Shown: positions 1 through 50,669 of the stretch, piece after piece
How the letters are laid out: each line of letters begins with the position of its first letter
Numbering within the stretch: the first letter of the stretch is position 1
Source of the DNA: a virus
Direction: 5' to 3' (one strand)
Length of the DNA: 50,669 nucleotides
IMG/VR virus record: IMGVR_UViG_3300021976_000022
Location: 1 to 50,669 of that record
Notes under the pieces: model-generated
What the model was told of the DNA's origin: nothing
The model's database searches: none
The model's input: the letters and a program-made list of their open reading frames with translations, nothing else
Program-made: the position numbers and the translations under genes

Positions 1-1643
1 GCGGCTGGCTGGGGCGGCAGTTCAGCGGCCTCAACAGCTTCATGCAGCAGCCGATCTATGGCGGCATGGGCTCGGCGGGATTGACCGGCTCGCCGTTCTA
101 CGGCCCGCCCAGCCCATCGGCCGGCATGTTCTCGGGCGCGGGGCCGTCGATCGGCCAGGGCCTCGGCGCTGCTGCATCCATTGGCATGGGCGCCTACGGC
201 CTGCTGAAAGGCGGCCAGGACACGGCCGGCACGATCGGCAGCATCGGCCAGATCGCCGGCGGCATCATCACCATGCTGCCGATCCCCGGCGCGCAGATCG
301 TCGGCCCCATCGTCAGCCTGCTGTCGAGCGTCATTCCCGGCCTGTTCGGCGGCGGCCCCAAGATCCCGCCGCAGCCCGCGCTCGCCTACGGCATGGGCAA
401 CTTCTATTCGGACGGAGGCTCGAGCTACCAGTACGGCGGCGGCTCTCTTGGCGCCGGCAGCGCCATGACGGCCGGCGCCCGCGCCATCGGGACCAATCTG
501 CAGAAGGCGTTCCGTGCCGCCGGCCTCAGCGCCGTGCCGGGCAATCTCTACGGCGGCGAGCTTGCCAGTGGCATGGATCACACGCTGAACGGCCAGGAGT
601 GGCAGGATCGCGCCTACACGCAGACCGCGCTCACCCTGCCCGGCGGCGGCACCGAACAGCTGACCTACAACGACAGCAGCAGGGACGCGCAGGCGGCCGG
701 CGAATACCTGCTGGCCCAGGTCTTCAAAGCCAACGTGCTGCGCGGCGGCGTCTCTGGAGCGGGCGAGGGACTGAAGGCCGGCCTCGAAAAGATCAACCCG
801 ATCACGAGCGAAGACCTCGACCGCGTCGTGTCGCTCGGCGTCGCTTACGACAAGCTCGGCAAGGCGATCAACCCGGCGAAGGATGCGCTCGACCAGATCA
901 GCGCCAGCTTCGACGATCTCAAGAACTTCGCCGCGGAAGCCGGCCTCTCGCTCGACCCGATCAATGACGCGCTCAAGAAACAGAGCACGCGCTCGGCGCA
1001 GGATTTCATCGACTCGATGCTCGACCCGCTGGCGGTGCAGATGCGGGCGCTGGCGGACGAGCGCGAATCGGCGATGGCGTCCGCCGAGTACATCCGCGAC
1101 AACGTCAAAGACGTCTACGTCGACATGGACCGGATCGCGACCTACTACACCAACAAGGAAGCCGCGCTCCGCGATCAGTTCTACCAGGGCAGCATCACCA
1201 ACCTGCAGGCGCTGATTGATCGCCTGACCTACGGCGATCTCGCCAACGCCTCGCCCACCCTGCAGCTCAGCGGCACCAAGGCGGCCTACGATGCCGCGCT
1301 CGCCCAGGCGCGCGCGGGCGACGCCAACGCCATCACCAACCTCTCGGGCTACGCGGAGTCCTACCTCGGGGTCGCCCGGCAGAGCTTCGCGTCGTCACCG
1401 GAATATCAGGCGCTGGCCGAGCAGATCCGTTCGGCGCTTCAGGAAATGGCGATCACGCTCACCGGCGGTGGCGCCGCGCCCACAGGGTCGACCACGCCAT
1501 CGCAGCAGACCGCGACCGGCCAGCAGATCGCACAGCTCACGGCGATGGTGCAGGACATGGCTGCAGGGCGGGAAGAAGATCGCCGCGAGAACGCGCAGCT
1601 GCGCGACCTGCTGCAGCGCTACGTCACCGGCCGCGCGGCCTGA
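1..1643 (+). CDS. Tape measure-like tail protein, C-terminal part (5' truncated)
   Basis: The frame is open to the left edge of the window (first full codon at base 3), so the gene starts outside; the ATG at 42 is probably internal. The visible 547 residues begin Gly/Pro/Ser-rich, carry a long hydrophobic Gly/Ile/Val/Pro stretch (about residues 70-115 of the visible part), then a long helical Ala/Glu/Asp/Lys region and a helical end. Hydrophobic segments followed by long helices just upstream of tail-tip genes fit the end of a siphovirus tape measure protein, which sets tail length and may insert into the membrane. The next gene starts 5 bases after the stop. Role inferred from position and composition, not from a diagnostic motif. 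Confidence 0.7.
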   Translation, partial: GWLGRQFSGLNSFMQQPIYGGMGSAGLTGSPFYGPPSPSAGMFSGAGPSIGQGLGAAASIGMGAYGLLKGGQDTAGTIGSIGQIAGGIITMLPIPGAQIVGPIVSLLSSVIPGLFGGGPKIPPQPALAYGMGNFYSDGGSSYQYGGGSLGAGSAMTAGARAIGTNLQKAFRAAGLSAVPGNLYGGELASGMDHTLNGQEWQDRAYTQTALTLPGGGTEQLTYNDSSRDAQAAGEYLLAQVFKANVLRGGVSGAGEGLKAGLEKINPITSEDLDRVVSLGVAYDKLGKAINPAKDALDQISASFDDLKNFAAEAGLSLDPINDALKKQSTRSAQDFIDSMLDPLAVQMRALADERESAMASAEYIRDNVKDVYVDMDRIATYYTNKEAALRDQFYQGSITNLQALIDRLTYGDLANASPTLQLSGTKAAYDAALAQARAGDANAITNLSGYAESYLGVARQSFASSPEYQALAEQIRSALQEMAITLTGGGAAPTGSTTPSQQTATGQQIAQLTAMVQDMAAGREEDRRENAQLRDLLQRYVTGRAA

Positions 1644-1648
1644 TCGCC

Positions 1649-3376
1649 ATGGCCAGCGTGATCTACCTGACCGGCTTGCCGGGGCCGGCGGGAAGCCTCG
1701 ACGTGCCGACCTTGGGTCAGTTCGCGATCGACGTCGGCGTCGGCGTCATCGACATCCAGTCCTCGCGTGGCCTCGCCATCCTGCTGCGGGCCTCGCTGGT
1801 CGATCCCGACGTCGTCTCCACCATCCAGGGGCCGCCCTATCCGGCCGGCTTCCTCGACGTCCCCAGGGGCTTCCAGATCGACTTCGCGGGGTCGGTCGCC
1901 ACGATTTATCCGGCGGCGTCACTCGGCCGGTCCTCGGCGCCGGACGACACGCCGTCTAACCTGTACGTGCCCGGCAAGCTGATGCCGCTCAATTTCCAGA
2001 CCAGGCTGTTCGACGGCATCGAGCCTTCACCGCGCGGCGGCGGCGGCTTCGGCGCGATCATCCTGCCGGACCCCGATGGCGAACTCGACAACCTCGTCGC
2101 TCTCGCATGGGACGGCGCCGCGCTTGATATCCTGCGCGGCCCGCCGCTGGCGCGCTTCGACAGCTACGAAGTCAGCGCCCGGATGTCGACGGCCGGCCTG
2201 CTCTACGATCAGCGCAAAAAAGAAATCAGGCTGCGCGATCTCGGCCGGCCCCTCGACCAGGCCGAGCTGCATGGCTACCGCTTCGGCGGCGCCGGCGGCG
2301 CCGATGGTGACGCCATGATGGCCGGGGTCATGAAGCCCTACGGCGTCGGCGCGGTGCGCAACGCCGAGCCGGCGCCCGTGAACGCGCTGCTCCTGCTCTA
2401 CGCGCTGTCGTGCTCCTCGATCGCGGGCGTCGATGCGGTGCGCGACGGCGGCGCGCCGCTCGCCTTCGACGCCGACTATCCGGCCTACGCCGCGCTGGCC
2501 GCCGCGACGGTGCCGGCCGGCCACTTCGCGACCTGTCTCGCCGAGGGCTTGATGCGTCTCGGCAGCCAGCCGGTCTTCATCGTGACCGTCGACTTTCGCG
2601 GCGACGCCGACACCATCGGCGGCCTCGCCGCGCCAACGACCATCGGCACGATCGCGCGCCGCATCGCCTGCGGCCGGGGCACCGTGCGGCTTTCGGAATC
2701 GCAGATCGACACGGCGTCGTTCGGCAGCTTCGAGGCGGAACGCTCCGCGCCCGTGGGCTTCTACTGGCGCGACGCGGTCACCAAGGCCGAGGCCCTCGAC
2801 GAGGTCATGGCCGGCACGCTCGGTTGGTGGACGATGCGGCTCGATGGCAAGCTCGCCATCGGCTACATGCGCGAACCGACCGATGCGCCGGCGCTGACGA
2901 TCGACTATCCGGAGGACTTCGGCGGCGCGCCGTCGCAACTCGACAGCTACATCGCGCCGCGCCGCGCGACCTACGTCACCTGGCAGCGCAACTACACCAT
3001 CCAGGACGCCTCGCGGCTGGCGGGTTCAGTCGATCTCGCCGACGCGATGGTCTGGTCGCAGCCGGCGCGCATTGCGTCGGCGGTGTCCGGTTCGATCCCG
3101 AGCGTGTGGCCGACCTCGGCGGCGGTCGCGGTGCCCGGCGCCTATCGCGATGAAGTCGACGCGCTGGCCGAGGCATCTCGCGAACAGGTTCTGATGAGCG
3201 TCCGCCGCGAGCGCTGGGCGATCCCGGTGCCGTGCGATCCGTTCGCCAACCTTCTCGGCCGCGTCGTGCAGGTCAACAACTTCCCCCGCTACGGCTGGGG
3301 GGCCGCGCGCAAGTTCATCTGTGTCGGGATTTCGTTCGCGTCGAACCGAAGCACGCTTCTGGAATTGTGGGGTTGA
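1649..3376 (+). CDS. Tail tip / baseplate-hub-like protein
   Basis: 575 residues, starting 5 bases after the tape-measure-like gene. No signal peptide or transmembrane segment. The protein looks beta-rich throughout: a Gly/Asp/Val-rich N-terminus, a middle part with a Gly-rich loop and the acidic PDPDGELDN motif (about residues 135-145), and a C-terminal half with many Trp and Tyr. Genes just after the tape measure in siphoviruses usually encode distal-tail or tail-hub proteins that adapt the tube to the fibres, and size and position fit. I recognise no specific family signature, so the call rests mainly on gene order. Confidence 0.6.
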   Translation: MASVIYLTGLPGPAGSLDVPTLGQFAIDVGVGVIDIQSSRGLAILLRASLVDPDVVSTIQGPPYPAGFLDVPRGFQIDFAGSVATIYPAASLGRSSAPDDTPSNLYVPGKLMPLNFQTRLFDGIEPSPRGGGGFGAIILPDPDGELDNLVALAWDGAALDILRGPPLARFDSYEVSARMSTAGLLYDQRKKEIRLRDLGRPLDQAELHGYRFGGAGGADGDAMMAGVMKPYGVGAVRNAEPAPVNALLLLYALSCSSIAGVDAVRDGGAPLAFDADYPAYAALAAATVPAGHFATCLAEGLMRLGSQPVFIVTVDFRGDADTIGGLAAPTTIGTIARRIACGRGTVRLSESQIDTASFGSFEAERSAPVGFYWRDAVTKAEALDEVMAGTLGWWTMRLDGKLAIGYMREPTDAPALTIDYPEDFGGAPSQLDSYIAPRRATYVTWQRNYTIQDASRLAGSVDLADAMVWSQPARIASAVSGSIPSVWPTSAAVAVPGAYRDEVDALAEASREQVLMSVRRERWAIPVPCDPFANLLGRVVQVNNFPRYGWGAARKFICVGISFASNRSTLLELWG

Positions 3377-3381
3377 GCGGC

Positions 3382-4206
3382 ATGGAGAAGATCCTCTTCC
3401 TGTCGCCCCGCCTCAGCGATCTGGCGACACTGACGGCATCGAGCGAAGTCGGCTCGCTGCCGGCGACGTTCGTGAAAAATCCCGAGCCGACCAAGGTGTG
3501 GCGGACCACGGGATGCGCCGCCGAGTCCCTCGTCATCGACTTCGGCGCCGCCGCGGTCGTGGACACCGCCGCCATCGTCGCCCACAACGCCACCGCCGCC
3601 GGCACGGTCCGGCTGCGCCTCGCGGCGACGGTGCCGGGCCTCACGGCCGCGCCGTCGGTCGACAGCGGCGTCGTCTCGCTGTGGCCGTCCAGCGGCAAGC
3701 ACGCCGATCCCGACTGGCCGCATGAGCTTTCGCTCGCGCGGGCCGTCAACGGCATGGCGTATCGCTACGCCCGGCTCGATTTCGCCGACCCCGCCAACCC
3801 GGCCGGCTATCTCGAGTTCGGACGCATCGCGGCCGGACGGGCGTGGCAGCCCGCCATGAACATCGACCTCGACCCGGCCCTCGGCTTCGTGCCGCTCGAT
3901 GTGCAGGAGCCGAACGCCTACGGGCAGACCTTCACCGACCCGCGTCCGTGGGCGCAGCGCCAGTTCGATCTCTCGTTCAGCGCCGCCAACCAGGACGACG
4001 TGCACGACTACGCCATGGAGCTCAGCCGGCTTCGCGGGCAGGCCGGCGACGTCATCGTGTGCCTCGATCCCTCGGCGACGACACGCTTTCACCGCTGGTC
4101 GATGCAGGCGCTGTTCACCGGCCGCGCCGTCTTCAAGGCGCAGCCGCTGTGGGATGGCGCCGACCAGACCTGGGGCTTCTCCGCCTCCCTGATCGAAAAG
4201 CTCTGA
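3382..4206 (+). CDS. Tail protein, beta-sandwich type
   Basis: 274 residues. The ATG at 3382 follows the previous stop by 5 bases; the same frame is open further upstream, but there it lies inside the preceding gene. The early part (WRTTGCAAESLVIDFG, then alternating hydrophobic strands with IVAHNATAAG) resembles discoidin/F5-8-like or galactose-binding jelly-roll domains in phage tail proteins. The second half contains a PRPWAQRQFDLSF segment and an HRWSMQALF strand. Likely a minor tail or adsorption-apparatus component. The carbohydrate-binding idea is inference from strand pattern. Confidence 0.55.
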   Translation: MEKILFLSPRLSDLATLTASSEVGSLPATFVKNPEPTKVWRTTGCAAESLVIDFGAAAVVDTAAIVAHNATAAGTVRLRLAATVPGLTAAPSVDSGVVSLWPSSGKHADPDWPHELSLARAVNGMAYRYARLDFADPANPAGYLEFGRIAAGRAWQPAMNIDLDPALGFVPLDVQEPNAYGQTFTDPRPWAQRQFDLSFSAANQDDVHDYAMELSRLRGQAGDVIVCLDPSATTRFHRWSMQALFTGRAVFKAQPLWDGADQTWGFSASLIEKL

Positions 4207-4213
4207 GGTCACC

Positions 4214-5761
4214 ATGTTTTCAGACGGCGTCATCGAGTCCTCGTCGACCACGGGGACCGGCACCTACACGCTGACCGGAGCCGTGTTCAGCGGGCTCTCG
4301 TTCGCGCAGGGATTTCCCGGCGGCGGCGACGTGGTCTATCAGGTCCAGACGGCGGACAAGGCGAAATGGGAGATGGTCAAGGGGGTTCTGACCATCGGCC
4401 CGCCGCGCACGCTGACCCGCGCCACGATCCTGAAGTCGAGCAACGCCGGTTCGGCGATCGACTGGCAGAGCACTGACGTCAAATACGTGTTCTCGATCGC
4501 CTCGGCCGACGCCGAGGCCGGCTTGCTGGCGGGCAATCTCGCGACGTTGCGGCCGTGGTGGGTGCGCCAGGGCGGCCGTTGGTGGGACCGCACGCCCGGC
4601 CTCGCCGTCTCCTGGCTCGACAATCTGTACAACGGCAGCGCCGACATCCGCACCGGCCTCTACGATGCCGTGAAGGCGCTCTACTTCCCCGACAATCGCC
4701 GCACCTCGACGGCCGTCGGCGCGGCCAACAAGGTGTTCGCCGCGGCCGACGTCGGCGGCTCCTTCACCTTCAGCACCTCAGGCGGCGCGCGCACGGCGAC
4801 CCTGCCGGCGAGCGCCACGGCGAAGGACGGCTATGCCCTCGAGATGAAGGGCCTCGGCGACGCCAACGGCATCGTTCTCACGCCAGACGCCGGCGACGGC
4901 ATCGACGGCGGCGCCGATGGCGTGACGAAGACGATCGCGGGCGGCATCCTGTTCACAGTCCGGTGGAATGCGGCGGCCGATATGTGGCTGACCAGCTACA
5001 ATGTGCCGGCCGTCCAGGTGGTTCGCTCCTATCTCGCCGGGCTCACGCTCTCGGCGGCGGGCAGCACCGCGACTTTCGGGATTGCGGCTGGCGTGGCGGC
5101 GGACAGCACCAACACGGACATGATGGCGCTGGCGTCGGCCTACACCAAGACGGCGAGCGCGTGGGTGGTCGGCTCCGGCAACGGCGCGCTCGATACCGGC
5201 GCGATCGCCAACAACACCTGGTATCACGTCTGGCTGATCAAGCGCGTCGACACCAACGTGGTCGATGTTTTGCTCTCGACATCGGCGACGGCACCGACGA
5301 TGCCGGCCAGCTACACGCTGAAGCGGCGAGTCGGCTCGATGAAGACCGATGGCTCTGCGCAATGGATAGGGTTCATTCAGGACGGTGACTATTTCCGATG
5401 GGTGAATTCGATCCTGGACGTTGACGTCACCAACCCGGGCAATTTCGCGGTGACGCGCGGGCTTACCGTGGCGCGCGGCATCTCCGTGATGGCTGTGCTC
5501 AATCTGATGAACCTGCAGAACACGAATCCGTTCGCGACCTATCTCAGCGATCTGGCGGCGGCAGATGAGGCGCCGAGCCCCACCGCCGCTCCGTTGGTGA
5601 GCCTGTATCCGGGCAGCGGCACACAGCTGGGCGGAACGCAAATCATGGTGCGCACCAACACCTCTGCGCAAATCCGCACGCGCTGCAGCAATGCCGGCGC
5701 CGAGGATGCCATTCGCATCGCCACACTGGGCTGGATCGACCGCCGCGGCCGGGACGACTGA
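4214..5761 (+). CDS. Tail fibre-like protein
   Basis: 515 residues, starting 7 bases after the previous stop. The N-terminal ~100 residues (TGTGTYTLTGAVFSG near the start, then GGDVVYQVQTADKAKWE and TLTRATIL) follow the common phage tail-fibre base module seen again in the next gene. The body is Ala/Gly/Thr/Ser-rich with repetitive beta pattern and ends with a compact Cys-containing segment. The N-terminus probably docks on the tail tip while the rest projects outward. It ends just before a strong intrinsic terminator, so it may close one late transcription unit. Confidence 0.65.
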   Translation: MFSDGVIESSSTTGTGTYTLTGAVFSGLSFAQGFPGGGDVVYQVQTADKAKWEMVKGVLTIGPPRTLTRATILKSSNAGSAIDWQSTDVKYVFSIASADAEAGLLAGNLATLRPWWVRQGGRWWDRTPGLAVSWLDNLYNGSADIRTGLYDAVKALYFPDNRRTSTAVGAANKVFAAADVGGSFTFSTSGGARTATLPASATAKDGYALEMKGLGDANGIVLTPDAGDGIDGGADGVTKTIAGGILFTVRWNAAADMWLTSYNVPAVQVVRSYLAGLTLSAAGSTATFGIAAGVAADSTNTDMMALASAYTKTASAWVVGSGNGALDTGAIANNTWYHVWLIKRVDTNVVDVLLSTSATAPTMPASYTLKRRVGSMKTDGSAQWIGFIQDGDYFRWVNSILDVDVTNPGNFAVTRGLTVARGISVMAVLNLMNLQNTNPFATYLSDLAAADEAPSPTAAPLVSLYPGSGTQLGGTQIMVRTNTSAQIRTRCSNAGAEDAIRIATLGWIDRRGRDD

Positions 5762-5787
5762 CCGTCCGCTTTCCTTCTGACGATACC

Positions 5788-5812
5788 GGCGGCCTCGGGC
5801 CGCCTTTTCTTT
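5788..5812 (+). terminator. Rho-independent terminator after the fibre gene
   Basis: A perfect 7-bp stem (GGCGGCC / GGCCGCC) with a TCG loop at 5788-5804 is followed directly by TTTTCTTT. It lies between the stop of the fibre gene (5761) and the next start (5828). Confidence 0.85.
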
Positions 5813-5827
5813 GCGCGGCTGGAGTGA

Positions 5828-6982
5828 ATGACGATGGCGCACAAGCTCGCGAATATGGTCAAGCAAACCGGCACGTCGGCTGGCGCAACGGCCCTGACGC
5901 TGACCGGCGCGCCCGTGAGTCCCTATCGCGCGTTCTCGGCTGTTCTGTCGGACGGCGACACGACAGAGGCAATGGTAATCGATCGCGGCGGCGGGCAGTG
6001 GCAGGCGGCCATCTATTCCTATGCCGCCGATGTTCTGACGTTCGTCGAACTCATCGACAGCCCAACCGGCGCGCCGATCGATTTTCCAGCCGGGCTCAAG
6101 GACGTCTTCATCGCGCCCTTGGCGCTGGCGGCCTCCAACGACGGCATCGGCTGGACTGAGTTCGGTATCGTGGCGGCCGGCAATTCGCAGGGCACGGCGG
6201 CAACGCTCGCCGCGGACAAGCTGTGCCATGTCATCGACGGGACCACGACGCTGGGCGGCGCCGTCGTGCTGCCGTCGGCGACGGGTGCGGCGGGCGACAG
6301 GCCGCATACGATCATCAATATCAATCCGACTGAATTCGACGTCGGCGTCTACCCGAGTTCGGGCGAGTCGATCTACCCGCTGGCTGACAACATTTCGGCG
6401 CTGATCAACGCCGGAGGCATCATCACCTACACGCCCATTGCGCCGGGCCTTTATATGTCGGACGCCACTCCGGTCCCCGTGGCGCCGCCTCTCTACCGCC
6501 GCCCTCGCGACAAAACGGTCTATGTCGACATCGCCGCGATCGGCGATGCCCTGTTCGGCTCGGCACCGCAGATGATCGACCTCGCGACCGCCGGCCTGAC
6601 GTTCCGGCCCGAGACCCTCGGCGACTGGAACGCGGCGGCTTTCACCATCGTCGGCAAAATCTACCGGCTCGGCCCGTTCTACATCGGCACCATGCGCGTC
6701 GAGGGCACGCCCGCCCCGTTCACGGCGGCGGCCACCGGCCCTCTCGGCGTCTACAACTTCCCGGTGATCGGCCTGACCTACTCGACGTTCAGCATGTACC
6801 AGGTGGATGGCTTCTCGCCATGGCCGGAGGGCACGACGGGCGCCCATATCCGCATGATCGGCAACCGACTCAACCTGTCGATCAACCGCATCAACAGCCC
6901 GCCGACCGCCTTCGATACCACAAGCGTCCTGGCCGGCAGGGCGCTCGCCTTCTCGGTCAACTTCGCCGGATTGGTGAACTGA
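5828..6982 (+). CDS. Second tail fibre-like protein
   Basis: 384 residues. The ATG at 5828 is preceded by GGAG in CTGGAGTGA. Its N-terminal ~95 residues share the plan of the previous fibre protein: a TLTGA-type strand, a GDTTEAMV segment, a W-containing strand, and a final FPAGLKDVFIAPLA strand in place of DVKYVFSIASA. The middle (about residues 170-250) has Pro-rich linkers such as PVPVAPPLYRRP, and the C-terminus is beta-rich. The shared base suggests both fibres occupy related sites on the tail. It follows a terminator, so it may be transcribed separately. The stop overlaps the next start by one base (TGATG). Confidence 0.6.
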   Translation: MTMAHKLANMVKQTGTSAGATALTLTGAPVSPYRAFSAVLSDGDTTEAMVIDRGGGQWQAAIYSYAADVLTFVELIDSPTGAPIDFPAGLKDVFIAPLALAASNDGIGWTEFGIVAAGNSQGTAATLAADKLCHVIDGTTTLGGAVVLPSATGAAGDRPHTIININPTEFDVGVYPSSGESIYPLADNISALINAGGIITYTPIAPGLYMSDATPVPVAPPLYRRPRDKTVYVDIAAIGDALFGSAPQMIDLATAGLTFRPETLGDWNAAAFTIVGKIYRLGPFYIGTMRVEGTPAPFTAAATGPLGVYNFPVIGLTYSTFSMYQVDGFSPWPEGTTGAHIRMIGNRLNLSINRINSPPTAFDTTSVLAGRALAFSVNFAGLVN

Positions 6983-8751
6983 TGACGCGATGGCTCGCCC
7001 TCTTCTTGCTGCTCCTCGCCGGCGGCGCGCAGGCGCAAGACAACCTCTTCTCACCAACGGCGACCGCGAGCGAGATTCAGTTCGTGCAGAACGGCGCGGC
7101 CTTGATCCCCGACTTGTCGGTTCTGATCGGCACTCGGATCATGGGGTGGGCCGTGCCGCCATGTCCCGGCTGCGGCAGCAGCTTCTACATTCCCTGCTGC
7201 CGCGACCCGCTGTCAAAAACCAGTCCGGCGATCAGCTCGATCAGCTGGTCGAACGGCACCGTGACCGTCGTCACGGCGACGGCGCACGGCCTGACCACGG
7301 GTCGCGTGGCCAGCGTCATCGGGAGTGTCCCGCCCGCCTACAACGGCACGTTTACGGCGACGGTAATAAACACCACGACATTCACCTATCCGCTCCCCGA
7401 CAACCCGGGCGCGAACACAACCCCGGGGGTGACCAGCATTGCCACGGCAGCCAACCCGCACGACCTGAAATGGTTTTACGATCATCAGCCTGATTGGCTG
7501 GTCTATGCCGGCACCGCGATCAGCTCGATCAGCTGGTCGGACGGCACCGTGACCGTCGTCACGGCGACGGCGCACGGCCTGACCACGGCAATGGTGATCG
7601 GCATCAGTGGCAACGCCCCGGACGGCTTCAACGGCACGTTTACGGCGACGGTAATAAACACCACGACATTCACCTATCCGCTCCCCGACAACCCGGGCGT
7701 GAGCACGGTGCTCGGGCTTGCAGCCAAGGGCACGGCGAGCACAGGCGGCTCGGGCAATCTGGAAGGCATCGACATCGGCAACGAAGCCGTGCGCGAGTAC
7801 ATGCTGCAATACGTCAAAGACCCGACGCGGGTCGGCGGCTTGAGCACGCCGGGCGTGAGGGGCGTGCTTAACGGTTTCCAGTACGTAGGGGTCGACAACA
7901 TCGCCACGTCCAACGGCAACAACATCGTCGGCCGCTACGCTGGCGCCGTGCCGGGCTGCCCCTCGGGGCGGCCGGCTTGCGGCGGGACATGGACGCCCAG
8001 ATACAGCGGCAACGATGACGACCCGGCGTGGTCGGCCGAAATGATCTCGTGGGCGCTGTATCTCCGCGCCCATCTGCATGCGATCGGCGTCCGAACCTGG
8101 CTCAACGCAAAGTTGATCAAATACGACATCTCAGAGAGCGTCGAGCTTTGCATGGCCGGCGATGCTTGCCTGCGCGAGTCGATGTTCCTCCGCGCGTGCA
8201 CGGCGGGAACCACCAACACGGAGTTTGTCGAGGGATTGACGAGCACCGAGGATTGGTACGCGGCATTGAAATATGCCGGGCGCCTCTGGGATAAGCAGAA
8301 CGTCCAGATCTTCAACTATCTCTGCCGGCGATCGGCAGCCGAAGCGCAGCCGCCTGAAATCCTCTACGCGCTCGCGAACTATTATCTCGTGCGGGGAGAA
8401 TACACCTACTTTGAAATGCAGAACGGGACGGGGGTCGGGACCCGCGATGCCGGCGTGTACGTTCCATACCCGGCGCCCTTCCACGTCTCGCTCGGCACAT
8501 GGCTCGAGCCGCCACCGACGGCCGGCGAGCCCAACTCCGGCGGCGGCTGCTACCAGCGCCGCTTTCAATACGGAATGGTTGTCGTGTGGCCCTCCGCGAC
8601 GGGCTCGTGCACCTTCACCGTGCCGAGCGACGGCTTCGCCTACAAAGACCCGTTCGGTACTGCCGTCTCGGCGGGCGTCAAGACACTCGCGTCCGACAAC
8701 AGCGTCACGCCCCCGCGCGGCAGCGCCGTCGTGCTCTACCGGGACCCATGA
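6982..8751 (+). CDS. Exported glycoside-hydrolase-like protein with duplicated beta domain
   Basis: 589 residues. The ATG at 6982 gives a clear Sec signal peptide (MTRWLALFLLLLAGGAQAQ, likely cleavage after AQA); the open frame further upstream overlaps the fibre gene. Two copies of a ~60-residue beta module (ISSISW ... TVTVVTATAHGL ... FTATVINTTTFTYPLPDNPG) lie near residues 83-143 and 179-239. The C-terminal ~340 residues look like a TIM-barrel glycosidase-like fold: a VGVDNI strand end near residue 300, a TWLNAK strand, a TEFVEG acidic strand end, and a YTYFEMQNG strand. This suggests an exported surface-polysaccharide depolymerase or host-surface modifier. The catalytic acids are guesses. 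Confidence 0.55.
   Translation: MTRWLALFLLLLAGGAQAQDNLFSPTATASEIQFVQNGAALIPDLSVLIGTRIMGWAVPPCPGCGSSFYIPCCRDPLSKTSPAISSISWSNGTVTVVTATAHGLTTGRVASVIGSVPPAYNGTFTATVINTTTFTYPLPDNPGANTTPGVTSIATAANPHDLKWFYDHQPDWLVYAGTAISSISWSDGTVTVVTATAHGLTTAMVIGISGNAPDGFNGTFTATVINTTTFTYPLPDNPGVSTVLGLAAKGTASTGGSGNLEGIDIGNEAVREYMLQYVKDPTRVGGLSTPGVRGVLNGFQYVGVDNIATSNGNNIVGRYAGAVPGCPSGRPACGGTWTPRYSGNDDDPAWSAEMISWALYLRAHLHAIGVRTWLNAKLIKYDISESVELCMAGDACLRESMFLRACTAGTTNTEFVEGLTSTEDWYAALKYAGRLWDKQNVQIFNYLCRRSAAEAQPPEILYALANYYLVRGEYTYFEMQNGTGVGTRDAGVYVPYPAPFHVSLGTWLEPPPTAGEPNSGGGCYQRRFQYGMVVVWPSATGSCTFTVPSDGFAYKDPFGTAVSAGVKTLASDNSVTPPRGSAVVLYRDP
7228..7411 (+). repeat. Direct repeat copy 1 (184 bp) in the glycosidase-like gene
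   Basis: First copy of an in-frame 184-bp repeat whose partner is 288 bp downstream with no indels. The first ~70 and last ~70 bases match the second copy almost base for base, while the central ~45 bases are clearly diverged. It encodes the AHGL-containing beta module. Confidence 0.9.
7516..7699 (+). repeat. Direct repeat copy 2 (184 bp) in the glycosidase-like gene
   Basis: Second copy of the 184-bp repeat, offset by exactly 288 bp (96 codons) from the first. The two copies are separated by a 104-bp linker encoding an Asp/Trp/Tyr-containing segment. Confidence 0.9.
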
Positions 8752-8752
8752 C

Positions 8753-10054
8753 ATGACGATGAAGTCGCTCCTCTCGCGCCGATCGTTTGGATTCGGCTTC
8801 GGTGCCGCTGTCGGACTGGCGGCGACCGCGCGCGCCCAAGCGCCGTCCACGCGAGCGGCAATCCTGTCGTCCGGGGCGCCGCCCTGGGTGCCGCGTTCGG
8901 GTGGCGTGCCGGCCGCGATTCACGCCGATTTTTTCAACGGTCGTTATTGGGGTGCCGGCCGGGCGACGCCTTCGTTCGAGTCGTGGCTTGCATCCCTCGG
9001 TGGCTCATTCACGTCTGGCCCCAAGTGGTACCAATCGAACGCGGCGGGTCTATGGACCAAGGAGAACCGCAGCAACGTCCCGGTGTTCGACCATGACGCA
9101 AACGGCAAGCGCGGACTGGTCATCGAGCAGGGCACGACCTTAAAGGGCAATGGCAAGCGCGACCTGACCCATGTCGATTGGGTCAAGACCGACTGCACGG
9201 CGGCGAAGGATCAGGTGGGCGCCGATGGCGTGGCCGGTGCGGCGTCGAGCCTGACGGCGACCGGCGCCGGCGCGACGTGCCTGCAAAGCATCACTTCCGG
9301 CAGCGTCAACACGATAACGGCGGCGCTGGTCAAGCGTCTGGTCGGCGTTGGCGTTGTCGAGATGACACAGGACAACGGCGCGACGTGGACGCCGATCGTC
9401 CCGACCGCAGCTTACCTCACGTTCGGCTGCCCATTCCAAGTGCTCGTCAATCCAATCGTCGGCTTCCGGCTCGCCACGAGCGGCGACGCGATTGCGGTTG
9501 ATTTTGCGCGGGTCGCCCAAGCCGGAACGCTGCAAATGCCGTCGTCGCCAACCGATGTGGACGGGTCCTTCGACCGCACCCTCGACACGCTCTCTATCCC
9601 GGTGCCCTGTCCTGGCTGGAGCGCGACGGCCGGCTCTTTCGTCGTCGAGCTCTACCCGAACTCGACCAACGCGCTCGGCATCATGGCGGCGTCGGACGGA
9701 AGCAACGCCAACCGCATCCAGCTCGGCCAGAACACGGCGGCGACGCAGGTCCTCGGCACAGTCACGGACGGCGCGGCGACGCAAGCCAACATGACCACAG
9801 CCGGAACGGCGGGCGTCGGGCCGGGCGTCGGCGCGCTGTACAAGTGCGCCATGGCGTGGGCCGCCAACAGCTTTGCGACGGTGCTGGGCGGTTCGACGGT
9901 GACTGCCGACGTTGCCGGCACCGTGCCGAGCGCGATCACGATGCTCAGGTTCGGTGCGGTCGGTTCCGGCATCACCGGCTCGGCCTCGTTCAAGGCCTTC
10001 AGCTATTTCCCCTTCCGCGTGTCCAACGCCGAGTTGCAAAGACTCACGACATAA
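8753..10054 (+). CDS. Spike/fibre-like protein with Tat-type signal
   Basis: 433 residues. The ATG at 8753 lies one base after the previous stop. The N-terminus has a twin-arginine motif (SRRSFGF, residues 8-14), a hydrophobic Gly/Ala-rich stretch, and an ARAQA cleavage-like end, as in Tat signal peptides. Downstream, VPVFDHDANGKRGLVIEQGT (near residue 100) resembles the phage head-spike / tail-fibre signature in which a short FD motif precedes a Gly-Leu-Ile-Glu strand. The remainder looks like a concanavalin/LamG-type beta sandwich (FDRTLDTLSIPVP, FVVELYPNS). Possibly an exported lectin-like or receptor-modifying protein, or a virion spike whose N-terminus only mimics a Tat signal. Confidence 0.55.
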   Translation: MTMKSLLSRRSFGFGFGAAVGLAATARAQAPSTRAAILSSGAPPWVPRSGGVPAAIHADFFNGRYWGAGRATPSFESWLASLGGSFTSGPKWYQSNAAGLWTKENRSNVPVFDHDANGKRGLVIEQGTTLKGNGKRDLTHVDWVKTDCTAAKDQVGADGVAGAASSLTATGAGATCLQSITSGSVNTITAALVKRLVGVGVVEMTQDNGATWTPIVPTAAYLTFGCPFQVLVNPIVGFRLATSGDAIAVDFARVAQAGTLQMPSSPTDVDGSFDRTLDTLSIPVPCPGWSATAGSFVVELYPNSTNALGIMAASDGSNANRIQLGQNTAATQVLGTVTDGAATQANMTTAGTAGVGPGVGALYKCAMAWAANSFATVLGGSTVTADVAGTVPSAITMLRFGAVGSGITGSASFKAFSYFPFRVSNAELQRLTT

Positions 10055-10097
10055 TCAGCGCGAGCGCATTTGCCGCCGCAACCATGAGGGCGATTCG

Positions 10098-10439
10098 ATG
10101 CCGGGCTGGTTGACGGAGTTGGTGGCGACCGTTCTCGGATCAACGGCGATCCTCAGCGGCATCGCGTGGCTATTCAAAAGCTGGCGGGACGACCGGCTGG
10201 CGAGGGATGCCCGCCAGCAGGCGATCGTCGACAAGCTCGAGGCCCGCAACGAAGCCCTGCGGGGCAAGGTCGAGAGCATGCTGATGGATGCCGTCGCCTT
10301 CGCGCGGGAAACCAAAGGCGAGCAGGCAGAGCGTCTCGCCATGGACAAGCAACTGGCCAGCGTCGCAACGGCGATGACCGCCGCACTGGATCGGTCCGAC
10401 GCGGCGAATGCCAAGCTCATGAGGGGTGACGCCCGATGA
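10098..10439 (+). CDS. Small membrane protein with coiled coil (lysis-associated?)
   Basis: 113 residues. One N-terminal transmembrane segment (about residues 8-26, VATVLGSTAILSGIAWLF) precedes a charged coiled-coil tail rich in Arg, Glu, Ala and Gln. One N-terminal helix plus periplasmic or cytoplasmic coiled coil is typical of inner-membrane spanins and some holin accessories. It lies upstream of the endolysin and overlaps the next gene by ATGA, so translation is probably coupled. Confidence 0.55.
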   Translation: MPGWLTELVATVLGSTAILSGIAWLFKSWRDDRLARDARQQAIVDKLEARNEALRGKVESMLMDAVAFARETKGEQAERLAMDKQLASVATAMTAALDRSDAANAKLMRGDAR

Positions 10440-10663
10440 CCGACCCGGACGAGTCCGACCGCCGCATCGATCGCCTCGAACGCGAACTCGCCCAGGTGCA
10501 GACCGACACGACCTATACCCGGATCGAGGCGATCTTGGGCCGACAGCGGCTCAAGGCCACCCTCGTCATTGCCGTCAAAGCGATCGGGCGAATGTCGACA
10601 GCGCTCGCCGCCAGCGTTCAGCCCATGGCCGACGAAATAAACGGGGCAGGGACCAATGATTGA
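10436..10663 (+). CDS. Small helical protein of unknown function
   Basis: 75 residues; its ATG overlaps the previous stop (ATGA). A charged helix (RRIDRLERELAQVQTD, residues 9-24) is followed by a moderately hydrophobic Ala/Val/Ile helix (about 40-60). No known family recognised. Tight coupling with membrane proteins on both sides suggests a partner in the same late/lysis unit. Confidence 0.6.
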   Translation: MTDPDESDRRIDRLERELAQVQTDTTYTRIEAILGRQRLKATLVIAVKAIGRMSTALAASVQPMADEINGAGTND

Positions 10664-11027
10664 CAGGACTGTCGCCGTTGCGGCCGGCATGGCGGCGGCG
10701 CTCTACATCATGGCGGCGGCGGTCGCCTGGTCCCGCGTCTTTGTTCCCGCGCCGACGCCGTCGTTGGCCACGCGGGTCATGCCCGACCGTGCCGTCGGGT
10801 GGTCGGCGCTCTCGACAATTTTTATCGTGATGGTGGGCGTGAGGCTTGGTTGGTGGAGCTGGAACGGTCCGGGAGTCGGCATCGTGCTGGCGCTGGCGTC
10901 GTTCGCCCTCTTTGCGGCGGGGCTGGTTTCGGTCCGGGCGATCACGCAGCAGAAATTCGGCAATCGCGCGCTCGCCGTCTTCGCCGCGGTCTCGATCGCG
11001 ACGGGGCTGCTCATCCTGATGCTGTGA
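10656..11027 (+). CDS. Polytopic membrane protein
   Basis: 123 residues with four hydrophobic segments (about residues 5-25, 47-67, 73-90 and 99-121) and short, partly basic loops, overlapping the previous gene by 8 bases. Four closely spaced helices in a small phage protein upstream of an endolysin allow a holin or antiholin role, but another holin-like protein lies downstream. Called simply as a membrane protein. Confidence 0.6.
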   Translation: MIDRTVAVAAGMAAALYIMAAAVAWSRVFVPAPTPSLATRVMPDRAVGWSALSTIFIVMVGVRLGWWSWNGPGVGIVLALASFALFAAGLVSVRAITQQKFGNRALAVFAAVSIATGLLILML

Positions 11028-11055
11028 GCGCTGCGGCGGCTGAACACAACGGGCG

Positions 11056-11072
11056 GGGAGATTCGAACTCCC
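11056..11072 (-). other. tRNA T-arm-like sequence
   Basis: On the minus strand a perfect 5-bp stem (GGGAG / CTCCC) holds the loop TTCGAAT, the exact TpsiC-loop consensus, followed by CGCCCGT. No D-arm, anticodon arm or 5' acceptor strand can be found around it, so it is not a tRNA gene. It lies in the 70-base gap between two small membrane-protein genes and may be a relic of an attachment or recombination site. Confidence 0.45.
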
Positions 11073-11097
11073 TACCAACTGAAATCGGAGGCACCAA

Positions 11098-11259
11098 ATG
11101 GGCATCATCCTCGTGATCATCCTGATCCTGGTCATTCTCGGCGGCGCCGGGCCGTGGTCGCCGCGCGGCTACGGCTACGGCTTCGGCCACGGCGGCATCG
11201 GCGTCGGCGGCCTGCTGCTGATCGTCGTGCTCATCCTGTTGTTCACCGGCCGTCTCTAA
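11098..11259 (+). CDS. DUF3309-like small membrane protein
   Basis: 53 residues, preceded by GGAG seven bases before the ATG. Two very hydrophobic segments (residues 2-15 and 35-50) flank a Pro/Trp/Ser/Arg and Gly/Tyr-rich middle (PWSPRGYGYGFG). This layout is that of the DUF3309 family of small proteins common in Alphaproteobacteria. Function unknown. Here it lies between a polytopic membrane protein and an exported protein, so a bacterial gene may have been picked up as a membrane-active accessory. Confidence 0.75.
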   Translation: MGIILVIILILVILGGAGPWSPRGYGYGFGHGGIGVGGLLLIVVLILLFTGRL

Positions 11260-11273
11260 AGGGATTCCCGATC

Positions 11274-12221
11274 ATGAAGCGTTGCATTCACGCGCTCGCC
11301 ATCCTGGCCCTCGCGCTCTCGCTCCTCGCGCCCTCGGCGTGGGCCGACACGCGCACGACGGGCTTCGCCCAGACGCTCAACACCTCGACCCGCACGTCCG
11401 ACGTGTTCGATCCGTTCGACGGCAGCAGCCAAGCGCCGGGCTTCTCCGTCGCCGTCACCGGCACGTTCGTCGCCAGCTGGCGACTGCAACTGTCGTTCGA
11501 CGCGGGCGTGACGTGGATCGACTATTTCGTGTTCAACACCAACGACGCCATCGCGATCTCGAACCTCGCCCCGGCGCTGTGGCGCGTGACGGCCGCTGGC
11601 GCTGGCGACTACACGTCGGGCTCGGCCAGTGCGCGCTTCGTCAAGGGCGGCGCGACGAGCTCGGTCTCGCGCGTCCTCAGCGGCGAGCGCACGACGATCT
11701 CGGCGGCCAGCCCGATGACGGTCGGCGGAATCGCGGCGATGGTCGGCGGCACGCTGACCAAGTCGACCAAGACGACGGCCTATGCTTCCGGCCAGCTGTT
11801 CACCCAGGGCGTTGCCGGCGCGTCGGTCGCCATGGCCATGCCGGTCGCGCGCGCGATCGACACGACCGGCATGGTCCGCCGGTTCCGGCTGAAGTCGACC
11901 GACGCGACCTTTCTCGGCGCTACCGTGCGGGCGCATCTGCTGAAGGATAGCCCGACGTTCACGAACGGCGACGGCGCGAACTTCGCGGGCGGCATCAGCG
12001 AGTCCAACTACATCTGCTCTGCCGACATCGTGCTCGATCTGTCGTTCGCGGGCGGCATCGTGAAGGGCTCGGGCGTCCCGTCGATCGGCAACGAATGCAA
12101 CTTCGAGCCGTCGAGCGGCACGCGCAACATCTTTGCCGTGCTCGAAGCGCGCTCGACCACGGCGGGCGGCCACACCGCGTCGAGCACCTTCACGCTCGTT
12201 CTCGAAACGCTGCAGAACTAG
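11274..12221 (+). CDS. Exported beta-rich protein, possible virion-associated
   Basis: 315 residues with a clear Sec signal peptide (positively charged MKRCIHA, hydrophobic stretch, SAWA cleavage site near residue 24). The mature part is Thr/Ser/Ala/Gly-rich and beta-stranded. Its FVASWRLQLSFDAGVTWIDY segment (about residues 65-84) resembles phage structural proteins with a sequence plan of strand, Asp-x-Gly-x-Thr-Trp. One Cys pair (about residues 246 and 267) could form a disulfide in an exported protein. Starts 14 bases after the DUF3309-like gene. Function not known. Confidence 0.55.
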   Translation: MKRCIHALAILALALSLLAPSAWADTRTTGFAQTLNTSTRTSDVFDPFDGSSQAPGFSVAVTGTFVASWRLQLSFDAGVTWIDYFVFNTNDAIAISNLAPALWRVTAAGAGDYTSGSASARFVKGGATSSVSRVLSGERTTISAASPMTVGGIAAMVGGTLTKSTKTTAYASGQLFTQGVAGASVAMAMPVARAIDTTGMVRRFRLKSTDATFLGATVRAHLLKDSPTFTNGDGANFAGGISESNYICSADIVLDLSFAGGIVKGSGVPSIGNECNFEPSSGTRNIFAVLEARSTTAGGHTASSTFTLVLETLQN

Positions 12222-12234
12222 GAGCACCAGGCGC

Positions 12235-12648
12235 ATGAACCTCTCGCCTCACTTCACGATCGAGGAAATGATCGTGACGAGCCAGCGCGTCGACAACCTG
12301 CCGACGCCCGAGATCGTCGCCAATCTCAAGCTGCTCTGCGAGATGGTGCTGGAGCCGGTGCGCGCGCTGTTCGGCGCGCCGGTCATCATCACCAGCGGCT
12401 ATCGCAGCCCGGCCGTGAACCTCGCGGTCGGCGGCGCCGCGAACAGCCAGCACATGAGCGGGCAGGCGGCGGACTTCATCATTCCCGGCTTCGACCCGCG
12501 CGAGGTCTGTCGCCGGATCAACGCGTCGCCGATCGTTTTCCATCAACTGATCTTCGAGAACTACAACGCCGGCTGGACGCACCTCGGCTGGCCGGGCGTC
12601 CCGGCGCGGCAGGCGTTCGAGCTGCCCAGCGGACAGGCCTTGTCATGA
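12235..12648 (+). CDS. Endolysin, M15-type peptidase
   Basis: 137 residues matching the D-Ala-D-Ala carboxypeptidase-like M15 family used by many phage endolysins to cut peptidoglycan cross-links. The TSGYRSPAVN motif (residues 53-62) and SQHMSGQAAD (71-80) carry the zinc ligands His73 and Asp80; the third ligand is His116 in WTHLGW. This is a complete single-domain enzyme without a cell-wall-binding domain or signal peptide, so it needs a holin for release. Its stop overlaps the holin-like start (ATGA), as in a coupled lysis cassette. Confidence 0.85.
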   Translation: MNLSPHFTIEEMIVTSQRVDNLPTPEIVANLKLLCEMVLEPVRALFGAPVIITSGYRSPAVNLAVGGAANSQHMSGQAADFIIPGFDPREVCRRINASPIVFHQLIFENYNAGWTHLGWPGVPARQAFELPSGQALS

Positions 12649-13196
12649 CGCTCGCCTTCATCGTGTTGGCGGGCAACACGCTCGCGCCCGCGACCACGGT
12701 CGACCTCAAGCCGCTGCTCGACCAGGTCGTGTGGCCGCTGGTCGGCGCGGTGCTCGCCGCGCTCGCCACGTTCCTCACGACCAAGCTGGCGCAATGGCTC
12801 AAGCTCAAGTCGTCGGCCATGCTGCAGGCCACCGTCGAGGCCGCGCTCAACAACGGGCTGCAGCTCGCCCAGGCCAAGGTCGCCACGCTCAACATCAGCA
12901 ACATCGGCGTGCAGAGCGAGATCGTCGCCCAGGCTGCGGCCTACGCCATCGCGCGCGCGCCCGATGCGCTCAAGAGCGTGGGCATCGACACCACGACGCC
13001 GCAAGGGCTCGCGGCGGTGCGCGACCAGATCGAGGCGCGGCTGGCGCCGGCCGTGCTCGTCGGAGCGGCCAGCCCGCTCGACCTGTCGGTCGGCACCGCG
13101 GCCACGATCGCCAACCCCTCGATCGCGACAGGGCCTGTCGAGGTCACGTCGGCAGCCCCGCCGATCGGTACTCAGGCCGCAAAGGAAGTGACATGA
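12645..13196 (+). CDS. Holin-like protein (LLH type)
   Basis: 183 residues. One strong N-terminal transmembrane helix (about residues 25-47, VVWPLVGAVLAALATFLTTKLAQW) is followed by a helical region (LQATVEAALNNGLQLAQAK, IVAQAAAYAIARAPDALKSVGI) and a Pro/Ala/Thr-rich tail. One transmembrane helix followed by an Ala-rich helical domain ending in a G-I-D/T-P type motif fits LLH holins. It overlaps the endolysin before it and the lipoprotein after it by ATGA. Likely forms the membrane lesion that releases the endolysin. Confidence 0.65.
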   Translation: MTLAFIVLAGNTLAPATTVDLKPLLDQVVWPLVGAVLAALATFLTTKLAQWLKLKSSAMLQATVEAALNNGLQLAQAKVATLNISNIGVQSEIVAQAAAYAIARAPDALKSVGIDTTTPQGLAAVRDQIEARLAPAVLVGAASPLDLSVGTAATIANPSIATGPVEVTSAAPPIGTQAAKEVT

Positions 13197-13585
13197 AAAC
13201 CGTTCTTCTCGCGGCCGTCCTCTCGGCCGCCGTCGCACTCGGCGGCTGCGCGCTGTTGAACCCGACCAAACCGTTGCAGCCCGATACCGTCGTCGACCTG
13301 CAGAAGCGGGCCTATGCCGCGAAGCTCGCCTTCCAGGGCGTGCTGACCGGCGCCGTGGTCTATATCGAAACGCCGCGCTGCGGCCGCCCGGCCTCGCCGC
13401 CGATCTGCTCGCAGCAGGCCGTGGTCGACGTCATGCGCAACGCCCTCAAGGCGGGCGATGCCGGCACCCAGGCGGCAGAGGAGGCCGCCCGCTCGCTGAC
13501 CGCCGACAGCACCGCCCTCGGCGCGCTTGTCACGGCCGCCGAGAAATCGGTCGCCGCGCTCCAGTCCATCGTCCCGAAGACGTGA
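13193..13585 (+). CDS. Small lipoprotein of the lysis cassette (outer-membrane spanin candidate)
   Basis: 130 residues. A lipoprotein signal (MKTVLLAAVLSAAVALGGC) ends in a good lipobox (LGGC, Cys19). The rest is helical and Ala-rich with a Cys pair in a Pro-rich loop (about residues 62 and 71). A lipoprotein directly after endolysin and holin is the usual place for an o-spanin, which with an i-spanin fuses inner and outer membranes at the end of lysis. No i-spanin is obvious next to it; the 113-residue coiled-coil membrane protein at 10.1 kb could be the partner. Confidence 0.6.
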   Translation: MKTVLLAAVLSAAVALGGCALLNPTKPLQPDTVVDLQKRAYAAKLAFQGVLTGAVVYIETPRCGRPASPPICSQQAVVDVMRNALKAGDAGTQAAEEAARSLTADSTALGALVTAAEKSVAALQSIVPKT

Positions 13586-13592
13586 GGTCGTC

Positions 13593-13802
13593 ATGCTCTC
13601 GATCGTAAGCATCGCGCTGGCCTTCGTGCCTGTCGCCGAACGCGCCATCGCCGCCGGCATCAACATCGCCGAGCTGTGGGCCAGGATCCGCGAGGGCCTC
13701 GACGCCGAAGCGGCGCCGGATGATCCGCAATGGGCGGAAGCGGATGCCGCCGTCAATGCGCTGATGGCGCGCGCGCTCGATCCGGCGACCGACAACCGCT
13801 GA
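13593..13802 (+). CDS. Small hypothetical protein at the end of the lysis cassette
   Basis: 69 residues; ATG at 13593, 7 bases after the lipoprotein stop. A hydrophobic N-terminal helix (residues 2-22) precedes an acidic, Ala-rich helical part (PDDPQWAEADAAVNALMARAL). Last gene before the convergent terminator. No family recognised. Confidence 0.6.
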   Translation: MLSIVSIALAFVPVAERAIAAGINIAELWARIREGLDAEAAPDDPQWAEADAAVNALMARALDPATDNR

Positions 13803-13886
13803 ACCGGCTTGCCCTTCGAATCGCGGACGACTTCGCCCCGCCGTTGCGATAGACTGCCGCTCTCTCTCCGCCATTGATCCTACGAA

Positions 13887-13918
13887 GCCCGCCCCTTAAC
13901 CGGGGCGGGCATTTTTTT
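13887..13918 (+). terminator. Strong intrinsic terminator between convergent gene blocks
   Basis: A perfect 9-bp GC stem (13887-13895 with 13902-13910) with a 6-base TTAACC loop is followed by A and seven T. It ends the rightward late/lysis unit. The stop codon of the leftward gene (13896-13898) lies inside the loop, so the structure also overlaps the end of the opposing gene. Confidence 0.92.
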
Positions 13919-14162
13919 GCGTCCGGGATTTGGTGCCGGCCGACAGCAGCGTGGCCGCCTCGTCGAGGCGGGGCCGGCGCTCGTCGAGCATCTTGCAGAT
14001 GTCGGACCACACGCCGGCAGGGACGGCGAGGTCGCGCAGCATCCAGTCGTCGAGCGTGTCGCGCTTGATGTTCAACGCCCGGGCCAACGGGTTTTTCCAG
14101 TGCTCGCCGAAAAGGGCGAGGCCGGCGATCGTCAGCATCTGCGCGTCGTCAGTTTCCACCAC
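13896..14162 (-). CDS. HTH-like small DNA-binding protein
   Basis: 88 residues, last gene of the leftward early block. The first half (IAGLALFGEHWKNPLARALNI then KRDTLDDWMLRDLAVPAGVW) has the pattern of a common phage family in which a putative HTH (ARALNIKRDTLDDW) follows an FGE-W-PLA segment. The tail is basic. Its stop lies in the loop of the convergent terminator. Probably a small regulator; target unknown. Confidence 0.65.
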   Translation of the reverse strand: MVETDDAQMLTIAGLALFGEHWKNPLARALNIKRDTLDDWMLRDLAVPAGVWSDICKMLDERRPRLDEAATLLSAGTKSRTQKNARPG

Positions 14163-14215
14163 GGTTCCTCACTCCCAAGTCCCGAACCCGATCTGGCAGT
14201 TTCGCGGAATTCCGT

Positions 14216-14485
14216 CTAGCCATCCCCATGAGGTAGCCCGCCGTCGCCATCGGGCCGTTGCAGTGTCTCCGTGATCGGGCTGTCGTCCAGCCGCACCAGC
14301 ATCGCCAGCGCCATCCTGCGCCACAGGCCAGCCGATCGCTGGCCATAACGCTGCGCCATCCTCTCGTAGGCCTCGTCCACGATCCGCTTCCTTTCGGCGG
14401 CCTGTTGGCGGAACGTCTGCTCGGCGTGGTCGCCGCACAGATGTCCGATCAGGTGCGCGAACATGGCTCTCATCGCGCCCGTCAT
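14216..14485 (-). CDS. Small hypothetical protein
   Basis: 89 residues with a helical, Arg/Gln/Glu-rich middle (EQTFRQQAAERKRIVDEAYERMAQRYG) and a Gly/Asp-rich end. ATG start at 14485. No family recognised. Other frames in this stretch give only Arg/Ala-rich products, so this frame is preferred. Confidence 0.5.
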   Translation of the reverse strand: MTGAMRAMFAHLIGHLCGDHAEQTFRQQAAERKRIVDEAYERMAQRYGQRSAGLWRRMALAMLVRLDDSPITETLQRPDGDGGLPHGDG

Positions 14486-14526
14486 TTACGCGTTCCCGTT
14501 CATTTCGTTCCCGGCTCGGTTACAAA

Positions 14527-15186
14527 TCAGGCGGCCGGCACGAGACTCATCGCGGTGGCGATATCGACCTCGAGTTCGGCGTCGGCGATGCCCTGCGCCC
14601 GCGACACGTCGCGCAACACCGGCAGGCCGCTGTCGATCGAGGCCACGACCTCGGCACGCGTGGCGGCGCGGCCCTCGGCCCACCACGCGACCTGCTCGGC
14701 CGGGCCGATCCTGAACAGCACGCCGTCGTCCCCGTGGTCGGGGCGGAACGACTGGTAGCTCCGCGTGATCCACAGCGCCGTGACGCCGGGGTTGCGCTCG
14801 ATCTGAACGCCGCCCAGGTTGACGTGGGCGGGCATGTCCTTGTCGTTGCGGCGCATCCTCGGGTTGGTCATGAACGGGCAGTGCCGCGCGGCGAACTCGG
14901 CACACGCGCGGTGGTTCGGCGGCTCGCCGCTCACGCGACTGACCACGCACATGGGGCCGATGGCGAAGGCCATCCGCGTCCCGAGCGGGTCGCCGCAGAT
15001 CGCGCAGCGGCGAAACTTGATCGCCGCCCGCATGTGTTCGCGATTGAGGATGCGGAAGTCGGGCTCACCCTCGCCCGTTCGACATGCCTTGCCGTCCTTC
15101 AGCCACTGCACGAACCACGGCACGGGGAACCCGCGCCGGTCGATCGGCAGCCCCGCCATTCGCGACGGCAGATCGTTGAACTTCAT
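14527..15186 (-). CDS. Phage protein with zinc-ribbon-like Cys pairs
   Basis: 219 residues. The start region (MKFNDLPSRMAGLPIDRRGF, then PVPWFVQW) is a characteristic conserved N-terminus of a phage protein family. CAICGDPLG (about residues 61-69) plus later Cys residues (about 80, 95, 103) could bind zinc. The C-terminal half holds LWITRSYQSF and a LFRIGPAEQVAWWAEG segment. Function unknown. Its first 122 bases overlap the end of the upstream gene in another frame, which is discussed as a finding. Confidence 0.65.
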   Translation of the reverse strand: MKFNDLPSRMAGLPIDRRGFPVPWFVQWLKDGKACRTGEGEPDFRILNREHMRAAIKFRRCAICGDPLGTRMAFAIGPMCVVSRVSGEPPNHRACAEFAARHCPFMTNPRMRRNDKDMPAHVNLGGVQIERNPGVTALWITRSYQSFRPDHGDDGVLFRIGPAEQVAWWAEGRAATRAEVVASIDSGLPVLRDVSRAQGIADAELEVDIATAMSLVPAA

Positions 15187-15475
15187 GATGCTTCGCCTTC
15201 TTCGCTTTCTCGATCTTCTTCGGCCGGCCGCGAGTCGCGCGCGTGGGCGGCAGCATGTTGGCGATCTTGTGCACGTCGGCCCGCGTGAGGCCGTGCCGCT
15301 GGGCGAGGCCGAGCAGCACGGCGAACGTCTTCGACCGCTTGCGCTCGACCGTCTCGCGCTCCTTCAGCTCGACGATGCGCGCGTGGATCCATTTCATCAT
15401 CGGCGTCTCTGGGACGCCGACTTCATGGTCGATCCGTTTCGACCGCGTGCCACTGTTCGGGATACCTCTCGGCAT
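15065..15475 (-). CDS. Small basic DNA-binding-like protein with AT-hook-like motif
   Basis: 136 residues. Residues ~25-60 are helical and charged (MMKWIHARIVELKERETVERK then KTFAVLLGLAQRHGLTRADV), followed by TRGRPKKIEKAKK, where GRPKK resembles an AT-hook. The last ~40 residues are Arg/Ala/Val-rich and lie wholly inside the start of the next gene in another frame. That part looks like out-of-frame read-through, so the functional protein may effectively end near residue 100. Confidence 0.55.
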   Translation of the reverse strand: MPRGIPNSGTRSKRIDHEVGVPETPMMKWIHARIVELKERETVERKRSKTFAVLLGLAQRHGLTRADVHKIANMLPPTRATRGRPKKIEKAKKAKHHEVQRSAVANGGAADRPARVPRAVVRAVAEGRQGMSNGRG

Positions 15476-15486
15476 GGCTGGCTCCC

Positions 15487-15909
15487 TCAGTCGTTGCGGT
15501 GCGCTGTGTCGCGCACGCCTTCGAGCCGATGAAACGTGCGCTTCTCGCGCCGGCGCTTGGGCGCGCCGGGCGATGAGGGCGCGCGCTTGGGCAAGGCGAG
15601 GAGCGCGCGGGTCGGCACGGGCTCCAGCACATAGTCGCCGGGCCAGAACCTTCCGCCGCGGTCAAACGCGATCTGCTCGATCCGCAGATAGGCCGGCACC
15701 TTGAAGCGCAGCCATTTCCCGCCGATCATGAGGTAACACACGTTGCGGTGCGCCTTGCCCGCCGTGGCCTTGGTCTGCCGCAGCGCGGCCTGGACGATGG
15801 CGCAACTGTTGGCGTTGCGCCGCGCGCCCTTGGCAATGTCCTCCTTCGTGATCGTCAGCCGCACGGCCATGCTCGCGTTGTCGACCTGCATGTCGTCTAT
15901 CTTCTTCAT
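15487..15909 (-). CDS. Hypothetical early protein
   Basis: 140 residues. MAVRLTITKEDIAKGARRN and CAIVQAALRQTK open the protein, followed by a beta-like GGKWLRFKVPAYLRIEQIAFDRG segment and a very basic C-terminus (APKRRREKRTFHR). A compact domain plus basic tail suggests nucleic acid binding, but no family is recognised. Confidence 0.6.
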   Translation of the reverse strand: MKKIDDMQVDNASMAVRLTITKEDIAKGARRNANSCAIVQAALRQTKATAGKAHRNVCYLMIGGKWLRFKVPAYLRIEQIAFDRGGRFWPGDYVLEPVPTRALLALPKRAPSSPGAPKRRREKRTFHRLEGVRDTAHRND

Positions 15910-15930
15910 GATCTCTCTCTCCGGACTGGT

Positions 15931-16542
15931 TTATTTTTTTGTGGCGAGCAGCCTCGTCATGAAGGCGTCGAGCCGCTTGCTGCTCTCAGCGGCCAACGCA
16001 TCGCGCGACAACGACAGTTGCCGCGCCAGCTCCGTCACTTCGCACTCGACATACGCGAGGTCGCGATAGGTGTAGCCCCGTGTGAACTTGGGCAATCCAC
16101 CGAGGGCCGGGATGATCTCGTGGAGCCTGAACATGCCGGGCAGCATGTCGCCGACATGCGCGCAGTCGAAGCCGATCCACCACACCTTGTCGTGCGCGCC
16201 GGGCGCGACGTGGCAGACGCCCATGGCCGGATCGTCGGAGGCCTGGCAGCCTTCGGCGAAATTGATCCCGCCATGGGCGTGAACGTGGTCCGCGATCTTG
16301 TCGGCGGCCTTGCGATGGAAGCGATGGCCGGGCGCGACGCCGACGTAGCCGCACCAGCTGCCGAGCGTGCCACGGTGCATCAGGCAGGGCAGGGACGTGG
16401 CGTCGTCGATCCACTGCCGCTTGTCGGGTTCGGCGTCCCACGGGCCGCTGGTGTCGGCATCGCCCACCCGACGCGAGGGCAGCCGCCACGGCCGCATCTC
16501 GCTCGGCCATGTCCATTCGAGCAGCGTGTCGGGTCTGATCAT
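15931..16542 (-). CDS. Conserved phage protein (Cys/His/Trp-rich) of unknown function
   Basis: 203 residues. The sequence WCGYVGVAPGHRFH, HAHGGINFAEGC, CHVAPGAHDKVWWIGFDCAHVGD and TYRDLAYVECEVTELARQL follows the order of motifs of a phage protein widespread in actinobacterial and proteobacterial phages. Conserved Cys, His and Asp in the WWIGFDCAHVGD stretch suggest metal binding. The C-terminal helix with Arg/Lys-rich end may be a docking tail. Function not known. Its start overlaps the previous gene's stop by 4 bases. Confidence 0.65.
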   Translation of the reverse strand: MIRPDTLLEWTWPSEMRPWRLPSRRVGDADTSGPWDAEPDKRQWIDDATSLPCLMHRGTLGSWCGYVGVAPGHRFHRKAADKIADHVHAHGGINFAEGCQASDDPAMGVCHVAPGAHDKVWWIGFDCAHVGDMLPGMFRLHEIIPALGGLPKFTRGYTYRDLAYVECEVTELARQLSLSRDALAAESSKRLDAFMTRLLATKK

Positions 16543-16760
16543 CGGCGGTCCATCCTGCGGCGCATCTTCGGTCCGGGCTTAGCCTTCGCGCGAGGCTTGG
16601 CCTTCGCTGGCTTGACGTGATCCAAAACCATAGCGGCAAATTCGGACGAGAGTAGCCGGAAAATGTCTACGATGATTTCGGCGCGCTGGTCGATCGGCAT
16701 GGCGCGCAGTTGCTCGCGGAGCGTGGCGTTGCGCGACTCCGGCTTCGGCTTCTTCCTCAT
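16539..16760 (-). CDS. Small basic protein with Ala/Lys/Pro tail
   Basis: 73 residues. ATG at 16760 overlaps the stop of the XRE regulator (ATGA). N-terminal helix (ATLREQLRAMPIDQRAEIIVDIFRLL) then a basic Pro/Ala/Lys-rich tail (KPAKAKPRAKAKPGPKMRRR). Possibly an accessory nucleic-acid-binding protein coupled to the regulator. No family recognised. Confidence 0.65.
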   Translation of the reverse strand: MRKKPKPESRNATLREQLRAMPIDQRAEIIVDIFRLLSSEFAAMVLDHVKPAKAKPRAKAKPGPKMRRRMDRR

Positions 16761-17227
16761 CGCGCGCCCGCCGCGCGCCGCGCCGCTTTGGGCAGCGCCG
16801 CCAGCCTGTCCTCGTGGAACGCGCCGCCGAGCGACTTGGTCATCTCGAACAGCCGCTTGCGCACGCGCGGCTTCTCGATCTTGTAGTAGGCGCGCACCAG
16901 CTCCAGCGTCTCGCGCTTGATCAACGGGTCTTTGGCATGGTCGAACGGCGTGGCGACCTCGGCCCCGCCCTTCAGCTTGCGCCCCCTGCCGTTCATCCCG
17001 CCGTCGCCCGGCATCTCGTCGAAAAAATAAGTGATCGGGACCTCGAGCACTTTCGAGAACTCCCACATGCGGCTGGCACTCAGCCGGTTGCTGCCCTTCT
17101 CGTATTTCTGGATTTGCTGGAACGTCAGCCCGACCGCGTCGCCCAGCCGCTCCTGGCTCATGCCGAGCAAGGTGCGCCGCTGCCGCGTTCGCATCCCAAC
17201 GTGAATGTCGACTGGATGATGGGCCAT
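16757..17227 (-). CDS. XRE-family transcriptional regulator
   Basis: 156 residues with an N-terminal helix-turn-helix (residues ~10-65: MRTRQRRTLLGMSQERLGDAVGLTFQQIQKYEKGSNRLSASR). This arrangement, with FQQIQKYEKG as recognition helix and YFFDEMP after it, is typical of alphaproteobacterial XRE regulators. The C-terminal part (LELVRAYYKIEKPRVRKRLFEMTKSLGG) is helical. Binds DNA as a dimer, most likely controlling early or lysogeny genes; targets unknown. Small coupled gene follows. Confidence 0.85.
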   Translation of the reverse strand: MAHHPVDIHVGMRTRQRRTLLGMSQERLGDAVGLTFQQIQKYEKGSNRLSASRMWEFSKVLEVPITYFFDEMPGDGGMNGRGRKLKGGAEVATPFDHAKDPLIKRETLELVRAYYKIEKPRVRKRLFEMTKSLGGAFHEDRLAALPKAARRAAGAR

Positions 17228-17274
17228 GGGGTTTCTTCCCTTCGTTGTTCCGGTCCGATCATTCGGCCCGGTCT

Positions 17275-17661
17275 TTAATGGGTCGACAGCGCGACGCCGT
17301 GCAGGTGCTCGAAGTACAGCAGCTCGAAGCCGCCGCCGATATTCACGCTGCGCGCTTGGCCGGACGCGATCAGCGCGGTCATCAACTCCGGTTCGCTGCC
17401 CGCGACCTCGGCCAGGATGTCGAGGATCTGCTGCCGCTCGCGCTCGTCATGGCACGGGTAGCAGAGGAAGCGCGCGTCCGGGTCGGCGGCGGCGTCGAGC
17501 CTGTTGGCGGAGAATGTGCCGAGCCGGACGCCGCGCACGCTGGCCAAATTCTCGAGCGCGAAGATCAGCACGCGCAGCGCGTCGGGCACGCCCGTGAAGT
17601 CGTTGCCGATCATCGGCAGGCCGACGCCGGGGTCATGCGGTTCGTGATTGCGCGCCATCAT
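17275..17661 (-). CDS. Hypothetical protein
   Basis: 128 residues starting with two Met codons (17661, 17658), overlapping the gene upstream by 29 bases. Contains RFLCYPCHDERERQQILDILAEVAG and a final FELLYFEHLHGVAL segment. One Cys pair (Cys66 and Cys69) near the middle. No family recognised. The rightward neighbour supplies a winged-helix-like protein. Confidence 0.55.
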   Translation of the reverse strand: MMARNHEPHDPGVGLPMIGNDFTGVPDALRVLIFALENLASVRGVRLGTFSANRLDAAADPDARFLCYPCHDERERQQILDILAEVAGSEPELMTALIASGQARSVNIGGGFELLYFEHLHGVALSTH

Positions 17662-17860
17662 CCTGCTCCCTCGTGGCCACGAAATGTTTTCTCGCCTGGT
17701 CGAAGCGCATCGCGCGCGGGTGCCGGCGCTGGAACTCCTGCAGGTCGAGCGAGGCCAGATGCGCGTCGATCGCGAACCTGGCCATCAGCTGGCGGCGGCT
17801 GACGAAGCCCACGATCCGCAGCGTGTCGGCGATCCACGTCAGGCGATCGTTGCGCGTCAT
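17633..17860 (-). CDS. Small winged-helix-like protein
   Basis: 75 residues; ATG at 17860 overlaps the upstream gene's stop (ATGA). The order LTWIADTLRIVGFVSRRQLMARFAID ... HLASLDLQEFQRRHP ... MRFDQARKHFVAT gives three helices then strands, as in winged helix DNA-binding domains. Likely a small regulator. Family not certain. Confidence 0.6.
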   Translation of the reverse strand: MTRNDRLTWIADTLRIVGFVSRRQLMARFAIDAHLASLDLQEFQRRHPRAMRFDQARKHFVATREQDDGAQSRTA

Positions 17861-18222
17861 TGCAACACCGCGCCGGGCGCCGGCTTGCCGGTCATCTCGA
17901 TCGCGGGCCACAGCAGGAACACCGCGTCGCCAACGTTGTAGCCGATCGCCTGCTCCTTCATGCCATCGCCGTGCGCTTCGATCACGGCCCGCACTTCCTC
18001 CGTCACGCACAACGCCATCGTGGCGACGAACGCCAGGGCCACGGCGTCGCTCTCGCACCGCACGGACAGGAAAAATCGCAGCGGGTCGTCTCTGAAAGCA
18101 ATCGCGCCGGGCCGCGCTCTGGGCGATCCCGTTGCGATGCGCTTGATCCAGTCGACCACGGGCTGCAGCTCGGGCCGCAGGGCCGGGCCGGCGCGCAGGC
18201 CATCGAGCAGGATCGCGTCCAT
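17857..18222 (-). CDS. Hypothetical protein
   Basis: 121 residues. Leu/Arg/Pro-rich N-terminus (ILLDGLRAGPALRPELQPVVDWIKRIATG), then a beta-like region with FFLSVRCESDAVALAFVATMALCV and AIGYNVGDAVFLLWPAIEMTG. Its start touches the next gene by one base and its stop is coupled to the winged-helix-like gene (ATGA). Not recognised. Confidence 0.6.
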   Translation of the reverse strand: MDAILLDGLRAGPALRPELQPVVDWIKRIATGSPRARPGAIAFRDDPLRFFLSVRCESDAVALAFVATMALCVTEEVRAVIEAHGDGMKEQAIGYNVGDAVFLLWPAIEMTGKPAPGAVLQ

Positions 18223-18554
18223 CAGTGACTCCGAAAGAGAATGGCGACGGTGGGCCAGTACAGCACCGCGCGCCCGCCGTCGCCCAGCGCACAGGCCGAG
18301 CCGCCCGCGAGGCCGAGCGCGGCTCCGACTTCCGGCACGCTGGCGGCCAGATGCGAGAGCGCGTCGGCGGCGATCTTCGCGGCGCGAGGATTGTCGAACA
18401 ACATGCCCAGCACGGGACGCTCGCCATCCTCGTCCGGCCAGCCGCCGACGCGAACGCCGGGCACCTGCTCGCCGATCGCTGCCACGGCCTGCGCCAGAGA
18501 GTCGAAGCGGACGTCGACCAGATCGAACAGCCCGGCGTCGAACGGTTCCGTCAT
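18222..18554 (-). CDS. Hypothetical protein
   Basis: 110 residues; the ATG at 18554 is used because the longer frame would overlap its neighbour. Contains FDLVDVRFDSLAQAVAAIGEQVPGVRVG and, at the end, CALGDGGRAVLYWPTVAILF. The latter resembles the end of the next gene downstream (NVGDAVFLLWPAIEM), so the two may share a fold. Function unknown. Confidence 0.55.
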   Translation of the reverse strand: MTEPFDAGLFDLVDVRFDSLAQAVAAIGEQVPGVRVGGWPDEDGERPVLGMLFDNPRAAKIAADALSHLAASVPEVGAALGLAGGSACALGDGGRAVLYWPTVAILFRSH

Positions 18555-18561
18555 CGCCGCC

Positions 18562-18828
18562 TCACGCTTCTGCAAACGTGACGGTCAGCCCGGTCATGGG
18601 CCGGTTCGGCTGGCCGTCGGCGCGCACCGGATGCGTGCGCGAGACCGTGCGCCAGAACGCGTAGGCGGCGGCAATGTCGGCGAACTTCAGCGCCTTGCGC
18701 TTGTCGGGCGTGAAGTCGCCATAGCCCACGCCGGCGAACGCCTCGAAGTCGAACGCGCGGAGATACTGGCCGCGATGGGGGCAGGGCCGGCCGCTGGCGA
18801 AGCCGACCGCTTCAATCACGGTGCTCAT
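18562..18828 (-). CDS. Hypothetical protein, conserved early type
   Basis: 88 residues; ATG at 18828 overlaps the upstream stop (ATGA). Conserved-looking blocks: FASGRPCPHRGQYLRAFDFEAF, then GYGDFTPDKRKALKFADIAAAYAFWRTVSRTHPVR and a final PNRPMTGLTVTFAEA. Compact, mixed alpha/beta, with a short CPH motif. No function assigned. Confidence 0.65.
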   Translation of the reverse strand: MSTVIEAVGFASGRPCPHRGQYLRAFDFEAFAGVGYGDFTPDKRKALKFADIAAAYAFWRTVSRTHPVRADGQPNRPMTGLTVTFAEA

Positions 18829-19031
18829 GTGCCGGCCTTCCAATCGACCGCCCGCAGCGCGGCGCGCACGCCCAGCACGAGCCGGGCAAGCTCGGGGCTG
18901 ATCGGATAGGCCAGTCGCCCGTCAGTCGGATTGGCCGCGCCCTCGAGCTGCGCGTCGGTGACGCCGGCATAGGGTTCCACCAACTCGTGCGCGGTGGCGA
19001 TCAACTTGCGGAAGGCAACTTCCACCGTCAT
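18825..19031 (-). CDS. Small hypothetical protein
   Basis: 68 residues, coupled at both ends by ATGA. Helical first part (VAFRKLIATAHELVEPYAGVTDAQL) and a final helix (SPELARLVLGVRAALRAVDW). Probably a small helical adaptor; no family recognised. Confidence 0.6.
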   Translation of the reverse strand: MTVEVAFRKLIATAHELVEPYAGVTDAQLEGAANPTDGRLAYPISPELARLVLGVRAALRAVDWKAGT

Positions 19032-19450
19032 CGCCGCGCCCTCTTGCGGCGCGGCGGCCTCGTGCGCGGCTTGTCGTGGCTCGCCTGCATCGCCTTCGCG
19101 CTGGCGTAGACCGGATGGCGCTTCTGCTCGTGCACGCCGTCGAAGCTCTGCGCCAGCAGCCGCTCGGCCAGCTGCACGATCTGGACGTTGGCGAGCCCGC
19201 CCTCTTTCTGCATCAGCAACACCATGCCGGCACAGACCTTGCGGCCCTGATCGGGCGCGCCCTCGGGCCGCGTGTAGTCGATCGTCTTGTGGCAGATGAA
19301 GTGCTCGCCGCGACGCAACCCTTCGAGGATCTGGCGCACGCGCTCGGGGTGCAGGAACGGCGCCACGTCGGCAACGAACGGGCATTCGCTGCACGGCACC
19401 ATCCGCGAAATCTCTTTGATGTTTACGCCCGGAAACTTTGGCCGGATCAT
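19028..19450 (-). CDS. DUF6283-like Cys-rich protein
   Basis: 140 residues; ATG at 19450. Motifs in order: CSECPF (about residues 20-25), FLHPERVRQILEGLRRGEHFICHKT (ending near 57), and GRKVCAGMVLL (about 70-80). The C-x2-CP, F-x-CH and CAG pattern is that of DUF6283-like phage proteins, possibly metal-binding. The C-terminus is very basic (HDKPRTRPPRRKRARR). Coupled at both ends. A second protein with the same three-block plan lies at 22.9-23.3 kb. Confidence 0.7.
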   Translation of the reverse strand: MIRPKFPGVNIKEISRMVPCSECPFVADVAPFLHPERVRQILEGLRRGEHFICHKTIDYTRPEGAPDQGRKVCAGMVLLMQKEGGLANVQIVQLAERLLAQSFDGVHEQKRHPVYASAKAMQASHDKPRTRPPRRKRARR

Positions 19451-19758
19451 CGGCCGCCGTCCGGGCAGTCGATGCCTTCCAAGCCTGACCAGTATGTGTA
19501 GTCCACGCCGTCGTGCGTCAGCATGAAGGTTCGCCCCGCGCGTTCCTTCGCGGCCTGCACGTCCGGCCGATCGCGGGCGATGCGTCCGATCCGAACGCCG
19601 AGATCGAAAGTCTGGAACGGCACGGCCTCGACGCCGATGAAGCGGCGGTCCACGGCTCGCCCGTCGGCGACCAGCACGACACGCAGGCCCAGGCTGGCCG
19701 CCGCTTCCATGATGGCGCTGGCAAATGGCGCGAGTGCTTCGTCTTTCGCCTTGATCAT
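19447..19758 (-). CDS. Hypothetical protein
   Basis: 103 residues. Helical start (KDEALAPFASAIMEAAASLG) then strands (RVVLVADGRAVDRRFIGVEAVPF), helix (IGRIARDRPDVQAAKERAG) and a final TFMLTHDGVDYTYWSGLEGID segment. Coupled to the DUF6283-like gene by ATGA. Not recognised. Confidence 0.6.
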   Translation of the reverse strand: MIKAKDEALAPFASAIMEAAASLGLRVVLVADGRAVDRRFIGVEAVPFQTFDLGVRIGRIARDRPDVQAAKERAGRTFMLTHDGVDYTYWSGLEGIDCPDGGR

Positions 19759-19828
19759 GCGGTGCCCCCGCTAGCCGACCAACGGGCTCACTCCCCGGTG
19801 CCGGCGTGATGTTCATATGCGGCGCCGC

Positions 19829-20023
19829 TCAACCGGCAGGTCGAGCGGCGGCCTTGAAGATTCGGAGTGGCGTGACATGCAGCAGCGAGGTCGCGACGTG
19901 CGCGGCGAGCTGCCACGCGATCGACTCCCAAGGCTCTCCCTCGGATAGAGTCGCGATGGTGGTAAGGTCTTCGAGGAAGGCAGCATCCTGTGCAGCCGCT
20001 GCATCGTGCGATATCTCTGGCAC
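19829..20023 (-). CDS. Small hypothetical protein, GTG start
   Basis: 64 residues. The GTG at 20023 has GGAG upstream (GGAGTAGGAAC then GTG), which decides the start; the frame stays open farther upstream but without a ribosome site. Helical sequence (AAFLEDLTTIATLSEG, ESIAWQLAAHVATSLLHV). Follows a 300-base AT-richer gap, so it may be the first gene of a leftward transcript. Confidence 0.55.
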   Translation of the reverse strand: MPEISHDAAAAQDAAFLEDLTTIATLSEGEPWESIAWQLAAHVATSLLHVTPLRIFKAAARPAG

Positions 20024-20323
20024 GTTCCTACTCCGACACTGGCGACGATCCGGGCTGGCATTCCCCGATTCGACAAACGCGGCGGAGAATAACCAGTCAG
20101 GCAAATTTGTAAAGGGTCGGCGGCAGTCAAAATGATTTACGCAACCATGCAATAAACAACGTGACCATTGTGCGACCGGGGTCATGGCCTAATGCAGCCA
20201 CAGATAAACGGGCCTAGCCTCTTGCTCGCGTGTGTGCGACTGAAGCGCGAATCGGTAGCACAACACACGCCACACGACGGATCGGATTACCATTGTTTAT
20301 CTCCTCGGGCTGTTGACTGGATC
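20024..20323 (-). promoter_or_regulatory. AT-rich intergenic region, probable leftward promoter zone
   Basis: No gene is supported in these 300 bases. The left half (about 20080-20160) is clearly AT-richer than its surroundings, with runs such as AAATTTGTAAA and AATGATTTACG. An 8-bp inverted repeat (GCGTGTGT at 20228-20235, ACACACGC at 20263-20270) lies in the right half. No convincing -35/-10 pair with correct spacing was found. Confidence 0.4.
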
Positions 20324-20713
20324 TCACGGCCGGCTCCAGACGGTGAAGCGCGTGCCCAGGTCGGCCGACGTGAAGCCCTTGCGAATTAGTATGGTCTGCA
20401 TGACTGGCAACGGCGACACCACGCGCACGACGCGGCCCGCGCTCTCGATGCGGGCGAGCAACCGAGAGAACGCGCCACGGCCGGGACACTTCGCACTGAT
20501 CAACGAAATTTGAATTTCGTCACCGCGCACTGCGAGGAACGACTCTGCCTTCCAGTCGCGGCTGTTGAAGCCGATCCGCGCACCGGCCGGCGTGCCGGGC
20601 TCGATGATCGTCCAGCCATCGGCGCGGCAGCGATCACGCTCGGCGCGCGGGAAGTCGCGCGGCCAGCTGGCGAGCGCGCCGACGATCTCGCGATGGCCAG
20701 GCGGCAGCTTCAT
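20324..20713 (-). CDS. Hypothetical protein with GNAT-like end
   Basis: 129 residues; ATG at 20713. N-terminal part contains HREIVGALASWPRDFPRAERDRCRA. The C-terminal two-thirds (EIQISLISAKCPGRGAFSRLLARIESAGRVVRVVSPLPVMQTILIRKGF) resembles the end of GNAT-type acetyltransferase folds: strand, GRG-x-F-S-x-L-L helix, strand, and a final R-K-G-F hairpin. The acetyl-CoA loop (Q-x-x-G-x-G/A) is reduced, so catalytic activity is uncertain. Confidence 0.55.
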   Translation of the reverse strand: MKLPPGHREIVGALASWPRDFPRAERDRCRADGWTIIEPGTPAGARIGFNSRDWKAESFLAVRGDEIQISLISAKCPGRGAFSRLLARIESAGRVVRVVSPLPVMQTILIRKGFTSADLGTRFTVWSRP

Positions 20714-20735
20714 CGCGGGTACGCTGCCGCGCTCG

Positions 20736-20972
20736 TTATCGCTCGAGCGTGTCGGCGGCGCGCCGCAACATCGCCGCCAGCTCCTCCGTGTCCACGATGT
20801 TGGCGAACACGCCGGGCGGACCGTCATCGCCTTCGCGCGCGACGATCGCGAAGGACCACGACTCGTCGGGATTGCCGTTCAGCATCAGGGCGACGGCGCG
20901 CGTCACGAGCGTGATCTTCTCGGCCCGGTTCAAGGCGAACTCCTTCGTGTAGGTCTGATAGTCGTCGGCCAT
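20736..20972 (-). CDS. Small hypothetical protein
   Basis: 78 residues. TKEFALNRAEKITLVTRAVALMLNG, then SWSFAIVAREGDDGPPGVFANI and a final EELAAMLRRAADTLER helix. Mixed alpha/beta and acidic; no family recognised. Two bases separate it from the upstream gene. Confidence 0.6.
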   Translation of the reverse strand: MADDYQTYTKEFALNRAEKITLVTRAVALMLNGNPDESWSFAIVAREGDDGPPGVFANIVDTEELAAMLRRAADTLER

Positions 20973-20973
20973 T

Positions 20974-21282
20974 TCAATATCTCCCTCGGGTCAGGTCACC
21001 ATCGAGCGGGCGCACGCCGAAGCACAGCGTCTCATGCTTGCAGGCCGTGGCCGTGTCGCCGCGATGGAAGCGCGCCCACACCATGCCGAGGCGCCAGCTC
21101 GACAACGTGCCGGCCTCAGTGACGGGGAACGGGCGGCGCTGGGTCCACTCGCCCTCGCGATAGATCACGGTGCGACCCAGGTCGGCATCGGTCAGCTCGC
21201 GGTAGACCAGCGGCTCGGTTTCCCATGCGCCGACCCAGCCATGGCGCCGGTCGTGGACATTGTGAACGACGTTCACCGGCAT
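20974..21282 (-). CDS. Hypothetical protein
   Basis: 102 residues; ATG at 21282 (MPVNVVHNVHDRRHGWVGAW). The middle (VYRELTDADLGRTVIYREGEW) suggests a short SH3-like barrel, followed by LSSWRLGMVWARFHRGDTATAC. One Cys pair near the end. Small virion or regulatory accessory; not recognised. Confidence 0.6.
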   Translation of the reverse strand: MPVNVVHNVHDRRHGWVGAWETEPLVYRELTDADLGRTVIYREGEWTQRRPFPVTEAGTLSSWRLGMVWARFHRGDTATACKHETLCFGVRPLDGDLTRGRY

Positions 21283-21284
21283 TC

Positions 21285-21515
21285 CTAAACCCAGACTTCG
21301 GTGATGACCGGGTCGTCGCCCTGCATCCGGCCGATGTTGACGAGCCCAGGCGGCAACGCCTCGCGCGCTTGCGCCAGCGTGTCGAACACCAGCGCGACAA
21401 CATCGCACCCGGTCCCGACCGCGCTCGCGTACTGACGGCGCAGCACGAACTTGCCCGGCTGGTCGGACGGATTGTCGTAGATGACCCACAGCGTCAGGCG
21501 CTCGCCGTCGTCCAT
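21285..21515 (-). CDS. Small hypothetical protein
   Basis: 76 residues; ATG at 21515 with a good ribosome site (GGAGGAGTGAGCGCC). LTLWVIYDNPSDQPGKFVLRRQ, then CDVVALVFDTLAQAREALPPG and a final ITEVWV strand. The layout (short strand, P-x-D, F-V-x-R, helix) is seen in many small phage proteins; function unknown. Confidence 0.65.
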   Translation of the reverse strand: MDDGERLTLWVIYDNPSDQPGKFVLRRQYASAVGTGCDVVALVFDTLAQAREALPPGLVNIGRMQGDDPVITEVWV

Positions 21516-21520
21516 GGCGC

Positions 21521-22117
21521 TCACTCCTCCCCGAACACCGCGCGCAGCGCGAACCCGGCGCGCGCAAGCTCGGCGGCTTTCTCGTGGCGGCCGACCTCGG
21601 GCCGTGTCTCGCCGTGCTCCTCGTGCCACTGCCGATCGGCCGACATGGACGGCGGGAACAGCACGAAGCCGTCGCTGCTGCTGAAGCGGATCACGGCGGC
21701 CGTGCGCTCGCGCTCGCCGCGCCGCTCGAGATAGGCGCGCAGCACCGGGTCGCGGTGCGCCTCGCGGTGGTTCGGATCAATCCAGACCTGCACGACCGGG
21801 ATGCTCTGCTCGGTGCCGGTCGCGTGGTCGATCGCGGTGACGAAGTCCGGCATCAGGTCGATCACGTAGTGCGCGCGGTCCGGGCGCGGCATGTCGGCCG
21901 TGTCGTCGTTCACGAGCCAGCGGCAATTCCAGATCGCGCAGGGCAGGGGCCTGCGATCGTAGGCGCGACAGCCCTTGCGGCACTGATGAGGGCAGCGCTC
22001 GCCGGCAGGCTTCACGCCGTCCATGACCAGCCGGCCGTCTTGCAGCCGCTCACCGGCCGGGATGGGCAGGAGCTTGCAACAAAGCTGGCAATCGCCGCAG
22101 CGGCGATGCGTCGTCAT
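21521..22117 (-). CDS. YkgJ-like Cys-cluster (zinc/iron-binding) protein
   Basis: 198 residues; ATG at 22117 overlaps the upstream stop (ATGA). The N-terminus has the C-x2-C-x2-CC cluster (CGDCQLCCKLLPI, about residues 7-19), plus Cys in ERCPHQCRKGCRAYDRRPLPC, a typical YkgJ-type (Fe/Zn-chelating) domain. The C-terminal half is a longer mixed region (VIDLMPDFVTAIDHATG, RFSSSDGFVLFPPS). Such domains often bind iron or zinc; substrate unknown. Likely a cargo gene. Confidence 0.75.
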   Translation of the reverse strand: MTTHRRCGDCQLCCKLLPIPAGERLQDGRLVMDGVKPAGERCPHQCRKGCRAYDRRPLPCAIWNCRWLVNDDTADMPRPDRAHYVIDLMPDFVTAIDHATGTEQSIPVVQVWIDPNHREAHRDPVLRAYLERRGERERTAAVIRFSSSDGFVLFPPSMSADRQWHEEHGETRPEVGRHEKAAELARAGFALRAVFGEE

Positions 22118-22335
22118 GGCCGCCACCACCGCAGCACGAGAAGGCAGACGTGCAGCTGGTCAATCGCGACGCCCCAGCCGTGCGCGGCTTCCTTCGTGAT
22201 CGCGCTTTGCTGGTTCAAGAGTTTGGTGGTCTTCCGCCAACCGTGCAGGGTGGTGACCAGCAGGCCGAGAGTGAAACACCACCCCACGAGATAGAACCAA
22301 TTGAGCCAGCCGACGTCGCAAGTCTGAGTTTCCAT
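22114..22335 (-). CDS. Small membrane protein
   Basis: 73 residues. Transmembrane helix at about residues 9-32 (GWLNWFYLVGWCFTLGLLVTTL), then a basic stretch and a second, weaker hydrophobic end (HVCLLVLRWW). ATG at 22335 in a GACCTATG start context, which recurs at many starts in this genome. Function unknown. Confidence 0.65.
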   Translation of the reverse strand: METQTCDVGWLNWFYLVGWCFTLGLLVTTLHGWRKTTKLLNQQSAITKEAAHGWGVAIDQLHVCLLVLRWWRP

Positions 22336-22483
22336 AGGTCCGCCTTTGTTGCCAGCAGCCTGAGGGCGAGAGGTGCGAGCATCAAGGGGCGGGGCCGTTC
22401 AACCGGCAGTGGTGAGGGGGAACCCGTTTGGCCGAGGGAAGGGCCGGGTAGGGGCGCCGTAGGACGCCGGGGGCCGGGAGGCA

Positions 22484-22521
22484 GGTATGGAGGGGGGCAA
22501 TCCGGGGGAGGCCCTGTAGGC
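22484..22521 (+). repeat. 38-bp direct repeat, copy 1 (G-rich island)
   Basis: Starts GGTATGGAGGGGGGC and ends CTGTAGGC; its partner is 102 bp to the right and differs at only a few positions in the centre. Confidence 0.85.
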
Positions 22522-22585
22522 GGCCTCTGGGGGCCGTGGCCGGGGGGCCGTAGGAAGGCCGTAGGACGCTGCCCGGTTGGCGATG

Positions 22586-22623
22586 GGTATGGAGGGGGGC
22601 CGGAAGGGGGAGGGCCTGTAGGC
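22586..22623 (+). repeat. 38-bp direct repeat, copy 2 (G-rich island)
   Basis: Second copy of the GGTATGGAGGGGGGC...CTGTAGGC repeat, in the same orientation and length as copy 1. Confidence 0.85.
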
Positions 22624-22692
22624 CTGCCGTGGGCCGCCTAGGGGGCCTGTCCGAGGGGGAAAGGGGAAACGTCCGGGGAACGACGATTAGAA

Positions 22693-22866
22693 CAGGTGAG
22701 TGCAATAGGCGTTAGATGGATACACGCACTTTTCCCAAGCCCTTGAAAACATTGAAATCGGGGATTTCTCGTAGGAATTACGGCGGCCCGAAATAACGCA
22801 GGTTTTTCAGGCTTCTTTGGAGGTTTTGCACTCACCTGCTGGGAGGTGCGTGCAAGGTGCGTGCGT
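22693..22866. other. Candidate phage attachment site (attP) with arm-type repeats
   Basis: Repeated sites: AGGTGAGTGCAA at 22694-22705 (plus); the same 12 bases on the minus strand at 22826-22837, making a 13-bp perfect inverted pair with one extra base; AGGTGCGTGCAA at 22844-22855 and AGGTGCGTGCG from 22855, both plus; and a weaker AAGTGCGTGTAT on the minus strand at 22720-22731. Between them is an AT-richer core with a GAAATC/GATTTC inverted repeat (22754-22768). The integrase gene lies about 430 bp to the right. This is the usual layout of arm-type sites around a tyrosine-integrase core. Inferred. Confidence 0.55.
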
Positions 22867-22881
22867 CGCCGAGATTTGAGC

Positions 22882-23298
22882 TCATGGCAGACGGCCGCGC
22901 TTCCGGTGCAGCCGACCGATCACGCGCTGGGCGGCCTTGTCCGGCCGCCTGATCGCGCGCCTGCCGTGCGCTGCGGCCTCGGTGCCCGACGCGAACAGCC
23001 GCACCGGGCTCTCGTAGTCCCACACCATCGGGTCGAGCCGGGCAGAGGCCAGCCGGCAGGCGAGGAGGTTTCGCGCGTCGTGCGTGCCAACCCAGCCGGC
23101 GCACAGTCGACCATCCTGTTGATGGCAATGGAACAACCCGAGCGCGCCGGCCCCGAGCTGATCGATTATCTCGCCGTCGTAGCCCGGCAGCTTGTCGTAT
23201 TCATGAGCGGCCCACACGCCGGACGGCACGTCCTGTCGGTACGGGCATGACCGGCAGGGCGCCTTCGCGCATTTCAAAAGCGCTTCGGCCTCACGCAT
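22882..23298 (-). CDS. DUF6283-like Cys-rich protein
   Basis: 138 residues, 1 base after the integrase stop. Motif order CRSCPYRQDVPSGVW (about residues 15-29), GLFHCHQQDGRLCAGW (about 54-69) and a further CRLA. This matches the C-x2-CP, F-x-CH, CAG plan of DUF6283-like proteins and of the gene at 19.0-19.5 kb. C-terminal tail Arg-rich (RVIGRLHRKRGRL). Often found in actinobacterial and proteobacterial phages; function unknown. Confidence 0.75.
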   Translation of the reverse strand: MREAEALLKCAKAPCRSCPYRQDVPSGVWAAHEYDKLPGYDGEIIDQLGAGALGLFHCHQQDGRLCAGWVGTHDARNLLACRLASARLDPMVWDYESPVRLFASGTEAAAHGRRAIRRPDKAAQRVIGRLHRKRGRLP

Positions 23299-23299
23299 G

Positions 23300-24448
23300 T
23301 CAGCCGTTCCGGCTGCGACGCGAGAGGATGCTGACGGCGGCGCCGGTCAGCTTCGCGTCATTGACCCTGCGCGTATAGCCGTCGACTTCCTGCAGGCTCG
23401 TCCAGCCGCCGAACGAACGGATTTGATGGGCGGTACCGCCGTTATCGGCGATCTCGGTAGCCGACGCCTTGCGGATGCCGTGCGCGGTGCACTCGGGAAT
23501 GCCGGCGTTGATGCACCACCGGATGAAAGATTCGCTCAGCGACTTGTGCGGGAATGGATTGCCCTTCGCGTTGACCAAAAAACTACGGTGGCCACAGAGC
23601 GGCGTCGCGTCGATGACCGCGAGCAATTCTGGCGCGAGCACGATAGCCCGGTCTTTTGGCTGGGGGCGGCGCTTGCCGATCGCCTTGCTGTGTCCGCCCT
23701 TGTACTCGACGAGTTTTAGGACCTTCACCGGCTGGCCGTCGTCCCCCACGCCGGTTGTCACATGCTGCGGACCGACGCGCGCGGCGTCCGATACGCGGAG
23801 GCCCGTATAGGCGATCAGCGTATAGGCAAGGCGCGCCATGGTGCCGACAGGGTAAGCCCTTTCAAATGCCTGTCCCTCTTCGATGCTCCATGTGTGATGG
23901 CCGCCCTCTGTTCTCGGCGGCACCATTTCGATTTTGAAAACCGGATTGGACGTCGCCAGCCCTTCGACGATCGCCCAATTGAACAGGACGCGCAGCGCCT
24001 TCACATGAGCGTTCTGGGCGGTGGGCCTGTCGCTGATCGTATCGCGGATCATGGTGACATTGGCCCGCCCCATCTTTGCGTAAGCGAGATCGCCGCGCGG
24101 CAGCTTGGTTTCGGGGTGGATGCTTTGACAGATCGCGTCGAGGCGCGACCGACGCTGCTTCGCCGTGGTTTTGTCCAAGCTACGGAACTCGAGGCTGCCG
24201 TAGTAGCGGACGGTGAGCCAACGCAGCGTGTCCGCCTTGATGACGGCCGGCGCGCTCTTTGCGGCGATGGTGGCCGGTGCCGGCGTGCCGTTCTTCGCCG
24301 CGAGATATTCGCGGAGGAAGTCATCGGTCCCAGGTTCGGACCGCAGCCGCACGCGTGGCAAGCTGCGGTTCGGCCAGTAGTGATAGATCGTTTTTCCGTG
24401 GCGGGTTTTTGTCTCGTGAACGTATTTCGGCAGCGTCGTCGTTTTCAT
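23300..24448 (-). CDS. int: Tyrosine-type site-specific integrase
   Basis: 382 residues. C-terminal catalytic domain residues: Arg218 in AYTGLRVSDAAR, His323 and Arg326 in TAHGIRKASA, Trp349 in FGGWTS (in the position often held by His or Trp), and Tyr358 in VDGYTRRVN. The middle (KTTAKQRRSRLDAICQSIHP, about 93-112, to VLFNWAIVEG, about 164-173) is the SAM-like core-binding domain; the basic start (HETKTRHGKTIYHYWPNRSL) fits an N-terminal arm-binding domain. Carries out integration at attP/attB. ATG at 24448 in a GACCTATG context with CGGAG upstream. The putative attP lies beyond its 3' end. Confidence 0.95.
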   Translation of the reverse strand: MKTTTLPKYVHETKTRHGKTIYHYWPNRSLPRVRLRSEPGTDDFLREYLAAKNGTPAPATIAAKSAPAVIKADTLRWLTVRYYGSLEFRSLDKTTAKQRRSRLDAICQSIHPETKLPRGDLAYAKMGRANVTMIRDTISDRPTAQNAHVKALRVLFNWAIVEGLATSNPVFKIEMVPPRTEGGHHTWSIEEGQAFERAYPVGTMARLAYTLIAYTGLRVSDAARVGPQHVTTGVGDDGQPVKVLKLVEYKGGHSKAIGKRRPQPKDRAIVLAPELLAVIDATPLCGHRSFLVNAKGNPFPHKSLSESFIRWCINAGIPECTAHGIRKASATEIADNGGTAHQIRSFGGWTSLQEVDGYTRRVNDAKLTGAAVSILSRRSRNG

Positions 24449-24517
24449 AGGTCGAACTCCGGTTGTTGTTACCTGAATGGTAAACTTTTCGGTTGCCCTG
24501 TCAAATGCCGGAAATCC
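24449..24517 (-). promoter_or_regulatory. Short gap with inverted repeat between integrase and excisionase-like gene
   Basis: Contains GTTACC (24468-24473), TGAAT, then GGTAAAC (24479-24485), an imperfect inverted repeat lying just upstream of the integrase start. It may be an operator or excisionase-binding site. Related GGTAAA words occur in the switch region and upstream of the terminase. Confidence 0.4.
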
Positions 24518-24769
24518 TTAGCTTTTTCCCCACCCGCCATCAGAGGGTGCGGCCGCAGGCTCGTCCGAGGGAAGGGACTCGAAGAAAATGTCGAGCTGGC
24601 TCACGTCCCAGATGGCAACGCCGCCGCGTCGCTTGGGCTCGGGCATGGCGCCGTCAGCGACCCATTTGTCGAACGTGGCCACGCTCACGCCGACATAGAT
24701 GGCGGCCTCGTTGCGACGCAGGCCACGGCGCGGCTGGGTCCGGCTGCGAATGTCGCGAGCTGTGTCCAT
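24518..24769 (-). CDS. Excisionase-like HTH protein
   Basis: 83 residues. The core RRNEAAIYVGVSVATFDKWVADGAMPEPKRRGGVAIWDVSQLDIFF is a MerR/AlpA-like winged HTH: helix, YVGVSVATFDKWV recognition helix, then the R-R-x-G-x-x-x-W-D hairpin. Directly upstream of the integrase in the same orientation, so a recombination directionality factor (excisionase) is likely, although AlpA-like regulators have the same fold. Confidence 0.8.
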   Translation of the reverse strand: MDTARDIRSRTQPRRGLRRNEAAIYVGVSVATFDKWVADGAMPEPKRRGGVAIWDVSQLDIFFESLPSDEPAAAPSDGGWGKS

Positions 24770-24770
24770 G

Positions 24771-25178
24771 TCAGTCCCCTCTGAAACGTTGATAGGCGCG
24801 CTTGATTTCGGCCCGATGCTTTTTGCGCTTGGCGAGGCGGCGGACGATGCGGCCTTCGTCGTTGATGGCGATGGCCGCCATGATTTCGTTGATCACGCAG
24901 CCGCGCACGCTGACCAGCATGTTGCGCGAGGTCGCCGTCACGGCGGCCGGGTACATGGTCTCGATGTGATGGGCGACGGCCTTGGCGATATCGAGCGCGA
25001 CGGCGCGGATGGTGGCGTCGCTCCACGACGCGACGGCGGGAAGCTGTGCGCGGTCTATGAAGTTCAGGCAGTCGCAGCCCTCGACGGTGCACGACAGCGC
25101 GTCTTCGATTTCGCCGTCTTCGCTGTGCTCGTCGAATGTGTGGCCGCAGATGCAGCGCTCCTCGCGATCTTCGCTCAT
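24771..25178 (-). CDS. Hypothetical protein with N-terminal Cys cluster
   Basis: 135 residues. Four or five Cys in a short zinc-finger-like start (CICGHTFDEHSED, then LSCTVEGCDCLNFID). A helical middle follows (TIRAVALDIAKAVAHHIETMYP), then NMLVSVRGCVINEIMAAIAIN and a basic end (RRLAKRKKHRAEIKRAYQRFRG). Its start overlaps the previous stop (ATGA). Likely a small nucleic-acid-associated protein. Confidence 0.65.
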   Translation of the reverse strand: MSEDREERCICGHTFDEHSEDGEIEDALSCTVEGCDCLNFIDRAQLPAVASWSDATIRAVALDIAKAVAHHIETMYPAAVTATSRNMLVSVRGCVINEIMAAIAINDEGRIVRRLAKRKKHRAEIKRAYQRFRGD

Positions 25179-25471
25179 GCGATCCCCGCCGCGCGTTCGA
25201 TGGCCTGTTTCACGATTCGCTCAAAGCAGCGGCGCACGACATACGCGACATTCAGATGGTACGGACGGCGGCCGTGCCTCGACGTGATGCCGCGCGCGTG
25301 CAGCCGCTTCAATCGGCTGTAGCGCCTGCGCATGGTGGCGCTGGCCAGCCGCCAGTGCTTGCCACAAATCACCTGCGAGCCCTCGGGCCACGGCGTTCCC
25401 GCCTTGTCCTGGCGGAACGTGCGCCGGCAGAACGGCACGCAGCAGGCCAGACGCTCGGCCATGGCGGTCAT
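25175..25471 (-). CDS. Small basic Cys/His protein
   Basis: 98 residues, strongly basic. N-terminal CCVPFCRRTF and ICGKHWRLAS give a possible Cys/Cys/Cys/His zinc site (about residues 10-39), followed by basic helices (RRRYSRLKRLHARGI, NVAYVVRRCFERIVKQA). Similar small proteins occur in Rhizobiales-type phages. Coupled at both ends by ATGA. Function unknown. Confidence 0.6.
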   Translation of the reverse strand: MTAMAERLACCVPFCRRTFRQDKAGTPWPEGSQVICGKHWRLASATMRRRYSRLKRLHARGITSRHGRRPYHLNVAYVVRRCFERIVKQAIERAAGIA

Positions 25472-25737
25472 CCCTCCGACAGGTCGGGATACCTGCCGGC
25501 GATCATCTTGCCGAGCGTCACCACGAGGGCCGCGGTCGTCTCGGCCAGGACGTGGCGGCCGTCCGGCAGGTCGATGCGCAGCATCACGCTCGGCTTGCCG
25601 CTCGCCATGCCGCCTTCGATGATCGCGACGTTGATCGGCGGCGAGCCGTTGCCCAGGTGCACGATCTGCTCACGCTTCAGCTCGGGCCACAGCACGGAGT
25701 CGGTCTTGCCGACGAAGTGGATCGTCATGGGCACCAT
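25468..25737 (-). CDS. Small beta-rich hypothetical protein
   Basis: 89 residues; ATG at 25737 with AAGGAG upstream. MTIHFVGKTDSVLWPELKREQIVHLGNG, then INVAIIEGGMASGKPSVMLRIDLPDGRHVLAETTAALVVTLGKMIAG: several strands and one final helix. Compact, no family recognised. Confidence 0.65.
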   Translation of the reverse strand: MVPMTIHFVGKTDSVLWPELKREQIVHLGNGSPPINVAIIEGGMASGKPSVMLRIDLPDGRHVLAETTAALVVTLGKMIAGRYPDLSEG

Positions 25738-25742
25738 CGCGG

Positions 25743-26021
25743 CTACTCCTTCCGCTCGTGATCGGGCGCGGGCACGGGCGCGTTCGGCCATTCGAGCCTC
25801 GCGCCTGTCGTGTCTTGCACCATGTGCGTCACCACGTTTTGCATCAGCGACATGAAGCCGTTTTTCAGGCCGGGCGATTCCTCGGCCGAGCGCATTCGCA
25901 TACGGCCGATCTCGATCGCGCGGTCCATCGTGTCGGCCAGCGCGTAGTAGGCGACCCACCACGGCTCCTCGCGACGGAGCGCGAGGCGGCCGAACATTGC
26001 GGGCGTGGGCTTGTCGTTCAT
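25743..26021 (-). CDS. Small hypothetical protein
   Basis: 92 residues; ATG at 26021 overlaps the previous stop (ATGA). MFGRLALRREEPWWVAYYALADTMDRAIEIGRMRMRSAEESPGLKNGFMSLMQNVVTHMVQD is a mostly helical stretch, with a Pro-rich tail. No family recognised. Confidence 0.65.
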   Translation of the reverse strand: MNDKPTPAMFGRLALRREEPWWVAYYALADTMDRAIEIGRMRMRSAEESPGLKNGFMSLMQNVVTHMVQDTTGARLEWPNAPVPAPDHERKE

Positions 26022-26281
26022 GGCCTTCTCTCCAATTCGGTGGCGATGACTTCCAGTCTCGCCGCATCGCGGAGTTGGCGATTGAAACTCGCGTCGCTCG
26101 CGTGCTGGCCGACGCCGCGCAAGCTGGGCGCGGTGCTGCGCATTCGGTCGGCGATCTCGCGCAGCAAGGTCGGCGCGGTGCTGTTCATGTGCCACCACGC
26201 CCTGACCTCTTCGGTTTGCCGCTTCGTCAGCGGGCCGTCGAATGAGATCGCCATGCTGGGCGTGGTCTTGACCACGGTCAT
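26018..26281 (-). CDS. Small hypothetical protein
   Basis: 87 residues, coupled on both sides by ATGA. SFDGPLTKRQTEEVRAWWHMNS, TLLREIADRMRS and a final ARLEVIATELERRP. Helical and charged. No family recognised. First gene after the large 378-residue early protein in the same transcript. Confidence 0.6.
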   Translation of the reverse strand: MTVVKTTPSMAISFDGPLTKRQTEEVRAWWHMNSTAPTLLREIADRMRSTAPSLRGVGQHASDASFNRQLRDAARLEVIATELERRP

Positions 26282-27414
26282 GTGTCGCTCGCCGGGGGCG
26301 GTTCCGGCTTCTTCTCGGCCTCGCCCTCGGCTGCCGCTGCGGCCTTCGCTTCCTCGGCGGCTTCAGTGATGAGCTCGGCCAGCCGCTCGATCTTGGCGGC
26401 CTCGATCTTCTGCTTCGCCTGGGCGGTGAAGCGCGCGACGCGATCGGCGTTCTGGTCGACGATCGCCTGCACGTCCTCGGCCGAGTGCGCGAAGGAGAAA
26501 ATCGTCACGATCTTGTCGACGATATCGGACTGGCCGACGCCCTCGGGCCGCCAGGCCTTCGCCGGCGGCTCGCCCGGCACGTCGGTCGTCTTGCGCTCGG
26601 GCTCGGCCACGATCTCGGCCCACATCTCGCGCGCCGTCGACATGCCGTCGCTCACCGCCTTGATCTGGCCGATCACGCGCGCCACGTCGGCGGCGACCCA
26701 ATCGGCGGCGACCCGGCCCTGCGTGTGCTCGACCCTCTTCAGCTCGACGCCCATTTCTTCGAGGCGCGCGAGCACCTTGGTCCGAAACTGCACGAGGTTT
26801 TTGCCGACCTTCTCGACCAGATTGTTCTTCGCCTCCAAATGGGCGAACCGCGTGAAGTCGCGCAGCGCGTGGCACACCACGTTGCGCTCGGCCTTGCTCA
26901 CGCCCATCGAGAGTGCCATCTGCTCGGAGCGCTCGGCATCCTTGCCGCCGAACGATGCCTGTCCCTTCGATTGCTGGAACGGCCGCAGCAGGTTGAAGCC
27001 GGTCTGATAGTCGATGAAGCGCGCATAGATCAGCCACGAGGTGCCGGTGTCGATCACGCGCGCGCTGACCTCGCAGTTGCCATACGTCCGCGCGACGCTG
27101 TCGGCGCAATGGATCGAAGGACCCTCGACGGTGTCTGTCGTGCCCTTCCTGCGGTTCTTGACCGGATAGGAATAATACCAATCCTCGCCCGCGGCGGCGG
27201 CGCGAATCTTGATCGTCTGCATGATCTTGGCTTCGTCGCGCTCGATCTCGCAGCGACGCGCCGTGACGACCTCGCCGGTCACTTCCCTGATCTGCTGCAC
27301 GACGTGCTGGTTGCCCTTCGCGACGGCCGGCAGGTTCTGGTCATCGTAGGGAGCGAAACCGCCGCCGCCGAGATCGGTCGGCGGCTCGATGATGGTCTGC
27401 ACTGACGTTGCCAT
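26278..27414 (-). CDS. Conserved phage early protein, possible recombination factor
   Basis: 378 residues; ATG at 27414 with AAGGAG upstream. A conserved-looking block between residues ~75 and 190 contains DWYYSYPVKNRR, EGPSIHCADSVARTYGNCEV, WLIYARFIDYQTGFNLLRPF and ALSMGVSKAERNVVCHALRDF. The C-terminal third is Ala/Glu/Lys-rich coiled coil and ends Pro-rich. Proteins of this type sit in early operons of many phages in the place of recombination proteins. I know of no proven activity. Preceded by an 11-bp-period repeat array. Confidence 0.6.
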   Translation of the reverse strand: MATSVQTIIEPPTDLGGGGFAPYDDQNLPAVAKGNQHVVQQIREVTGEVVTARRCEIERDEAKIMQTIKIRAAAAGEDWYYSYPVKNRRKGTTDTVEGPSIHCADSVARTYGNCEVSARVIDTGTSWLIYARFIDYQTGFNLLRPFQQSKGQASFGGKDAERSEQMALSMGVSKAERNVVCHALRDFTRFAHLEAKNNLVEKVGKNLVQFRTKVLARLEEMGVELKRVEHTQGRVAADWVAADVARVIGQIKAVSDGMSTAREMWAEIVAEPERKTTDVPGEPPAKAWRPEGVGQSDIVDKIVTIFSFAHSAEDVQAIVDQNADRVARFTAQAKQKIEAAKIERLAELITEAAEEAKAAAAAEGEAEKKPEPPPASDT

Positions 27415-27438
27415 GTCTCGTTCTCCTTCACAGTTTGC

Positions 27439-27540
27439 GGGCGCTGTCGTTCGTCAAAGGTTCGTCGAAGTTGGTCAGCCCCCCCGCAGATGCAGGGTTT
27501 TGGGGCGCTGTGGTTGGTCAAAGGTTGGTCAAAGTTGGTC
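27439..27540 (-). repeat. Two-part array of 11-bp repeats upstream of an early gene
   Basis: GTTCGTCAAAG / GTTCGTCGAAG / TTGGTC at 27449-27476 and GTTGGTCAAAG / GTTGGTCAAAG / TTGGTC at 27513-27540, each preceded by GGGCGCTGT. The two 38-base blocks are 64 bp apart. Located between the 255-residue coiled-coil gene and the start of the 378-residue gene. Candidate binding array for an initiator or repressor. Confidence 0.75.
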
Positions 27541-27549
27541 GCCACCGAA

Positions 27550-28317
27550 TCAGGCGGCTTGCCGGGTCGAGAAGAACTCGACACCGGGCGGGGCTTTCGC
27601 CGCGTCCTTCGCCGTGCGGGCTTCGGCGTTGGCGAGCTTCAACGCCGCCTCGACGGCCGCCGCACGCACGACCGGATGCTTGGCGTAGAATTTCAGGGCT
27701 AGCACTTCGTCGACGATGCGGGCCGCCCATCGCGTGTGCAGCGCCAGGGCGCGCGGCGCGAAGTCGCCACGGGCGCGCGCCGGCTCGATCTTGCGCGCCG
27801 CCACCTTCTCGGCCGCTCTCGCGCTCTTGGCGAAGTGATCGGCCCGCAGCTGCGTTTCCAGATAGTTCGAGCCCGGCGTGAACTGCTCCTCGGCGGCTTG
27901 CTGGGTCAGCCTCAGCGCCTCGTCGCGCAGCCGCTTCGCCGCCGCATCCTGCTCGGCCTTCTCGGCCGCGAGCCGGGCCTTCTCCTTGTCGAGCCACGCC
28001 GACGACGCCGCGCGCAGCGGCTTGAGCGCCATATCGATCAAGGTCAGCGGGTCGGCGTAGCGCGCATGGATCGCCGCGACCTCGCGCTTGAGCGGCTCCT
28101 CGAGCTTGTCGCGCTCGGCCTTCAGCGCCACGCCCATGTCGCGCAGCTGCGTGAAAAAGTCGGTGGCCTTCTTCGACATGGCCTCGTCGAGGATCACTGG
28201 CCGCTCGATGATCCAGCGGTTCGCGGTCTCGATCAGGGCCGTCGTGCTCTGCAGGAGCGACGGCTTCTCGCCGCTGTTATGGCCCGCACCGGGGCCGCCG
28301 AGGTCGATATCGTCCAT
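27550..28317 (-). CDS. Large coiled-coil early protein
   Basis: 255 residues; the ATG at 28317 (MDDIDLGGPG) with AAAGGAC upstream is preferred over a TTG eight codons earlier. Starts Gly/Asp-rich, then long helical segments (ERDKLEEPLKREVAAIHARYAD; WLDKEKARLAAEKAEQDAAAKRLRDEALRL) and an Ala/Val/Lys-rich C-terminus. Mostly coiled coil. Such proteins lie next to the 378-residue family in related phages, suggesting a shared DNA-metabolism role. Confidence 0.65.
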   Translation of the reverse strand: MDDIDLGGPGAGHNSGEKPSLLQSTTALIETANRWIIERPVILDEAMSKKATDFFTQLRDMGVALKAERDKLEEPLKREVAAIHARYADPLTLIDMALKPLRAASSAWLDKEKARLAAEKAEQDAAAKRLRDEALRLTQQAAEEQFTPGSNYLETQLRADHFAKSARAAEKVAARKIEPARARGDFAPRALALHTRWAARIVDEVLALKFYAKHPVVRAAAVEAALKLANAEARTAKDAAKAPPGVEFFSTRQAA

Positions 28318-28331
28318 GGTCAGCGTCCTTT

Positions 28332-28715
28332 TCACCAAATCGGTTTCATGGTCGTGAGGTCGATTGTTTCCCGTGGAACAGCCGACGGATGAGTCGGCGC
28401 GTGCTCAACCGCCCAGGTCTTTCGCGCGCGCAGGTGCTCGTACTCGGCCTCGCTGATCTGCCAGCGCGCGCAGTGTGGCCAGACGCGCAGCGGGTCGAGC
28501 GGCACGCGGCACCACGGCTCGCCGTCCGCGTCGTACTCGAGGCGGTCTGTCCGACCGTCGATCTCGACACACCAGCGCGGGCTGCGGTCGAGGGCTTCGC
28601 CGTCAACGATCGGCGCGCCGAACCAGATGAAGACCGGAACGAACACGCCCTTTTTGACGAGCCGTATCTGGTAGTAACCGGGCACCGGCGGCCAATCGCG
28701 GACGGGCTCGATCAT
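28332..28715 (-). CDS. Hypothetical protein
   Basis: 127 residues; ATG at 28715. PVPGYYQIRLVKKGVFVPVFIWFGAPIVDGEALDRSPRWCVEIDGRTDRLEYDADGEPW... is a compact beta-rich domain with many aromatic residues, followed by a helix (SEAEYEHLRARKTWAVEHAP). Ends just upstream of the coiled-coil gene. No family recognised. Confidence 0.6.
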   Translation of the reverse strand: MIEPVRDWPPVPGYYQIRLVKKGVFVPVFIWFGAPIVDGEALDRSPRWCVEIDGRTDRLEYDADGEPWCRVPLDPLRVWPHCARWQISEAEYEHLRARKTWAVEHAPTHPSAVPRETIDLTTMKPIW

Positions 28716-28951
28716 CGGTCGGCCGGCATGATCTCGTTCGCGTCGGCGTGGAACTTGGCCTCGTGCTGGTCGGCCTCGTGCTGCGCCTTCTTGCCGTCGA
28801 CCTTGCGCGCCTCGATCGCGTTGCGCGCCGTGATGACGACCTCGCGCAACGCCACGATCTCGCGCGCCAGCAGGTAGCGGTCCTCGGTGCTTTCGAGAAA
28901 CTTCGGCTCGCCAAGCACGCGCTCGATTTCGAGCTGGGTCGGATCGTTCAT
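28712..28951 (-). CDS. Small helical protein
   Basis: 79 residues; ATG at 28951, ATGA-coupled to the next gene. Almost wholly helical: EIERVLGEPKFLESTEDRYLLAREIVALREVVITARNAIEARKVDGKKAQHEADQHEAKF. A small coiled-coil partner protein; no family recognised. Confidence 0.6.
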   Translation of the reverse strand: MNDPTQLEIERVLGEPKFLESTEDRYLLAREIVALREVVITARNAIEARKVDGKKAQHEADQHEAKFHADANEIMPADR

Positions 28952-29157
28952 CGCGCGCCTCCCGCAATGCGCTTGTGGCGCTTGGGGCGCGACACCGGGC
29001 GCACCAGCGGGCGGGGCGGATGGCCGTCGCTGTCGCGCGTCTCCTGGCAGCCGGCGCAACGGCGCGGATGGCCCGGCGCCAAGTCGTCGTCGATGTGCTC
29101 GCCGCAGCTCTCACACATGATGCCCTCACGCATCCTGTCAGCGGTCTCTCCCGGCAT
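28948..29157 (-). CDS. Short TraR/DksA-like zinc-finger protein
   Basis: 69 residues; ATG at 29157 preceded by GAAGGGAG. CESCGEHID (about residues 14-22) and RRCAGCQETRD (about 32-42) form a C-x2-C ... C-x2-C zinc finger as in TraR/DksA proteins, which bind RNA polymerase through the secondary channel. The N-terminal coiled coil typical of DksA is missing, as in short phage TraR forms. Tail basic (VSRPKRHKRIAG). Could tune host transcription. Confidence 0.7.
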   Translation of the reverse strand: MPGETADRMREGIMCESCGEHIDDDLAPGHPRRCAGCQETRDSDGHPPRPLVRPVSRPKRHKRIAGGAR

Positions 29158-29189
29158 TGGTCGTCTCCCTTCTGGTGAAAAAAAAAGGA

Positions 29190-29408
29190 TCACTCGCCGT
29201 CGCCCGATGGCGGCAGGCCGAGCGCTTCTTCGGGACTGATGAGGCGCAGGCGGTGCACGCGCACGCGGTTGGTCAGGTAGCGGCGGACCTTCGGCCCGGC
29301 CGCGAACAGGACCCAGGCGTCGCGGGCCTTGCCGCGCACGAACGGCTGGACGTCGACGACGATGCCGACACCGAATCGCGGATGGCGAACGTAGTCGTTG
29401 GCTTGCAT
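29190..29408 (-). CDS. Small CarD/tudor-like domain protein
   Basis: 72 residues, ATG at 29408. VRHPRFGVGIVVDVQPF is the pattern of RNA-polymerase-binding tudor-like domains (UvrD/CarD C-terminal type), followed by RDAWVLFAAGPKVRRYLTNRVRVHRLRLI. Likely binds RNA polymerase or DNA. Nearest early gene to the repressor on its left. Confidence 0.65.
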   Translation of the reverse strand: MQANDYVRHPRFGVGIVVDVQPFVRGKARDAWVLFAAGPKVRRYLTNRVRVHRLRLISPEEALGLPPSGDGE

Positions 29409-29434
29409 GGTCAGGCTCGACAGAGCGGGGATTG

Positions 29435-29480
29435 CAGCCGGGCTGGCCCTTGGGGGGAGGGGAAGGGCGTCCCCCGGCTG
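29435..29480. repeat. Two-tier hairpin in a G-rich stretch left of the repressor
   Basis: Outer stem CAGCCGGG (29435-29442) with CCCGGCTG (29473-29480); inner stem CCCTT (29447-29451) with AAGGG (29463-29467) around an 11-base G-rich loop. No T-run follows on either strand. It lies in the gap between a small early gene (starts 29408) and the repressor (ends 29661). Related in form, but not sequence, to the hairpins near 47 kb. Confidence 0.65.
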
Positions 29481-29660
29481 CTGTTCTCCCTTACGTCGCG
29501 ATCAGGCGCGACACACGCCGCTGCTCAACGGCCCCCCGGATTTACCAGAGGGGCAATTTACCGGCTACCGATTTTTGAACCGCAAAGGCAAAACCGGAAA
29601 AACCGCAGTGGACAACTCGCGCTGACACCATCCCTTGTGCAGCGGGGCGGCCGTGGCCGA

Positions 29661-30257
29661 CTAGATCGAGTCGTCGTCGTCTGCGACGGCGGATGAGCAG
29701 AACGAAAGCACGGGCGCGCACCATTCAATCTCGGCGTCCTCGACCATCGGCGAGAAGGCCGAGGCGAGATTGAAGCGACCCGGCGTGTAGCCGCGCCGGA
29801 TTTGCTTCAACCAGGTGCCGCCCCGAATGCGCACGATGCAAAGCGCGCCGATCTGCTGATCGGGCGCGCATTCCGACTTCGGTTCATAGAACGCGACCCA
29901 TCCATCGGGCAGCGTCGGCTCGAGGAAATTGCCCGCGATGCGCAGCGCGGCCGTGATGGTTATATCCGCGCCACGCGGGCCTTTTACCGATTCGATCGAC
30001 TTGCGGTTCTCTGTGATGCGGCCACCCTCGCCGATCGTGCCCACGACCCGCACGTCGGCCGGCATGACCAGGATGGTTTCGGGCGGCACGCGCAGCGCCT
30101 TGCCGAGCATCGGCAGGTCTTTGACCATGAGCGGGCGCTTCTCCAGCTCAAGCCGGGACAGCTGGACGTGGCTTATTCCGAGCTCGGCGGCGACGTCCAC
30201 GAGTGTCCGGCCACGGAGATTTCGGATCGCGCGGAGACGGTTCAGAGGCTTGGTCAT
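29661..30257 (-). CDS. CI/LexA-like repressor, catalytic Ser replaced
   Basis: 198 residues. N-terminal HTH (about residues 5-40: LRAIRNLRGRTLVDVAAELGISHVQLSRLELEK). The C-terminal part has the S24-like dimerisation domain: RIAGNFLEPTLPDGWVAFYEP (about 106-126) and CIVRIRGGTWLKQIRRG. In cleavable repressors the segment reads G-D-S-M-E-P; here N-F-L stands where D-S-M belongs (Phe111 at the Ser position), while the Lys in WLKQI (Lys151) remains. RecA-stimulated self-cleavage is therefore unlikely. Divergent from a Cro-like gene, so this is the likely lysogeny repressor. Confidence 0.85.
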   Translation of the reverse strand: MTKPLNRLRAIRNLRGRTLVDVAAELGISHVQLSRLELEKRPLMVKDLPMLGKALRVPPETILVMPADVRVVGTIGEGGRITENRKSIESVKGPRGADITITAALRIAGNFLEPTLPDGWVAFYEPKSECAPDQQIGALCIVRIRGGTWLKQIRRGYTPGRFNLASAFSPMVEDAEIEWCAPVLSFCSSAVADDDDSI

Positions 30258-30420
30258 AGGTCATTTCACTTTATAATTGTGAGGGGAGCATACTCCTTCG
30301 CGTGGGCTTCGTCCCCAGCTTTTGTGCCGCAGTGGAAAAATCCCGGCTTGCCAGTTCTGCCCGGCAGGTAAATAAGGGCAGCCATGGCCACGGCCTCCCT
30401 CCGTAGGCCGGTGATTTCAG
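30258..30420. promoter_or_regulatory. Divergent repressor/Cro control region
   Basis: 163 bases between the divergent starts. A plus-strand TATAAT (about 30271-30276) lies 16 bases after TTGGTC, giving a plausible rightward promoter that overlaps the repressor start region. GGAGCATACTCC (near 30285) is an imperfect palindrome and CTGCCC...GGGCAG bracket a GGTAAAT word near 30366; both are operator candidates. The exact promoters cannot be settled from sequence alone. Confidence 0.5.
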
Positions 30421-30660
30421 ATGACCCCGATTGCCAAATGGATGAAGTCCAACGCGCCCGAGCCCACGCGCAAGGGCGACGACTACCAGTGGCTCGCTGA
30501 AAAGCTCGGCGTTTCCTACAACAGCGCGCGCCGCTACATCGTCGGCGAACGCCTGCCGAGCCCCGACGTGATGCGCAAGATCGCCAAGCTCACGGGCGGC
30601 GCGATCACGGCCAACGAGTTCTTCGGAATCAAGCGCGACGCCGTCAAGCGCGCGGCCTGA
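30421..30660 (+). CDS. Cro-like HTH protein
   Basis: 79 residues. DYQWLAEKLGVSYNSARRYIVGERLPSPDVMRKIAKLTGGAITANEFFG is a clear HTH domain of the XRE/Cro kind (recognition helix SYNSARRYI). Divergent from the repressor gene, as expected for a Cro-like regulator of the genetic switch. Probably represses the maintenance promoter and promotes the lytic path. Confidence 0.85.
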   Translation: MTPIAKWMKSNAPEPTRKGDDYQWLAEKLGVSYNSARRYIVGERLPSPDVMRKIAKLTGGAITANEFFGIKRDAVKRAA

Positions 30661-30710
30661 GCGACCGCGCCGGCCGGTCGCCGGCAGATCCATGCCAGGA
30701 GCACTGACCT

Positions 30711-31025
30711 ATGAGCAGCGAAGCCGCTGAGGACCAAGGCCACGGACGCCGCGAGCCTGCAATGCAACTCAACCTCGACTTCGACACCGCGCGCTCGCGC
30801 AAGGACAAGATCACGGCGCTGATGCAGGAGATGGACGACATCAAGATGGCGCTCGCCGCCGAGTACAAGTCGTTCGAGGACGAGGGCGGCGACCGCGCGA
30901 TGCTGAAGCTCGTGATAAAGCGCAGCAAACAGGACAAGAGCAAGACCCGCTCGCAGCTCCGCGCCGAGGCGCAGTACATGGAGTGGTTCCTGCCCGACGT
31001 CGACAAGGAGGACGACGAGGAATAG
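30711..31025 (+). CDS. Small charged early protein
   Basis: 104 residues; start in GACCTATG with CAGGAG upstream. Acidic/Gln-rich start, then helical LDFDTARSRKDKITALMQEMDDIKMALAAEYKSFEDE and a Lys-rich segment (KRSKQDKSKTRSQLRAEAQYMEW) with an acidic tail. Three bases before the resolvase gene. Probably a DNA-metabolism accessory; family not recognised. Confidence 0.65.
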   Translation: MSSEAAEDQGHGRREPAMQLNLDFDTARSRKDKITALMQEMDDIKMALAAEYKSFEDEGGDRAMLKLVIKRSKQDKSKTRSQLRAEAQYMEWFLPDVDKEDDEE

Positions 31026-31028
31026 CGC

Positions 31029-31505
31029 GTGGCCTACCTCGGCCTCGATCTCGGCAAGTCGCTCGGCTGGGCGCTGTGGCGACGCGGCGACGTCGTCGAG
31101 TCGGGCGTCAAGCATTTCGGCGGCGAGGGCTCGACCGATGGCCTCGCCTTCTACGGCTTCCGGCTGTTCCTCGGCGACACGCGCAAGATGCTCGAACGCG
31201 CGGGCGAGCTGCTCGAAGGCATCATCTACGAGTCGGTCGACTTCATCGCGCGCGACAACGGGATCTATGCCGCCCACGTCTACGGCGCGATGTGGGGCAA
31301 TCTCGAAAGCTGGTGCGAGCAACGGGCAATCCCGCGCAAGGGCATCAACGTCGCGACGATCAAAAAGCACGTCACCGGCCACGGCAGCGCGGCCAAGCCG
31401 CTCGTCACCAAGCGCATCAAGCTGCTGTTCCCGCATGTCCGCGAGCACAACGAGGCCGACGCCGTGGCGGCGCTGATCACGGCCCGCAATAAATTCGGCA
31501 AATGA
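31029..31505 (+). CDS. RuvC-like Holliday-junction resolvase
   Basis: 158 residues; GTG start at 31029. The RNase H-like fold of RuvC: Asp7 in YLGLDLGKSLGWAL, Glu68 in IIYESVDFIA, and Asp144 in HNEADAVAAL. These acids would hold the metal ions that cut four-way junctions. Phage RuvC proteins resolve branched DNA before packaging. Located in the middle of the replication block with the small early gene before it. Confidence 0.85.
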   Translation: MAYLGLDLGKSLGWALWRRGDVVESGVKHFGGEGSTDGLAFYGFRLFLGDTRKMLERAGELLEGIIYESVDFIARDNGIYAAHVYGAMWGNLESWCEQRAIPRKGINVATIKKHVTGHGSAAKPLVTKRIKLLFPHVREHNEADAVAALITARNKFGK

Positions 31506-31518
31506 CGGAGGGCGCATC

Positions 31519-31731
31519 ATGACGAGGATCTTGTGGCGGCCGGCACGACGGGACGCACCCGTCATCGACAACACCTTGACGCACACCACGACCGAGCGGC
31601 CGCCGCTCGCCATGTCGAAGGACCTCGAATGGCACCGCCAGGAGCGACGCAGCCGAAACACCTGCATCGCCATCGTGCTGTTTCTGCTGGCCTTGCTCGG
31701 CATCGTCTTCGAGCCGTGGGCGTGGTTGTGA
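31519..31731 (+). CDS. Small single-span membrane protein
   Basis: 70 residues. Mostly charged N-terminal half, then a hydrophobic span (IAIVLFLLALLGIVFEPWAW, residues 50-69). ATG at 31519. Its stop overlaps the next start by one base. Possibly a membrane anchor; function unknown. Confidence 0.65.
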   Translation: MTRILWRPARRDAPVIDNTLTHTTTERPPLAMSKDLEWHRQERRSRNTCIAIVLFLLALLGIVFEPWAWL

Positions 31732-32126
31732 TGGTCGCCTATTCGTTCCAGCCGATGTTCGTCGACCCGATCCTGATGGGCCGAAAGGTCCACACGATCC
31801 GCGCCGACCGAAAACGGCACGCGCGCGTCGGCGAACAGCTGCAGCTCTACACGGGGATGCGAACCAAGAAGTGCCGGCTGATCGCGCGCGCGCAATGCCT
31901 GGATGTCTTGCCCTTGTCGATATCGTTCACGGCTCTCCGTGCAACGGACCGGCTGCAGATGCTCGACGGCCAGCGGATCGAAGGCGACGGCCTTGACGCG
32001 TTCGCCTATCGCGATGGCTTCGACAGCTGGCGGCACCTCAAGGAGTTCTGGTGTCTGCAACACGGCCGCACAGACCGCTTCGACGGCGTCATCATCTACT
32101 GGCGCGACATGGAGTGCATGTTGTGA
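31731..32126 (+). CDS. ASCH-domain protein
   Basis: 131 residues, ATG at 31731 overlapping the previous stop. FQPMFVDPILMGRKVHTIRADRKRHARVGEQLQLYTGMRTKKCRLI is a PUA-like ASCH domain (K-V-H-T-I-R strand, V-G-x-x-L-Q-L-Y strand, C-R-L-I strand). ASCH domains bind RNA or nucleotides, and some act as nucleases or in RNA metabolism; a role here is inferred only from family. Upstream of the methyltransferase remnant. Confidence 0.8.
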   Translation: MVAYSFQPMFVDPILMGRKVHTIRADRKRHARVGEQLQLYTGMRTKKCRLIARAQCLDVLPLSISFTALRATDRLQMLDGQRIEGDGLDAFAYRDGFDSWRHLKEFWCLQHGRTDRFDGVIIYWRDMECML

Positions 32127-32179
32127 CCGCGAGACGCCGCGCGGCCGGCGCCCGTTCGACGCATGAGAGGGAAAGGCTG

Positions 32180-32407
32180 ATGGCCGCACCCTATCCGCTG
32201 CTCGATCTGTTTTCCGGCATCGGCGGTTTCTCGCTCGGCCTCGAAGCAACGGGCGGTTTCGCGACGGTTGCTTTTTGCGAGGCCAACGGGCTTCCCAATC
32301 GGATGGACCGACTGCATCAGCTAGGCAACGCGGTCCACCCGGCGCTGGTCGAGGTCGTCGGCAACGCCTTTCTCATGATGATCGAAACGAGAGGGAAAGA
32401 CCGATGA
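32180..32407 (+). CDS. Miniature C5 cytosine methyltransferase remnant
   Basis: 75 residues. Residues 9-16 (DLFSGIGG) are motif I of C5 DNA methyltransferases, followed by LGLEATGGF and AFCE. Then, instead of the catalytic PCQ (motif IV), ENV (VI) and target-recognition regions, the sequence passes at once to GLPNRMDRLHQLGNAVHPAL, the C-terminal motif X region. About 250-350 residues present in a full enzyme are missing and the frame stays open. Start chosen at the ATG 32180 with GAGAGGGAAAG upstream; an in-frame GTG at 32123 is also possible. Not an active methylase by itself. Confidence 0.75.
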   Translation: MAAPYPLLDLFSGIGGFSLGLEATGGFATVAFCEANGLPNRMDRLHQLGNAVHPALVEVVGNAFLMMIETRGKDR

Positions 32408-32667
32408 GCATGAAACGCACGCTGGTCGCCCTCAACGAGGCCGAATGGCAGACGGTCGAAAAATTCCGCGCGCGCTGCGGATTGAAAAGCACCGCCGCCG
32501 CGCTGCGCTGGCTGGTCTGCGATGGGCTCGAAGTTTTCGACAAGGCCCAGGGCGTCGAGCGCGCGCCCTTCAAGCTGTGCGACTGCGATCCGCGCAGAAC
32601 GTGCGCCAGCGCCTTCGGACGGCCGTTCGAGGGCAGCTGTCGCCGCAATCAGGGAGTGGACCTATGA
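32404..32667 (+). CDS. RHH-like protein with Cys-rich tail
   Basis: 87 residues, overlapping the previous stop (ATGA). KRTLVALNEAEWQTVEKFRARCGLKSTAAALRWLVCDGLEVF looks like a ribbon-helix-helix (CopG/Arc-type) DNA-binding domain, followed by a Cys-rich tail (LCDCDPRRTCASAFGRPFEGSC) that might bind a metal. Possible regulator. The start uses the GAGAGGGAAAG leader seen in the previous gene. Confidence 0.6.
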   Translation: MSMKRTLVALNEAEWQTVEKFRARCGLKSTAAALRWLVCDGLEVFDKAQGVERAPFKLCDCDPRRTCASAFGRPFEGSCRRNQGVDL

Positions 32668-32987
32668 ACGAAGCTCTCATCATCGTGCTGCTCGGCCACA
32701 TCGAGCGGCGAGCCGTCGAGCTGGACGAGGCGCGCGCGACCGTCGCGCGGCTGCATTACCGCGTCGCCACGCTGGTAGACGCCTCGCAGGCCGCACTCTG
32801 CGACAACGTCGATCTGACGAAGCAACGGACCCAGCTGCAACTTGAACAAGAGCGCCTGCTCGCCGTCGTGAATGCCGCGCGACACTTCTTCGCCGTCTGC
32901 GCGAAGGCGCCGAGCGACGAGATGGCGGCAGAAACCATGGCCGCATCCCACGCGCTGCGCAGCGCCGTCGCGTGCATCACGCTATGA
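32664..32987 (+). CDS. Small helical protein
   Basis: 107 residues; ATGA overlap with the previous gene; ATG in GACCTATG. Almost all helical with a coiled-coil pattern (DEARATVARLHYRVATLVDASQA; RTQLQLEQERLLAVVNAARHFFAVC). No family recognised. Confidence 0.65.
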   Translation: MNEALIIVLLGHIERRAVELDEARATVARLHYRVATLVDASQAALCDNVDLTKQRTQLQLEQERLLAVVNAARHFFAVCAKAPSDEMAAETMAASHALRSAVACITL

Positions 32988-33214
32988 GCGCGCAATCCCA
33001 ACAACTGCGCGAGGTCGCCGAGCGGCTGCGCGCCATCGCACGCGGCGAGTTCGGTGGCCTGCCGATGAAGCTGCAGGCGTCGCTTGACGCCGAGCTGGTC
33101 GACGACGCGGCGGCCTCGTTCGAAAAATTGTGGGCCGGCCTCGACGCCATGCAAAGCGAGCTGAAGGCGTCGATCGCGGAGAGCAAGGCGGCTCGCGGGT
33201 TGGCCGACCCATGA
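32984..33214 (+). CDS. Small helical protein
   Basis: 76 residues; ATG at 32984 overlaps the previous stop (ATGA). Helical sequence (LREVAERLRAIARGEFGGL; ASFEKLWAGLDAMQSELKASIAESKAARGL). Similar composition to the gene before and after; perhaps a family of small coiled-coil proteins. Not recognised. Confidence 0.6.
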   Translation: MSAQSQQLREVAERLRAIARGEFGGLPMKLQASLDAELVDDAAASFEKLWAGLDAMQSELKASIAESKAARGLADP

Positions 33215-33447
33215 GAGCGCCGACGCAACTGCCTCCCGAGCTGGGCGACATGAGCTACCTGCGCGACATCGGCGCGCGCGTCCGCACGGTCGCCGACGCG
33301 ATCGTCGAGGATTCGAGCAGCAACATGAAATGGAAGGCCCAGCTCGAGATCGACGCCGACGCGATCGACGAGACGGCGACGCGCTGCGACCAGCTGCTCG
33401 CGATGCTCTTTCTGCTCACGGCCATCGACACATCGAAGCCGCAGTGA
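33211..33447 (+). CDS. Small helical protein
   Basis: 78 residues; ATGA-coupled to the previous gene, stop two bases before the replication gene. LRDIGARVRTVADAIVEDSSSNMKWKAQLEIDADAIDETATRCDQLLAMLFLL. Mostly helical. No family recognised. Confidence 0.6.
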   Translation: MRAPTQLPPELGDMSYLRDIGARVRTVADAIVEDSSSNMKWKAQLEIDADAIDETATRCDQLLAMLFLLTAIDTSKPQ

Positions 33448-33449
33448 TC

Positions 33450-34502
33450 ATGGCCAGGAACAAAATCCGCCGCGTCGATTTCTGGCCTGACGAGTTTCTG
33501 GCCGGCGTGAGCAATCTCGATTACGCCGAGGTCGGGCCTTATTGGATCGCGTGCTGCCTCATGTACTCGCGCGGCGGGCCGATCGACGATGACGACAAGT
33601 TCATCGCCAAGGCCATCGGCTGCCACTGGCGGACGTGGCGGACGATCAAGCTGCGGCTGCTCGCGCTGGGCAAGCTGCATCTCAGTGACGGCAAACTGAC
33701 CAACGCGCGCGCGATGGCTGAAATGGGAAAGGCGAGCGGCCGGGTCGATGACGCGCACGCGGCCGCAGCGCAATCGGTGCGCGCAAGAGCCGAGCGGCGT
33801 GCAGCGAAGTCGACCCCGTCAGGAACGGTTCAGGATGCGGTCAGGAACGGTTCAGGATCGGTTCAGGATGGCGTCACAATCGATTCACAATCGGTTCAGG
33901 ATGGACCACAACCCAACGATTACAATGAGATACCCGAAGCGCCGGCTTCATCGCGCGCTCGAGCTAACCACCAACCACCAACCACCAACCAGAAGAAAGA
34001 GATAACCAAGACCTCGTTCTGTGGTGAGGTGTCGCGCGAGGCAACCCCGTTGAACCCGCCACCGCCACGCCCCTCGAACGCGAGCGTGCTTCCGGAAGGA
34101 TGGGAGCCAAAGCCCGATCTCGCGTCGTGGGCGGAGACCAAGCTCGCAGACGAAGCGCCCGGCCTGTCGGTCGGTGGGGAGGTCGAGAGGTTCAGAAATC
34201 ACTATCGCGGCAAAGCCGGCCGGACGACCAGCAACGACTGGTCAGCGACGTTCAAGAATTGGATTGGCGATTCGATCAGCAGGAGCAAGACCAATGGCCA
34301 ACGACCTCACCACGACTACCAGAAGCCCAGCGGCAAACTTGGCGCCGGCGCAGAGCGCTACATCCTGGCTGAGTACGCGCGCAGCGGCGGACCTGAGAGC
34401 GCCGACGAACAGCGACGGTCTGCCAAGCCCATCGTCGTGGGTTCCGCCTCTCTGGCCGATGACGCGCCAGCAACTGAGAAACGCAATCGAAAAGCTCGAT
34501 GA
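33450..34502 (+). CDS. DUF1376-type replication initiation-like protein
   Basis: 350 residues; ATG at 33450. Residues ~7-60 (RVDFWPDEFLAGVSNLDYAEVGPYWIACCLMYSRGGPI) carry the DUF1376 (YdaU-type) signature found in phage replication proteins. A low-complexity part (residues ~120-155) is encoded by an array of 11-bp repeats. After a Pro-rich linker, DLASWAETKLADEAP and GKAGRTTSNDWSATFKNWI make the second conserved part. By family and location it is probably the initiator that binds these repeats, as lambda O does. Confidence 0.75.
   Translation: MARNKIRRVDFWPDEFLAGVSNLDYAEVGPYWIACCLMYSRGGPIDDDDKFIAKAIGCHWRTWRTIKLRLLALGKLHLSDGKLTNARAMAEMGKASGRVDDAHAAAAQSVRARAERRAAKSTPSGTVQDAVRNGSGSVQDGVTIDSQSVQDGPQPNDYNEIPEAPASSRARANHQPPTTNQKKEITKTSFCGEVSREATPLNPPPPRPSNASVLPEGWEPKPDLASWAETKLADEAPGLSVGGEVERFRNHYRGKAGRTTSNDWSATFKNWIGDSISRSKTNGQRPHHDYQKPSGKLGAGAERYILAEYARSGGPESADEQRRSAKPIVVGSASLADDAPATEKRNRKAR
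33815..33902 (+). repeat. In-gene iteron array (8 x 11 bp), candidate replication origin
   Basis: Eight consecutive 11-bp units in perfect register, beginning at 33815, 33826, 33837, 33848, 33859, 33870, 33881 and 33892. Four are exactly CGGTTCAGGAT (33826, 33848, 33859, 33892); the others keep most of the TCA core and flanks. They lie inside the DUF1376-type gene, where they encode a repeated 11-residue SGSVQDG-type motif. In-gene iterons in an initiator gene are the hallmark of lambda-type origins. Confidence 0.8.
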
Positions 34503-35013
34503 GCTGCTGACGCCCGCGAGCCCTCGCACGATTCGCGCGGAGCTTGGTCAGCTGATGTTCGTGACGCATCCGGCCAGCTTGGAGGGCGCGCCGCTGGCCG
34601 TGAAAAAAGCGTTCATCGACCAGATGATGGCGGACTACGTGCCGCTGCTGGCTCATCTGCCGGCTGACGTGATTGCCAGCGCGGCAACGTCGTGTGCGCG
34701 TCGCTCGAAGTTCTATCCGATGCCGGCCGAGCTGTTGGAGTTCGCCGCGCCGATGATCGCCCAGCGCCACGACATGCGCCGGCGGGCGATCCAGCTGCTC
34801 GGCGATCTCGACCGCAAGCCTGCGGACGTGCCGCGCGAGACGCCGGCGCAGCGCATACGCCATCTGCGTGATCTCTACCTGACGCCAAAGTTTTTCACGC
34901 CGCACAAGGCCAACCGCTACGAGCAGGAATTGGCCGCGCTCGAGGGCCGCGAGCCCGTCGAGTTCAAGGAGCCCATTGGTGAAGCATCGCAAGAGCAGAC
35001 CGCGTCACCGTAG
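34294..35013 (+). CDS. Replication-block protein, possible helicase loader or accessory
   Basis: 239 residues if begun at the ATG 34294, which has AGGAG eight bases upstream but overlaps the initiator gene by 209 bases. A shorter start at 34459 (MTRQQLRNAIEKLDELL) lacks a ribosome site. The part from MTRQQL is well ordered: LTPASPRTIRAELGQLMFV, LAVKKAFIDQMMADYVPLLAHLPADVIASA, then ETPAQRIRHLRDLYLTPKFFTPHKANRYEQEL. Helical, without a Walker A motif, so not a DnaC-type ATPase. Follows the initiator, where phages often place the helicase loader. Role inferred only. Confidence 0.55.
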   Translation: MANDLTTTTRSPAANLAPAQSATSWLSTRAAADLRAPTNSDGLPSPSSWVPPLWPMTRQQLRNAIEKLDELLTPASPRTIRAELGQLMFVTHPASLEGAPLAVKKAFIDQMMADYVPLLAHLPADVIASAATSCARRSKFYPMPAELLEFAAPMIAQRHDMRRRAIQLLGDLDRKPADVPRETPAQRIRHLRDLYLTPKFFTPHKANRYEQELAALEGREPVEFKEPIGEASQEQTASP

Positions 35014-35509
35014 CCGGCGCGATCCGGTGCGGATGAGCGACAACGTCGGACCAACGGCCGAGACACTGGCGCACCTGAAGCCGTGGCCGATCGAGCGGCT
35101 GCGCGCCGCTCGCATGATCACGGAAGGCGAGTTCGGCGCCGCGTGCAAGATCGTGGCGGCGTACAAATTCATCACCGCCGCCGTCGGCTTCAAGCCGCTC
35201 GATCTCGCGCGCATCGGCAAGAGCCACGGCGACCTGGGCGACAGCGGCGAGCGCGTGTTCGCGATCTACATTCGATGGGGCAACAGCGTGCAGGCAACGC
35301 TCGCGAGCGGCGGGCTGTTCGTGCGGCCTCACGTCTTCGTCGAGCTGATCGAGGACACGCGGCCGATCCGGGCCTATTGGCTGCGGCCGCTCGTCCTGGC
35401 CTGTCAGCGCTGGCAGCGGTTCAGCACCGAGTACGACGACGCACAGGCGGCCAAGCTGAAGCCCGAGCGCCACACGATCATGGTGCCCGGTGCCGAGCCG
35501 CCGTCATGA
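34979..35509 (+). CDS. Hypothetical protein, GTG start
   Basis: 176 residues; the GTG at 34979 has AAGGAG seven bases upstream (ATG at 35033 is an alternative). Basic N-terminus (KHRKSRPRHRSRR), then WPIERLRAARMITEGEFGAACKIVAAYKFITAAVGFKPLDLARIGK and a beta-rich end with many Arg, Pro and Trp residues. Its stop overlaps the GIY-YIG gene start (ATGA). Could be an antiterminator or replication accessory; no family recognised. Confidence 0.6.
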   Translation: MKHRKSRPRHRSRRDPVRMSDNVGPTAETLAHLKPWPIERLRAARMITEGEFGAACKIVAAYKFITAAVGFKPLDLARIGKSHGDLGDSGERVFAIYIRWGNSVQATLASGGLFVRPHVFVELIEDTRPIRAYWLRPLVLACQRWQRFSTEYDDAQAAKLKPERHTIMVPGAEPPS

Positions 35510-36027
35510 CGCGCCCGAAGTTTCCCAAGGTCGTGACGGTCTACGCGCTGGAGTCGACGCGCGATCGTCGGGTCCGCTACATCGGGCAGACGGCCGGGTT
35601 TGCCAAAGATCGCCTCACCAAGCACCTGAAGCAGGCGAGAGTTGGCCGCACCGGAATTCTCAACAACTGGATGCGCGCCGAGATAGCCGAGGGTTTCGCG
35701 ATCGTCATGACGGTCATTGCTGAAGCCGGCACGCGGGACGAGACGGCGCAGCGCCTGTTCGCCGCTGCCGGTTGCGACCTGCTGGTCGAGCCAAGGCCCG
35801 CTGGTCATGGTCCACGGGCTAACTTCGCTCGCGTCGTATCGGCCGAGACGAGAGAAAGACTTTCGGCGGCCGGAACGGGAAGGTTCCACACGGAGGCGAC
35901 GAAGAAAAAGATAAGCAGATCAATGTTCCGCTGCCCTTCGGTCGAGACTCGTAACGTGGCGCAATCGCCAGTGATTGCCGGCGAAGGACTTGACCACGAG
36001 CTTGTGCATCATCTGCGAAAGGGATAG
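35506..36027 (+). CDS. GIY-YIG nuclease with NUMOD3-like motif (free-standing homing endonuclease)
   Basis: 173 residues; ATG at 35506, overlapping the previous stop. N-terminal GIY-YIG-like core: VVTVYALESTRDRRVRYIGQT (the first motif is V-Y-A, the second R-Y-I-G), then DRLTKHLKQA. Residues ~113-140 (AETRERLSAAGTGRFHTEATKKKISRSM) match the NUMOD3 DNA-binding repeat common in free-standing homing endonucleases. Its first motif differs from canonical GIY, so cleavage activity is uncertain. Located between replication genes and an HNH endonuclease. Confidence 0.7.
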   Translation: MTRPKFPKVVTVYALESTRDRRVRYIGQTAGFAKDRLTKHLKQARVGRTGILNNWMRAEIAEGFAIVMTVIAEAGTRDETAQRLFAAAGCDLLVEPRPAGHGPRANFARVVSAETRERLSAAGTGRFHTEATKKKISRSMFRCPSVETRNVAQSPVIAGEGLDHELVHHLRKG

Positions 36028-36119
36028 GACCAATTTTATTCCATGGTGCTGCGCGCCCACAGCCCATCGGGGATCATTCACGGCAGATCGCCGAGGCACT
36101 GACCTCCGCGTCGCCGGCA

Positions 36120-36152
36120 GGGCGGCGGATCGGGCCAACCCATCCGCCGCCC
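36120..36152 (+). repeat. 11-bp perfect hairpin upstream of the HNH gene
   Basis: GGGCGGCGGAT (36120-36130) pairs with ATCCGCCGCCC (36142-36152) around an 11-base loop. No T-run follows; it ends 24 bases before the HNH start, in the 149-base gap after the GIY-YIG gene. Could slow translation or processing of the endonuclease message. Confidence 0.8.
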
Positions 36153-36176
36153 GCTACCCCAGCCCCCAGGTGATCC

Positions 36177-36512
36177 ATGCCGATGCGGCCACCGCAGCAC
36201 CGGCCGGCATGGCACAAGCCGATCGACGAGAGCGAGCGCCAGCGCAAGCGCGAGTACGACCGCAATCGGCCATCCTCGACGGATCGTGGCTACGACGTGG
36301 CATGGCGCAAGCTGCGTGCGGTGTTCATCAAGCAACACCCTGTCTGCCAGCGTGTCGGATGCAACGCGGCCTCGATTGACGCTGACCACATTCTCTCGGT
36401 TCGCGATCATCCAGAGCTACGGCTCGAATGGTCGAACCTGCGTGCGCTATGCCGCTCGCACCACAGCGAGCGCACCGCACGCGAGCAAGGCTTCGCCCGT
36501 CGCAAGTCATGA
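36177..36512 (+). CDS. HNH endonuclease
   Basis: 111 residues; ATG at 36177 after AGGTGATCC. HNH motif with His in IDADHILSVRDHPELRLEWSNLRALCRSHHSERTA (about residues 68-102): D-H pair, N in NLRAL and C-x2-HH metal-binding end. Upstream CQRVGC supplies Cys for a possible zinc knuckle. Phage HNH proteins usually act beside terminase in packaging or as homing nickases; here the gene is 12 kb from the terminase, next to the GIY-YIG gene. Confidence 0.85.
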   Translation: MPMRPPQHRPAWHKPIDESERQRKREYDRNRPSSTDRGYDVAWRKLRAVFIKQHPVCQRVGCNAASIDADHILSVRDHPELRLEWSNLRALCRSHHSERTAREQGFARRKS

Positions 36513-36533
36513 CCCCCGCCCCGCTGCGAAGGG

Positions 36534-36569
36534 CCGCCGACGATGCTGCGTACTTGGCATCGTCGGCGG
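36534..36569. repeat. 13-bp perfect inverted repeat after the HNH gene
   Basis: CCGCCGACGATGC (36534-36546) and GCATCGTCGGCGG (36557-36569) with a 10-base spacer, 22 bases after the HNH stop. No T-run follows. Confidence 0.85.
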
Positions 36570-36571
36570 CA

Positions 36572-36589
36572 ACTCGAGCTAGCTCGAGT
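36572..36589. repeat. 18-bp perfect palindrome
   Basis: ACTCGAGCT / AGCTCGAGT is a perfect 18-bp palindrome, two bases after the 13-bp hairpin. Could be a dimeric-protein binding site or a cruciform. Confidence 0.85.
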
Positions 36590-36633
36590 GCGCCCCTCCA
36601 ACGTGGTCGGAAATCTTAACGAGGCCTCGCGCC

Positions 36634-36768
36634 ATGACCTCGCCCGATCGCGAACGCGGACACCAGCGTCGCGAGCTGAAGGATACGCTGCTGCTGTTGC
36701 TCGCGTGCCTCGCTGCAGTGTTCACCGCAGGCGCTGTCGCAGCGGGCATCATATGGTTCGCGCAATGA
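36634..36768 (+). CDS. Tiny membrane protein
   Basis: 44 residues. Charged start (SPDRERGHQRRELKD) then one hydrophobic segment (TLLLLLACLAAVFTAGAVAAGIIWF, residues 18-42). Its stop overlaps the next start (ATGA). Below usual gene-calling size, but the coupled pair and consistent membrane pattern support it. Confidence 0.6.
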   Translation: MTSPDRERGHQRRELKDTLLLLLACLAAVFTAGAVAAGIIWFAQ

Positions 36769-36851
36769 CCCCGATGCGCCTGTTCGCCCTGATCTGGATC
36801 GCGTCCATCGTGGTCATGGTGCTGCTGCTCGCGCCAATGGTCCTTCGCTAG
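36765..36851 (+). CDS. Tiny membrane protein
   Basis: 28 residues (MTPMRLFALIWIASIVVMVL then LLAPMVLR), nearly all hydrophobic. Starts in ATGA overlap with the 44-residue protein. The pair looks like a two-gene membrane-peptide unit, similar in kind to small holin-like or inhibitor peptides. Confidence 0.5.
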   Translation: MTPMRLFALIWIASIVVMVLLLAPMVLR

Positions 36852-36878
36852 TTCGTCGAGGTCCGGCCAGCCCGTCAT

Positions 36879-36914
36879 CGCTGGTCATGGTCCGCCCCCG
36901 CTCCATGACCAGCG
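36879..36914. repeat. 12-bp perfect inverted repeat after the tiny membrane genes
   Basis: CGCTGGTCATGG (36879-36890) and CCATGACCAGCG (36903-36914) with a 12-base loop; no T-run follows. The fourth long inverted structure within 800 bases. Confidence 0.85.
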
Positions 36915-37077
36915 AACGCAGAGCCCCGGAGTGGTCCGGCCGGTGCCGAGCATATGGCACCGCGCCGGCCGCTTGGTCTCGGGCCGCTTGTCAAAGCAAT
37001 TCGGACATGCCGCCTGCGGTATTTCAGCCGCTTGGGGGAAGAGCTGTAGGGAGGCCGTGGGATGCCCTCCGGGAAAG

Positions 37078-37108
37078 CCGGGGTAGGGGTAGGGGGCAGG
37101 GTAGGGGC
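37078..37108 (+). other. G-quadruplex-prone tract
   Basis: At least four G-runs of three or more, separated by TA or CA (CCGGGGTAGGGG... to ...GGGTAGGGG), fit a G-quadruplex motif on the plus strand. Structure not tested. Confidence 0.7.
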
Positions 37109-37431
37109 CGCGTTGTGGCCCGCCTCTGAGCGGGTTTGGAATGGCCTGGGATGGGGGACCGAGGGATGCCCGGATGGTGCCGAGCCGCACGAAATGGCTG
37201 CGAAACGCACGCACACTGCGACGAAACGTGCCCTCACGCACCCTGCACGGAGGGGTGGATCGTAACTCGCACTAGGGGGGCGGCTACCGCGCCGGGAGTG
37301 GAATTTTCGCCGCCGCGTTTTTGAGACAGGGGGGGGATGGGGGATCCGGGCGCGATCGGCGCGGGTTGGCGGGTAGGTCGGGGGAGGATTGACGCGGGGT
37401 TTTTTGGACCGCCGCGCAGAAGGAAATCAGG

Positions 37432-38052
37432 ATGAGCCGTCACGCCCTGCAGGCCGCACCAACGCCGGTCCCTCGCGTCCACGACCTGGCCGTGATCGTG
37501 CGGTCGCTCGCCGAGCTGAAGCCCAGCCCGTTCAACGCGCGCAAGCATTCGGCCGAGCAGGTCGCGCAGATCGCCGAGCTCATTCGGCGCTACGGCTGGA
37601 CGACGCCGGTGCTGATTGACGAGAACGACATGCTGATTGCGGGCCACGGCCGCGTCGCTGCCGGCCAGTCGCTCGGTCTGGTCGAGGGACCGACGATCAC
37701 GCTGCACGGCCTGACCGATCGCGAGAAGCGCGAGCTGATGCTGGCCGACAACAAGATCGCGATCAACGCATCATGGAACGTCGACCAGCTGAAGGCCGAA
37801 CTCGTGCAACTCCGCGGCGACGGTTCCGATCTCGCATCGCTCGGCTTCGCGCCGGCGGAACTCGACAAGCTCATGCCGGCCGAGAGCGCCACCCAGGTCG
37901 AGGAGCTGGACGTCTCGACGGTCGGCGATCGGTTCTGGATTTCCGTTCGCGGTCCGCTCGCCTCGCAGGCGCGCGCGCTGCAGCGGCTGCGTGAACTGAT
38001 GGCCGAGGTTCCGGGCGTCGTGGTCGAGCAGGGCACGGTCGCGAATGGGTAG
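37432..38052 (+). CDS. ParB/Srx-like N-terminal domain protein
   Basis: 206 residues; ATG at 37432 with AAGGAAATCAGG upstream. The LAELKPSPFNARKHSAEQVAQIAELIRRYGWTTPVLIDENDMLIAGHGRVAAGQSLGL block (residues ~24-85) is the ParB-like catalytic/nuclease-type domain with the G-H-G-R motif. ADNKIAINASW then follows, as in phage proteins where this domain precedes a DNA methylase. Here no methylase domain is fused; the C-terminal ~90 residues are of another kind. Next gene overlaps by 8 bases and is methyltransferase-like. Confidence 0.8.
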   Translation: MSRHALQAAPTPVPRVHDLAVIVRSLAELKPSPFNARKHSAEQVAQIAELIRRYGWTTPVLIDENDMLIAGHGRVAAGQSLGLVEGPTITLHGLTDREKRELMLADNKIAINASWNVDQLKAELVQLRGDGSDLASLGFAPAELDKLMPAESATQVEELDVSTVGDRFWISVRGPLASQARALQRLRELMAEVPGVVVEQGTVANG

Positions 38053-38683
38053 GTTTGGCGAAGCGCTCACGGCGGCCAATCTGCCCAAGGTCGACAACCA
38101 TCACCGCAGCGCGTCCGACAAGGCGCTCGTGCGGCGCAACGTCCTCGAGGCGGTCGGCCCGGTCGGCGTGTTCGACGCGTTCGCGGGCTCGGGCGAAATG
38201 TTCCGGCGCGTCTGGTCCGAGGCGCCCGACTATTGCGGCTGCGACCTGCGCTGGTTCCCCGACGATCCGCGCCTCGCGTTCGTTGCAGACAACAGGCGCG
38301 TGCTGCGCTGCATCGACCTCGCGCCCTTCGGGATCTTCGATCTCGACGCCTACGGCTCGCCGTGGGAGCAGGTCGCGATCATCGCCGCGCGCCGGCTGGT
38401 CAAGCCGGGCGAGCGCGTCGGGCTCTGTCTCACGGACGGCTCGAACATGAAATTGAAAATGGGCGACGCGCCGAAAGCGTTCGCCTATCTCGCGGGACTG
38501 CGCGCGCACTCGACGGGGCTCGCGTCATCGCACGACGAGCTGGTCGACCGCGCGCTCGGCGGGCTCTGTCGGAAAATGAAATCGAAGTTGGTCCGCGCAT
38601 GGCGGGCGAGGGGCAAGAGCGCCAGCCGCGTGCTCTATTTCGGTCTCGTGCTCGAAGGGCTGCCACTGTCCGAGCGGGGTTGA
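38045..38683 (+). CDS. SAM-dependent methyltransferase-like protein
   Basis: 212 residues; starts 8 bases before the ParB-like gene ends. VFDAFAGSGEMFRRVW (about residues 42-57) is motif I; DYCGCDLRW is motif II-like and FDLDAYGSPWEQ (about 98-109) takes the place of the catalytic DPPY motif. D-x-D-A/P-Y/F-G resembles tRNA-guanine methyltransferase (Trm1-type) motifs rather than DNA methylases. Substrate therefore uncertain: DNA or tRNA. Its pairing with a ParB-like protein suggests a DNA-modification or methylase-regulator pair. Convergent with the next gene by 49 bases. Confidence 0.7.
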   Translation: MGRFGEALTAANLPKVDNHHRSASDKALVRRNVLEAVGPVGVFDAFAGSGEMFRRVWSEAPDYCGCDLRWFPDDPRLAFVADNRRVLRCIDLAPFGIFDLDAYGSPWEQVAIIAARRLVKPGERVGLCLTDGSNMKLKMGDAPKAFAYLAGLRAHSTGLASSHDELVDRALGGLCRKMKSKLVRAWRARGKSASRVLYFGLVLEGLPLSERG

Positions 38684-38832
38684 GCCTCGCCGCGCAGGAT
38701 CGCGGTGACTTCCTCGACCGACATGGACCTGATGGCGAGGCGCAGCAGTGCCTCGAACTCGGGCGTCCCGTACTCGACGCCGTGGGCGCGAAGCGAGCGG
38801 ACCATTCGTTCCACGGTTGGATCGTTCGTCAT
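38635..38832 (-). CDS. Small hypothetical protein
   Basis: 65 residues on the minus strand, overlapping the 3' end of the methyltransferase-like gene. MVRSLRAHGVEYGTPEFEALLRLAIRSMSVEEVTAILRGEA is helical and consistent with a small DNA-binding or adaptor protein; Ser/Pro-rich tail. Last gene of the second leftward early block. No terminator separates the convergent genes. Confidence 0.55.
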   Translation of the reverse strand: MTNDPTVERMVRSLRAHGVEYGTPEFEALLRLAIRSMSVEEVTAILRGEAQPRSDSGSPSSTRPK

Positions 38833-38847
38833 CGCTCACGCCGCTCC

Positions 38848-39084
38848 TCAGCGCTTCGATGGCGGTTCCAACTTGAACCCGGCCGCATCGATCGCCTGCA
38901 GGATGGCGCGCGCGAGCGGCACGCGCAGACGCCAGTTCTTCTCGACTCCGCTCAGCGCGGCCATCGCTGTCGTGCGCGCGTCGGCCTTGCCTTCGGCGAC
39001 CAAGTCAACGGCCGCCTCTTCCAACTCCGTCTTGAGGATAATCCTGGCGAACTGTTCGACCAGCGTATCGTGTGCCGTCATCAT
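38848..39084 (-). CDS. Small hypothetical protein
   Basis: 78 residues, starting with two Met codons. FARIILKTELEEAAVDLVAEGKADARTTAMAALSGVEKNWRLRVPLARAILQAID is nearly all helical. Not recognised. Confidence 0.6.
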   Translation of the reverse strand: MMTAHDTLVEQFARIILKTELEEAAVDLVAEGKADARTTAMAALSGVEKNWRLRVPLARAILQAIDAAGFKLEPPSKR

Positions 39085-39106
39085 TGGTAGCCGCGCGTCA
39101 TGTCGC

Positions 39107-39703
39107 TCATGCGTCTCTCACGGTGAAGCGTCCGGAGAAGCGTCCCGCCGTCGCCATCGGATCGACGATTGAGCACTCGCCGAATTTTGTGCCGGCCCAC
39201 GTCGTCGCAGTCGGGTTGGCAGACAACACCTTGATCACTTTGAGAAGGGCGACCAGCTGCATCAGCCCGCCGGTCTTGTGATCGTGGTGCAGCATATTGA
39301 CCATCACTGCCTCCTCGCGGTCGGGATGCTTGGCGATGCTATCGAGTGGTTCGGCTGGCGTGGCGGACAGTGCCCACGTCTCGACGCACAGCACCGATGC
39401 TTTGCATCCGGGCAGCAGCGCGGTGAGCTTGTGCACAAAAGCCGCAGCGTTCTTGGTGCGCGCGTCGCCGAACGTGCCGCCCATTGCGTCGGCGACGTCG
39501 ACCGGGACCGTGCCGCCGTCCTCCATGTAGCCGATCAGGCGCGGCGGGAAATGGTCGCGGCGACACAGCTCGGAGAGAGCCTGAGCCTTGAGCGTCGGCA
39601 GCGCCACGGCGTCGAACCAGTCGCGTATCGCCGACGATGCCGGGACAGGCTTGGCGCCCATGACCATCGCGCGCAGCCGGGCCACGTCCGCTTCGCGGGT
39701 CAC
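39107..39703 (-). CDS. Hypothetical protein, GTG start
   Basis: 198 residues; GTG at 39703 overlaps the stop of the upstream gene (GTGA). Begins TREADVARLRAMVMGAKPVP and DWFDAVALPTLKAQALSELCRRDH, and has MGGTFGDARTKNAAAFVHKLTALLPGC, ASVLCVETWALSATPAEPLDSIAKHP and MVNMLHHDHKTGGLMQLVALLKVIKVL. Three Cys residues; alpha/beta. No family recognised. Confidence 0.6.
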   Translation of the reverse strand: MTREADVARLRAMVMGAKPVPASSAIRDWFDAVALPTLKAQALSELCRRDHFPPRLIGYMEDGGTVPVDVADAMGGTFGDARTKNAAAFVHKLTALLPGCKASVLCVETWALSATPAEPLDSIAKHPDREEAVMVNMLHHDHKTGGLMQLVALLKVIKVLSANPTATTWAGTKFGECSIVDPMATAGRFSGRFTVRDA

Positions 39704-39876
39704 GATGCGGGCTTCTCGATCGCGCCGCCGTCGCGCTCCCACGACCAGCGCGCGAGGTCGTCGAGCTTCTCCCAGGTCGGGCGCGGTCCGCCGTTGTGAT
39801 AGTTCGGCTGCCGCGCGAGGGCGCGCTCGTAGTCGAGCTGGCCGCGCGTCTTGGGTTGCTGCTGCTGATCGGTCAT
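39700..39876 (-). CDS. Small hypothetical protein
   Basis: 58 residues (starts MTDQQQQPKTRGQLDYERALARQ), with a Pro/Gly/Asn turn and TWEKLDDLARWSWERDG. The stop overlaps the next start (GTGA) and its own start is coupled to the upstream gene. Short but with proper coupling and natural composition. Confidence 0.6.
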   Translation of the reverse strand: MTDQQQQPKTRGQLDYERALARQPNYHNGGPRPTWEKLDDLARWSWERDGGAIEKPAS

Positions 39877-40292
39877 CACAGAGCCTCCATGAAATCGTCG
39901 TCGCCCGTGAGCACGAGTGCCGGGCCGGCGATCACGTCCAGCGCGTCGTTACCACGGCGCAGCGAACGGGGTGGCACGACGCGTTGCAACGCGGCTTCCC
40001 ACAACAGGGTCGCCGCGCGATTGATGGCCAGCGGCCCGCGCTCGGTTCCGTTCCAGCGCGACGACAGCTTGCCCTCCTCGTTCACGAAGACGACGCAGCG
40101 CACGACCTTCCCCTCGATCTCGATCGAGTCGAAGAACGGCACCGCTTCGATATAGCCGCCGACGATGCGTTGCATATCGGGCAGGCTGGGCGGGCGCTGC
40201 AGCGGGCTGGCCTCGGGCGTGGCCGTGCCGGGGTCATAGATCAGCATGGTCCCGCGCGCACGCTTGCGCTGCGTCGTCTTGCTGCTGCTCAT
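39876..40292 (-). CDS. DUF3846-like protein
   Basis: 138 residues. LPDMQRIVGGYIEAVPFFDSIEIEGKVVRCVVFVNEEGKLSSRWNGTERGPLAINRAATLLW is the pattern of DUF3846: a helix containing QRIVGGYIE, two strands, a V-F-V-N-E-E-G hairpin and an N-x-x-A-T helix. Function of the family unknown; common in phages and mobile elements. One base shared with the gene downstream. Confidence 0.75.
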   Translation of the reverse strand: MSSSKTTQRKRARGTMLIYDPGTATPEASPLQRPPSLPDMQRIVGGYIEAVPFFDSIEIEGKVVRCVVFVNEEGKLSSRWNGTERGPLAINRAATLLWEAALQRVVPPRSLRRGNDALDVIAGPALVLTGDDDFMEAL

Positions 40293-40304
40293 GGCTTCGA
40301 TCCC

Positions 40305-40631
40305 TTAGCGCGCAGTGCGATTGATGGTGATTTGGTACAGGTCGGCGGGAAACGCAAAGTACTGCGCCCACCACGCGTGCTTGTCGGCCGAGTGCCGGCG
40401 CTTCCAGTCCGGCGCATCGTTGCGCTTGACCATTTGAGGGCAGGGGATGTGGATGCTGACCTGATCGACAGCACCCGTGCCATCCCAGCGCGTCTCGGTC
40501 GGCAGAGTGCAGGTGTCGGATCGCGGCGCCACGAGGTGCGCCACACGGGCCATCGCGGCCTCGATGTCAGTGTAGTGCTCGACCTGCTCGCCGGCGCCGT
40601 CGCGGAAAATCGACATCGTGTAGGTGGTCAT
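40305..40631 (-). CDS. Hypothetical protein
   Basis: 108 residues; starts after GGAGGGCTGAGCC, where the upstream gene's last codons and stop double as the ribosome-binding region. TMSIFRDGAGEQVEHYTDIEAAMARVAHLV, VDQVSIHIPCPQMV and a Trp-rich WKRRHSADKHAWWAQYFAF. Not recognised. Confidence 0.6.
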   Translation of the reverse strand: MTTYTMSIFRDGAGEQVEHYTDIEAAMARVAHLVAPRSDTCTLPTETRWDGTGAVDQVSIHIPCPQMVKRNDAPDWKRRHSADKHAWWAQYFAFPADLYQITINRTAR

Positions 40632-40634
40632 GGC

Positions 40635-40874
40635 TCAGCCCTCCTCGCCGGTGGCCCACGATGGGGCGCCCCAGCCCTTGGGAGCCCGCCAGATGCGACC
40701 GGACGGTGTGACGCGGTAGCACTCCTCGGTGCCGCGATCCTCGACCACGACGCTGCGGCGATGGTCTGCGGCGATGCGGCGTGCGGTGGTGATGGTGGCG
40801 TCGCACGCCTTCTGGGATTGCACACCATCGGTGGCGACGTTGCCGTCGAGAAAGTAGATCGTGCTGCAGGTCAT
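40635..40874 (-). CDS. Small hypothetical protein, paralogue of the gene at 41066
   Basis: 79 residues; ATG at 40874 after GGAAGGCTGAGCC. IYFLDGNVATDGVQSQKACDATITTARRIAADHRRSVVVEDRGTEECYRVTPSGRIWR. The helix plus strand/turn plan and the end V-x-D-x-G-x-x-E-x-C-x-V-x-P-x-G-x are matched by the protein encoded at 41066-41293. Function unknown. Confidence 0.6.
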   Translation of the reverse strand: MTCSTIYFLDGNVATDGVQSQKACDATITTARRIAADHRRSVVVEDRGTEECYRVTPSGRIWRAPKGWGAPSWATGEEG

Positions 40875-40877
40875 GGC

Positions 40878-41069
40878 TCAGCCTTCCCGCACGAGTTCGG
40901 CGGCAGCTTCCCAAGCGGCCCTCTGGGTGGCATGGCCGGCACCGTGCGGCTGGAAGGGGTGATCCTCGCGCCCGACGTACCAGCGGCCCAGCCGGTCGTC
41001 TGTGGTGCCCTGATAGGCGCCTTCGCGGATGTAGTAGCCGGCGGCCTCGGCGATCTTGCGATAGTTCAT
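40878..41069 (-). CDS. Small hypothetical protein
   Basis: 63 residues. MNYRKIAEAAGYYIREGAYQ then RLGRWYVGREDHPFQPHGAGHATQRAAWEAAAELVREG. Trp-, Gly- and His-containing; start overlaps the previous stop (ATGA) and the end supplies the ribosome site of the next gene. Not recognised. Confidence 0.6.
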   Translation of the reverse strand: MNYRKIAEAAGYYIREGAYQGTTDDRLGRWYVGREDHPFQPHGAGHATQRAAWEAAAELVREG

Positions 41070-41293
41070 GACGTCTCTCCCTGCTCATCGCGATCAAAGT
41101 CGCGGTCGGTGTCCTGCCACTTTCCGAGCGACCCATCGGGAAGCACGTTGCAGGTTTCTTCAACGCCGTCGTTCGTCAGCGTCACCAGGCTGCCTTCGGC
41201 GGCTGCCCGGCGCTTGGCGATCGCGACGGCCGCCGCGTAGTCCGCGACAATCTCGGGAGCGGTGTTGTTCCAAGATCTGATCGTAAAGGTCAT
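41066..41293 (-). CDS. Small hypothetical protein, paralogue of the gene at 40635
   Basis: 75 residues; ATG at 41293. TFTIRSWNNTAPEIVADYAAAVAIAKRRAAAEGSLVTLTNDGVEETCNVLPDGSLGKWQDTDRDF. Shares helix, strand (S-L-V-T-L-T / R-S-V-V-V-E), E-T/E-C and V-L/T-P-D/S-G pattern with the protein at 40635-40874. Confidence 0.6.
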   Translation of the reverse strand: MTFTIRSWNNTAPEIVADYAAAVAIAKRRAAAEGSLVTLTNDGVEETCNVLPDGSLGKWQDTDRDFDRDEQGETS

Positions 41294-41742
41294 GACCCGA
41301 TCTCCGCCCTGACGGCGGCGAGCGCGTCGCTGACGCACACGCCGGGAGGGCCGACGAACTCACGGCCGTCGAGTGCGGTCAGCCGCGCGTCGTCGCTTGC
41401 AAGGCGCATCGTCTGATCGGAGCGACCTTCGATGAAGCGATCCATGGTCAGGCGGGCGATGACCAAGTCACCGAGGCTGATGGCCACGGGGTTATCGACG
41501 TCGGGCGCGCCAGCGCGATGGTTGCTCCTGGTCAGAGGAGGGCGGTCGAAGGCCGCGACGCTCTCGATCTCCCAGCGCCGCGGCACGCCGCCGACGGCGC
41601 CGGGCAGGATGTAGTTGCGCCAGCGTGTCATGTGATTGTCGGCCTTGCGTCGCGCGTCGGCCTCGTCCGTGGCCTCGACCTCGAACGGATAGAGGTGCAG
41701 CAAGTCCCTGCCTTGGGTCATCGTGATCAAAAATGCGGTCAT
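41290..41742 (-). CDS. Hypothetical protein
   Basis: 150 residues. LLHLYPFEVEATDEADARRKADNHMTRWRNYIL, then VPRRWEIESVAAFDRPPL, ISLGDLVIARLTMDRFIEGRSDQTMRL and a final VSDALAAVRAEIGS. Mixed alpha/beta, early-type. Coupled to both neighbours by ATGA. No family recognised. Confidence 0.6.
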   Translation of the reverse strand: MTAFLITMTQGRDLLHLYPFEVEATDEADARRKADNHMTRWRNYILPGAVGGVPRRWEIESVAAFDRPPLTRSNHRAGAPDVDNPVAISLGDLVIARLTMDRFIEGRSDQTMRLASDDARLTALDGREFVGPPGVCVSDALAAVRAEIGS

Positions 41743-41939
41743 GGTGTCTCTCCTTTGATGGCGGATCGTTGAAGTGCAGCGATGATTTTGTCGCGCGCTC
41801 GTTTGAGCGGGGCTTCCGTGCGTTCATCGCCGGAGCCGAGTTCAAAGTTGGCCGGCTCCGCCAGCGCGCCGGCACAGGCAAAGAGGAGCGCATCAGCTTG
41901 AGCCAGCGTGAGGCGCACCAGAACATCAGGCTTGCTCAC
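41739..41939 (-). CDS. Small hypothetical protein, GTG start
   Basis: 66 residues; GTG at 41939 overlaps the previous stop (GTGA). LVRLTLAQADALLFACAGALAEPANFELGSG and ERTEAPLKRARDKIIAALQRS: helix, acidic turn, basic helix. Not recognised. Confidence 0.6.
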   Translation of the reverse strand: MSKPDVLVRLTLAQADALLFACAGALAEPANFELGSGDERTEAPLKRARDKIIAALQRSAIKGETP

Positions 41940-42250
41940 GACGCACCCGCCTTCGTCTTCGCGGCGGCGTCGATGGCGGCGTTGTATTTTTCGAGGTTCT
42001 TTTTCGTGAGCCTCACGACCAGCCACGGCGGCCCGCTGAAGCTCACCGGCTTTCTTTTCGAGAGCGTGAGGTAGCCCAGGTCGACAAGCCGCTTGATCGC
42101 GTTCTGTGTCGGCTTGCCGGGGTTCGGCAGGAAATCCTTAATTCCGAAACGGGTCTGCGACTGCAGCGCGCCCTGGATCACGCCCCACTCGATCTTCGAC
42201 AGACCGAGCGGATGCACGAACTTCGTCGGGCGCTTCGGGCGCGTCACCAT
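41936..42250 (-). CDS. Winged-helix-like protein
   Basis: 104 residues. LGLSKIEWGVIQGALQSQTRFGIKDFLPNPGKPTQNAIKRLVDLGYLTLSKRKPVSFSGPPWLVVRLTKKNLEKYNAAI follows the helix, helix, recognition-helix, wing plan of MarR/winged-helix proteins. N- and C-termini basic. Likely a small regulator. Start supplied by GGAGGCTTAGCC. Confidence 0.65.
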   Translation of the reverse strand: MVTRPKRPTKFVHPLGLSKIEWGVIQGALQSQTRFGIKDFLPNPGKPTQNAIKRLVDLGYLTLSKRKPVSFSGPPWLVVRLTKKNLEKYNAAIDAAAKTKAGAS

Positions 42251-42252
42251 GG

Positions 42253-42483
42253 CTAAGCCTCCTCACGCAGCGCGAGACGCGTCTCGGTTCGCGCCATCCG
42301 CTCGTCGAGGTTGGCGACGTCTTTGCGCACCGCGAGAAGGTGCTCGTTGGTCGCTACCGAATGTTGCTTGAGCGCCTGGATCTCGCGGATCACGCGGTCA
42401 AGCTTGATGCCCATCGCGCGCTGATCGTCGAGCATCCGGTGCATCAACGTGCCGAGCATCTCAAGGGTCACAACGTCGGCCAT
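42253..42483 (-). CDS. Small coiled-coil protein, tandem paralogue
   Basis: 76 residues: MADVVTLEMLGTLMHRMLDDQRAMG, then a long coiled coil (VIREIQALKQHSVATNEHLLAVRKDVANLDERMARTETRL). The first 22 residues match the next gene upstream (MTDVVTLDMLGEMMRRSLDEHR) at most positions. Function unknown; two small parallel coiled coils might form a heteromer. Confidence 0.65.
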   Translation of the reverse strand: MADVVTLEMLGTLMHRMLDDQRAMGIKLDRVIREIQALKQHSVATNEHLLAVRKDVANLDERMARTETRLALREEA

Positions 42484-42486
42484 GGC

Positions 42487-42714
42487 TCAACCCTCACGCA
42501 GTTCGAGGCGGCGCTCGATGCGCTCGACCCGTTCGCTCAAATTGTCGATCCGGCCGTCGGCGCCGGCCGCCGTGCCGAGGCTTAGCAGCAGGTGCTGTTC
42601 CATGATGCCGAGCCGGCGCTTGATCTCGCGCACGTCTTCGCGCGTGAGGCGGTGCTCGTCGAGCGACCGGCGCATCATCTCGCCGAGCATGTCCAGGGTC
42701 ACAACGTCGGTCAT
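42487..42714 (-). CDS. Small coiled-coil protein, tandem paralogue
   Basis: 75 residues: VVTLDMLGEMMRRSLDEHRLTREDVREIKRRLGIMEQHLLLSL then GRIDNLSERVERIERRLEL. Start in GACCTATG. Head-to-tail duplicate of the next gene (same length and layout); the two share the first ~22 residues and a coiled-coil end. Three bases separate them. Confidence 0.65.
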   Translation of the reverse strand: MTDVVTLDMLGEMMRRSLDEHRLTREDVREIKRRLGIMEQHLLLSLGTAAGADGRIDNLSERVERIERRLELREG

Positions 42715-42744
42715 AGGTCTTTTTCCTTTGCGGTTAATCGGATA

Positions 42745-43590
42745 TTACGCCAGCCGGGAAAGCATTTCCAGCAGCGGCGCGGACGATGTTGACTTGATGG
42801 CGCGGGCCTTTTTCGGAGCCAGCGCTGGCCGCAGCATCACCATCGCGACGTTGACGCCGGTGCCCTCGGCCTTGAACGAGTCGGCGGCCAGCGTTTCCCA
42901 GCTGCCGGCGTGCTCGGCGACGAACTGCCGTTGCCTCGTGCCGGCCGCGCAGAGGGCGACCAGCACGCCATCGGGTTTCAGGAAACTTAGCGCGTGGCGA
43001 ATGTGGGCGAGGTCCGCGCCCTTCGCGAAAGGCGGGTTCATCAGCACGCGGTCGAACATGAACGCGGGCGCGGGTTCCAACTCGAGGAAGTCGCCGACCA
43101 CGAATGACGGCGAGCGCCGTCGAGTTGCGCTCAGGAACTCGGCGCACGCCGCGTCCATTGCGTGGCTGTCGATATCGACGCCGAGCACGTCGGCCTCATC
43201 GTCGAGCGACAGGACTTCGCCGATCGCCCGAATGAGTCGGCCGTCGCCGCACGACGGCTCGAGGATGCGCAGGCCGGCGCGCAGGTCGGCCTCCATCACC
43301 ATGCGCCGCGCGATCTCGGGCGGCGTGTAGAAGCGGCCGTGAAGTTTCTTCTCGTCCGTCGCGGTGCCGTCGTCGATCGACTGGCCGAGCAGCGGTCGAG
43401 GGTCGCGGGCGAAGACGTGGCCGCCGCTCTTGCGGTTCCACTTCCCGCCGAGCGCCTTCAGCACCTTGTCGACCCGTTCGTAGAAATTGCGCGGCAGCTG
43501 GCCGGGCGGCAGCGTCGCGGTCAGGCCGTCCACCTTCATGGCGCGCAGGATGGCGAGAACGTCGGCATCGATTTTCATGGTCGCGGTCAT
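42745..43590 (-). CDS. DNA adenine-specific methyltransferase-like protein
   Basis: 281 residues; ATG at 43590 with AAGGGAAATCGACC upstream. Motif I is LEPSCGDGRL (residues 110-119), motif IV MNPPF (184-188), as in N6-adenine methyltransferases. The first ~90 residues (IDADVLAILRAMKVDG; ERVDKVLKALGGKWNRKSGGHVF) form an extra N-terminal domain, and the target-recognition region would lie around 195-250. Likely modifies phage or host DNA to protect it or set gene timing. The N-terminal GGKWNRKSGGHVF region is also seen in phage and plasmid methylases. Confidence 0.85.
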   Translation of the reverse strand: MTATMKIDADVLAILRAMKVDGLTATLPPGQLPRNFYERVDKVLKALGGKWNRKSGGHVFARDPRPLLGQSIDDGTATDEKKLHGRFYTPPEIARRMVMEADLRAGLRILEPSCGDGRLIRAIGEVLSLDDEADVLGVDIDSHAMDAACAEFLSATRRRSPSFVVGDFLELEPAPAFMFDRVLMNPPFAKGADLAHIRHALSFLKPDGVLVALCAAGTRQRQFVAEHAGSWETLAADSFKAEGTGVNVAMVMLRPALAPKKARAIKSTSSAPLLEMLSRLA

Positions 43591-43611
43591 CGGTCGATTT
43601 CCCTTGCTGGC

Positions 43612-43842
43612 TCAGCGATGAAGCGTGTAGCCGCGAACGGACATGCAGCGGATGGCGAAGTCTGCCATTGCAAAATGACTTTCGAATCGGGCGGTCCGCG
43701 TCTCGCGCTCGCATTCGTATTCGTCCTTCTGCTGCTGGTCGAACGTCGCGCCCTCTTTCGCGAACCACGGATAACGGGCGGGCTCGCAGCCAGCGACGGC
43801 CAAGGCGATGACGATGGCCAGCAGGTTTCGGATCATGTTCAT
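43612..43842 (-). CDS. Small lipoprotein in the early block
   Basis: 76 residues; ATG at 43842 overlaps the previous stop (ATGA). MIRNLLAIVIALAVAGC gives a lipobox (VAGC, Cys19). The mature part is charged and polar (EPARYPWFAKEGATFDQQQKDEYECERETR). A membrane-anchored early protein, perhaps a superinfection or host-modifying factor. Confidence 0.65.
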   Translation of the reverse strand: MNMIRNLLAIVIALAVAGCEPARYPWFAKEGATFDQQQKDEYECERETRTARFESHFAMADFAIRCMSVRGYTLHR

Positions 43843-44147
43843 GACGTGCTCCCATCGTCGATCAAGCGCGGCTGATCCAGCGCGCCCTCCGACAGGACGC
43901 GCCAGTTGAACGACGCCCAGCGAGCGACGTTCGGCTGCCAATTCATATTGACGTTGTCCGTGCACAGGACGGCGCGGCGAGTGCTGCCGACGTAGCCGTC
44001 GCCAATGGCGGCCGAGTCGTCCTGCGAGTCGGGGTAGCATTGATCGTACCGGAGCATGTCGATCGGGAATTGCCCGCGCCCCTCGACCACGAACTTGATC
44101 GAATAGAGTTTGGTCGACGGCTTTTGAACGCGCGTGAGAATTGTCAT
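43839..44147 (-). CDS. Small hypothetical protein
   Basis: 102 residues; start in GACCTATG after AAAAGGAACC. VQKPSTKLYSIKFVVEGRGQFPIDMLRYDQCYPDSQDD, GYVGSTRRAVLCTDNVNMNWQPNVARWASFNWRVLSEG: beta-rich, Trp-containing, Gly-rich turns. No family recognised. Confidence 0.6.
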   Translation of the reverse strand: MTILTRVQKPSTKLYSIKFVVEGRGQFPIDMLRYDQCYPDSQDDSAAIGDGYVGSTRRAVLCTDNVNMNWQPNVARWASFNWRVLSEGALDQPRLIDDGSTS

Positions 44148-44174
44148 AGGTCGGTTCCTTTTGGGGTTGGTCGG

Positions 44175-45098
44175 CTAGAGCAGCTGGCCCGCGAGGTCGC
44201 GCGACAGCTGATGGAAGTGGGGCGGGTACTCGTGCAGCACCTGCCCATCGAGAGTCGCGCCGCCCTTCTCGCCATCGACGGCGAGATACGGTTTCGGCTT
44301 CGGCCCTTTGGTCGTGCGCTCGACGATCTCGGCTTTCTTCTCGCCGCGATTGATCGCGTGTCGCACTCGTTCGATGTGCAGCGGGGAATTGCTCTCCCGA
44401 TACAGCGGATTGTTCGACCACTTGCCGAATTGCTTGAACCAGACCGCGGCGCCGGCCTGGCGTGCGAGGTCGCGCGAGGTCCGCGCCCAGGCCACGTCCA
44501 TGTCGCGCGCCTTCGGTCCGCTCTCGCCGCCGATCAGGACTTGGTCGATCGCCGTGTAGTCGTGACGGTCGGGCGAGCCGAGCAGGGGCTCGACCGAGAG
44601 GAACGCGGTGAAGGGACCGACCGAGTCTTTCAGGCCGCGCAGCTGGTCGACGCGACCCCGGACTCGATTGTCCTCGACCGAGACGCCGAGCCAAATGTGG
44701 GCCGGCACGCCGCTCGCCTTGTAGCGCTCCTCGACGATGCGCCGCAGCGTCATCGGCCGCTTCGTGAGGAGCTGGAAGATCGTCTTCGGGTTGGCCTCCA
44801 TCGCGTCGAGGCAGCGATGCTTGAAGGCGTCCGTGATCTGCTCGTGCATCAAGTCGGACATGCTGTTGACGAATACGCGGCGCGGCACGAGGCGGCCATC
44901 GACGCGCAACGGCGTGAACAGCTGCGACGCCTGCGACAGTCGCTTCTCGTGCTCGACGACCTTCGAGAAGTCGGCACCCCAGCGATGCACGAGCGCTTCG
45001 GCGTAGCAGTTGTCACACCCGCTGCTGACCTTCGTGCAGCCGGTTGTCGGGTTCCAGGTCGAGTCGGTCCACGAGATCGGGGTCTTCATGACGGCCAT
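44175..45098 (-). CDS. Phage Gp37/Gp68-like (DUF5131) protein
   Basis: 307 residues; ATG at 45098 with AGGAG upstream. The TDSTWNPTTGCTKVSSGCDNCYAE motif (residues ~9-32) and NSMSDLMHEQI, FQLLTKRP, WLGVSVED, SVEPLLG, IGGESGPKARDMDVAW identify the DUF5131/Gp37-Gp68 family. Its C-x6-C-x2-C cluster resembles radical-SAM-type cluster loops. Such proteins occur in many phages and mobile elements; their reaction is not established to my knowledge. C-terminal extension contains Lys/Arg-rich segments. Confidence 0.85.
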   Translation of the reverse strand: MAVMKTPISWTDSTWNPTTGCTKVSSGCDNCYAEALVHRWGADFSKVVEHEKRLSQASQLFTPLRVDGRLVPRRVFVNSMSDLMHEQITDAFKHRCLDAMEANPKTIFQLLTKRPMTLRRIVEERYKASGVPAHIWLGVSVEDNRVRGRVDQLRGLKDSVGPFTAFLSVEPLLGSPDRHDYTAIDQVLIGGESGPKARDMDVAWARTSRDLARQAGAAVWFKQFGKWSNNPLYRESNSPLHIERVRHAINRGEKKAEIVERTTKGPKPKPYLAVDGEKGGATLDGQVLHEYPPHFHQLSRDLAGQLL

Positions 45099-45186
45099 TG
45101 GAGGCTCCTGTTGCTTAATGCTGATTTGATTGAGGGGGAGAGGGGTCGAGGAGGGCGACACGGCCACCGCCGCGCCGCCCGCTCGG

Positions 45187-45621
45187 TCAGCTTTCGTACG
45201 CCAACATGATGGTCAGCACCGGCTCGCCGTCGTCACCGCGCGCCGCGCGCAGCACGATCCAGCTTTGGCTGGCATCGGTCGTCGCCATGAAGCGCATCGT
45301 GGTCGTGTCGAAAGGCTTCGGGTTCGCCCGCGTGAGCTCACCCGCCACCTTCCAGGTGCACGACAGCAACTGACGGATGCGGGTCGCATACGTCTCGCCG
45401 CTCTCGCGCTCCTTCTTCGGGTCGATGCCCCTCGACACGAGCGTCGCATAGACGCCCTTCGTGCAGGCGATCGGCCACGTCCAGTAGTGCGGGACCGCGA
45501 CATAGCTGAGGTCGATCAGCCAGCCATCCTTGATCTGGCCCTTCCGCGTCGTCGCGAGGGCGGCGGCCGCACCATTGGCAGCGGCAGCATGGGGCTTGTG
45601 TTCCAGAGTAACGTTCGCCAT
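45187..45621 (-). CDS. Hypothetical protein following a leader minigene
   Basis: 144 residues if begun at the ATG 45621 (AGGAG six bases upstream); the ATG at 45627 overlaps the minigene stop. Ala-rich start, then KDGWLIDLSYVAVPHYWTWPIACTKGVYATLVSRGIDPKKERESGETYATRIRQLLSCTWKVAGEL and a SWIVLRAARGDDGEPVLTIMLAY end. No family recognised. Confidence 0.6.
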   Translation of the reverse strand: MANVTLEHKPHAAAANGAAAALATTRKGQIKDGWLIDLSYVAVPHYWTWPIACTKGVYATLVSRGIDPKKERESGETYATRIRQLLSCTWKVAGELTRANPKPFDTTTMRFMATTDASQSWIVLRAARGDDGEPVLTIMLAYES

Positions 45622-45623
45622 CT

Positions 45624-45644
45624 TCATCTCCTGTTGGTTTTCAT
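45624..45644 (-). CDS. Six-residue leader minigene (MKTNRR)
   Basis: The ATG at 45644 occurs in the usual GACCTATG context, and after six codons the TGA stop overlaps the ATG at 45627 (ATGA). No ribosome site is seen before the minigene, while AGGAG for the next gene lies inside it. Could couple or regulate translation of the 144-residue protein, or be the remains of an older start. Confidence 0.4.
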   Translation of the reverse strand: MKTNRR

Positions 45645-45662
45645 AGGTCGACAGATCAACTC

Positions 45663-45696
45663 GGGGCGCTTCGGGACTTACCTCCCGCAGCGCCCC
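45663..45696 (-). promoter_or_regulatory. Two-tier intergenic hairpin after the clamp gene
   Basis: Outer stem GGGGCGCT (45663-45670) with AGCGCCCC (45689-45696); inner GGGA with TCCC. It starts 7 bases after the clamp gene's stop on the minus strand. No T-run follows. Different sequence from the 47-kb hairpin family but a similar place. Confidence 0.7.
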
Positions 45697-45703
45697 ACAT
45701 ATT

Positions 45704-46849
45704 TCAGCCCTTCGCCTTCTTCGCCTTCGGGGCCTTCGCGGCCTGCGCGCTGCTGCCGTTCTTCGCCTTCGCGTCGACCAGCTGCGAGAGTGTCGGCTTC
45801 TCGACCGGTCCCTTGCCGAGTGCGTCCGCCACGTTCAGCGGCGGCGGAGGCGGCGGCGGGGGCTTCGGCGCATCGAGCGCCTTGGCCACCGTGCCGGTGC
45901 CGGCGCGCTCGACCAGCGCCGCCATCTTGGCCTTGAACTCGTCCGCCTTCGCGAGCGCGGCGACCTTCGCGGGTCCGGTCAGCTTGCCGGCCGCGACGCG
46001 GTTGCGCGTCTCGTGGGCCTTCAGTGCCGCCAGGCTCGACTTGATCGCCGGCGCCAGGATGGCGCGGTCAGCCTCATTCATCGGCGCCACGCCGTTGTGC
46101 GGCATGACGATCATGGCCACGCCGATGCCGCCGAACGTGAACATCGTCGGCGACTTCAGGCGCTCGACCTTCGCCGGCTTGCCGTCCTTCGCCGGGGTCT
46201 CGATCACGCGGTCCGGCATGGCGTAGGCCGAGACGGCTTCGCTGCCGAGCTTCGCCGCGACCTCGCCGACCGTTTTCAGGAAAGACGGATTGAAGGCGGT
46301 CGGCTTGAACTCGCCGACGTCGCCGTCATCGAACGTGCCGCCGAAGCTGCCGACAAGCCGCTCGTAGTCGGGGAACGTGCCGTCGACCGGCTGGTCGCGA
46401 AAGACGGAGGCCCGCGAGTGATCGCTGATCTCGAGATGCTTCGCGCCCTTGGCGAACGCGATGGTGACCACGGCCTGCCCCTTCTCGGCGCCTTGCGTCT
46501 TCTCGATCAGCGAGAGCCGGGCGGCCAGCTGGTCGGCGCAGATGATGACGCCGAGCGAGAGCCAGGCCGGACCGGGCTGGTCGGCGGCTTCGCGATAGAG
46601 GTTCGCCATCAGCAGGCGGTGCCCATCGGTCGACACCGCGCGGACGAAACCGTTCGCCGTGCGATGCAGATAGACGCCGTTCAGATAGGGGCACGTCTCC
46701 TCGTTGACGGTGCACAGGAGCGCGGCCCGCAGGCTCGCGATTTTGAGCGTGACCGTCTCCAGCTTGGCGACGGTCTCGACGCTGATTGACGTTCCCGGCT
46801 TGTCGGGCGCGGGCGTGGTCGTGGCTGGCTTGATCACTTCGGGTTCCAT
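45704..46849 (-). CDS. DnaN-like sliding clamp (apparently two clamp domains plus low-complexity tail)
   Basis: 381 residues. NGVYLHRTANGFVRAVSTDGHRLL (residues ~57-80) and FPDYERLV (159-166) are hallmarks of the middle domain of bacterial beta clamps; AFNPSFLKTVGEVAAKLGS and IGVAMIVMPHNG (about 242-253) correspond to the last domain, with the V-M-P ending. The N-terminal ~30 residues are Pro/Thr-rich and too short for domain one. After residue 253 comes a ~130-residue Ala/Lys/Pro-rich tail with an eight-Pro run. A two-domain clamp would be expected to form trimers, like T4 gp45. Start in GACCTATG. Confidence 0.7.
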   Translation of the reverse strand: MEPEVIKPATTTPAPDKPGTSISVETVAKLETVTLKIASLRAALLCTVNEETCPYLNGVYLHRTANGFVRAVSTDGHRLLMANLYREAADQPGPAWLSLGVIICADQLAARLSLIEKTQGAEKGQAVVTIAFAKGAKHLEISDHSRASVFRDQPVDGTFPDYERLVGSFGGTFDDGDVGEFKPTAFNPSFLKTVGEVAAKLGSEAVSAYAMPDRVIETPAKDGKPAKVERLKSPTMFTFGGIGVAMIVMPHNGVAPMNEADRAILAPAIKSSLAALKAHETRNRVAAGKLTGPAKVAALAKADEFKAKMAALVERAGTGTVAKALDAPKPPPPPPPPLNVADALGKGPVEKPTLSQLVDAKAKNGSSAQAAKAPKAKKAKG

Positions 46850-46872
46850 AGGTCGATTTCCTTTTGCGTTGT

Positions 46873-46923
46873 GAAGCGAAGGCGCTTCCCAAGTCCGGCG
46901 CGACGTGCGCCGGCAAGGGGAAG
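46873..46923 (-). promoter_or_regulatory. Structured intergenic element, copy 1 (before the clamp gene)
   Basis: Plus-strand coordinates: CTTCCC (46885-46890) pairs with GGGGAAG (46917-46923); inner CCGGCGC (46895-46901) with GCGCCGG (46907-46913) around GACGT. A second short stem GAAGCG / CGCTTC (46873-46888) shares bases with the outer stem. Transcribed leftward, it lies right after the stop of the DUF6011-type gene and 24 bases upstream of the clamp start. Confidence 0.8.
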
Positions 46924-46932
46924 GGCTCGCGG

Positions 46933-47559
46933 TCAGAAGCCGAATTTTTCTGCGCAGATCGGACCGATGCCGCGCGCTACGCTGGCCTTGGTCGTGAGCG
47001 GCAGGCCGCAGCAGGCGCACCGGCCGGTCATGTGGCCGTGAACCTTGGCCGAGCTGGCAGGATCCGCCGCGAGCCGCGCGATCTCGGCCGAGTGCTCGGG
47101 CGTGCAGTCGCGCGAGGGAGCGAAGCGGCCGTCGACCACCTTGCCGAGATAGGCGTTTTCGGCGGCCGGCTTGTTCGTCTTCACATACACCGCGCCCGCA
47201 TTGATGCTGGTTGGCGCGGCGAGACTGAAGCGGAAGTCGCCGAGGCGAAGGCAGGGAGATTTCAAGCCGCGGTCCCGCGCGGTCTGTAGGGCCGTGACGA
47301 TCTTCGCCACGTCGACCACGACCGAGGCGGCGCGCGGTGCCGCGTTGCGAAGGACGGCGGCCAGCTGCCGCTCGCTCAGGCTGCCGTAGCGCAGGACCGA
47401 GGCGCGCAGGCTCGCGGCGAAATCGTTCTCGGGGTTGGCGGCGATCCAGCCGGCCGCGATCGGCTGGCGCTGGGCGAACGTGTCCCAGGTCGTGGGCGGC
47501 TGCGCGAACAGGCCGGCCGGCGTCGGGCCGCGATGGCGGCGGGTCGAGAGATTTTTCAT
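46933..47559 (-). CDS. DUF6011-like zinc-domain protein
   Basis: 208 residues; ATG at 47559 in an AAAAGGAAATCGACCTATG context. The C-terminus (GRCACCGLPLTTKASVARGIGPICAEKFG, about 179-207) is the DUF6011 zinc motif: C-x2-C ... S-x-x-R-G-I-G-P-x-C. The rest is helical (FDTFAQRQPI-type segments, LRASVLRYGSLSERQLAAVLRN, VVDVAKIVTALQTARDRG) and beta-like (SPCLRLGDFRFSLAAP). Common in actinobacterial and proteobacterial phages; function unknown. Confidence 0.8.
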   Translation of the reverse strand: MKNLSTRRHRGPTPAGLFAQPPTTWDTFAQRQPIAAGWIAANPENDFAASLRASVLRYGSLSERQLAAVLRNAAPRAASVVVDVAKIVTALQTARDRGLKSPCLRLGDFRFSLAAPTSINAGAVYVKTNKPAAENAYLGKVVDGRFAPSRDCTPEHSAEIARLAADPASSAKVHGHMTGRCACCGLPLTTKASVARGIGPICAEKFGF

Positions 47560-47582
47560 AGGTCGATTTCCTTTTCTGGTTC

Positions 47583-47636
47583 GCAGCTTCGAGGGCGCTG
47601 CCCGAGTCCGACCCGACGTGCGGGCCGGCAAGGGGC
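47583..47636 (-). promoter_or_regulatory. Structured intergenic element, copy 2
   Basis: Outer GCCC with GGGGC, inner CCG-A-CCCG (47608-47615) with CGGG-C-CGG (47621-47628) containing one A/C mismatch, and a short GCAGC / GCTGC stem (47583-47587 with 47597-47601). Lies between the 62-residue gene's stop and the start of the DUF6011-like gene. Confidence 0.75.
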
Positions 47637-47644
47637 GGGGTCCT

Positions 47645-47833
47645 CTACTCGCCCAGGCCGCAGATCACGTTGACGGACACCCGCAGCTTGTCGACGGGCG
47701 AGCCGTCCACATCCTTGAAGCTGCCAGTGGTGGCGACCAGCCGGGTCTTGCCCGACTTCGACAGCGGGTAGTGCGCGCCCTTCGCAACGGGGATGCGAAT
47801 GACGATTTCGTTCTTCTCAAACTTGATGTTCAC
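47645..47833 (-). CDS. Small hypothetical protein, GTG start
   Basis: 62 residues; GTG at 47833 in the same leader context where neighbours have ATG (GACCTGTG). FEKNEIVIRIPVAKGAHYPLSKSGKTRLVATTGSFKDVDGSPVDKLRVSVNVI: beta-rich, with a S-K-S-G-K-T-R-L-V-A turn common in small phage proteins. Function unknown. Confidence 0.65.
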   Translation of the reverse strand: MNIKFEKNEIVIRIPVAKGAHYPLSKSGKTRLVATTGSFKDVDGSPVDKLRVSVNVICGLGE

Positions 47834-47854
47834 AGGTCGATCCTTTCGAGGTTC

Positions 47855-47904
47855 GAAGCGGGGTCGCTTCCCAAGTCGCCCGCCGTGGCGGGCGCAAGGG
47901 GAAG
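47855..47904 (-). promoter_or_regulatory. Structured intergenic element, copy 3
   Basis: Outer CTTCCC (47867-47872) with GGGGAAG (47898-47904); inner CGCCCGC / GCGGGCG around a short CGTG loop; second stem GAAGC / GCTTC (47855-47859 with 47866-47870). Between the stop of the next gene upstream and the start of the 62-residue gene. Confidence 0.8.
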
Positions 47905-47911
47905 GGGCCTC

Positions 47912-48205
47912 TCAGGTCAGATCACGGTCGGCCAGTGCGGCCAGCATCTCGGACCAGTCGTCCGTCTCGACGAGTTCGGCACCCTGCTCGCCAGCCTCAT
48001 TCAGCGGGTACAGCGTGAACCGCTTGCCGCCCGGAAACTCACGGGCCGCGTCGTTCGCGTAGTCGACGAACAGGCGATAGCCCTGCGCGTGTTCGAAACT
48101 CGGGCTGGTGTCGTTGTGCCACGAGATGTCGACGAATGTTTCGGGGATCGCCGGCATGTCGGCCTCGGGGAAGTCGGGAAACGCGATCTTGAACTGGCGG
48201 GTCAT
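47912..48205 (-). CDS. Small hypothetical protein
   Basis: 97 residues; ATG at 48205 after AAAGGAAAAAGTCC. FKIAFPDFPEADMPAIPETFVDISWHNDTSPSFEHAQGYRLFVDYANDAAREFPGGKRFTLYPLNEAG: beta-rich and acidic; no family recognised. Upstream leader also carries a copy of the structured element. Confidence 0.65.
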   Translation of the reverse strand: MTRQFKIAFPDFPEADMPAIPETFVDISWHNDTSPSFEHAQGYRLFVDYANDAAREFPGGKRFTLYPLNEAGEQGAELVETDDWSEMLAALADRDLT

Positions 48206-48244
48206 AGGACTTTTTCCTTTGCGGGTTTTCTGCAGTCGCAGGCA

Positions 48245-48282
48245 CTTCCCAAATCCGGCCCCGAGGGGCCGGCAGGGGGAAG
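48245..48282 (-). promoter_or_regulatory. Structured intergenic element, copy 4
   Basis: Outer CTTCCC (48245-48250) with GGGGGAAG (48275-48282); inner CCGGCCC with GGGCCGG around CGAG. The second short stem is weak here. Right after the stop of the 73-residue gene, upstream of the 97-residue gene. Confidence 0.75.
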
Positions 48283-48285
48283 CGT

Positions 48286-48507
48286 CTACTTGCTGACCGT
48301 CTTCGCCTTGGGGGCCGCCTTGCGGCCGTTTGCGACAATCCGCTTCGAGGCGGACTTCGCGGCGCGGCGCGACTTCCACGCCAGCTTGCCGCGAGCGACA
48401 TAGTCGCTCTGGATTTCGAGGGCCGCCTCGTAGGCCTTCCGGATGGGGTTGGAGGCCGGCAGCTTCGCGACGAGGGCCAGAACCGGGGTCATTGCGTTGG
48501 TGGTCAT
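48286..48507 (-). CDS. Small basic protein
   Basis: 73 residues; ATG at 48507 (GACCTATG). Helical start (LALVAKLPASNPIRKAYEAALEI) and a basic, Lys/Arg/Ser/Ala-rich end (KSRRAAKSASKRIVANGRKAAPKAKTV). Resembles small nucleoid-associated-like proteins but lacks their core motifs. First gene of the leftward block. Confidence 0.6.
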   Translation of the reverse strand: MTTNAMTPVLALVAKLPASNPIRKAYEAALEIQSDYVARGKLAWKSRRAAKSASKRIVANGRKAAPKAKTVSK

Positions 48508-48901
48508 AGGTCTATTCCTTCTAGTTGTTTCGACTGGGCTTTTGCCCGCGCCGATTGCGTAAGAGGAAGATAGGCTTTCCGGAGAGATAATCTAGTCAAT
48601 TCAGCATTAAATTGACATTGGGATGCGCTTTTTTTGCCGGTCAGGTAAACCATTCTAAGCATTGAGCAATTCGGCTTTTCGCGAAAATCGGCCGGAAATC
48701 GGCCCCCGGATCGGAAGTCGGGAAACCCGGGGAGATCGCCGGTAACCCGGTTTTTAGCCCCGTGGGACGCCTCGGCGCGGCCATGGTGGATCATGAGGGG
48801 GCGGCCCGAGGAACCCCCGTAGGCCCCGTTTATGGGCACCCATTTTTCGGCACAAATCGGCAGGCGTTTGGTCGCTATTCGCTTGCCAGAAGGACGGAAC
48901 G
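48508..48901. promoter_or_regulatory. 394-base divergent region before the terminase, with inverted repeat
   Basis: Between divergent genes. AT-rich part at about 48570-48670. GTCAATT (48595-48601) and AATTGAC (48610-48616) with an 8-base spacer form a perfect inverted repeat. A minus-strand TTGACT and a plus-strand TTGACA overlap its arms, but no convincing -10 with proper spacing is present. GGTAAAC (near 48648) repeats a word of the switch region. Right part is G/C-rich (GGCCCGAGGAACCCCCG), possibly with the packaging cos/pac site. A 111-residue minus-strand frame here has no ribosome site and looks spurious. Confidence 0.5.
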
Positions 48902-49348
48902 ATGAAGGGCCGCAAGCCCCTGCCGACGCACCTGAAGCTATTGGAAGGCAACCCCGGAAAACGGGCGATCAATCGACGTGAGCCGAAGCCGCAAGGCGAC
49001 CTGTTCGAGCCGCCCGGCGACTTGCCTGCGGCCGCGCTGCCGTTCTGGACGCAGGCCATCGCGGCGGCGCCGGCCGGATTGCTGAAACACATCGACCTCC
49101 GCGTCCTGGCCGTCTGGTCGATCGCGGCATGGCTCCACAGCGACGCGGCTCGCCAAGTCGCCACGAGCGCCACGGTCGTGCTCACGAAGTCGGGCGAGAT
49201 GATGCAACACCCCTCGCTCTCGATCCTGAACAAGCAAGCGGCCATCATGCTGAAGGCCGCCGCCGAGATGGGCTTCACGCCGTCGAGCCGCACGCGCGTG
49301 GCGCTCGACGGCGGCGAGGGCAGCACCAACCCGTTCGACGATTTCTAG
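48902..49348 (+). CDS. terS: Terminase small subunit, P27-like
   Basis: 148 residues. MKGRKPLPTHLKLLEGNPGKRAINRREPKP is the classical start of P27-family (phage terminase small subunit) proteins. The rest (FWTQAIAAAPAGLLKHIDLRVLAVWSIAAWLHSDAA; MMQHPSLSILNKQAAIMLKAAAEMGFTPSSRTRVAL) fits the family. Recognises the packaging site and recruits the large subunit. Its stop is followed within one base by the terL GTG. Confidence 0.92.
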   Translation: MKGRKPLPTHLKLLEGNPGKRAINRREPKPQGDLFEPPGDLPAAALPFWTQAIAAAPAGLLKHIDLRVLAVWSIAAWLHSDAARQVATSATVVLTKSGEMMQHPSLSILNKQAAIMLKAAAEMGFTPSSRTRVALDGGEGSTNPFDDF

Positions 49349-49349
49349 C

Positions 49350-50669
49350 GTGGATCGCGACTACGTCGGCATCGCCAAAAAATACTGCGCCGACGTTCTG
49401 AGCGGGCGCGAGCCTGCGTGCAAATGGGTCAAGCTCGCGTGCAAGCGCCAGCGCCGCGACCTCGCGCGCCAGCGCACGCGCGGCTGGGGATATCGCTTCG
49501 ACGCCGAGGCCGCGTCGCGGCCGTGCCGGTTCCTCGAGCTGCTGCCGCACATCAAGGGGCCGCTCGCGCGCGCCCACGAGCTGCTGCGCCTGGAGCCGTG
49601 GCAAATCTTCATCGTCACCACCGGCTACGGCTGGCTCTACAAGTCGGGCAAGCTGAAGGACAAGCGGCGCTTCCGCTCGATCTATCTCGAGGTCCCGCGC
49701 GGCAACGGCAAGTCGGCGCTGCTGTCGGGCCTGTCGCTCTACGCCCTGGCCGCCGATCACGAGGCCGGCGCCGAGGTCTACAGCGCGGCCGTCACGCGCG
49801 ATCAGGCGAAGATCGTCTTCGGCGGCGCGGCCAAGATGGCGCAGAAGCTGCCGGCGCTGCGCCAGTCGCGCGGCATCAACGTGCTCACCAACGCGATCAC
49901 GCAGGAACGAACGGCCAGCACGTTCAAGCCGCTGGCCTCGGACGAGGATTCGCTCGACGGCCTCAACGTCCACTTCGTCGCGATCGACGAGCTGCACGCG
50001 CACAAGACGCGCGCGGTCTACGACGTGGTCGAGACCGGCATGGGCAAGCGCGACCAGCCGATGCTCGTGGTCATCACGACGGCCGGCAGCAACCGCGCCG
50101 GCATCTGCTACGAAGTGCGCGGCTACATCCTGAAGCTGCTCGACGGCGTGGCCACCGACGAGACCGCCTTCGGCATCATCTACACGGTCGACGAGGGCGA
50201 CGACTGGACCGCCGAGGCGAGCTGGCGGAAGGCCAACCCGAATTGGGACGTCTCGGTCGACCCGCTGCACATCGCGCGGCTGGCGACGAAGGCGATGCAG
50301 CTGCCGAGCGCGCAGCCGACGTTTCTGACCAAGCACCTCGATCTCTGGGTCAACGCCGACGTTGCCTGGATGGACATGCGCGTATGGGAGCGCTGCACCG
50401 ATCCGGAAATGAAGATCGAGGATTTCGAGGGCGAGTATTGCCAGATCGGACTCGACCTCGCGAGCAAGGTCGACATCGCCGCCAAGATGCGACTCTTCGA
50501 GCGCGAGATCGACGGCGTCACGCACTACTACTTTTTCGGGACCTACTATCTGCCGAGCCAGGCGATCGAGGATGGCCGCAACGCGCAATACCACGGCTGG
50601 CGCGAGCTGGGCCTGCTCACCGAGACCGAGGGCGACGTGATCGACTTCGGCAGGATCGAGGACGACGTG
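49350..50669 (+). CDS. terL: Terminase large subunit (3' truncated by the window edge)
   Basis: 440 residues visible. GTG at 49350 directly after the terS stop, so translation is likely coupled. EVPRGNGKSALL (residues 114-125) is Walker A; FVAIDELHAHKT (209-220) carries Walker B and the following conserved helix; VITTAG (241-246) is the coupling motif. QIGLDLASKVDIAA (365-378) gives the first acidic residues of the nuclease domain. ATPase and nuclease packaging motor of HK97-type phages; end missing. Confidence 0.95.
   Translation, partial: MDRDYVGIAKKYCADVLSGREPACKWVKLACKRQRRDLARQRTRGWGYRFDAEAASRPCRFLELLPHIKGPLARAHELLRLEPWQIFIVTTGYGWLYKSGKLKDKRRFRSIYLEVPRGNGKSALLSGLSLYALAADHEAGAEVYSAAVTRDQAKIVFGGAAKMAQKLPALRQSRGINVLTNAITQERTASTFKPLASDEDSLDGLNVHFVAIDELHAHKTRAVYDVVETGMGKRDQPMLVVITTAGSNRAGICYEVRGYILKLLDGVATDETAFGIIYTVDEGDDWTAEASWRKANPNWDVSVDPLHIARLATKAMQLPSAQPTFLTKHLDLWVNADVAWMDMRVWERCTDPEMKIEDFEGEYCQIGLDLASKVDIAAKMRLFEREIDGVTHYYFFGTYYLPSQAIEDGRNAQYHGWRELGLLTETEGDVIDFGRIEDDV

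Follow-up and report, generated by a model that had tools for sequence, protein, structure and literature searches.

Structured elements between phage genes are easily written off as spacer. A leftward operon in a 50,669-base contig from an uncultivated virus (GC 66%; this whole stretch is called the window here) carries hairpins of one design in four of its gaps, which raises the question of what these hairpins do and whether other phages have them too.

Four gaps of one operon each hold a two-tier hairpin

The operon begins at 48507, and a rightward small/large terminase pair begins at 48902. All four of the intergenic two-tier hairpins originally predicted were located between 48285 and 46850 on the minus strand, which is the transcript strand, one in each of the gaps at 48285-48206, 47911-47834, 47644-47560 and 46932-46850. 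Read along that strand, each gap runs from a stop codon through the two-tier hairpin and a short linker with a possible second stem to the Shine-Dalgarno sequence AAAGGA and a start motif. In the order of transcription, the genes, hairpins (c1 to c4) and start motifs are as follows, with covariance-model scores given in bits.

48286..48507, minus strand: operon gene 1, 73-aa strongly basic protein, pI 11.2, 16 K/R versus 3 D/E, no family
48245..48282, minus strand: hairpin c1, CTTCCC-CCTG-[CCGGCCC CTCG GGGCCGG]-ATTT-GGGAAG; 65 bits, z −4.45
48203..48220, minus strand: start motif downstream of c1, AAAGGAAAAAGTCCTATG
47912..48205, minus strand: 97-aa gene between c1 and c2, no family
47867..47904, minus strand: hairpin c2, CTTCCC-CTTG-[CGCCCGC CACG GCGGGCG]-ACTT-GGGAAG; 64 bits
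47830..47840, minus strand: start motif downstream of c2, TCGACCTGTGA
47645..47833, minus strand: 62-aa gene between c2 and c3, no family
47598..47638, minus strand: hairpin c3, outer stem CCGCCC/GGGCAG, inner stem CCGGCCCG/CGGGUCGG with one G-U; 59 bits
47557..47574, minus strand: start motif downstream of c3, AAAGGAAATCGACCTATG
46933..47559, minus strand: DUF6011-domain protein, 208 aa, between c3 and c4 (PF19474, 53.8 bits)
46885..46923, minus strand: hairpin c4, upstream of the DnaN-like clamp gene, CTTCCC-CTTG-[CCGGCGC ACGTC GCGCCGG]-ACTT-GGGAAG; 70 bits
46847..46864, minus strand: start motif downstream of c4, AAAGGAAATCGACCTATG
45704..46849, minus strand: DnaN-like DNA sliding clamp, 381 aa, after c4; Pfam domain just below the cut-off, PHROG annotation DNA polymerase processivity factor

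The shared design is an outer stem (CUUCCC/GGGAAG), a 4×4 internal loop (CYUG/AYUY) and an inner GC stem that differs between copies, giving a helix of 13-14 bp plus the loop. The outer stem was present in three copies, as had been predicted, and is altered in c3 to CCGCCC/GGGCAG by one compensatory U-A to G-C pair and one C-A mismatch; in c1 it is extended to CG/UG. Two copies share the internal loop CUUG/ACUU, with CUUG/ACUC found in c3 and CCUG/AUUU in c1, and the apical loops of the four copies are CUCG, CACG, CACGU and ACGUC. The inner stems differ (CCGGCCC in c1, CGCCCGC in c2, CCGGCCCG in c3 and CCGGCGC in c4) and are paired in all four copies, in agreement with the original prediction. 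The single mismatch that it reported there did not stand, since the A-C on the plus strand is a G-U in the transcript.

Further genes of the operon encode a DUF6573-like protein and a DUF5131 protein. The first six gaps of the operon measure 80, 78, 85, 83, 82 and 88 nt and each has a hairpin, unlike most of the genome, which is tightly packed according to a crude gene call. The hairpins of the fifth and sixth gaps are two-tier structures unrelated to c1 to c4.

45662..45697, minus strand: fifth gap, after the clamp gene, GGGGCGCT-G-CGGGA..TCCCG-A-AGCGCCCC; z −5.2
45147..45185, minus strand: sixth gap, CGAG..GGGCGGCGCGGC/GCCGTGTCGCCC..CTCG; z −2.2

The window has 11 same-strand gaps that are 60-120 nt long; five of them had a folding z-score below −2, and all five are among the operon's first six gaps (P 0.013).

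Elsewhere, the window holds a direct repeat of 191 nt (7228-7418 and 7516-7706, 88% identical, 288 nt apart), and positions 33819-33884, within a long stretch where no gene was called with confidence, contain tandem 11-nt repeats, TCAGGAACGGT/TCAGGATCGGT.

Both tiers of the hairpin covary

We counted pairs in a hand-checked alignment of the four copies (11 pairs, 44 cells). Pairing was kept in 97.7% of the cells, and four pairs had changed on both sides, which was reached in 2 of 500 shuffles; when the alignment register was slid, pairing fell to 30-55%. The outer tier contributed the compensatory pair and the mismatch of c3, and the inner tier three pairs flipped in c2 relative to c4, together with the G-U in c3. 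Covariation in both tiers supports the earlier claim of selection on RNA structure. Coming from four sequences, with few independent changes behind it, it is good but not deep evidence.

Folding energies of the full gaps gave z-scores of −4.5, −3.1, −0.8 and −2.8 for c1 to c4, so c3 is unexceptional by energy alone. The best 60-nt windows at the copies ranked in the top 0.3-3.5% of the strand. A covariance model built on the four copies scored them at 59-70 bits and nothing else in the 50.7-kb record above 24 bits; the runners-up were the reverse strands of the four palindromes.

The operon strand contained no terminator-like site (a GC hairpin followed by a U-run), which bears out the view that these are not ordinary terminators. 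No Rfam 15 covariance model matched the window or 11 related loci at the gathering threshold, and the sub-threshold matches were at chance level only. The statement that the element belongs to no named family therefore holds for these sequences, and a limited literature search found no description of the hairpin families of the window or its relatives.

A switch based on the second stem is not supported

In three copies a second stem overlaps the 3′ arm of the outer stem, as had been noted from the sequence; it is absent from c1.

47855..47870, minus strand: second stem of c2, GAAGCG/CGCTTC; P 0.17 (chance level)
47583..47601, minus strand: second stem of c3, GCAGC/GCTGC; P 0.23 (chance level)
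46873..46888, minus strand: second stem of c4, GAAGCG/CGCTTC; P 0.08

Helices of that length arose in 17% (c2), 23% (c3) and 8% (c4) of shuffled downstream segments. In computed equilibria the outer stem prevailed over the second stem with a pair probability of 0.78-0.99, and the predicted accessibility of the Shine-Dalgarno sequence shifted by at most 0.08 when the hairpin was forbidden or a ribosome footprint was placed on the stop codon. The second stems themselves were thus confirmed, but the alternative folds proposed from them were not: they are at chance level, minor at equilibrium and hardly change predicted Shine-Dalgarno access.

These results bear directly on an alternative-fold switch, in which the outer 3′ arm would flip to the second stem, for example when a ribosome occupies the upstream stop codon, and so couple the translation of neighboring genes. 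The overlap recurs in c2, c3 and c4 and in two hairpin families of other phages described below (the L018/L068 and L069-type families), and the single base change in c3 is matched by both alternative partners. We nevertheless consider a switch very improbable, given second stems at chance in the window (P 0.08-0.80), a dominant outer stem, a copy that lacks the second stem and nearly equal Shine-Dalgarno access in all states. We retain it as a weak lead because the c3 change fits both partners and the other families also allow an overlapping stem to be drawn.

The start-associated motif and comparison with mycobacteriophage repeats

The start-associated motif, AAAGGAnnnGACCTATG, occurs at 12 sites in the window versus 1.06 expected. 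The sites span 24445-48522 and lie at many gene starts (e.g., 30255, 42712, 44145, 45641 and 48505), both with and without an upstream hairpin. In the four hairpin gaps, the motif that follows the Shine-Dalgarno sequence ends in GACCTATG or a near variant. A scan with the start motif found no relatives.

Such an arrangement is known from the start-associated sequences (SAS) and ESAS of Cluster K mycobacteriophages. ESAS are inverted repeats of 17 bp. Their sequence changes give no support for pairing in RNA (PMC3203893), and SigA-like promoter hexamers (−35/−10) lie within them (PMC3203893, PMC11373665). As in the window, a start motif is found at many starts, an inverted repeat lies upstream of a subset of them, and the gaps of the nonstructural region are unusually long. 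The motifs are unrelated in sequence, that of the mycobacteriophages being the 13-nt GGGATAGGAGCCC.

The window's repeats could likewise act in DNA, as operators or promoters of the kind proposed for ESAS. The shared layout, an inverted repeat just upstream of a repeated start motif in gaps of >50 nt (PMC3203893), and the excess of start motifs in the window favor this reading. It is nonetheless unlikely. The compensatory changes and the G-U favor pairing in RNA, whereas ESAS departures do not (PMC3203893), and in place of the SigA-like hexamers of ESAS a scan for sigma-70-like promoters in 42000-49000 found none, with the reservation that alphaproteobacterial promoters may escape such a scan.

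The window's element was not found in other genomes

The covariance model of the window's element found no copies in 160 related loci. Exact-pattern matches in 15 viral stretches lacked both a paired insert and a gap context. Among those in 95 genome stretches, 75 of the 80 that were re-read had inserts with 0-2 nested pairs, as expected by chance. Searching phages with blastn for gap 4 gave no match, and the DUF6011 and 97-aa proteins led to no relatives in viral contigs. Alignment of the clamp against genome contigs confirmed no relative; in 385 genomes from the same class as a Methylobacterium genome, clamp matches were weak only and lay mostly in frames of 370-450 aa, like chromosomal DnaN. 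A scan with the true, plus-strand terminase yielded 80 loci, in which neither the element nor any gene of the operon was found. The minus-strand open reading frame at 49275-50594 is antisense to this terminase, and loci found through it were therefore left out.

The nearest relatives found were L018 and L019/L068, two contigs of one metagenome. Their clamps are 47% and 46% identical to that of the window, respectively, their DUF6011 proteins 33-34%, and the L018 terminase 69%. The window's element is absent from both, and no homologue of the 73-aa protein was found in them or in the other loci.

Other phages place unrelated hairpins in the same kind of gap

In these two relatives, the region between the DUF6011 gene region and the clamp gene contains a different, 59-nt element (L018:4237-4295 and L068:7769-7827). 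The two copies are identical at 57 of 59 positions, lie in differing flanks and follow two different upstream genes. The element has an outer stem CGCAU/AUGCG, an inner GC stem with a GCGA loop and an overlapping second stem. The start motif of L018/L068 is AAGGACCTACC (also given as AAGGACCTACCnATG). In the same gap, the next hairpin keeps its stem despite a different sequence.

The 59-nt element also bears on the idea that such hairpins have no function and are dispersed repeats, or recombination boundaries, that were copied into gaps. Near-identical copies after different genes would suit that idea, as would the confinement of the window's paralogous copies to one genome. However, the stems remain paired through two-sided changes and every copy has a fixed place between stop and start, which makes the idea highly improbable.

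Nine other clamp-bearing contigs (L069, L071-L076, L088 and L100) carry two further hairpin families, neither of which matched Rfam. Family A has the form GACGCAAGTCT-[variable stem]-TATGCGAGCGCCTTCGCTCG, with invariant parts GACGCAAGTCT / ATGCGAGCGCC around a perfectly covarying inner stem, and occurs before the clamp gene and elsewhere; covariance model R2 matched family A sites only. Family B has the form GCGCTAAGG-[variable stem, YACG loop]-CTCATAGCGC and occurs directly after stop codons, after the clamp gene and elsewhere.

Family A sites: L069:1970-2029, 2744-2798; L071:1254-1310; L072:3314-3368; L073:3771-3827; L074:2434-2493; L075:2371-2427; L076:2401-2455; L088:6106-6161; L100:1706-1765, 2425-2479
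Family B sites: L069:3460-3520; L071:2346-2406; L072:4065-4126; L073:4486-4546, 4724-4785; L074:3559-3619, 3797-3858; L075:3439-3499; L076:3126-3186; L088:7182-7242, 7421-7480; L100:3174-3235

In each family, pairing was complete (100%) in 11 copies, three pairs had changed on both sides and the surroundings were nearly invariant; because the sequences are related, shuffle tests overstate their independence. In the one copy of family B tested, an overlapping downstream stem was unlikely by chance (P 0.01).

The gap that precedes the clamp gene in 16-3-type rhizobial phages holds hairpins with variable GC stems of 8-10 bp and a loop containing ACCA. They lie upstream of the clamp gene and in other gaps (L102 near 7522; L061, L048, L097, L143, L050, L060, L082, L027 and L036). 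Across the clamp loci, 21 distinct ACCA-loop hairpins were found on the clamp strand versus 3 on the other, a bias that fits a role in RNA. Hairpins are frequent in the gaps of these phages overall: a z-score below −2 was found in about 35% of other gaps, versus 9 of 10 strictly defined clamp gaps.

Comparable gaps in other lineages thus hold unrelated hairpins, frequently right ahead of a DnaN-like clamp gene. Covariance models of the other families missed the window copies (best 15.8 bits, E 0.6), and we therefore do not claim common ancestry. The searches, including the covariance-model search suggested earlier, revealed no other genome with the four-copy family, which goes halfway to refuting the original proposal by its own standard. 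Analogous, partly covarying gap hairpins nevertheless occur in relatives and other phage lineages, and the phenomenon is therefore more general, and less unique, than first proposed.

The hairpins probably mark cistron boundaries

Sites for RNase III in the early region of T7 are two-tier hairpins in operon gaps, usually of roughly two helical turns. The window's hairpins resemble them in having two tiers around an internal loop and in lying in operon gaps, and might be processed in the same way. We doubt this, since they seem to have fewer base pairs, 6 plus 7-8 bp around the 4×4 loop, and the analogous rhizobial-phage hairpins likewise have stems of 8-10 bp only.

Lambda N binds boxB, and phage translational repressors bind hairpins. 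Like these systems, the window has a leftward operon with short RNA hairpins and a small basic protein encoded first, although boxB has a small stem and a purine-rich pentaloop and lies near promoters, not in one copy per cistron. An RNA operator deserves weighing because sequence is conserved in the outer stem and internal loop rather than in the inner stem, as would be expected of a protein-bound RNA. Under this model, one trans-acting RNA-binding protein of the phage or its host would bind the outer stem and the CYUG/AYUY loop and control several cistrons together. In all four copies the outer part and internal loop are conserved while the inner stem varies, family A of the L069-type contigs repeats that pattern, and the hairpins are limited to one operon of the record. 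The gene 1 product, judging by its composition and pI of 11.2, is a candidate nucleic-acid-binding protein and thus a candidate binder. It is a candidate only, however, with no homologue found in L018/L068 or the other loci, and conservation among four copies of one genome may reflect just recent duplication. We regard an RNA operator as a possible but distinctly less probable reading.

Intercistronic CUUCGG hairpins of T4 are described as common in the gaps of many phages (Tuerk et al. 1988, as described in PMC8948821), and an mRNA-stabilizing role is reported at gene 32 (PMC8948821). The window's hairpins are similar in that several very stable copies lie in gaps, a core is conserved although the stems are variable, and no U-run is needed. 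The T4 class is marked by several, mainly intergenic copies; the window has four, all in gaps of one operon and none elsewhere. The two differ in that a stem of 2-8 pairs carries the apical loop CUUCGG in the T4 hairpins, while the window conserves the outer stem and internal loop and has its copies in a single operon.

The tetraloop UUCG belongs to the wider YNMG class, into which the window loops CUCG and CACG also fall.

We favor, with a probability of roughly one half, the reading that the four elements are mRNA hairpins at cistron boundaries, of the same kind as the T4 CUUCGG hairpins but with lineage-specific sequences, that would serve stability or insulation. It is favored because both tiers covary and the inner stem has a G-U on the transcript strand; because the first six gaps of the operon, at 78-88 nt, all have hairpins; because analogous gap hairpins occur in L018/L068, the L069-type contigs and the rhizobial phages; because two copies have C-G-closed YNMG-type loops, like the YACG of family B; because the hairpin hardly changes the predicted Shine-Dalgarno accessibility; and because the T4 hairpins are a documented precedent (PMC8948821).

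Cistron-boundary hairpins would all lie on one polycistronic mRNA, each between a stop codon and the next Shine-Dalgarno sequence. There, a stable structural block may protect or delimit segments of the mRNA, for example against 3′-5′ decay, and would keep neighboring cistrons apart without blocking the ribosome site. The four would be paralogous copies in one phage, with other lineages using unrelated hairpins in such gaps. We infer transcription as a single mRNA, a role in stability or insulation, and early timing. Against the cistron-boundary reading, the outer stem and internal loop are kept as sequence, which a purely structural barrier does not need; this could be explained by recent duplication and equally by a binding protein. 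In addition, c3 is weak by energy (z −0.8) and the covariation comes from four copies only. The hairpin set is real, but it is probably an ordinary gene-boundary element.

Implications

What is new here is a set of hairpins in one operon that is supported by covariation; repeated intercistronic hairpins in phages were as such already known. Unrelated hairpin families recur in the same type of gap, often before the sliding-clamp gene, including in rhizobial phages of the 16-3 type, which can be grown. A bolder and rather doubtful extension is that several phage lineages each carry their own multicopy intercistronic RNA operators, through which a lineage-specific RNA-binding factor coordinates the cistrons of the replication operon, the clamp and its neighbors. 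If true, this would amount to a posttranscriptional regulon whose RNA code has been replaced wholesale between lineages while its positions were kept. These observations raise a testable question: do lineage-specific RNA hairpins set the decay or translation of each cistron of the replication operon?
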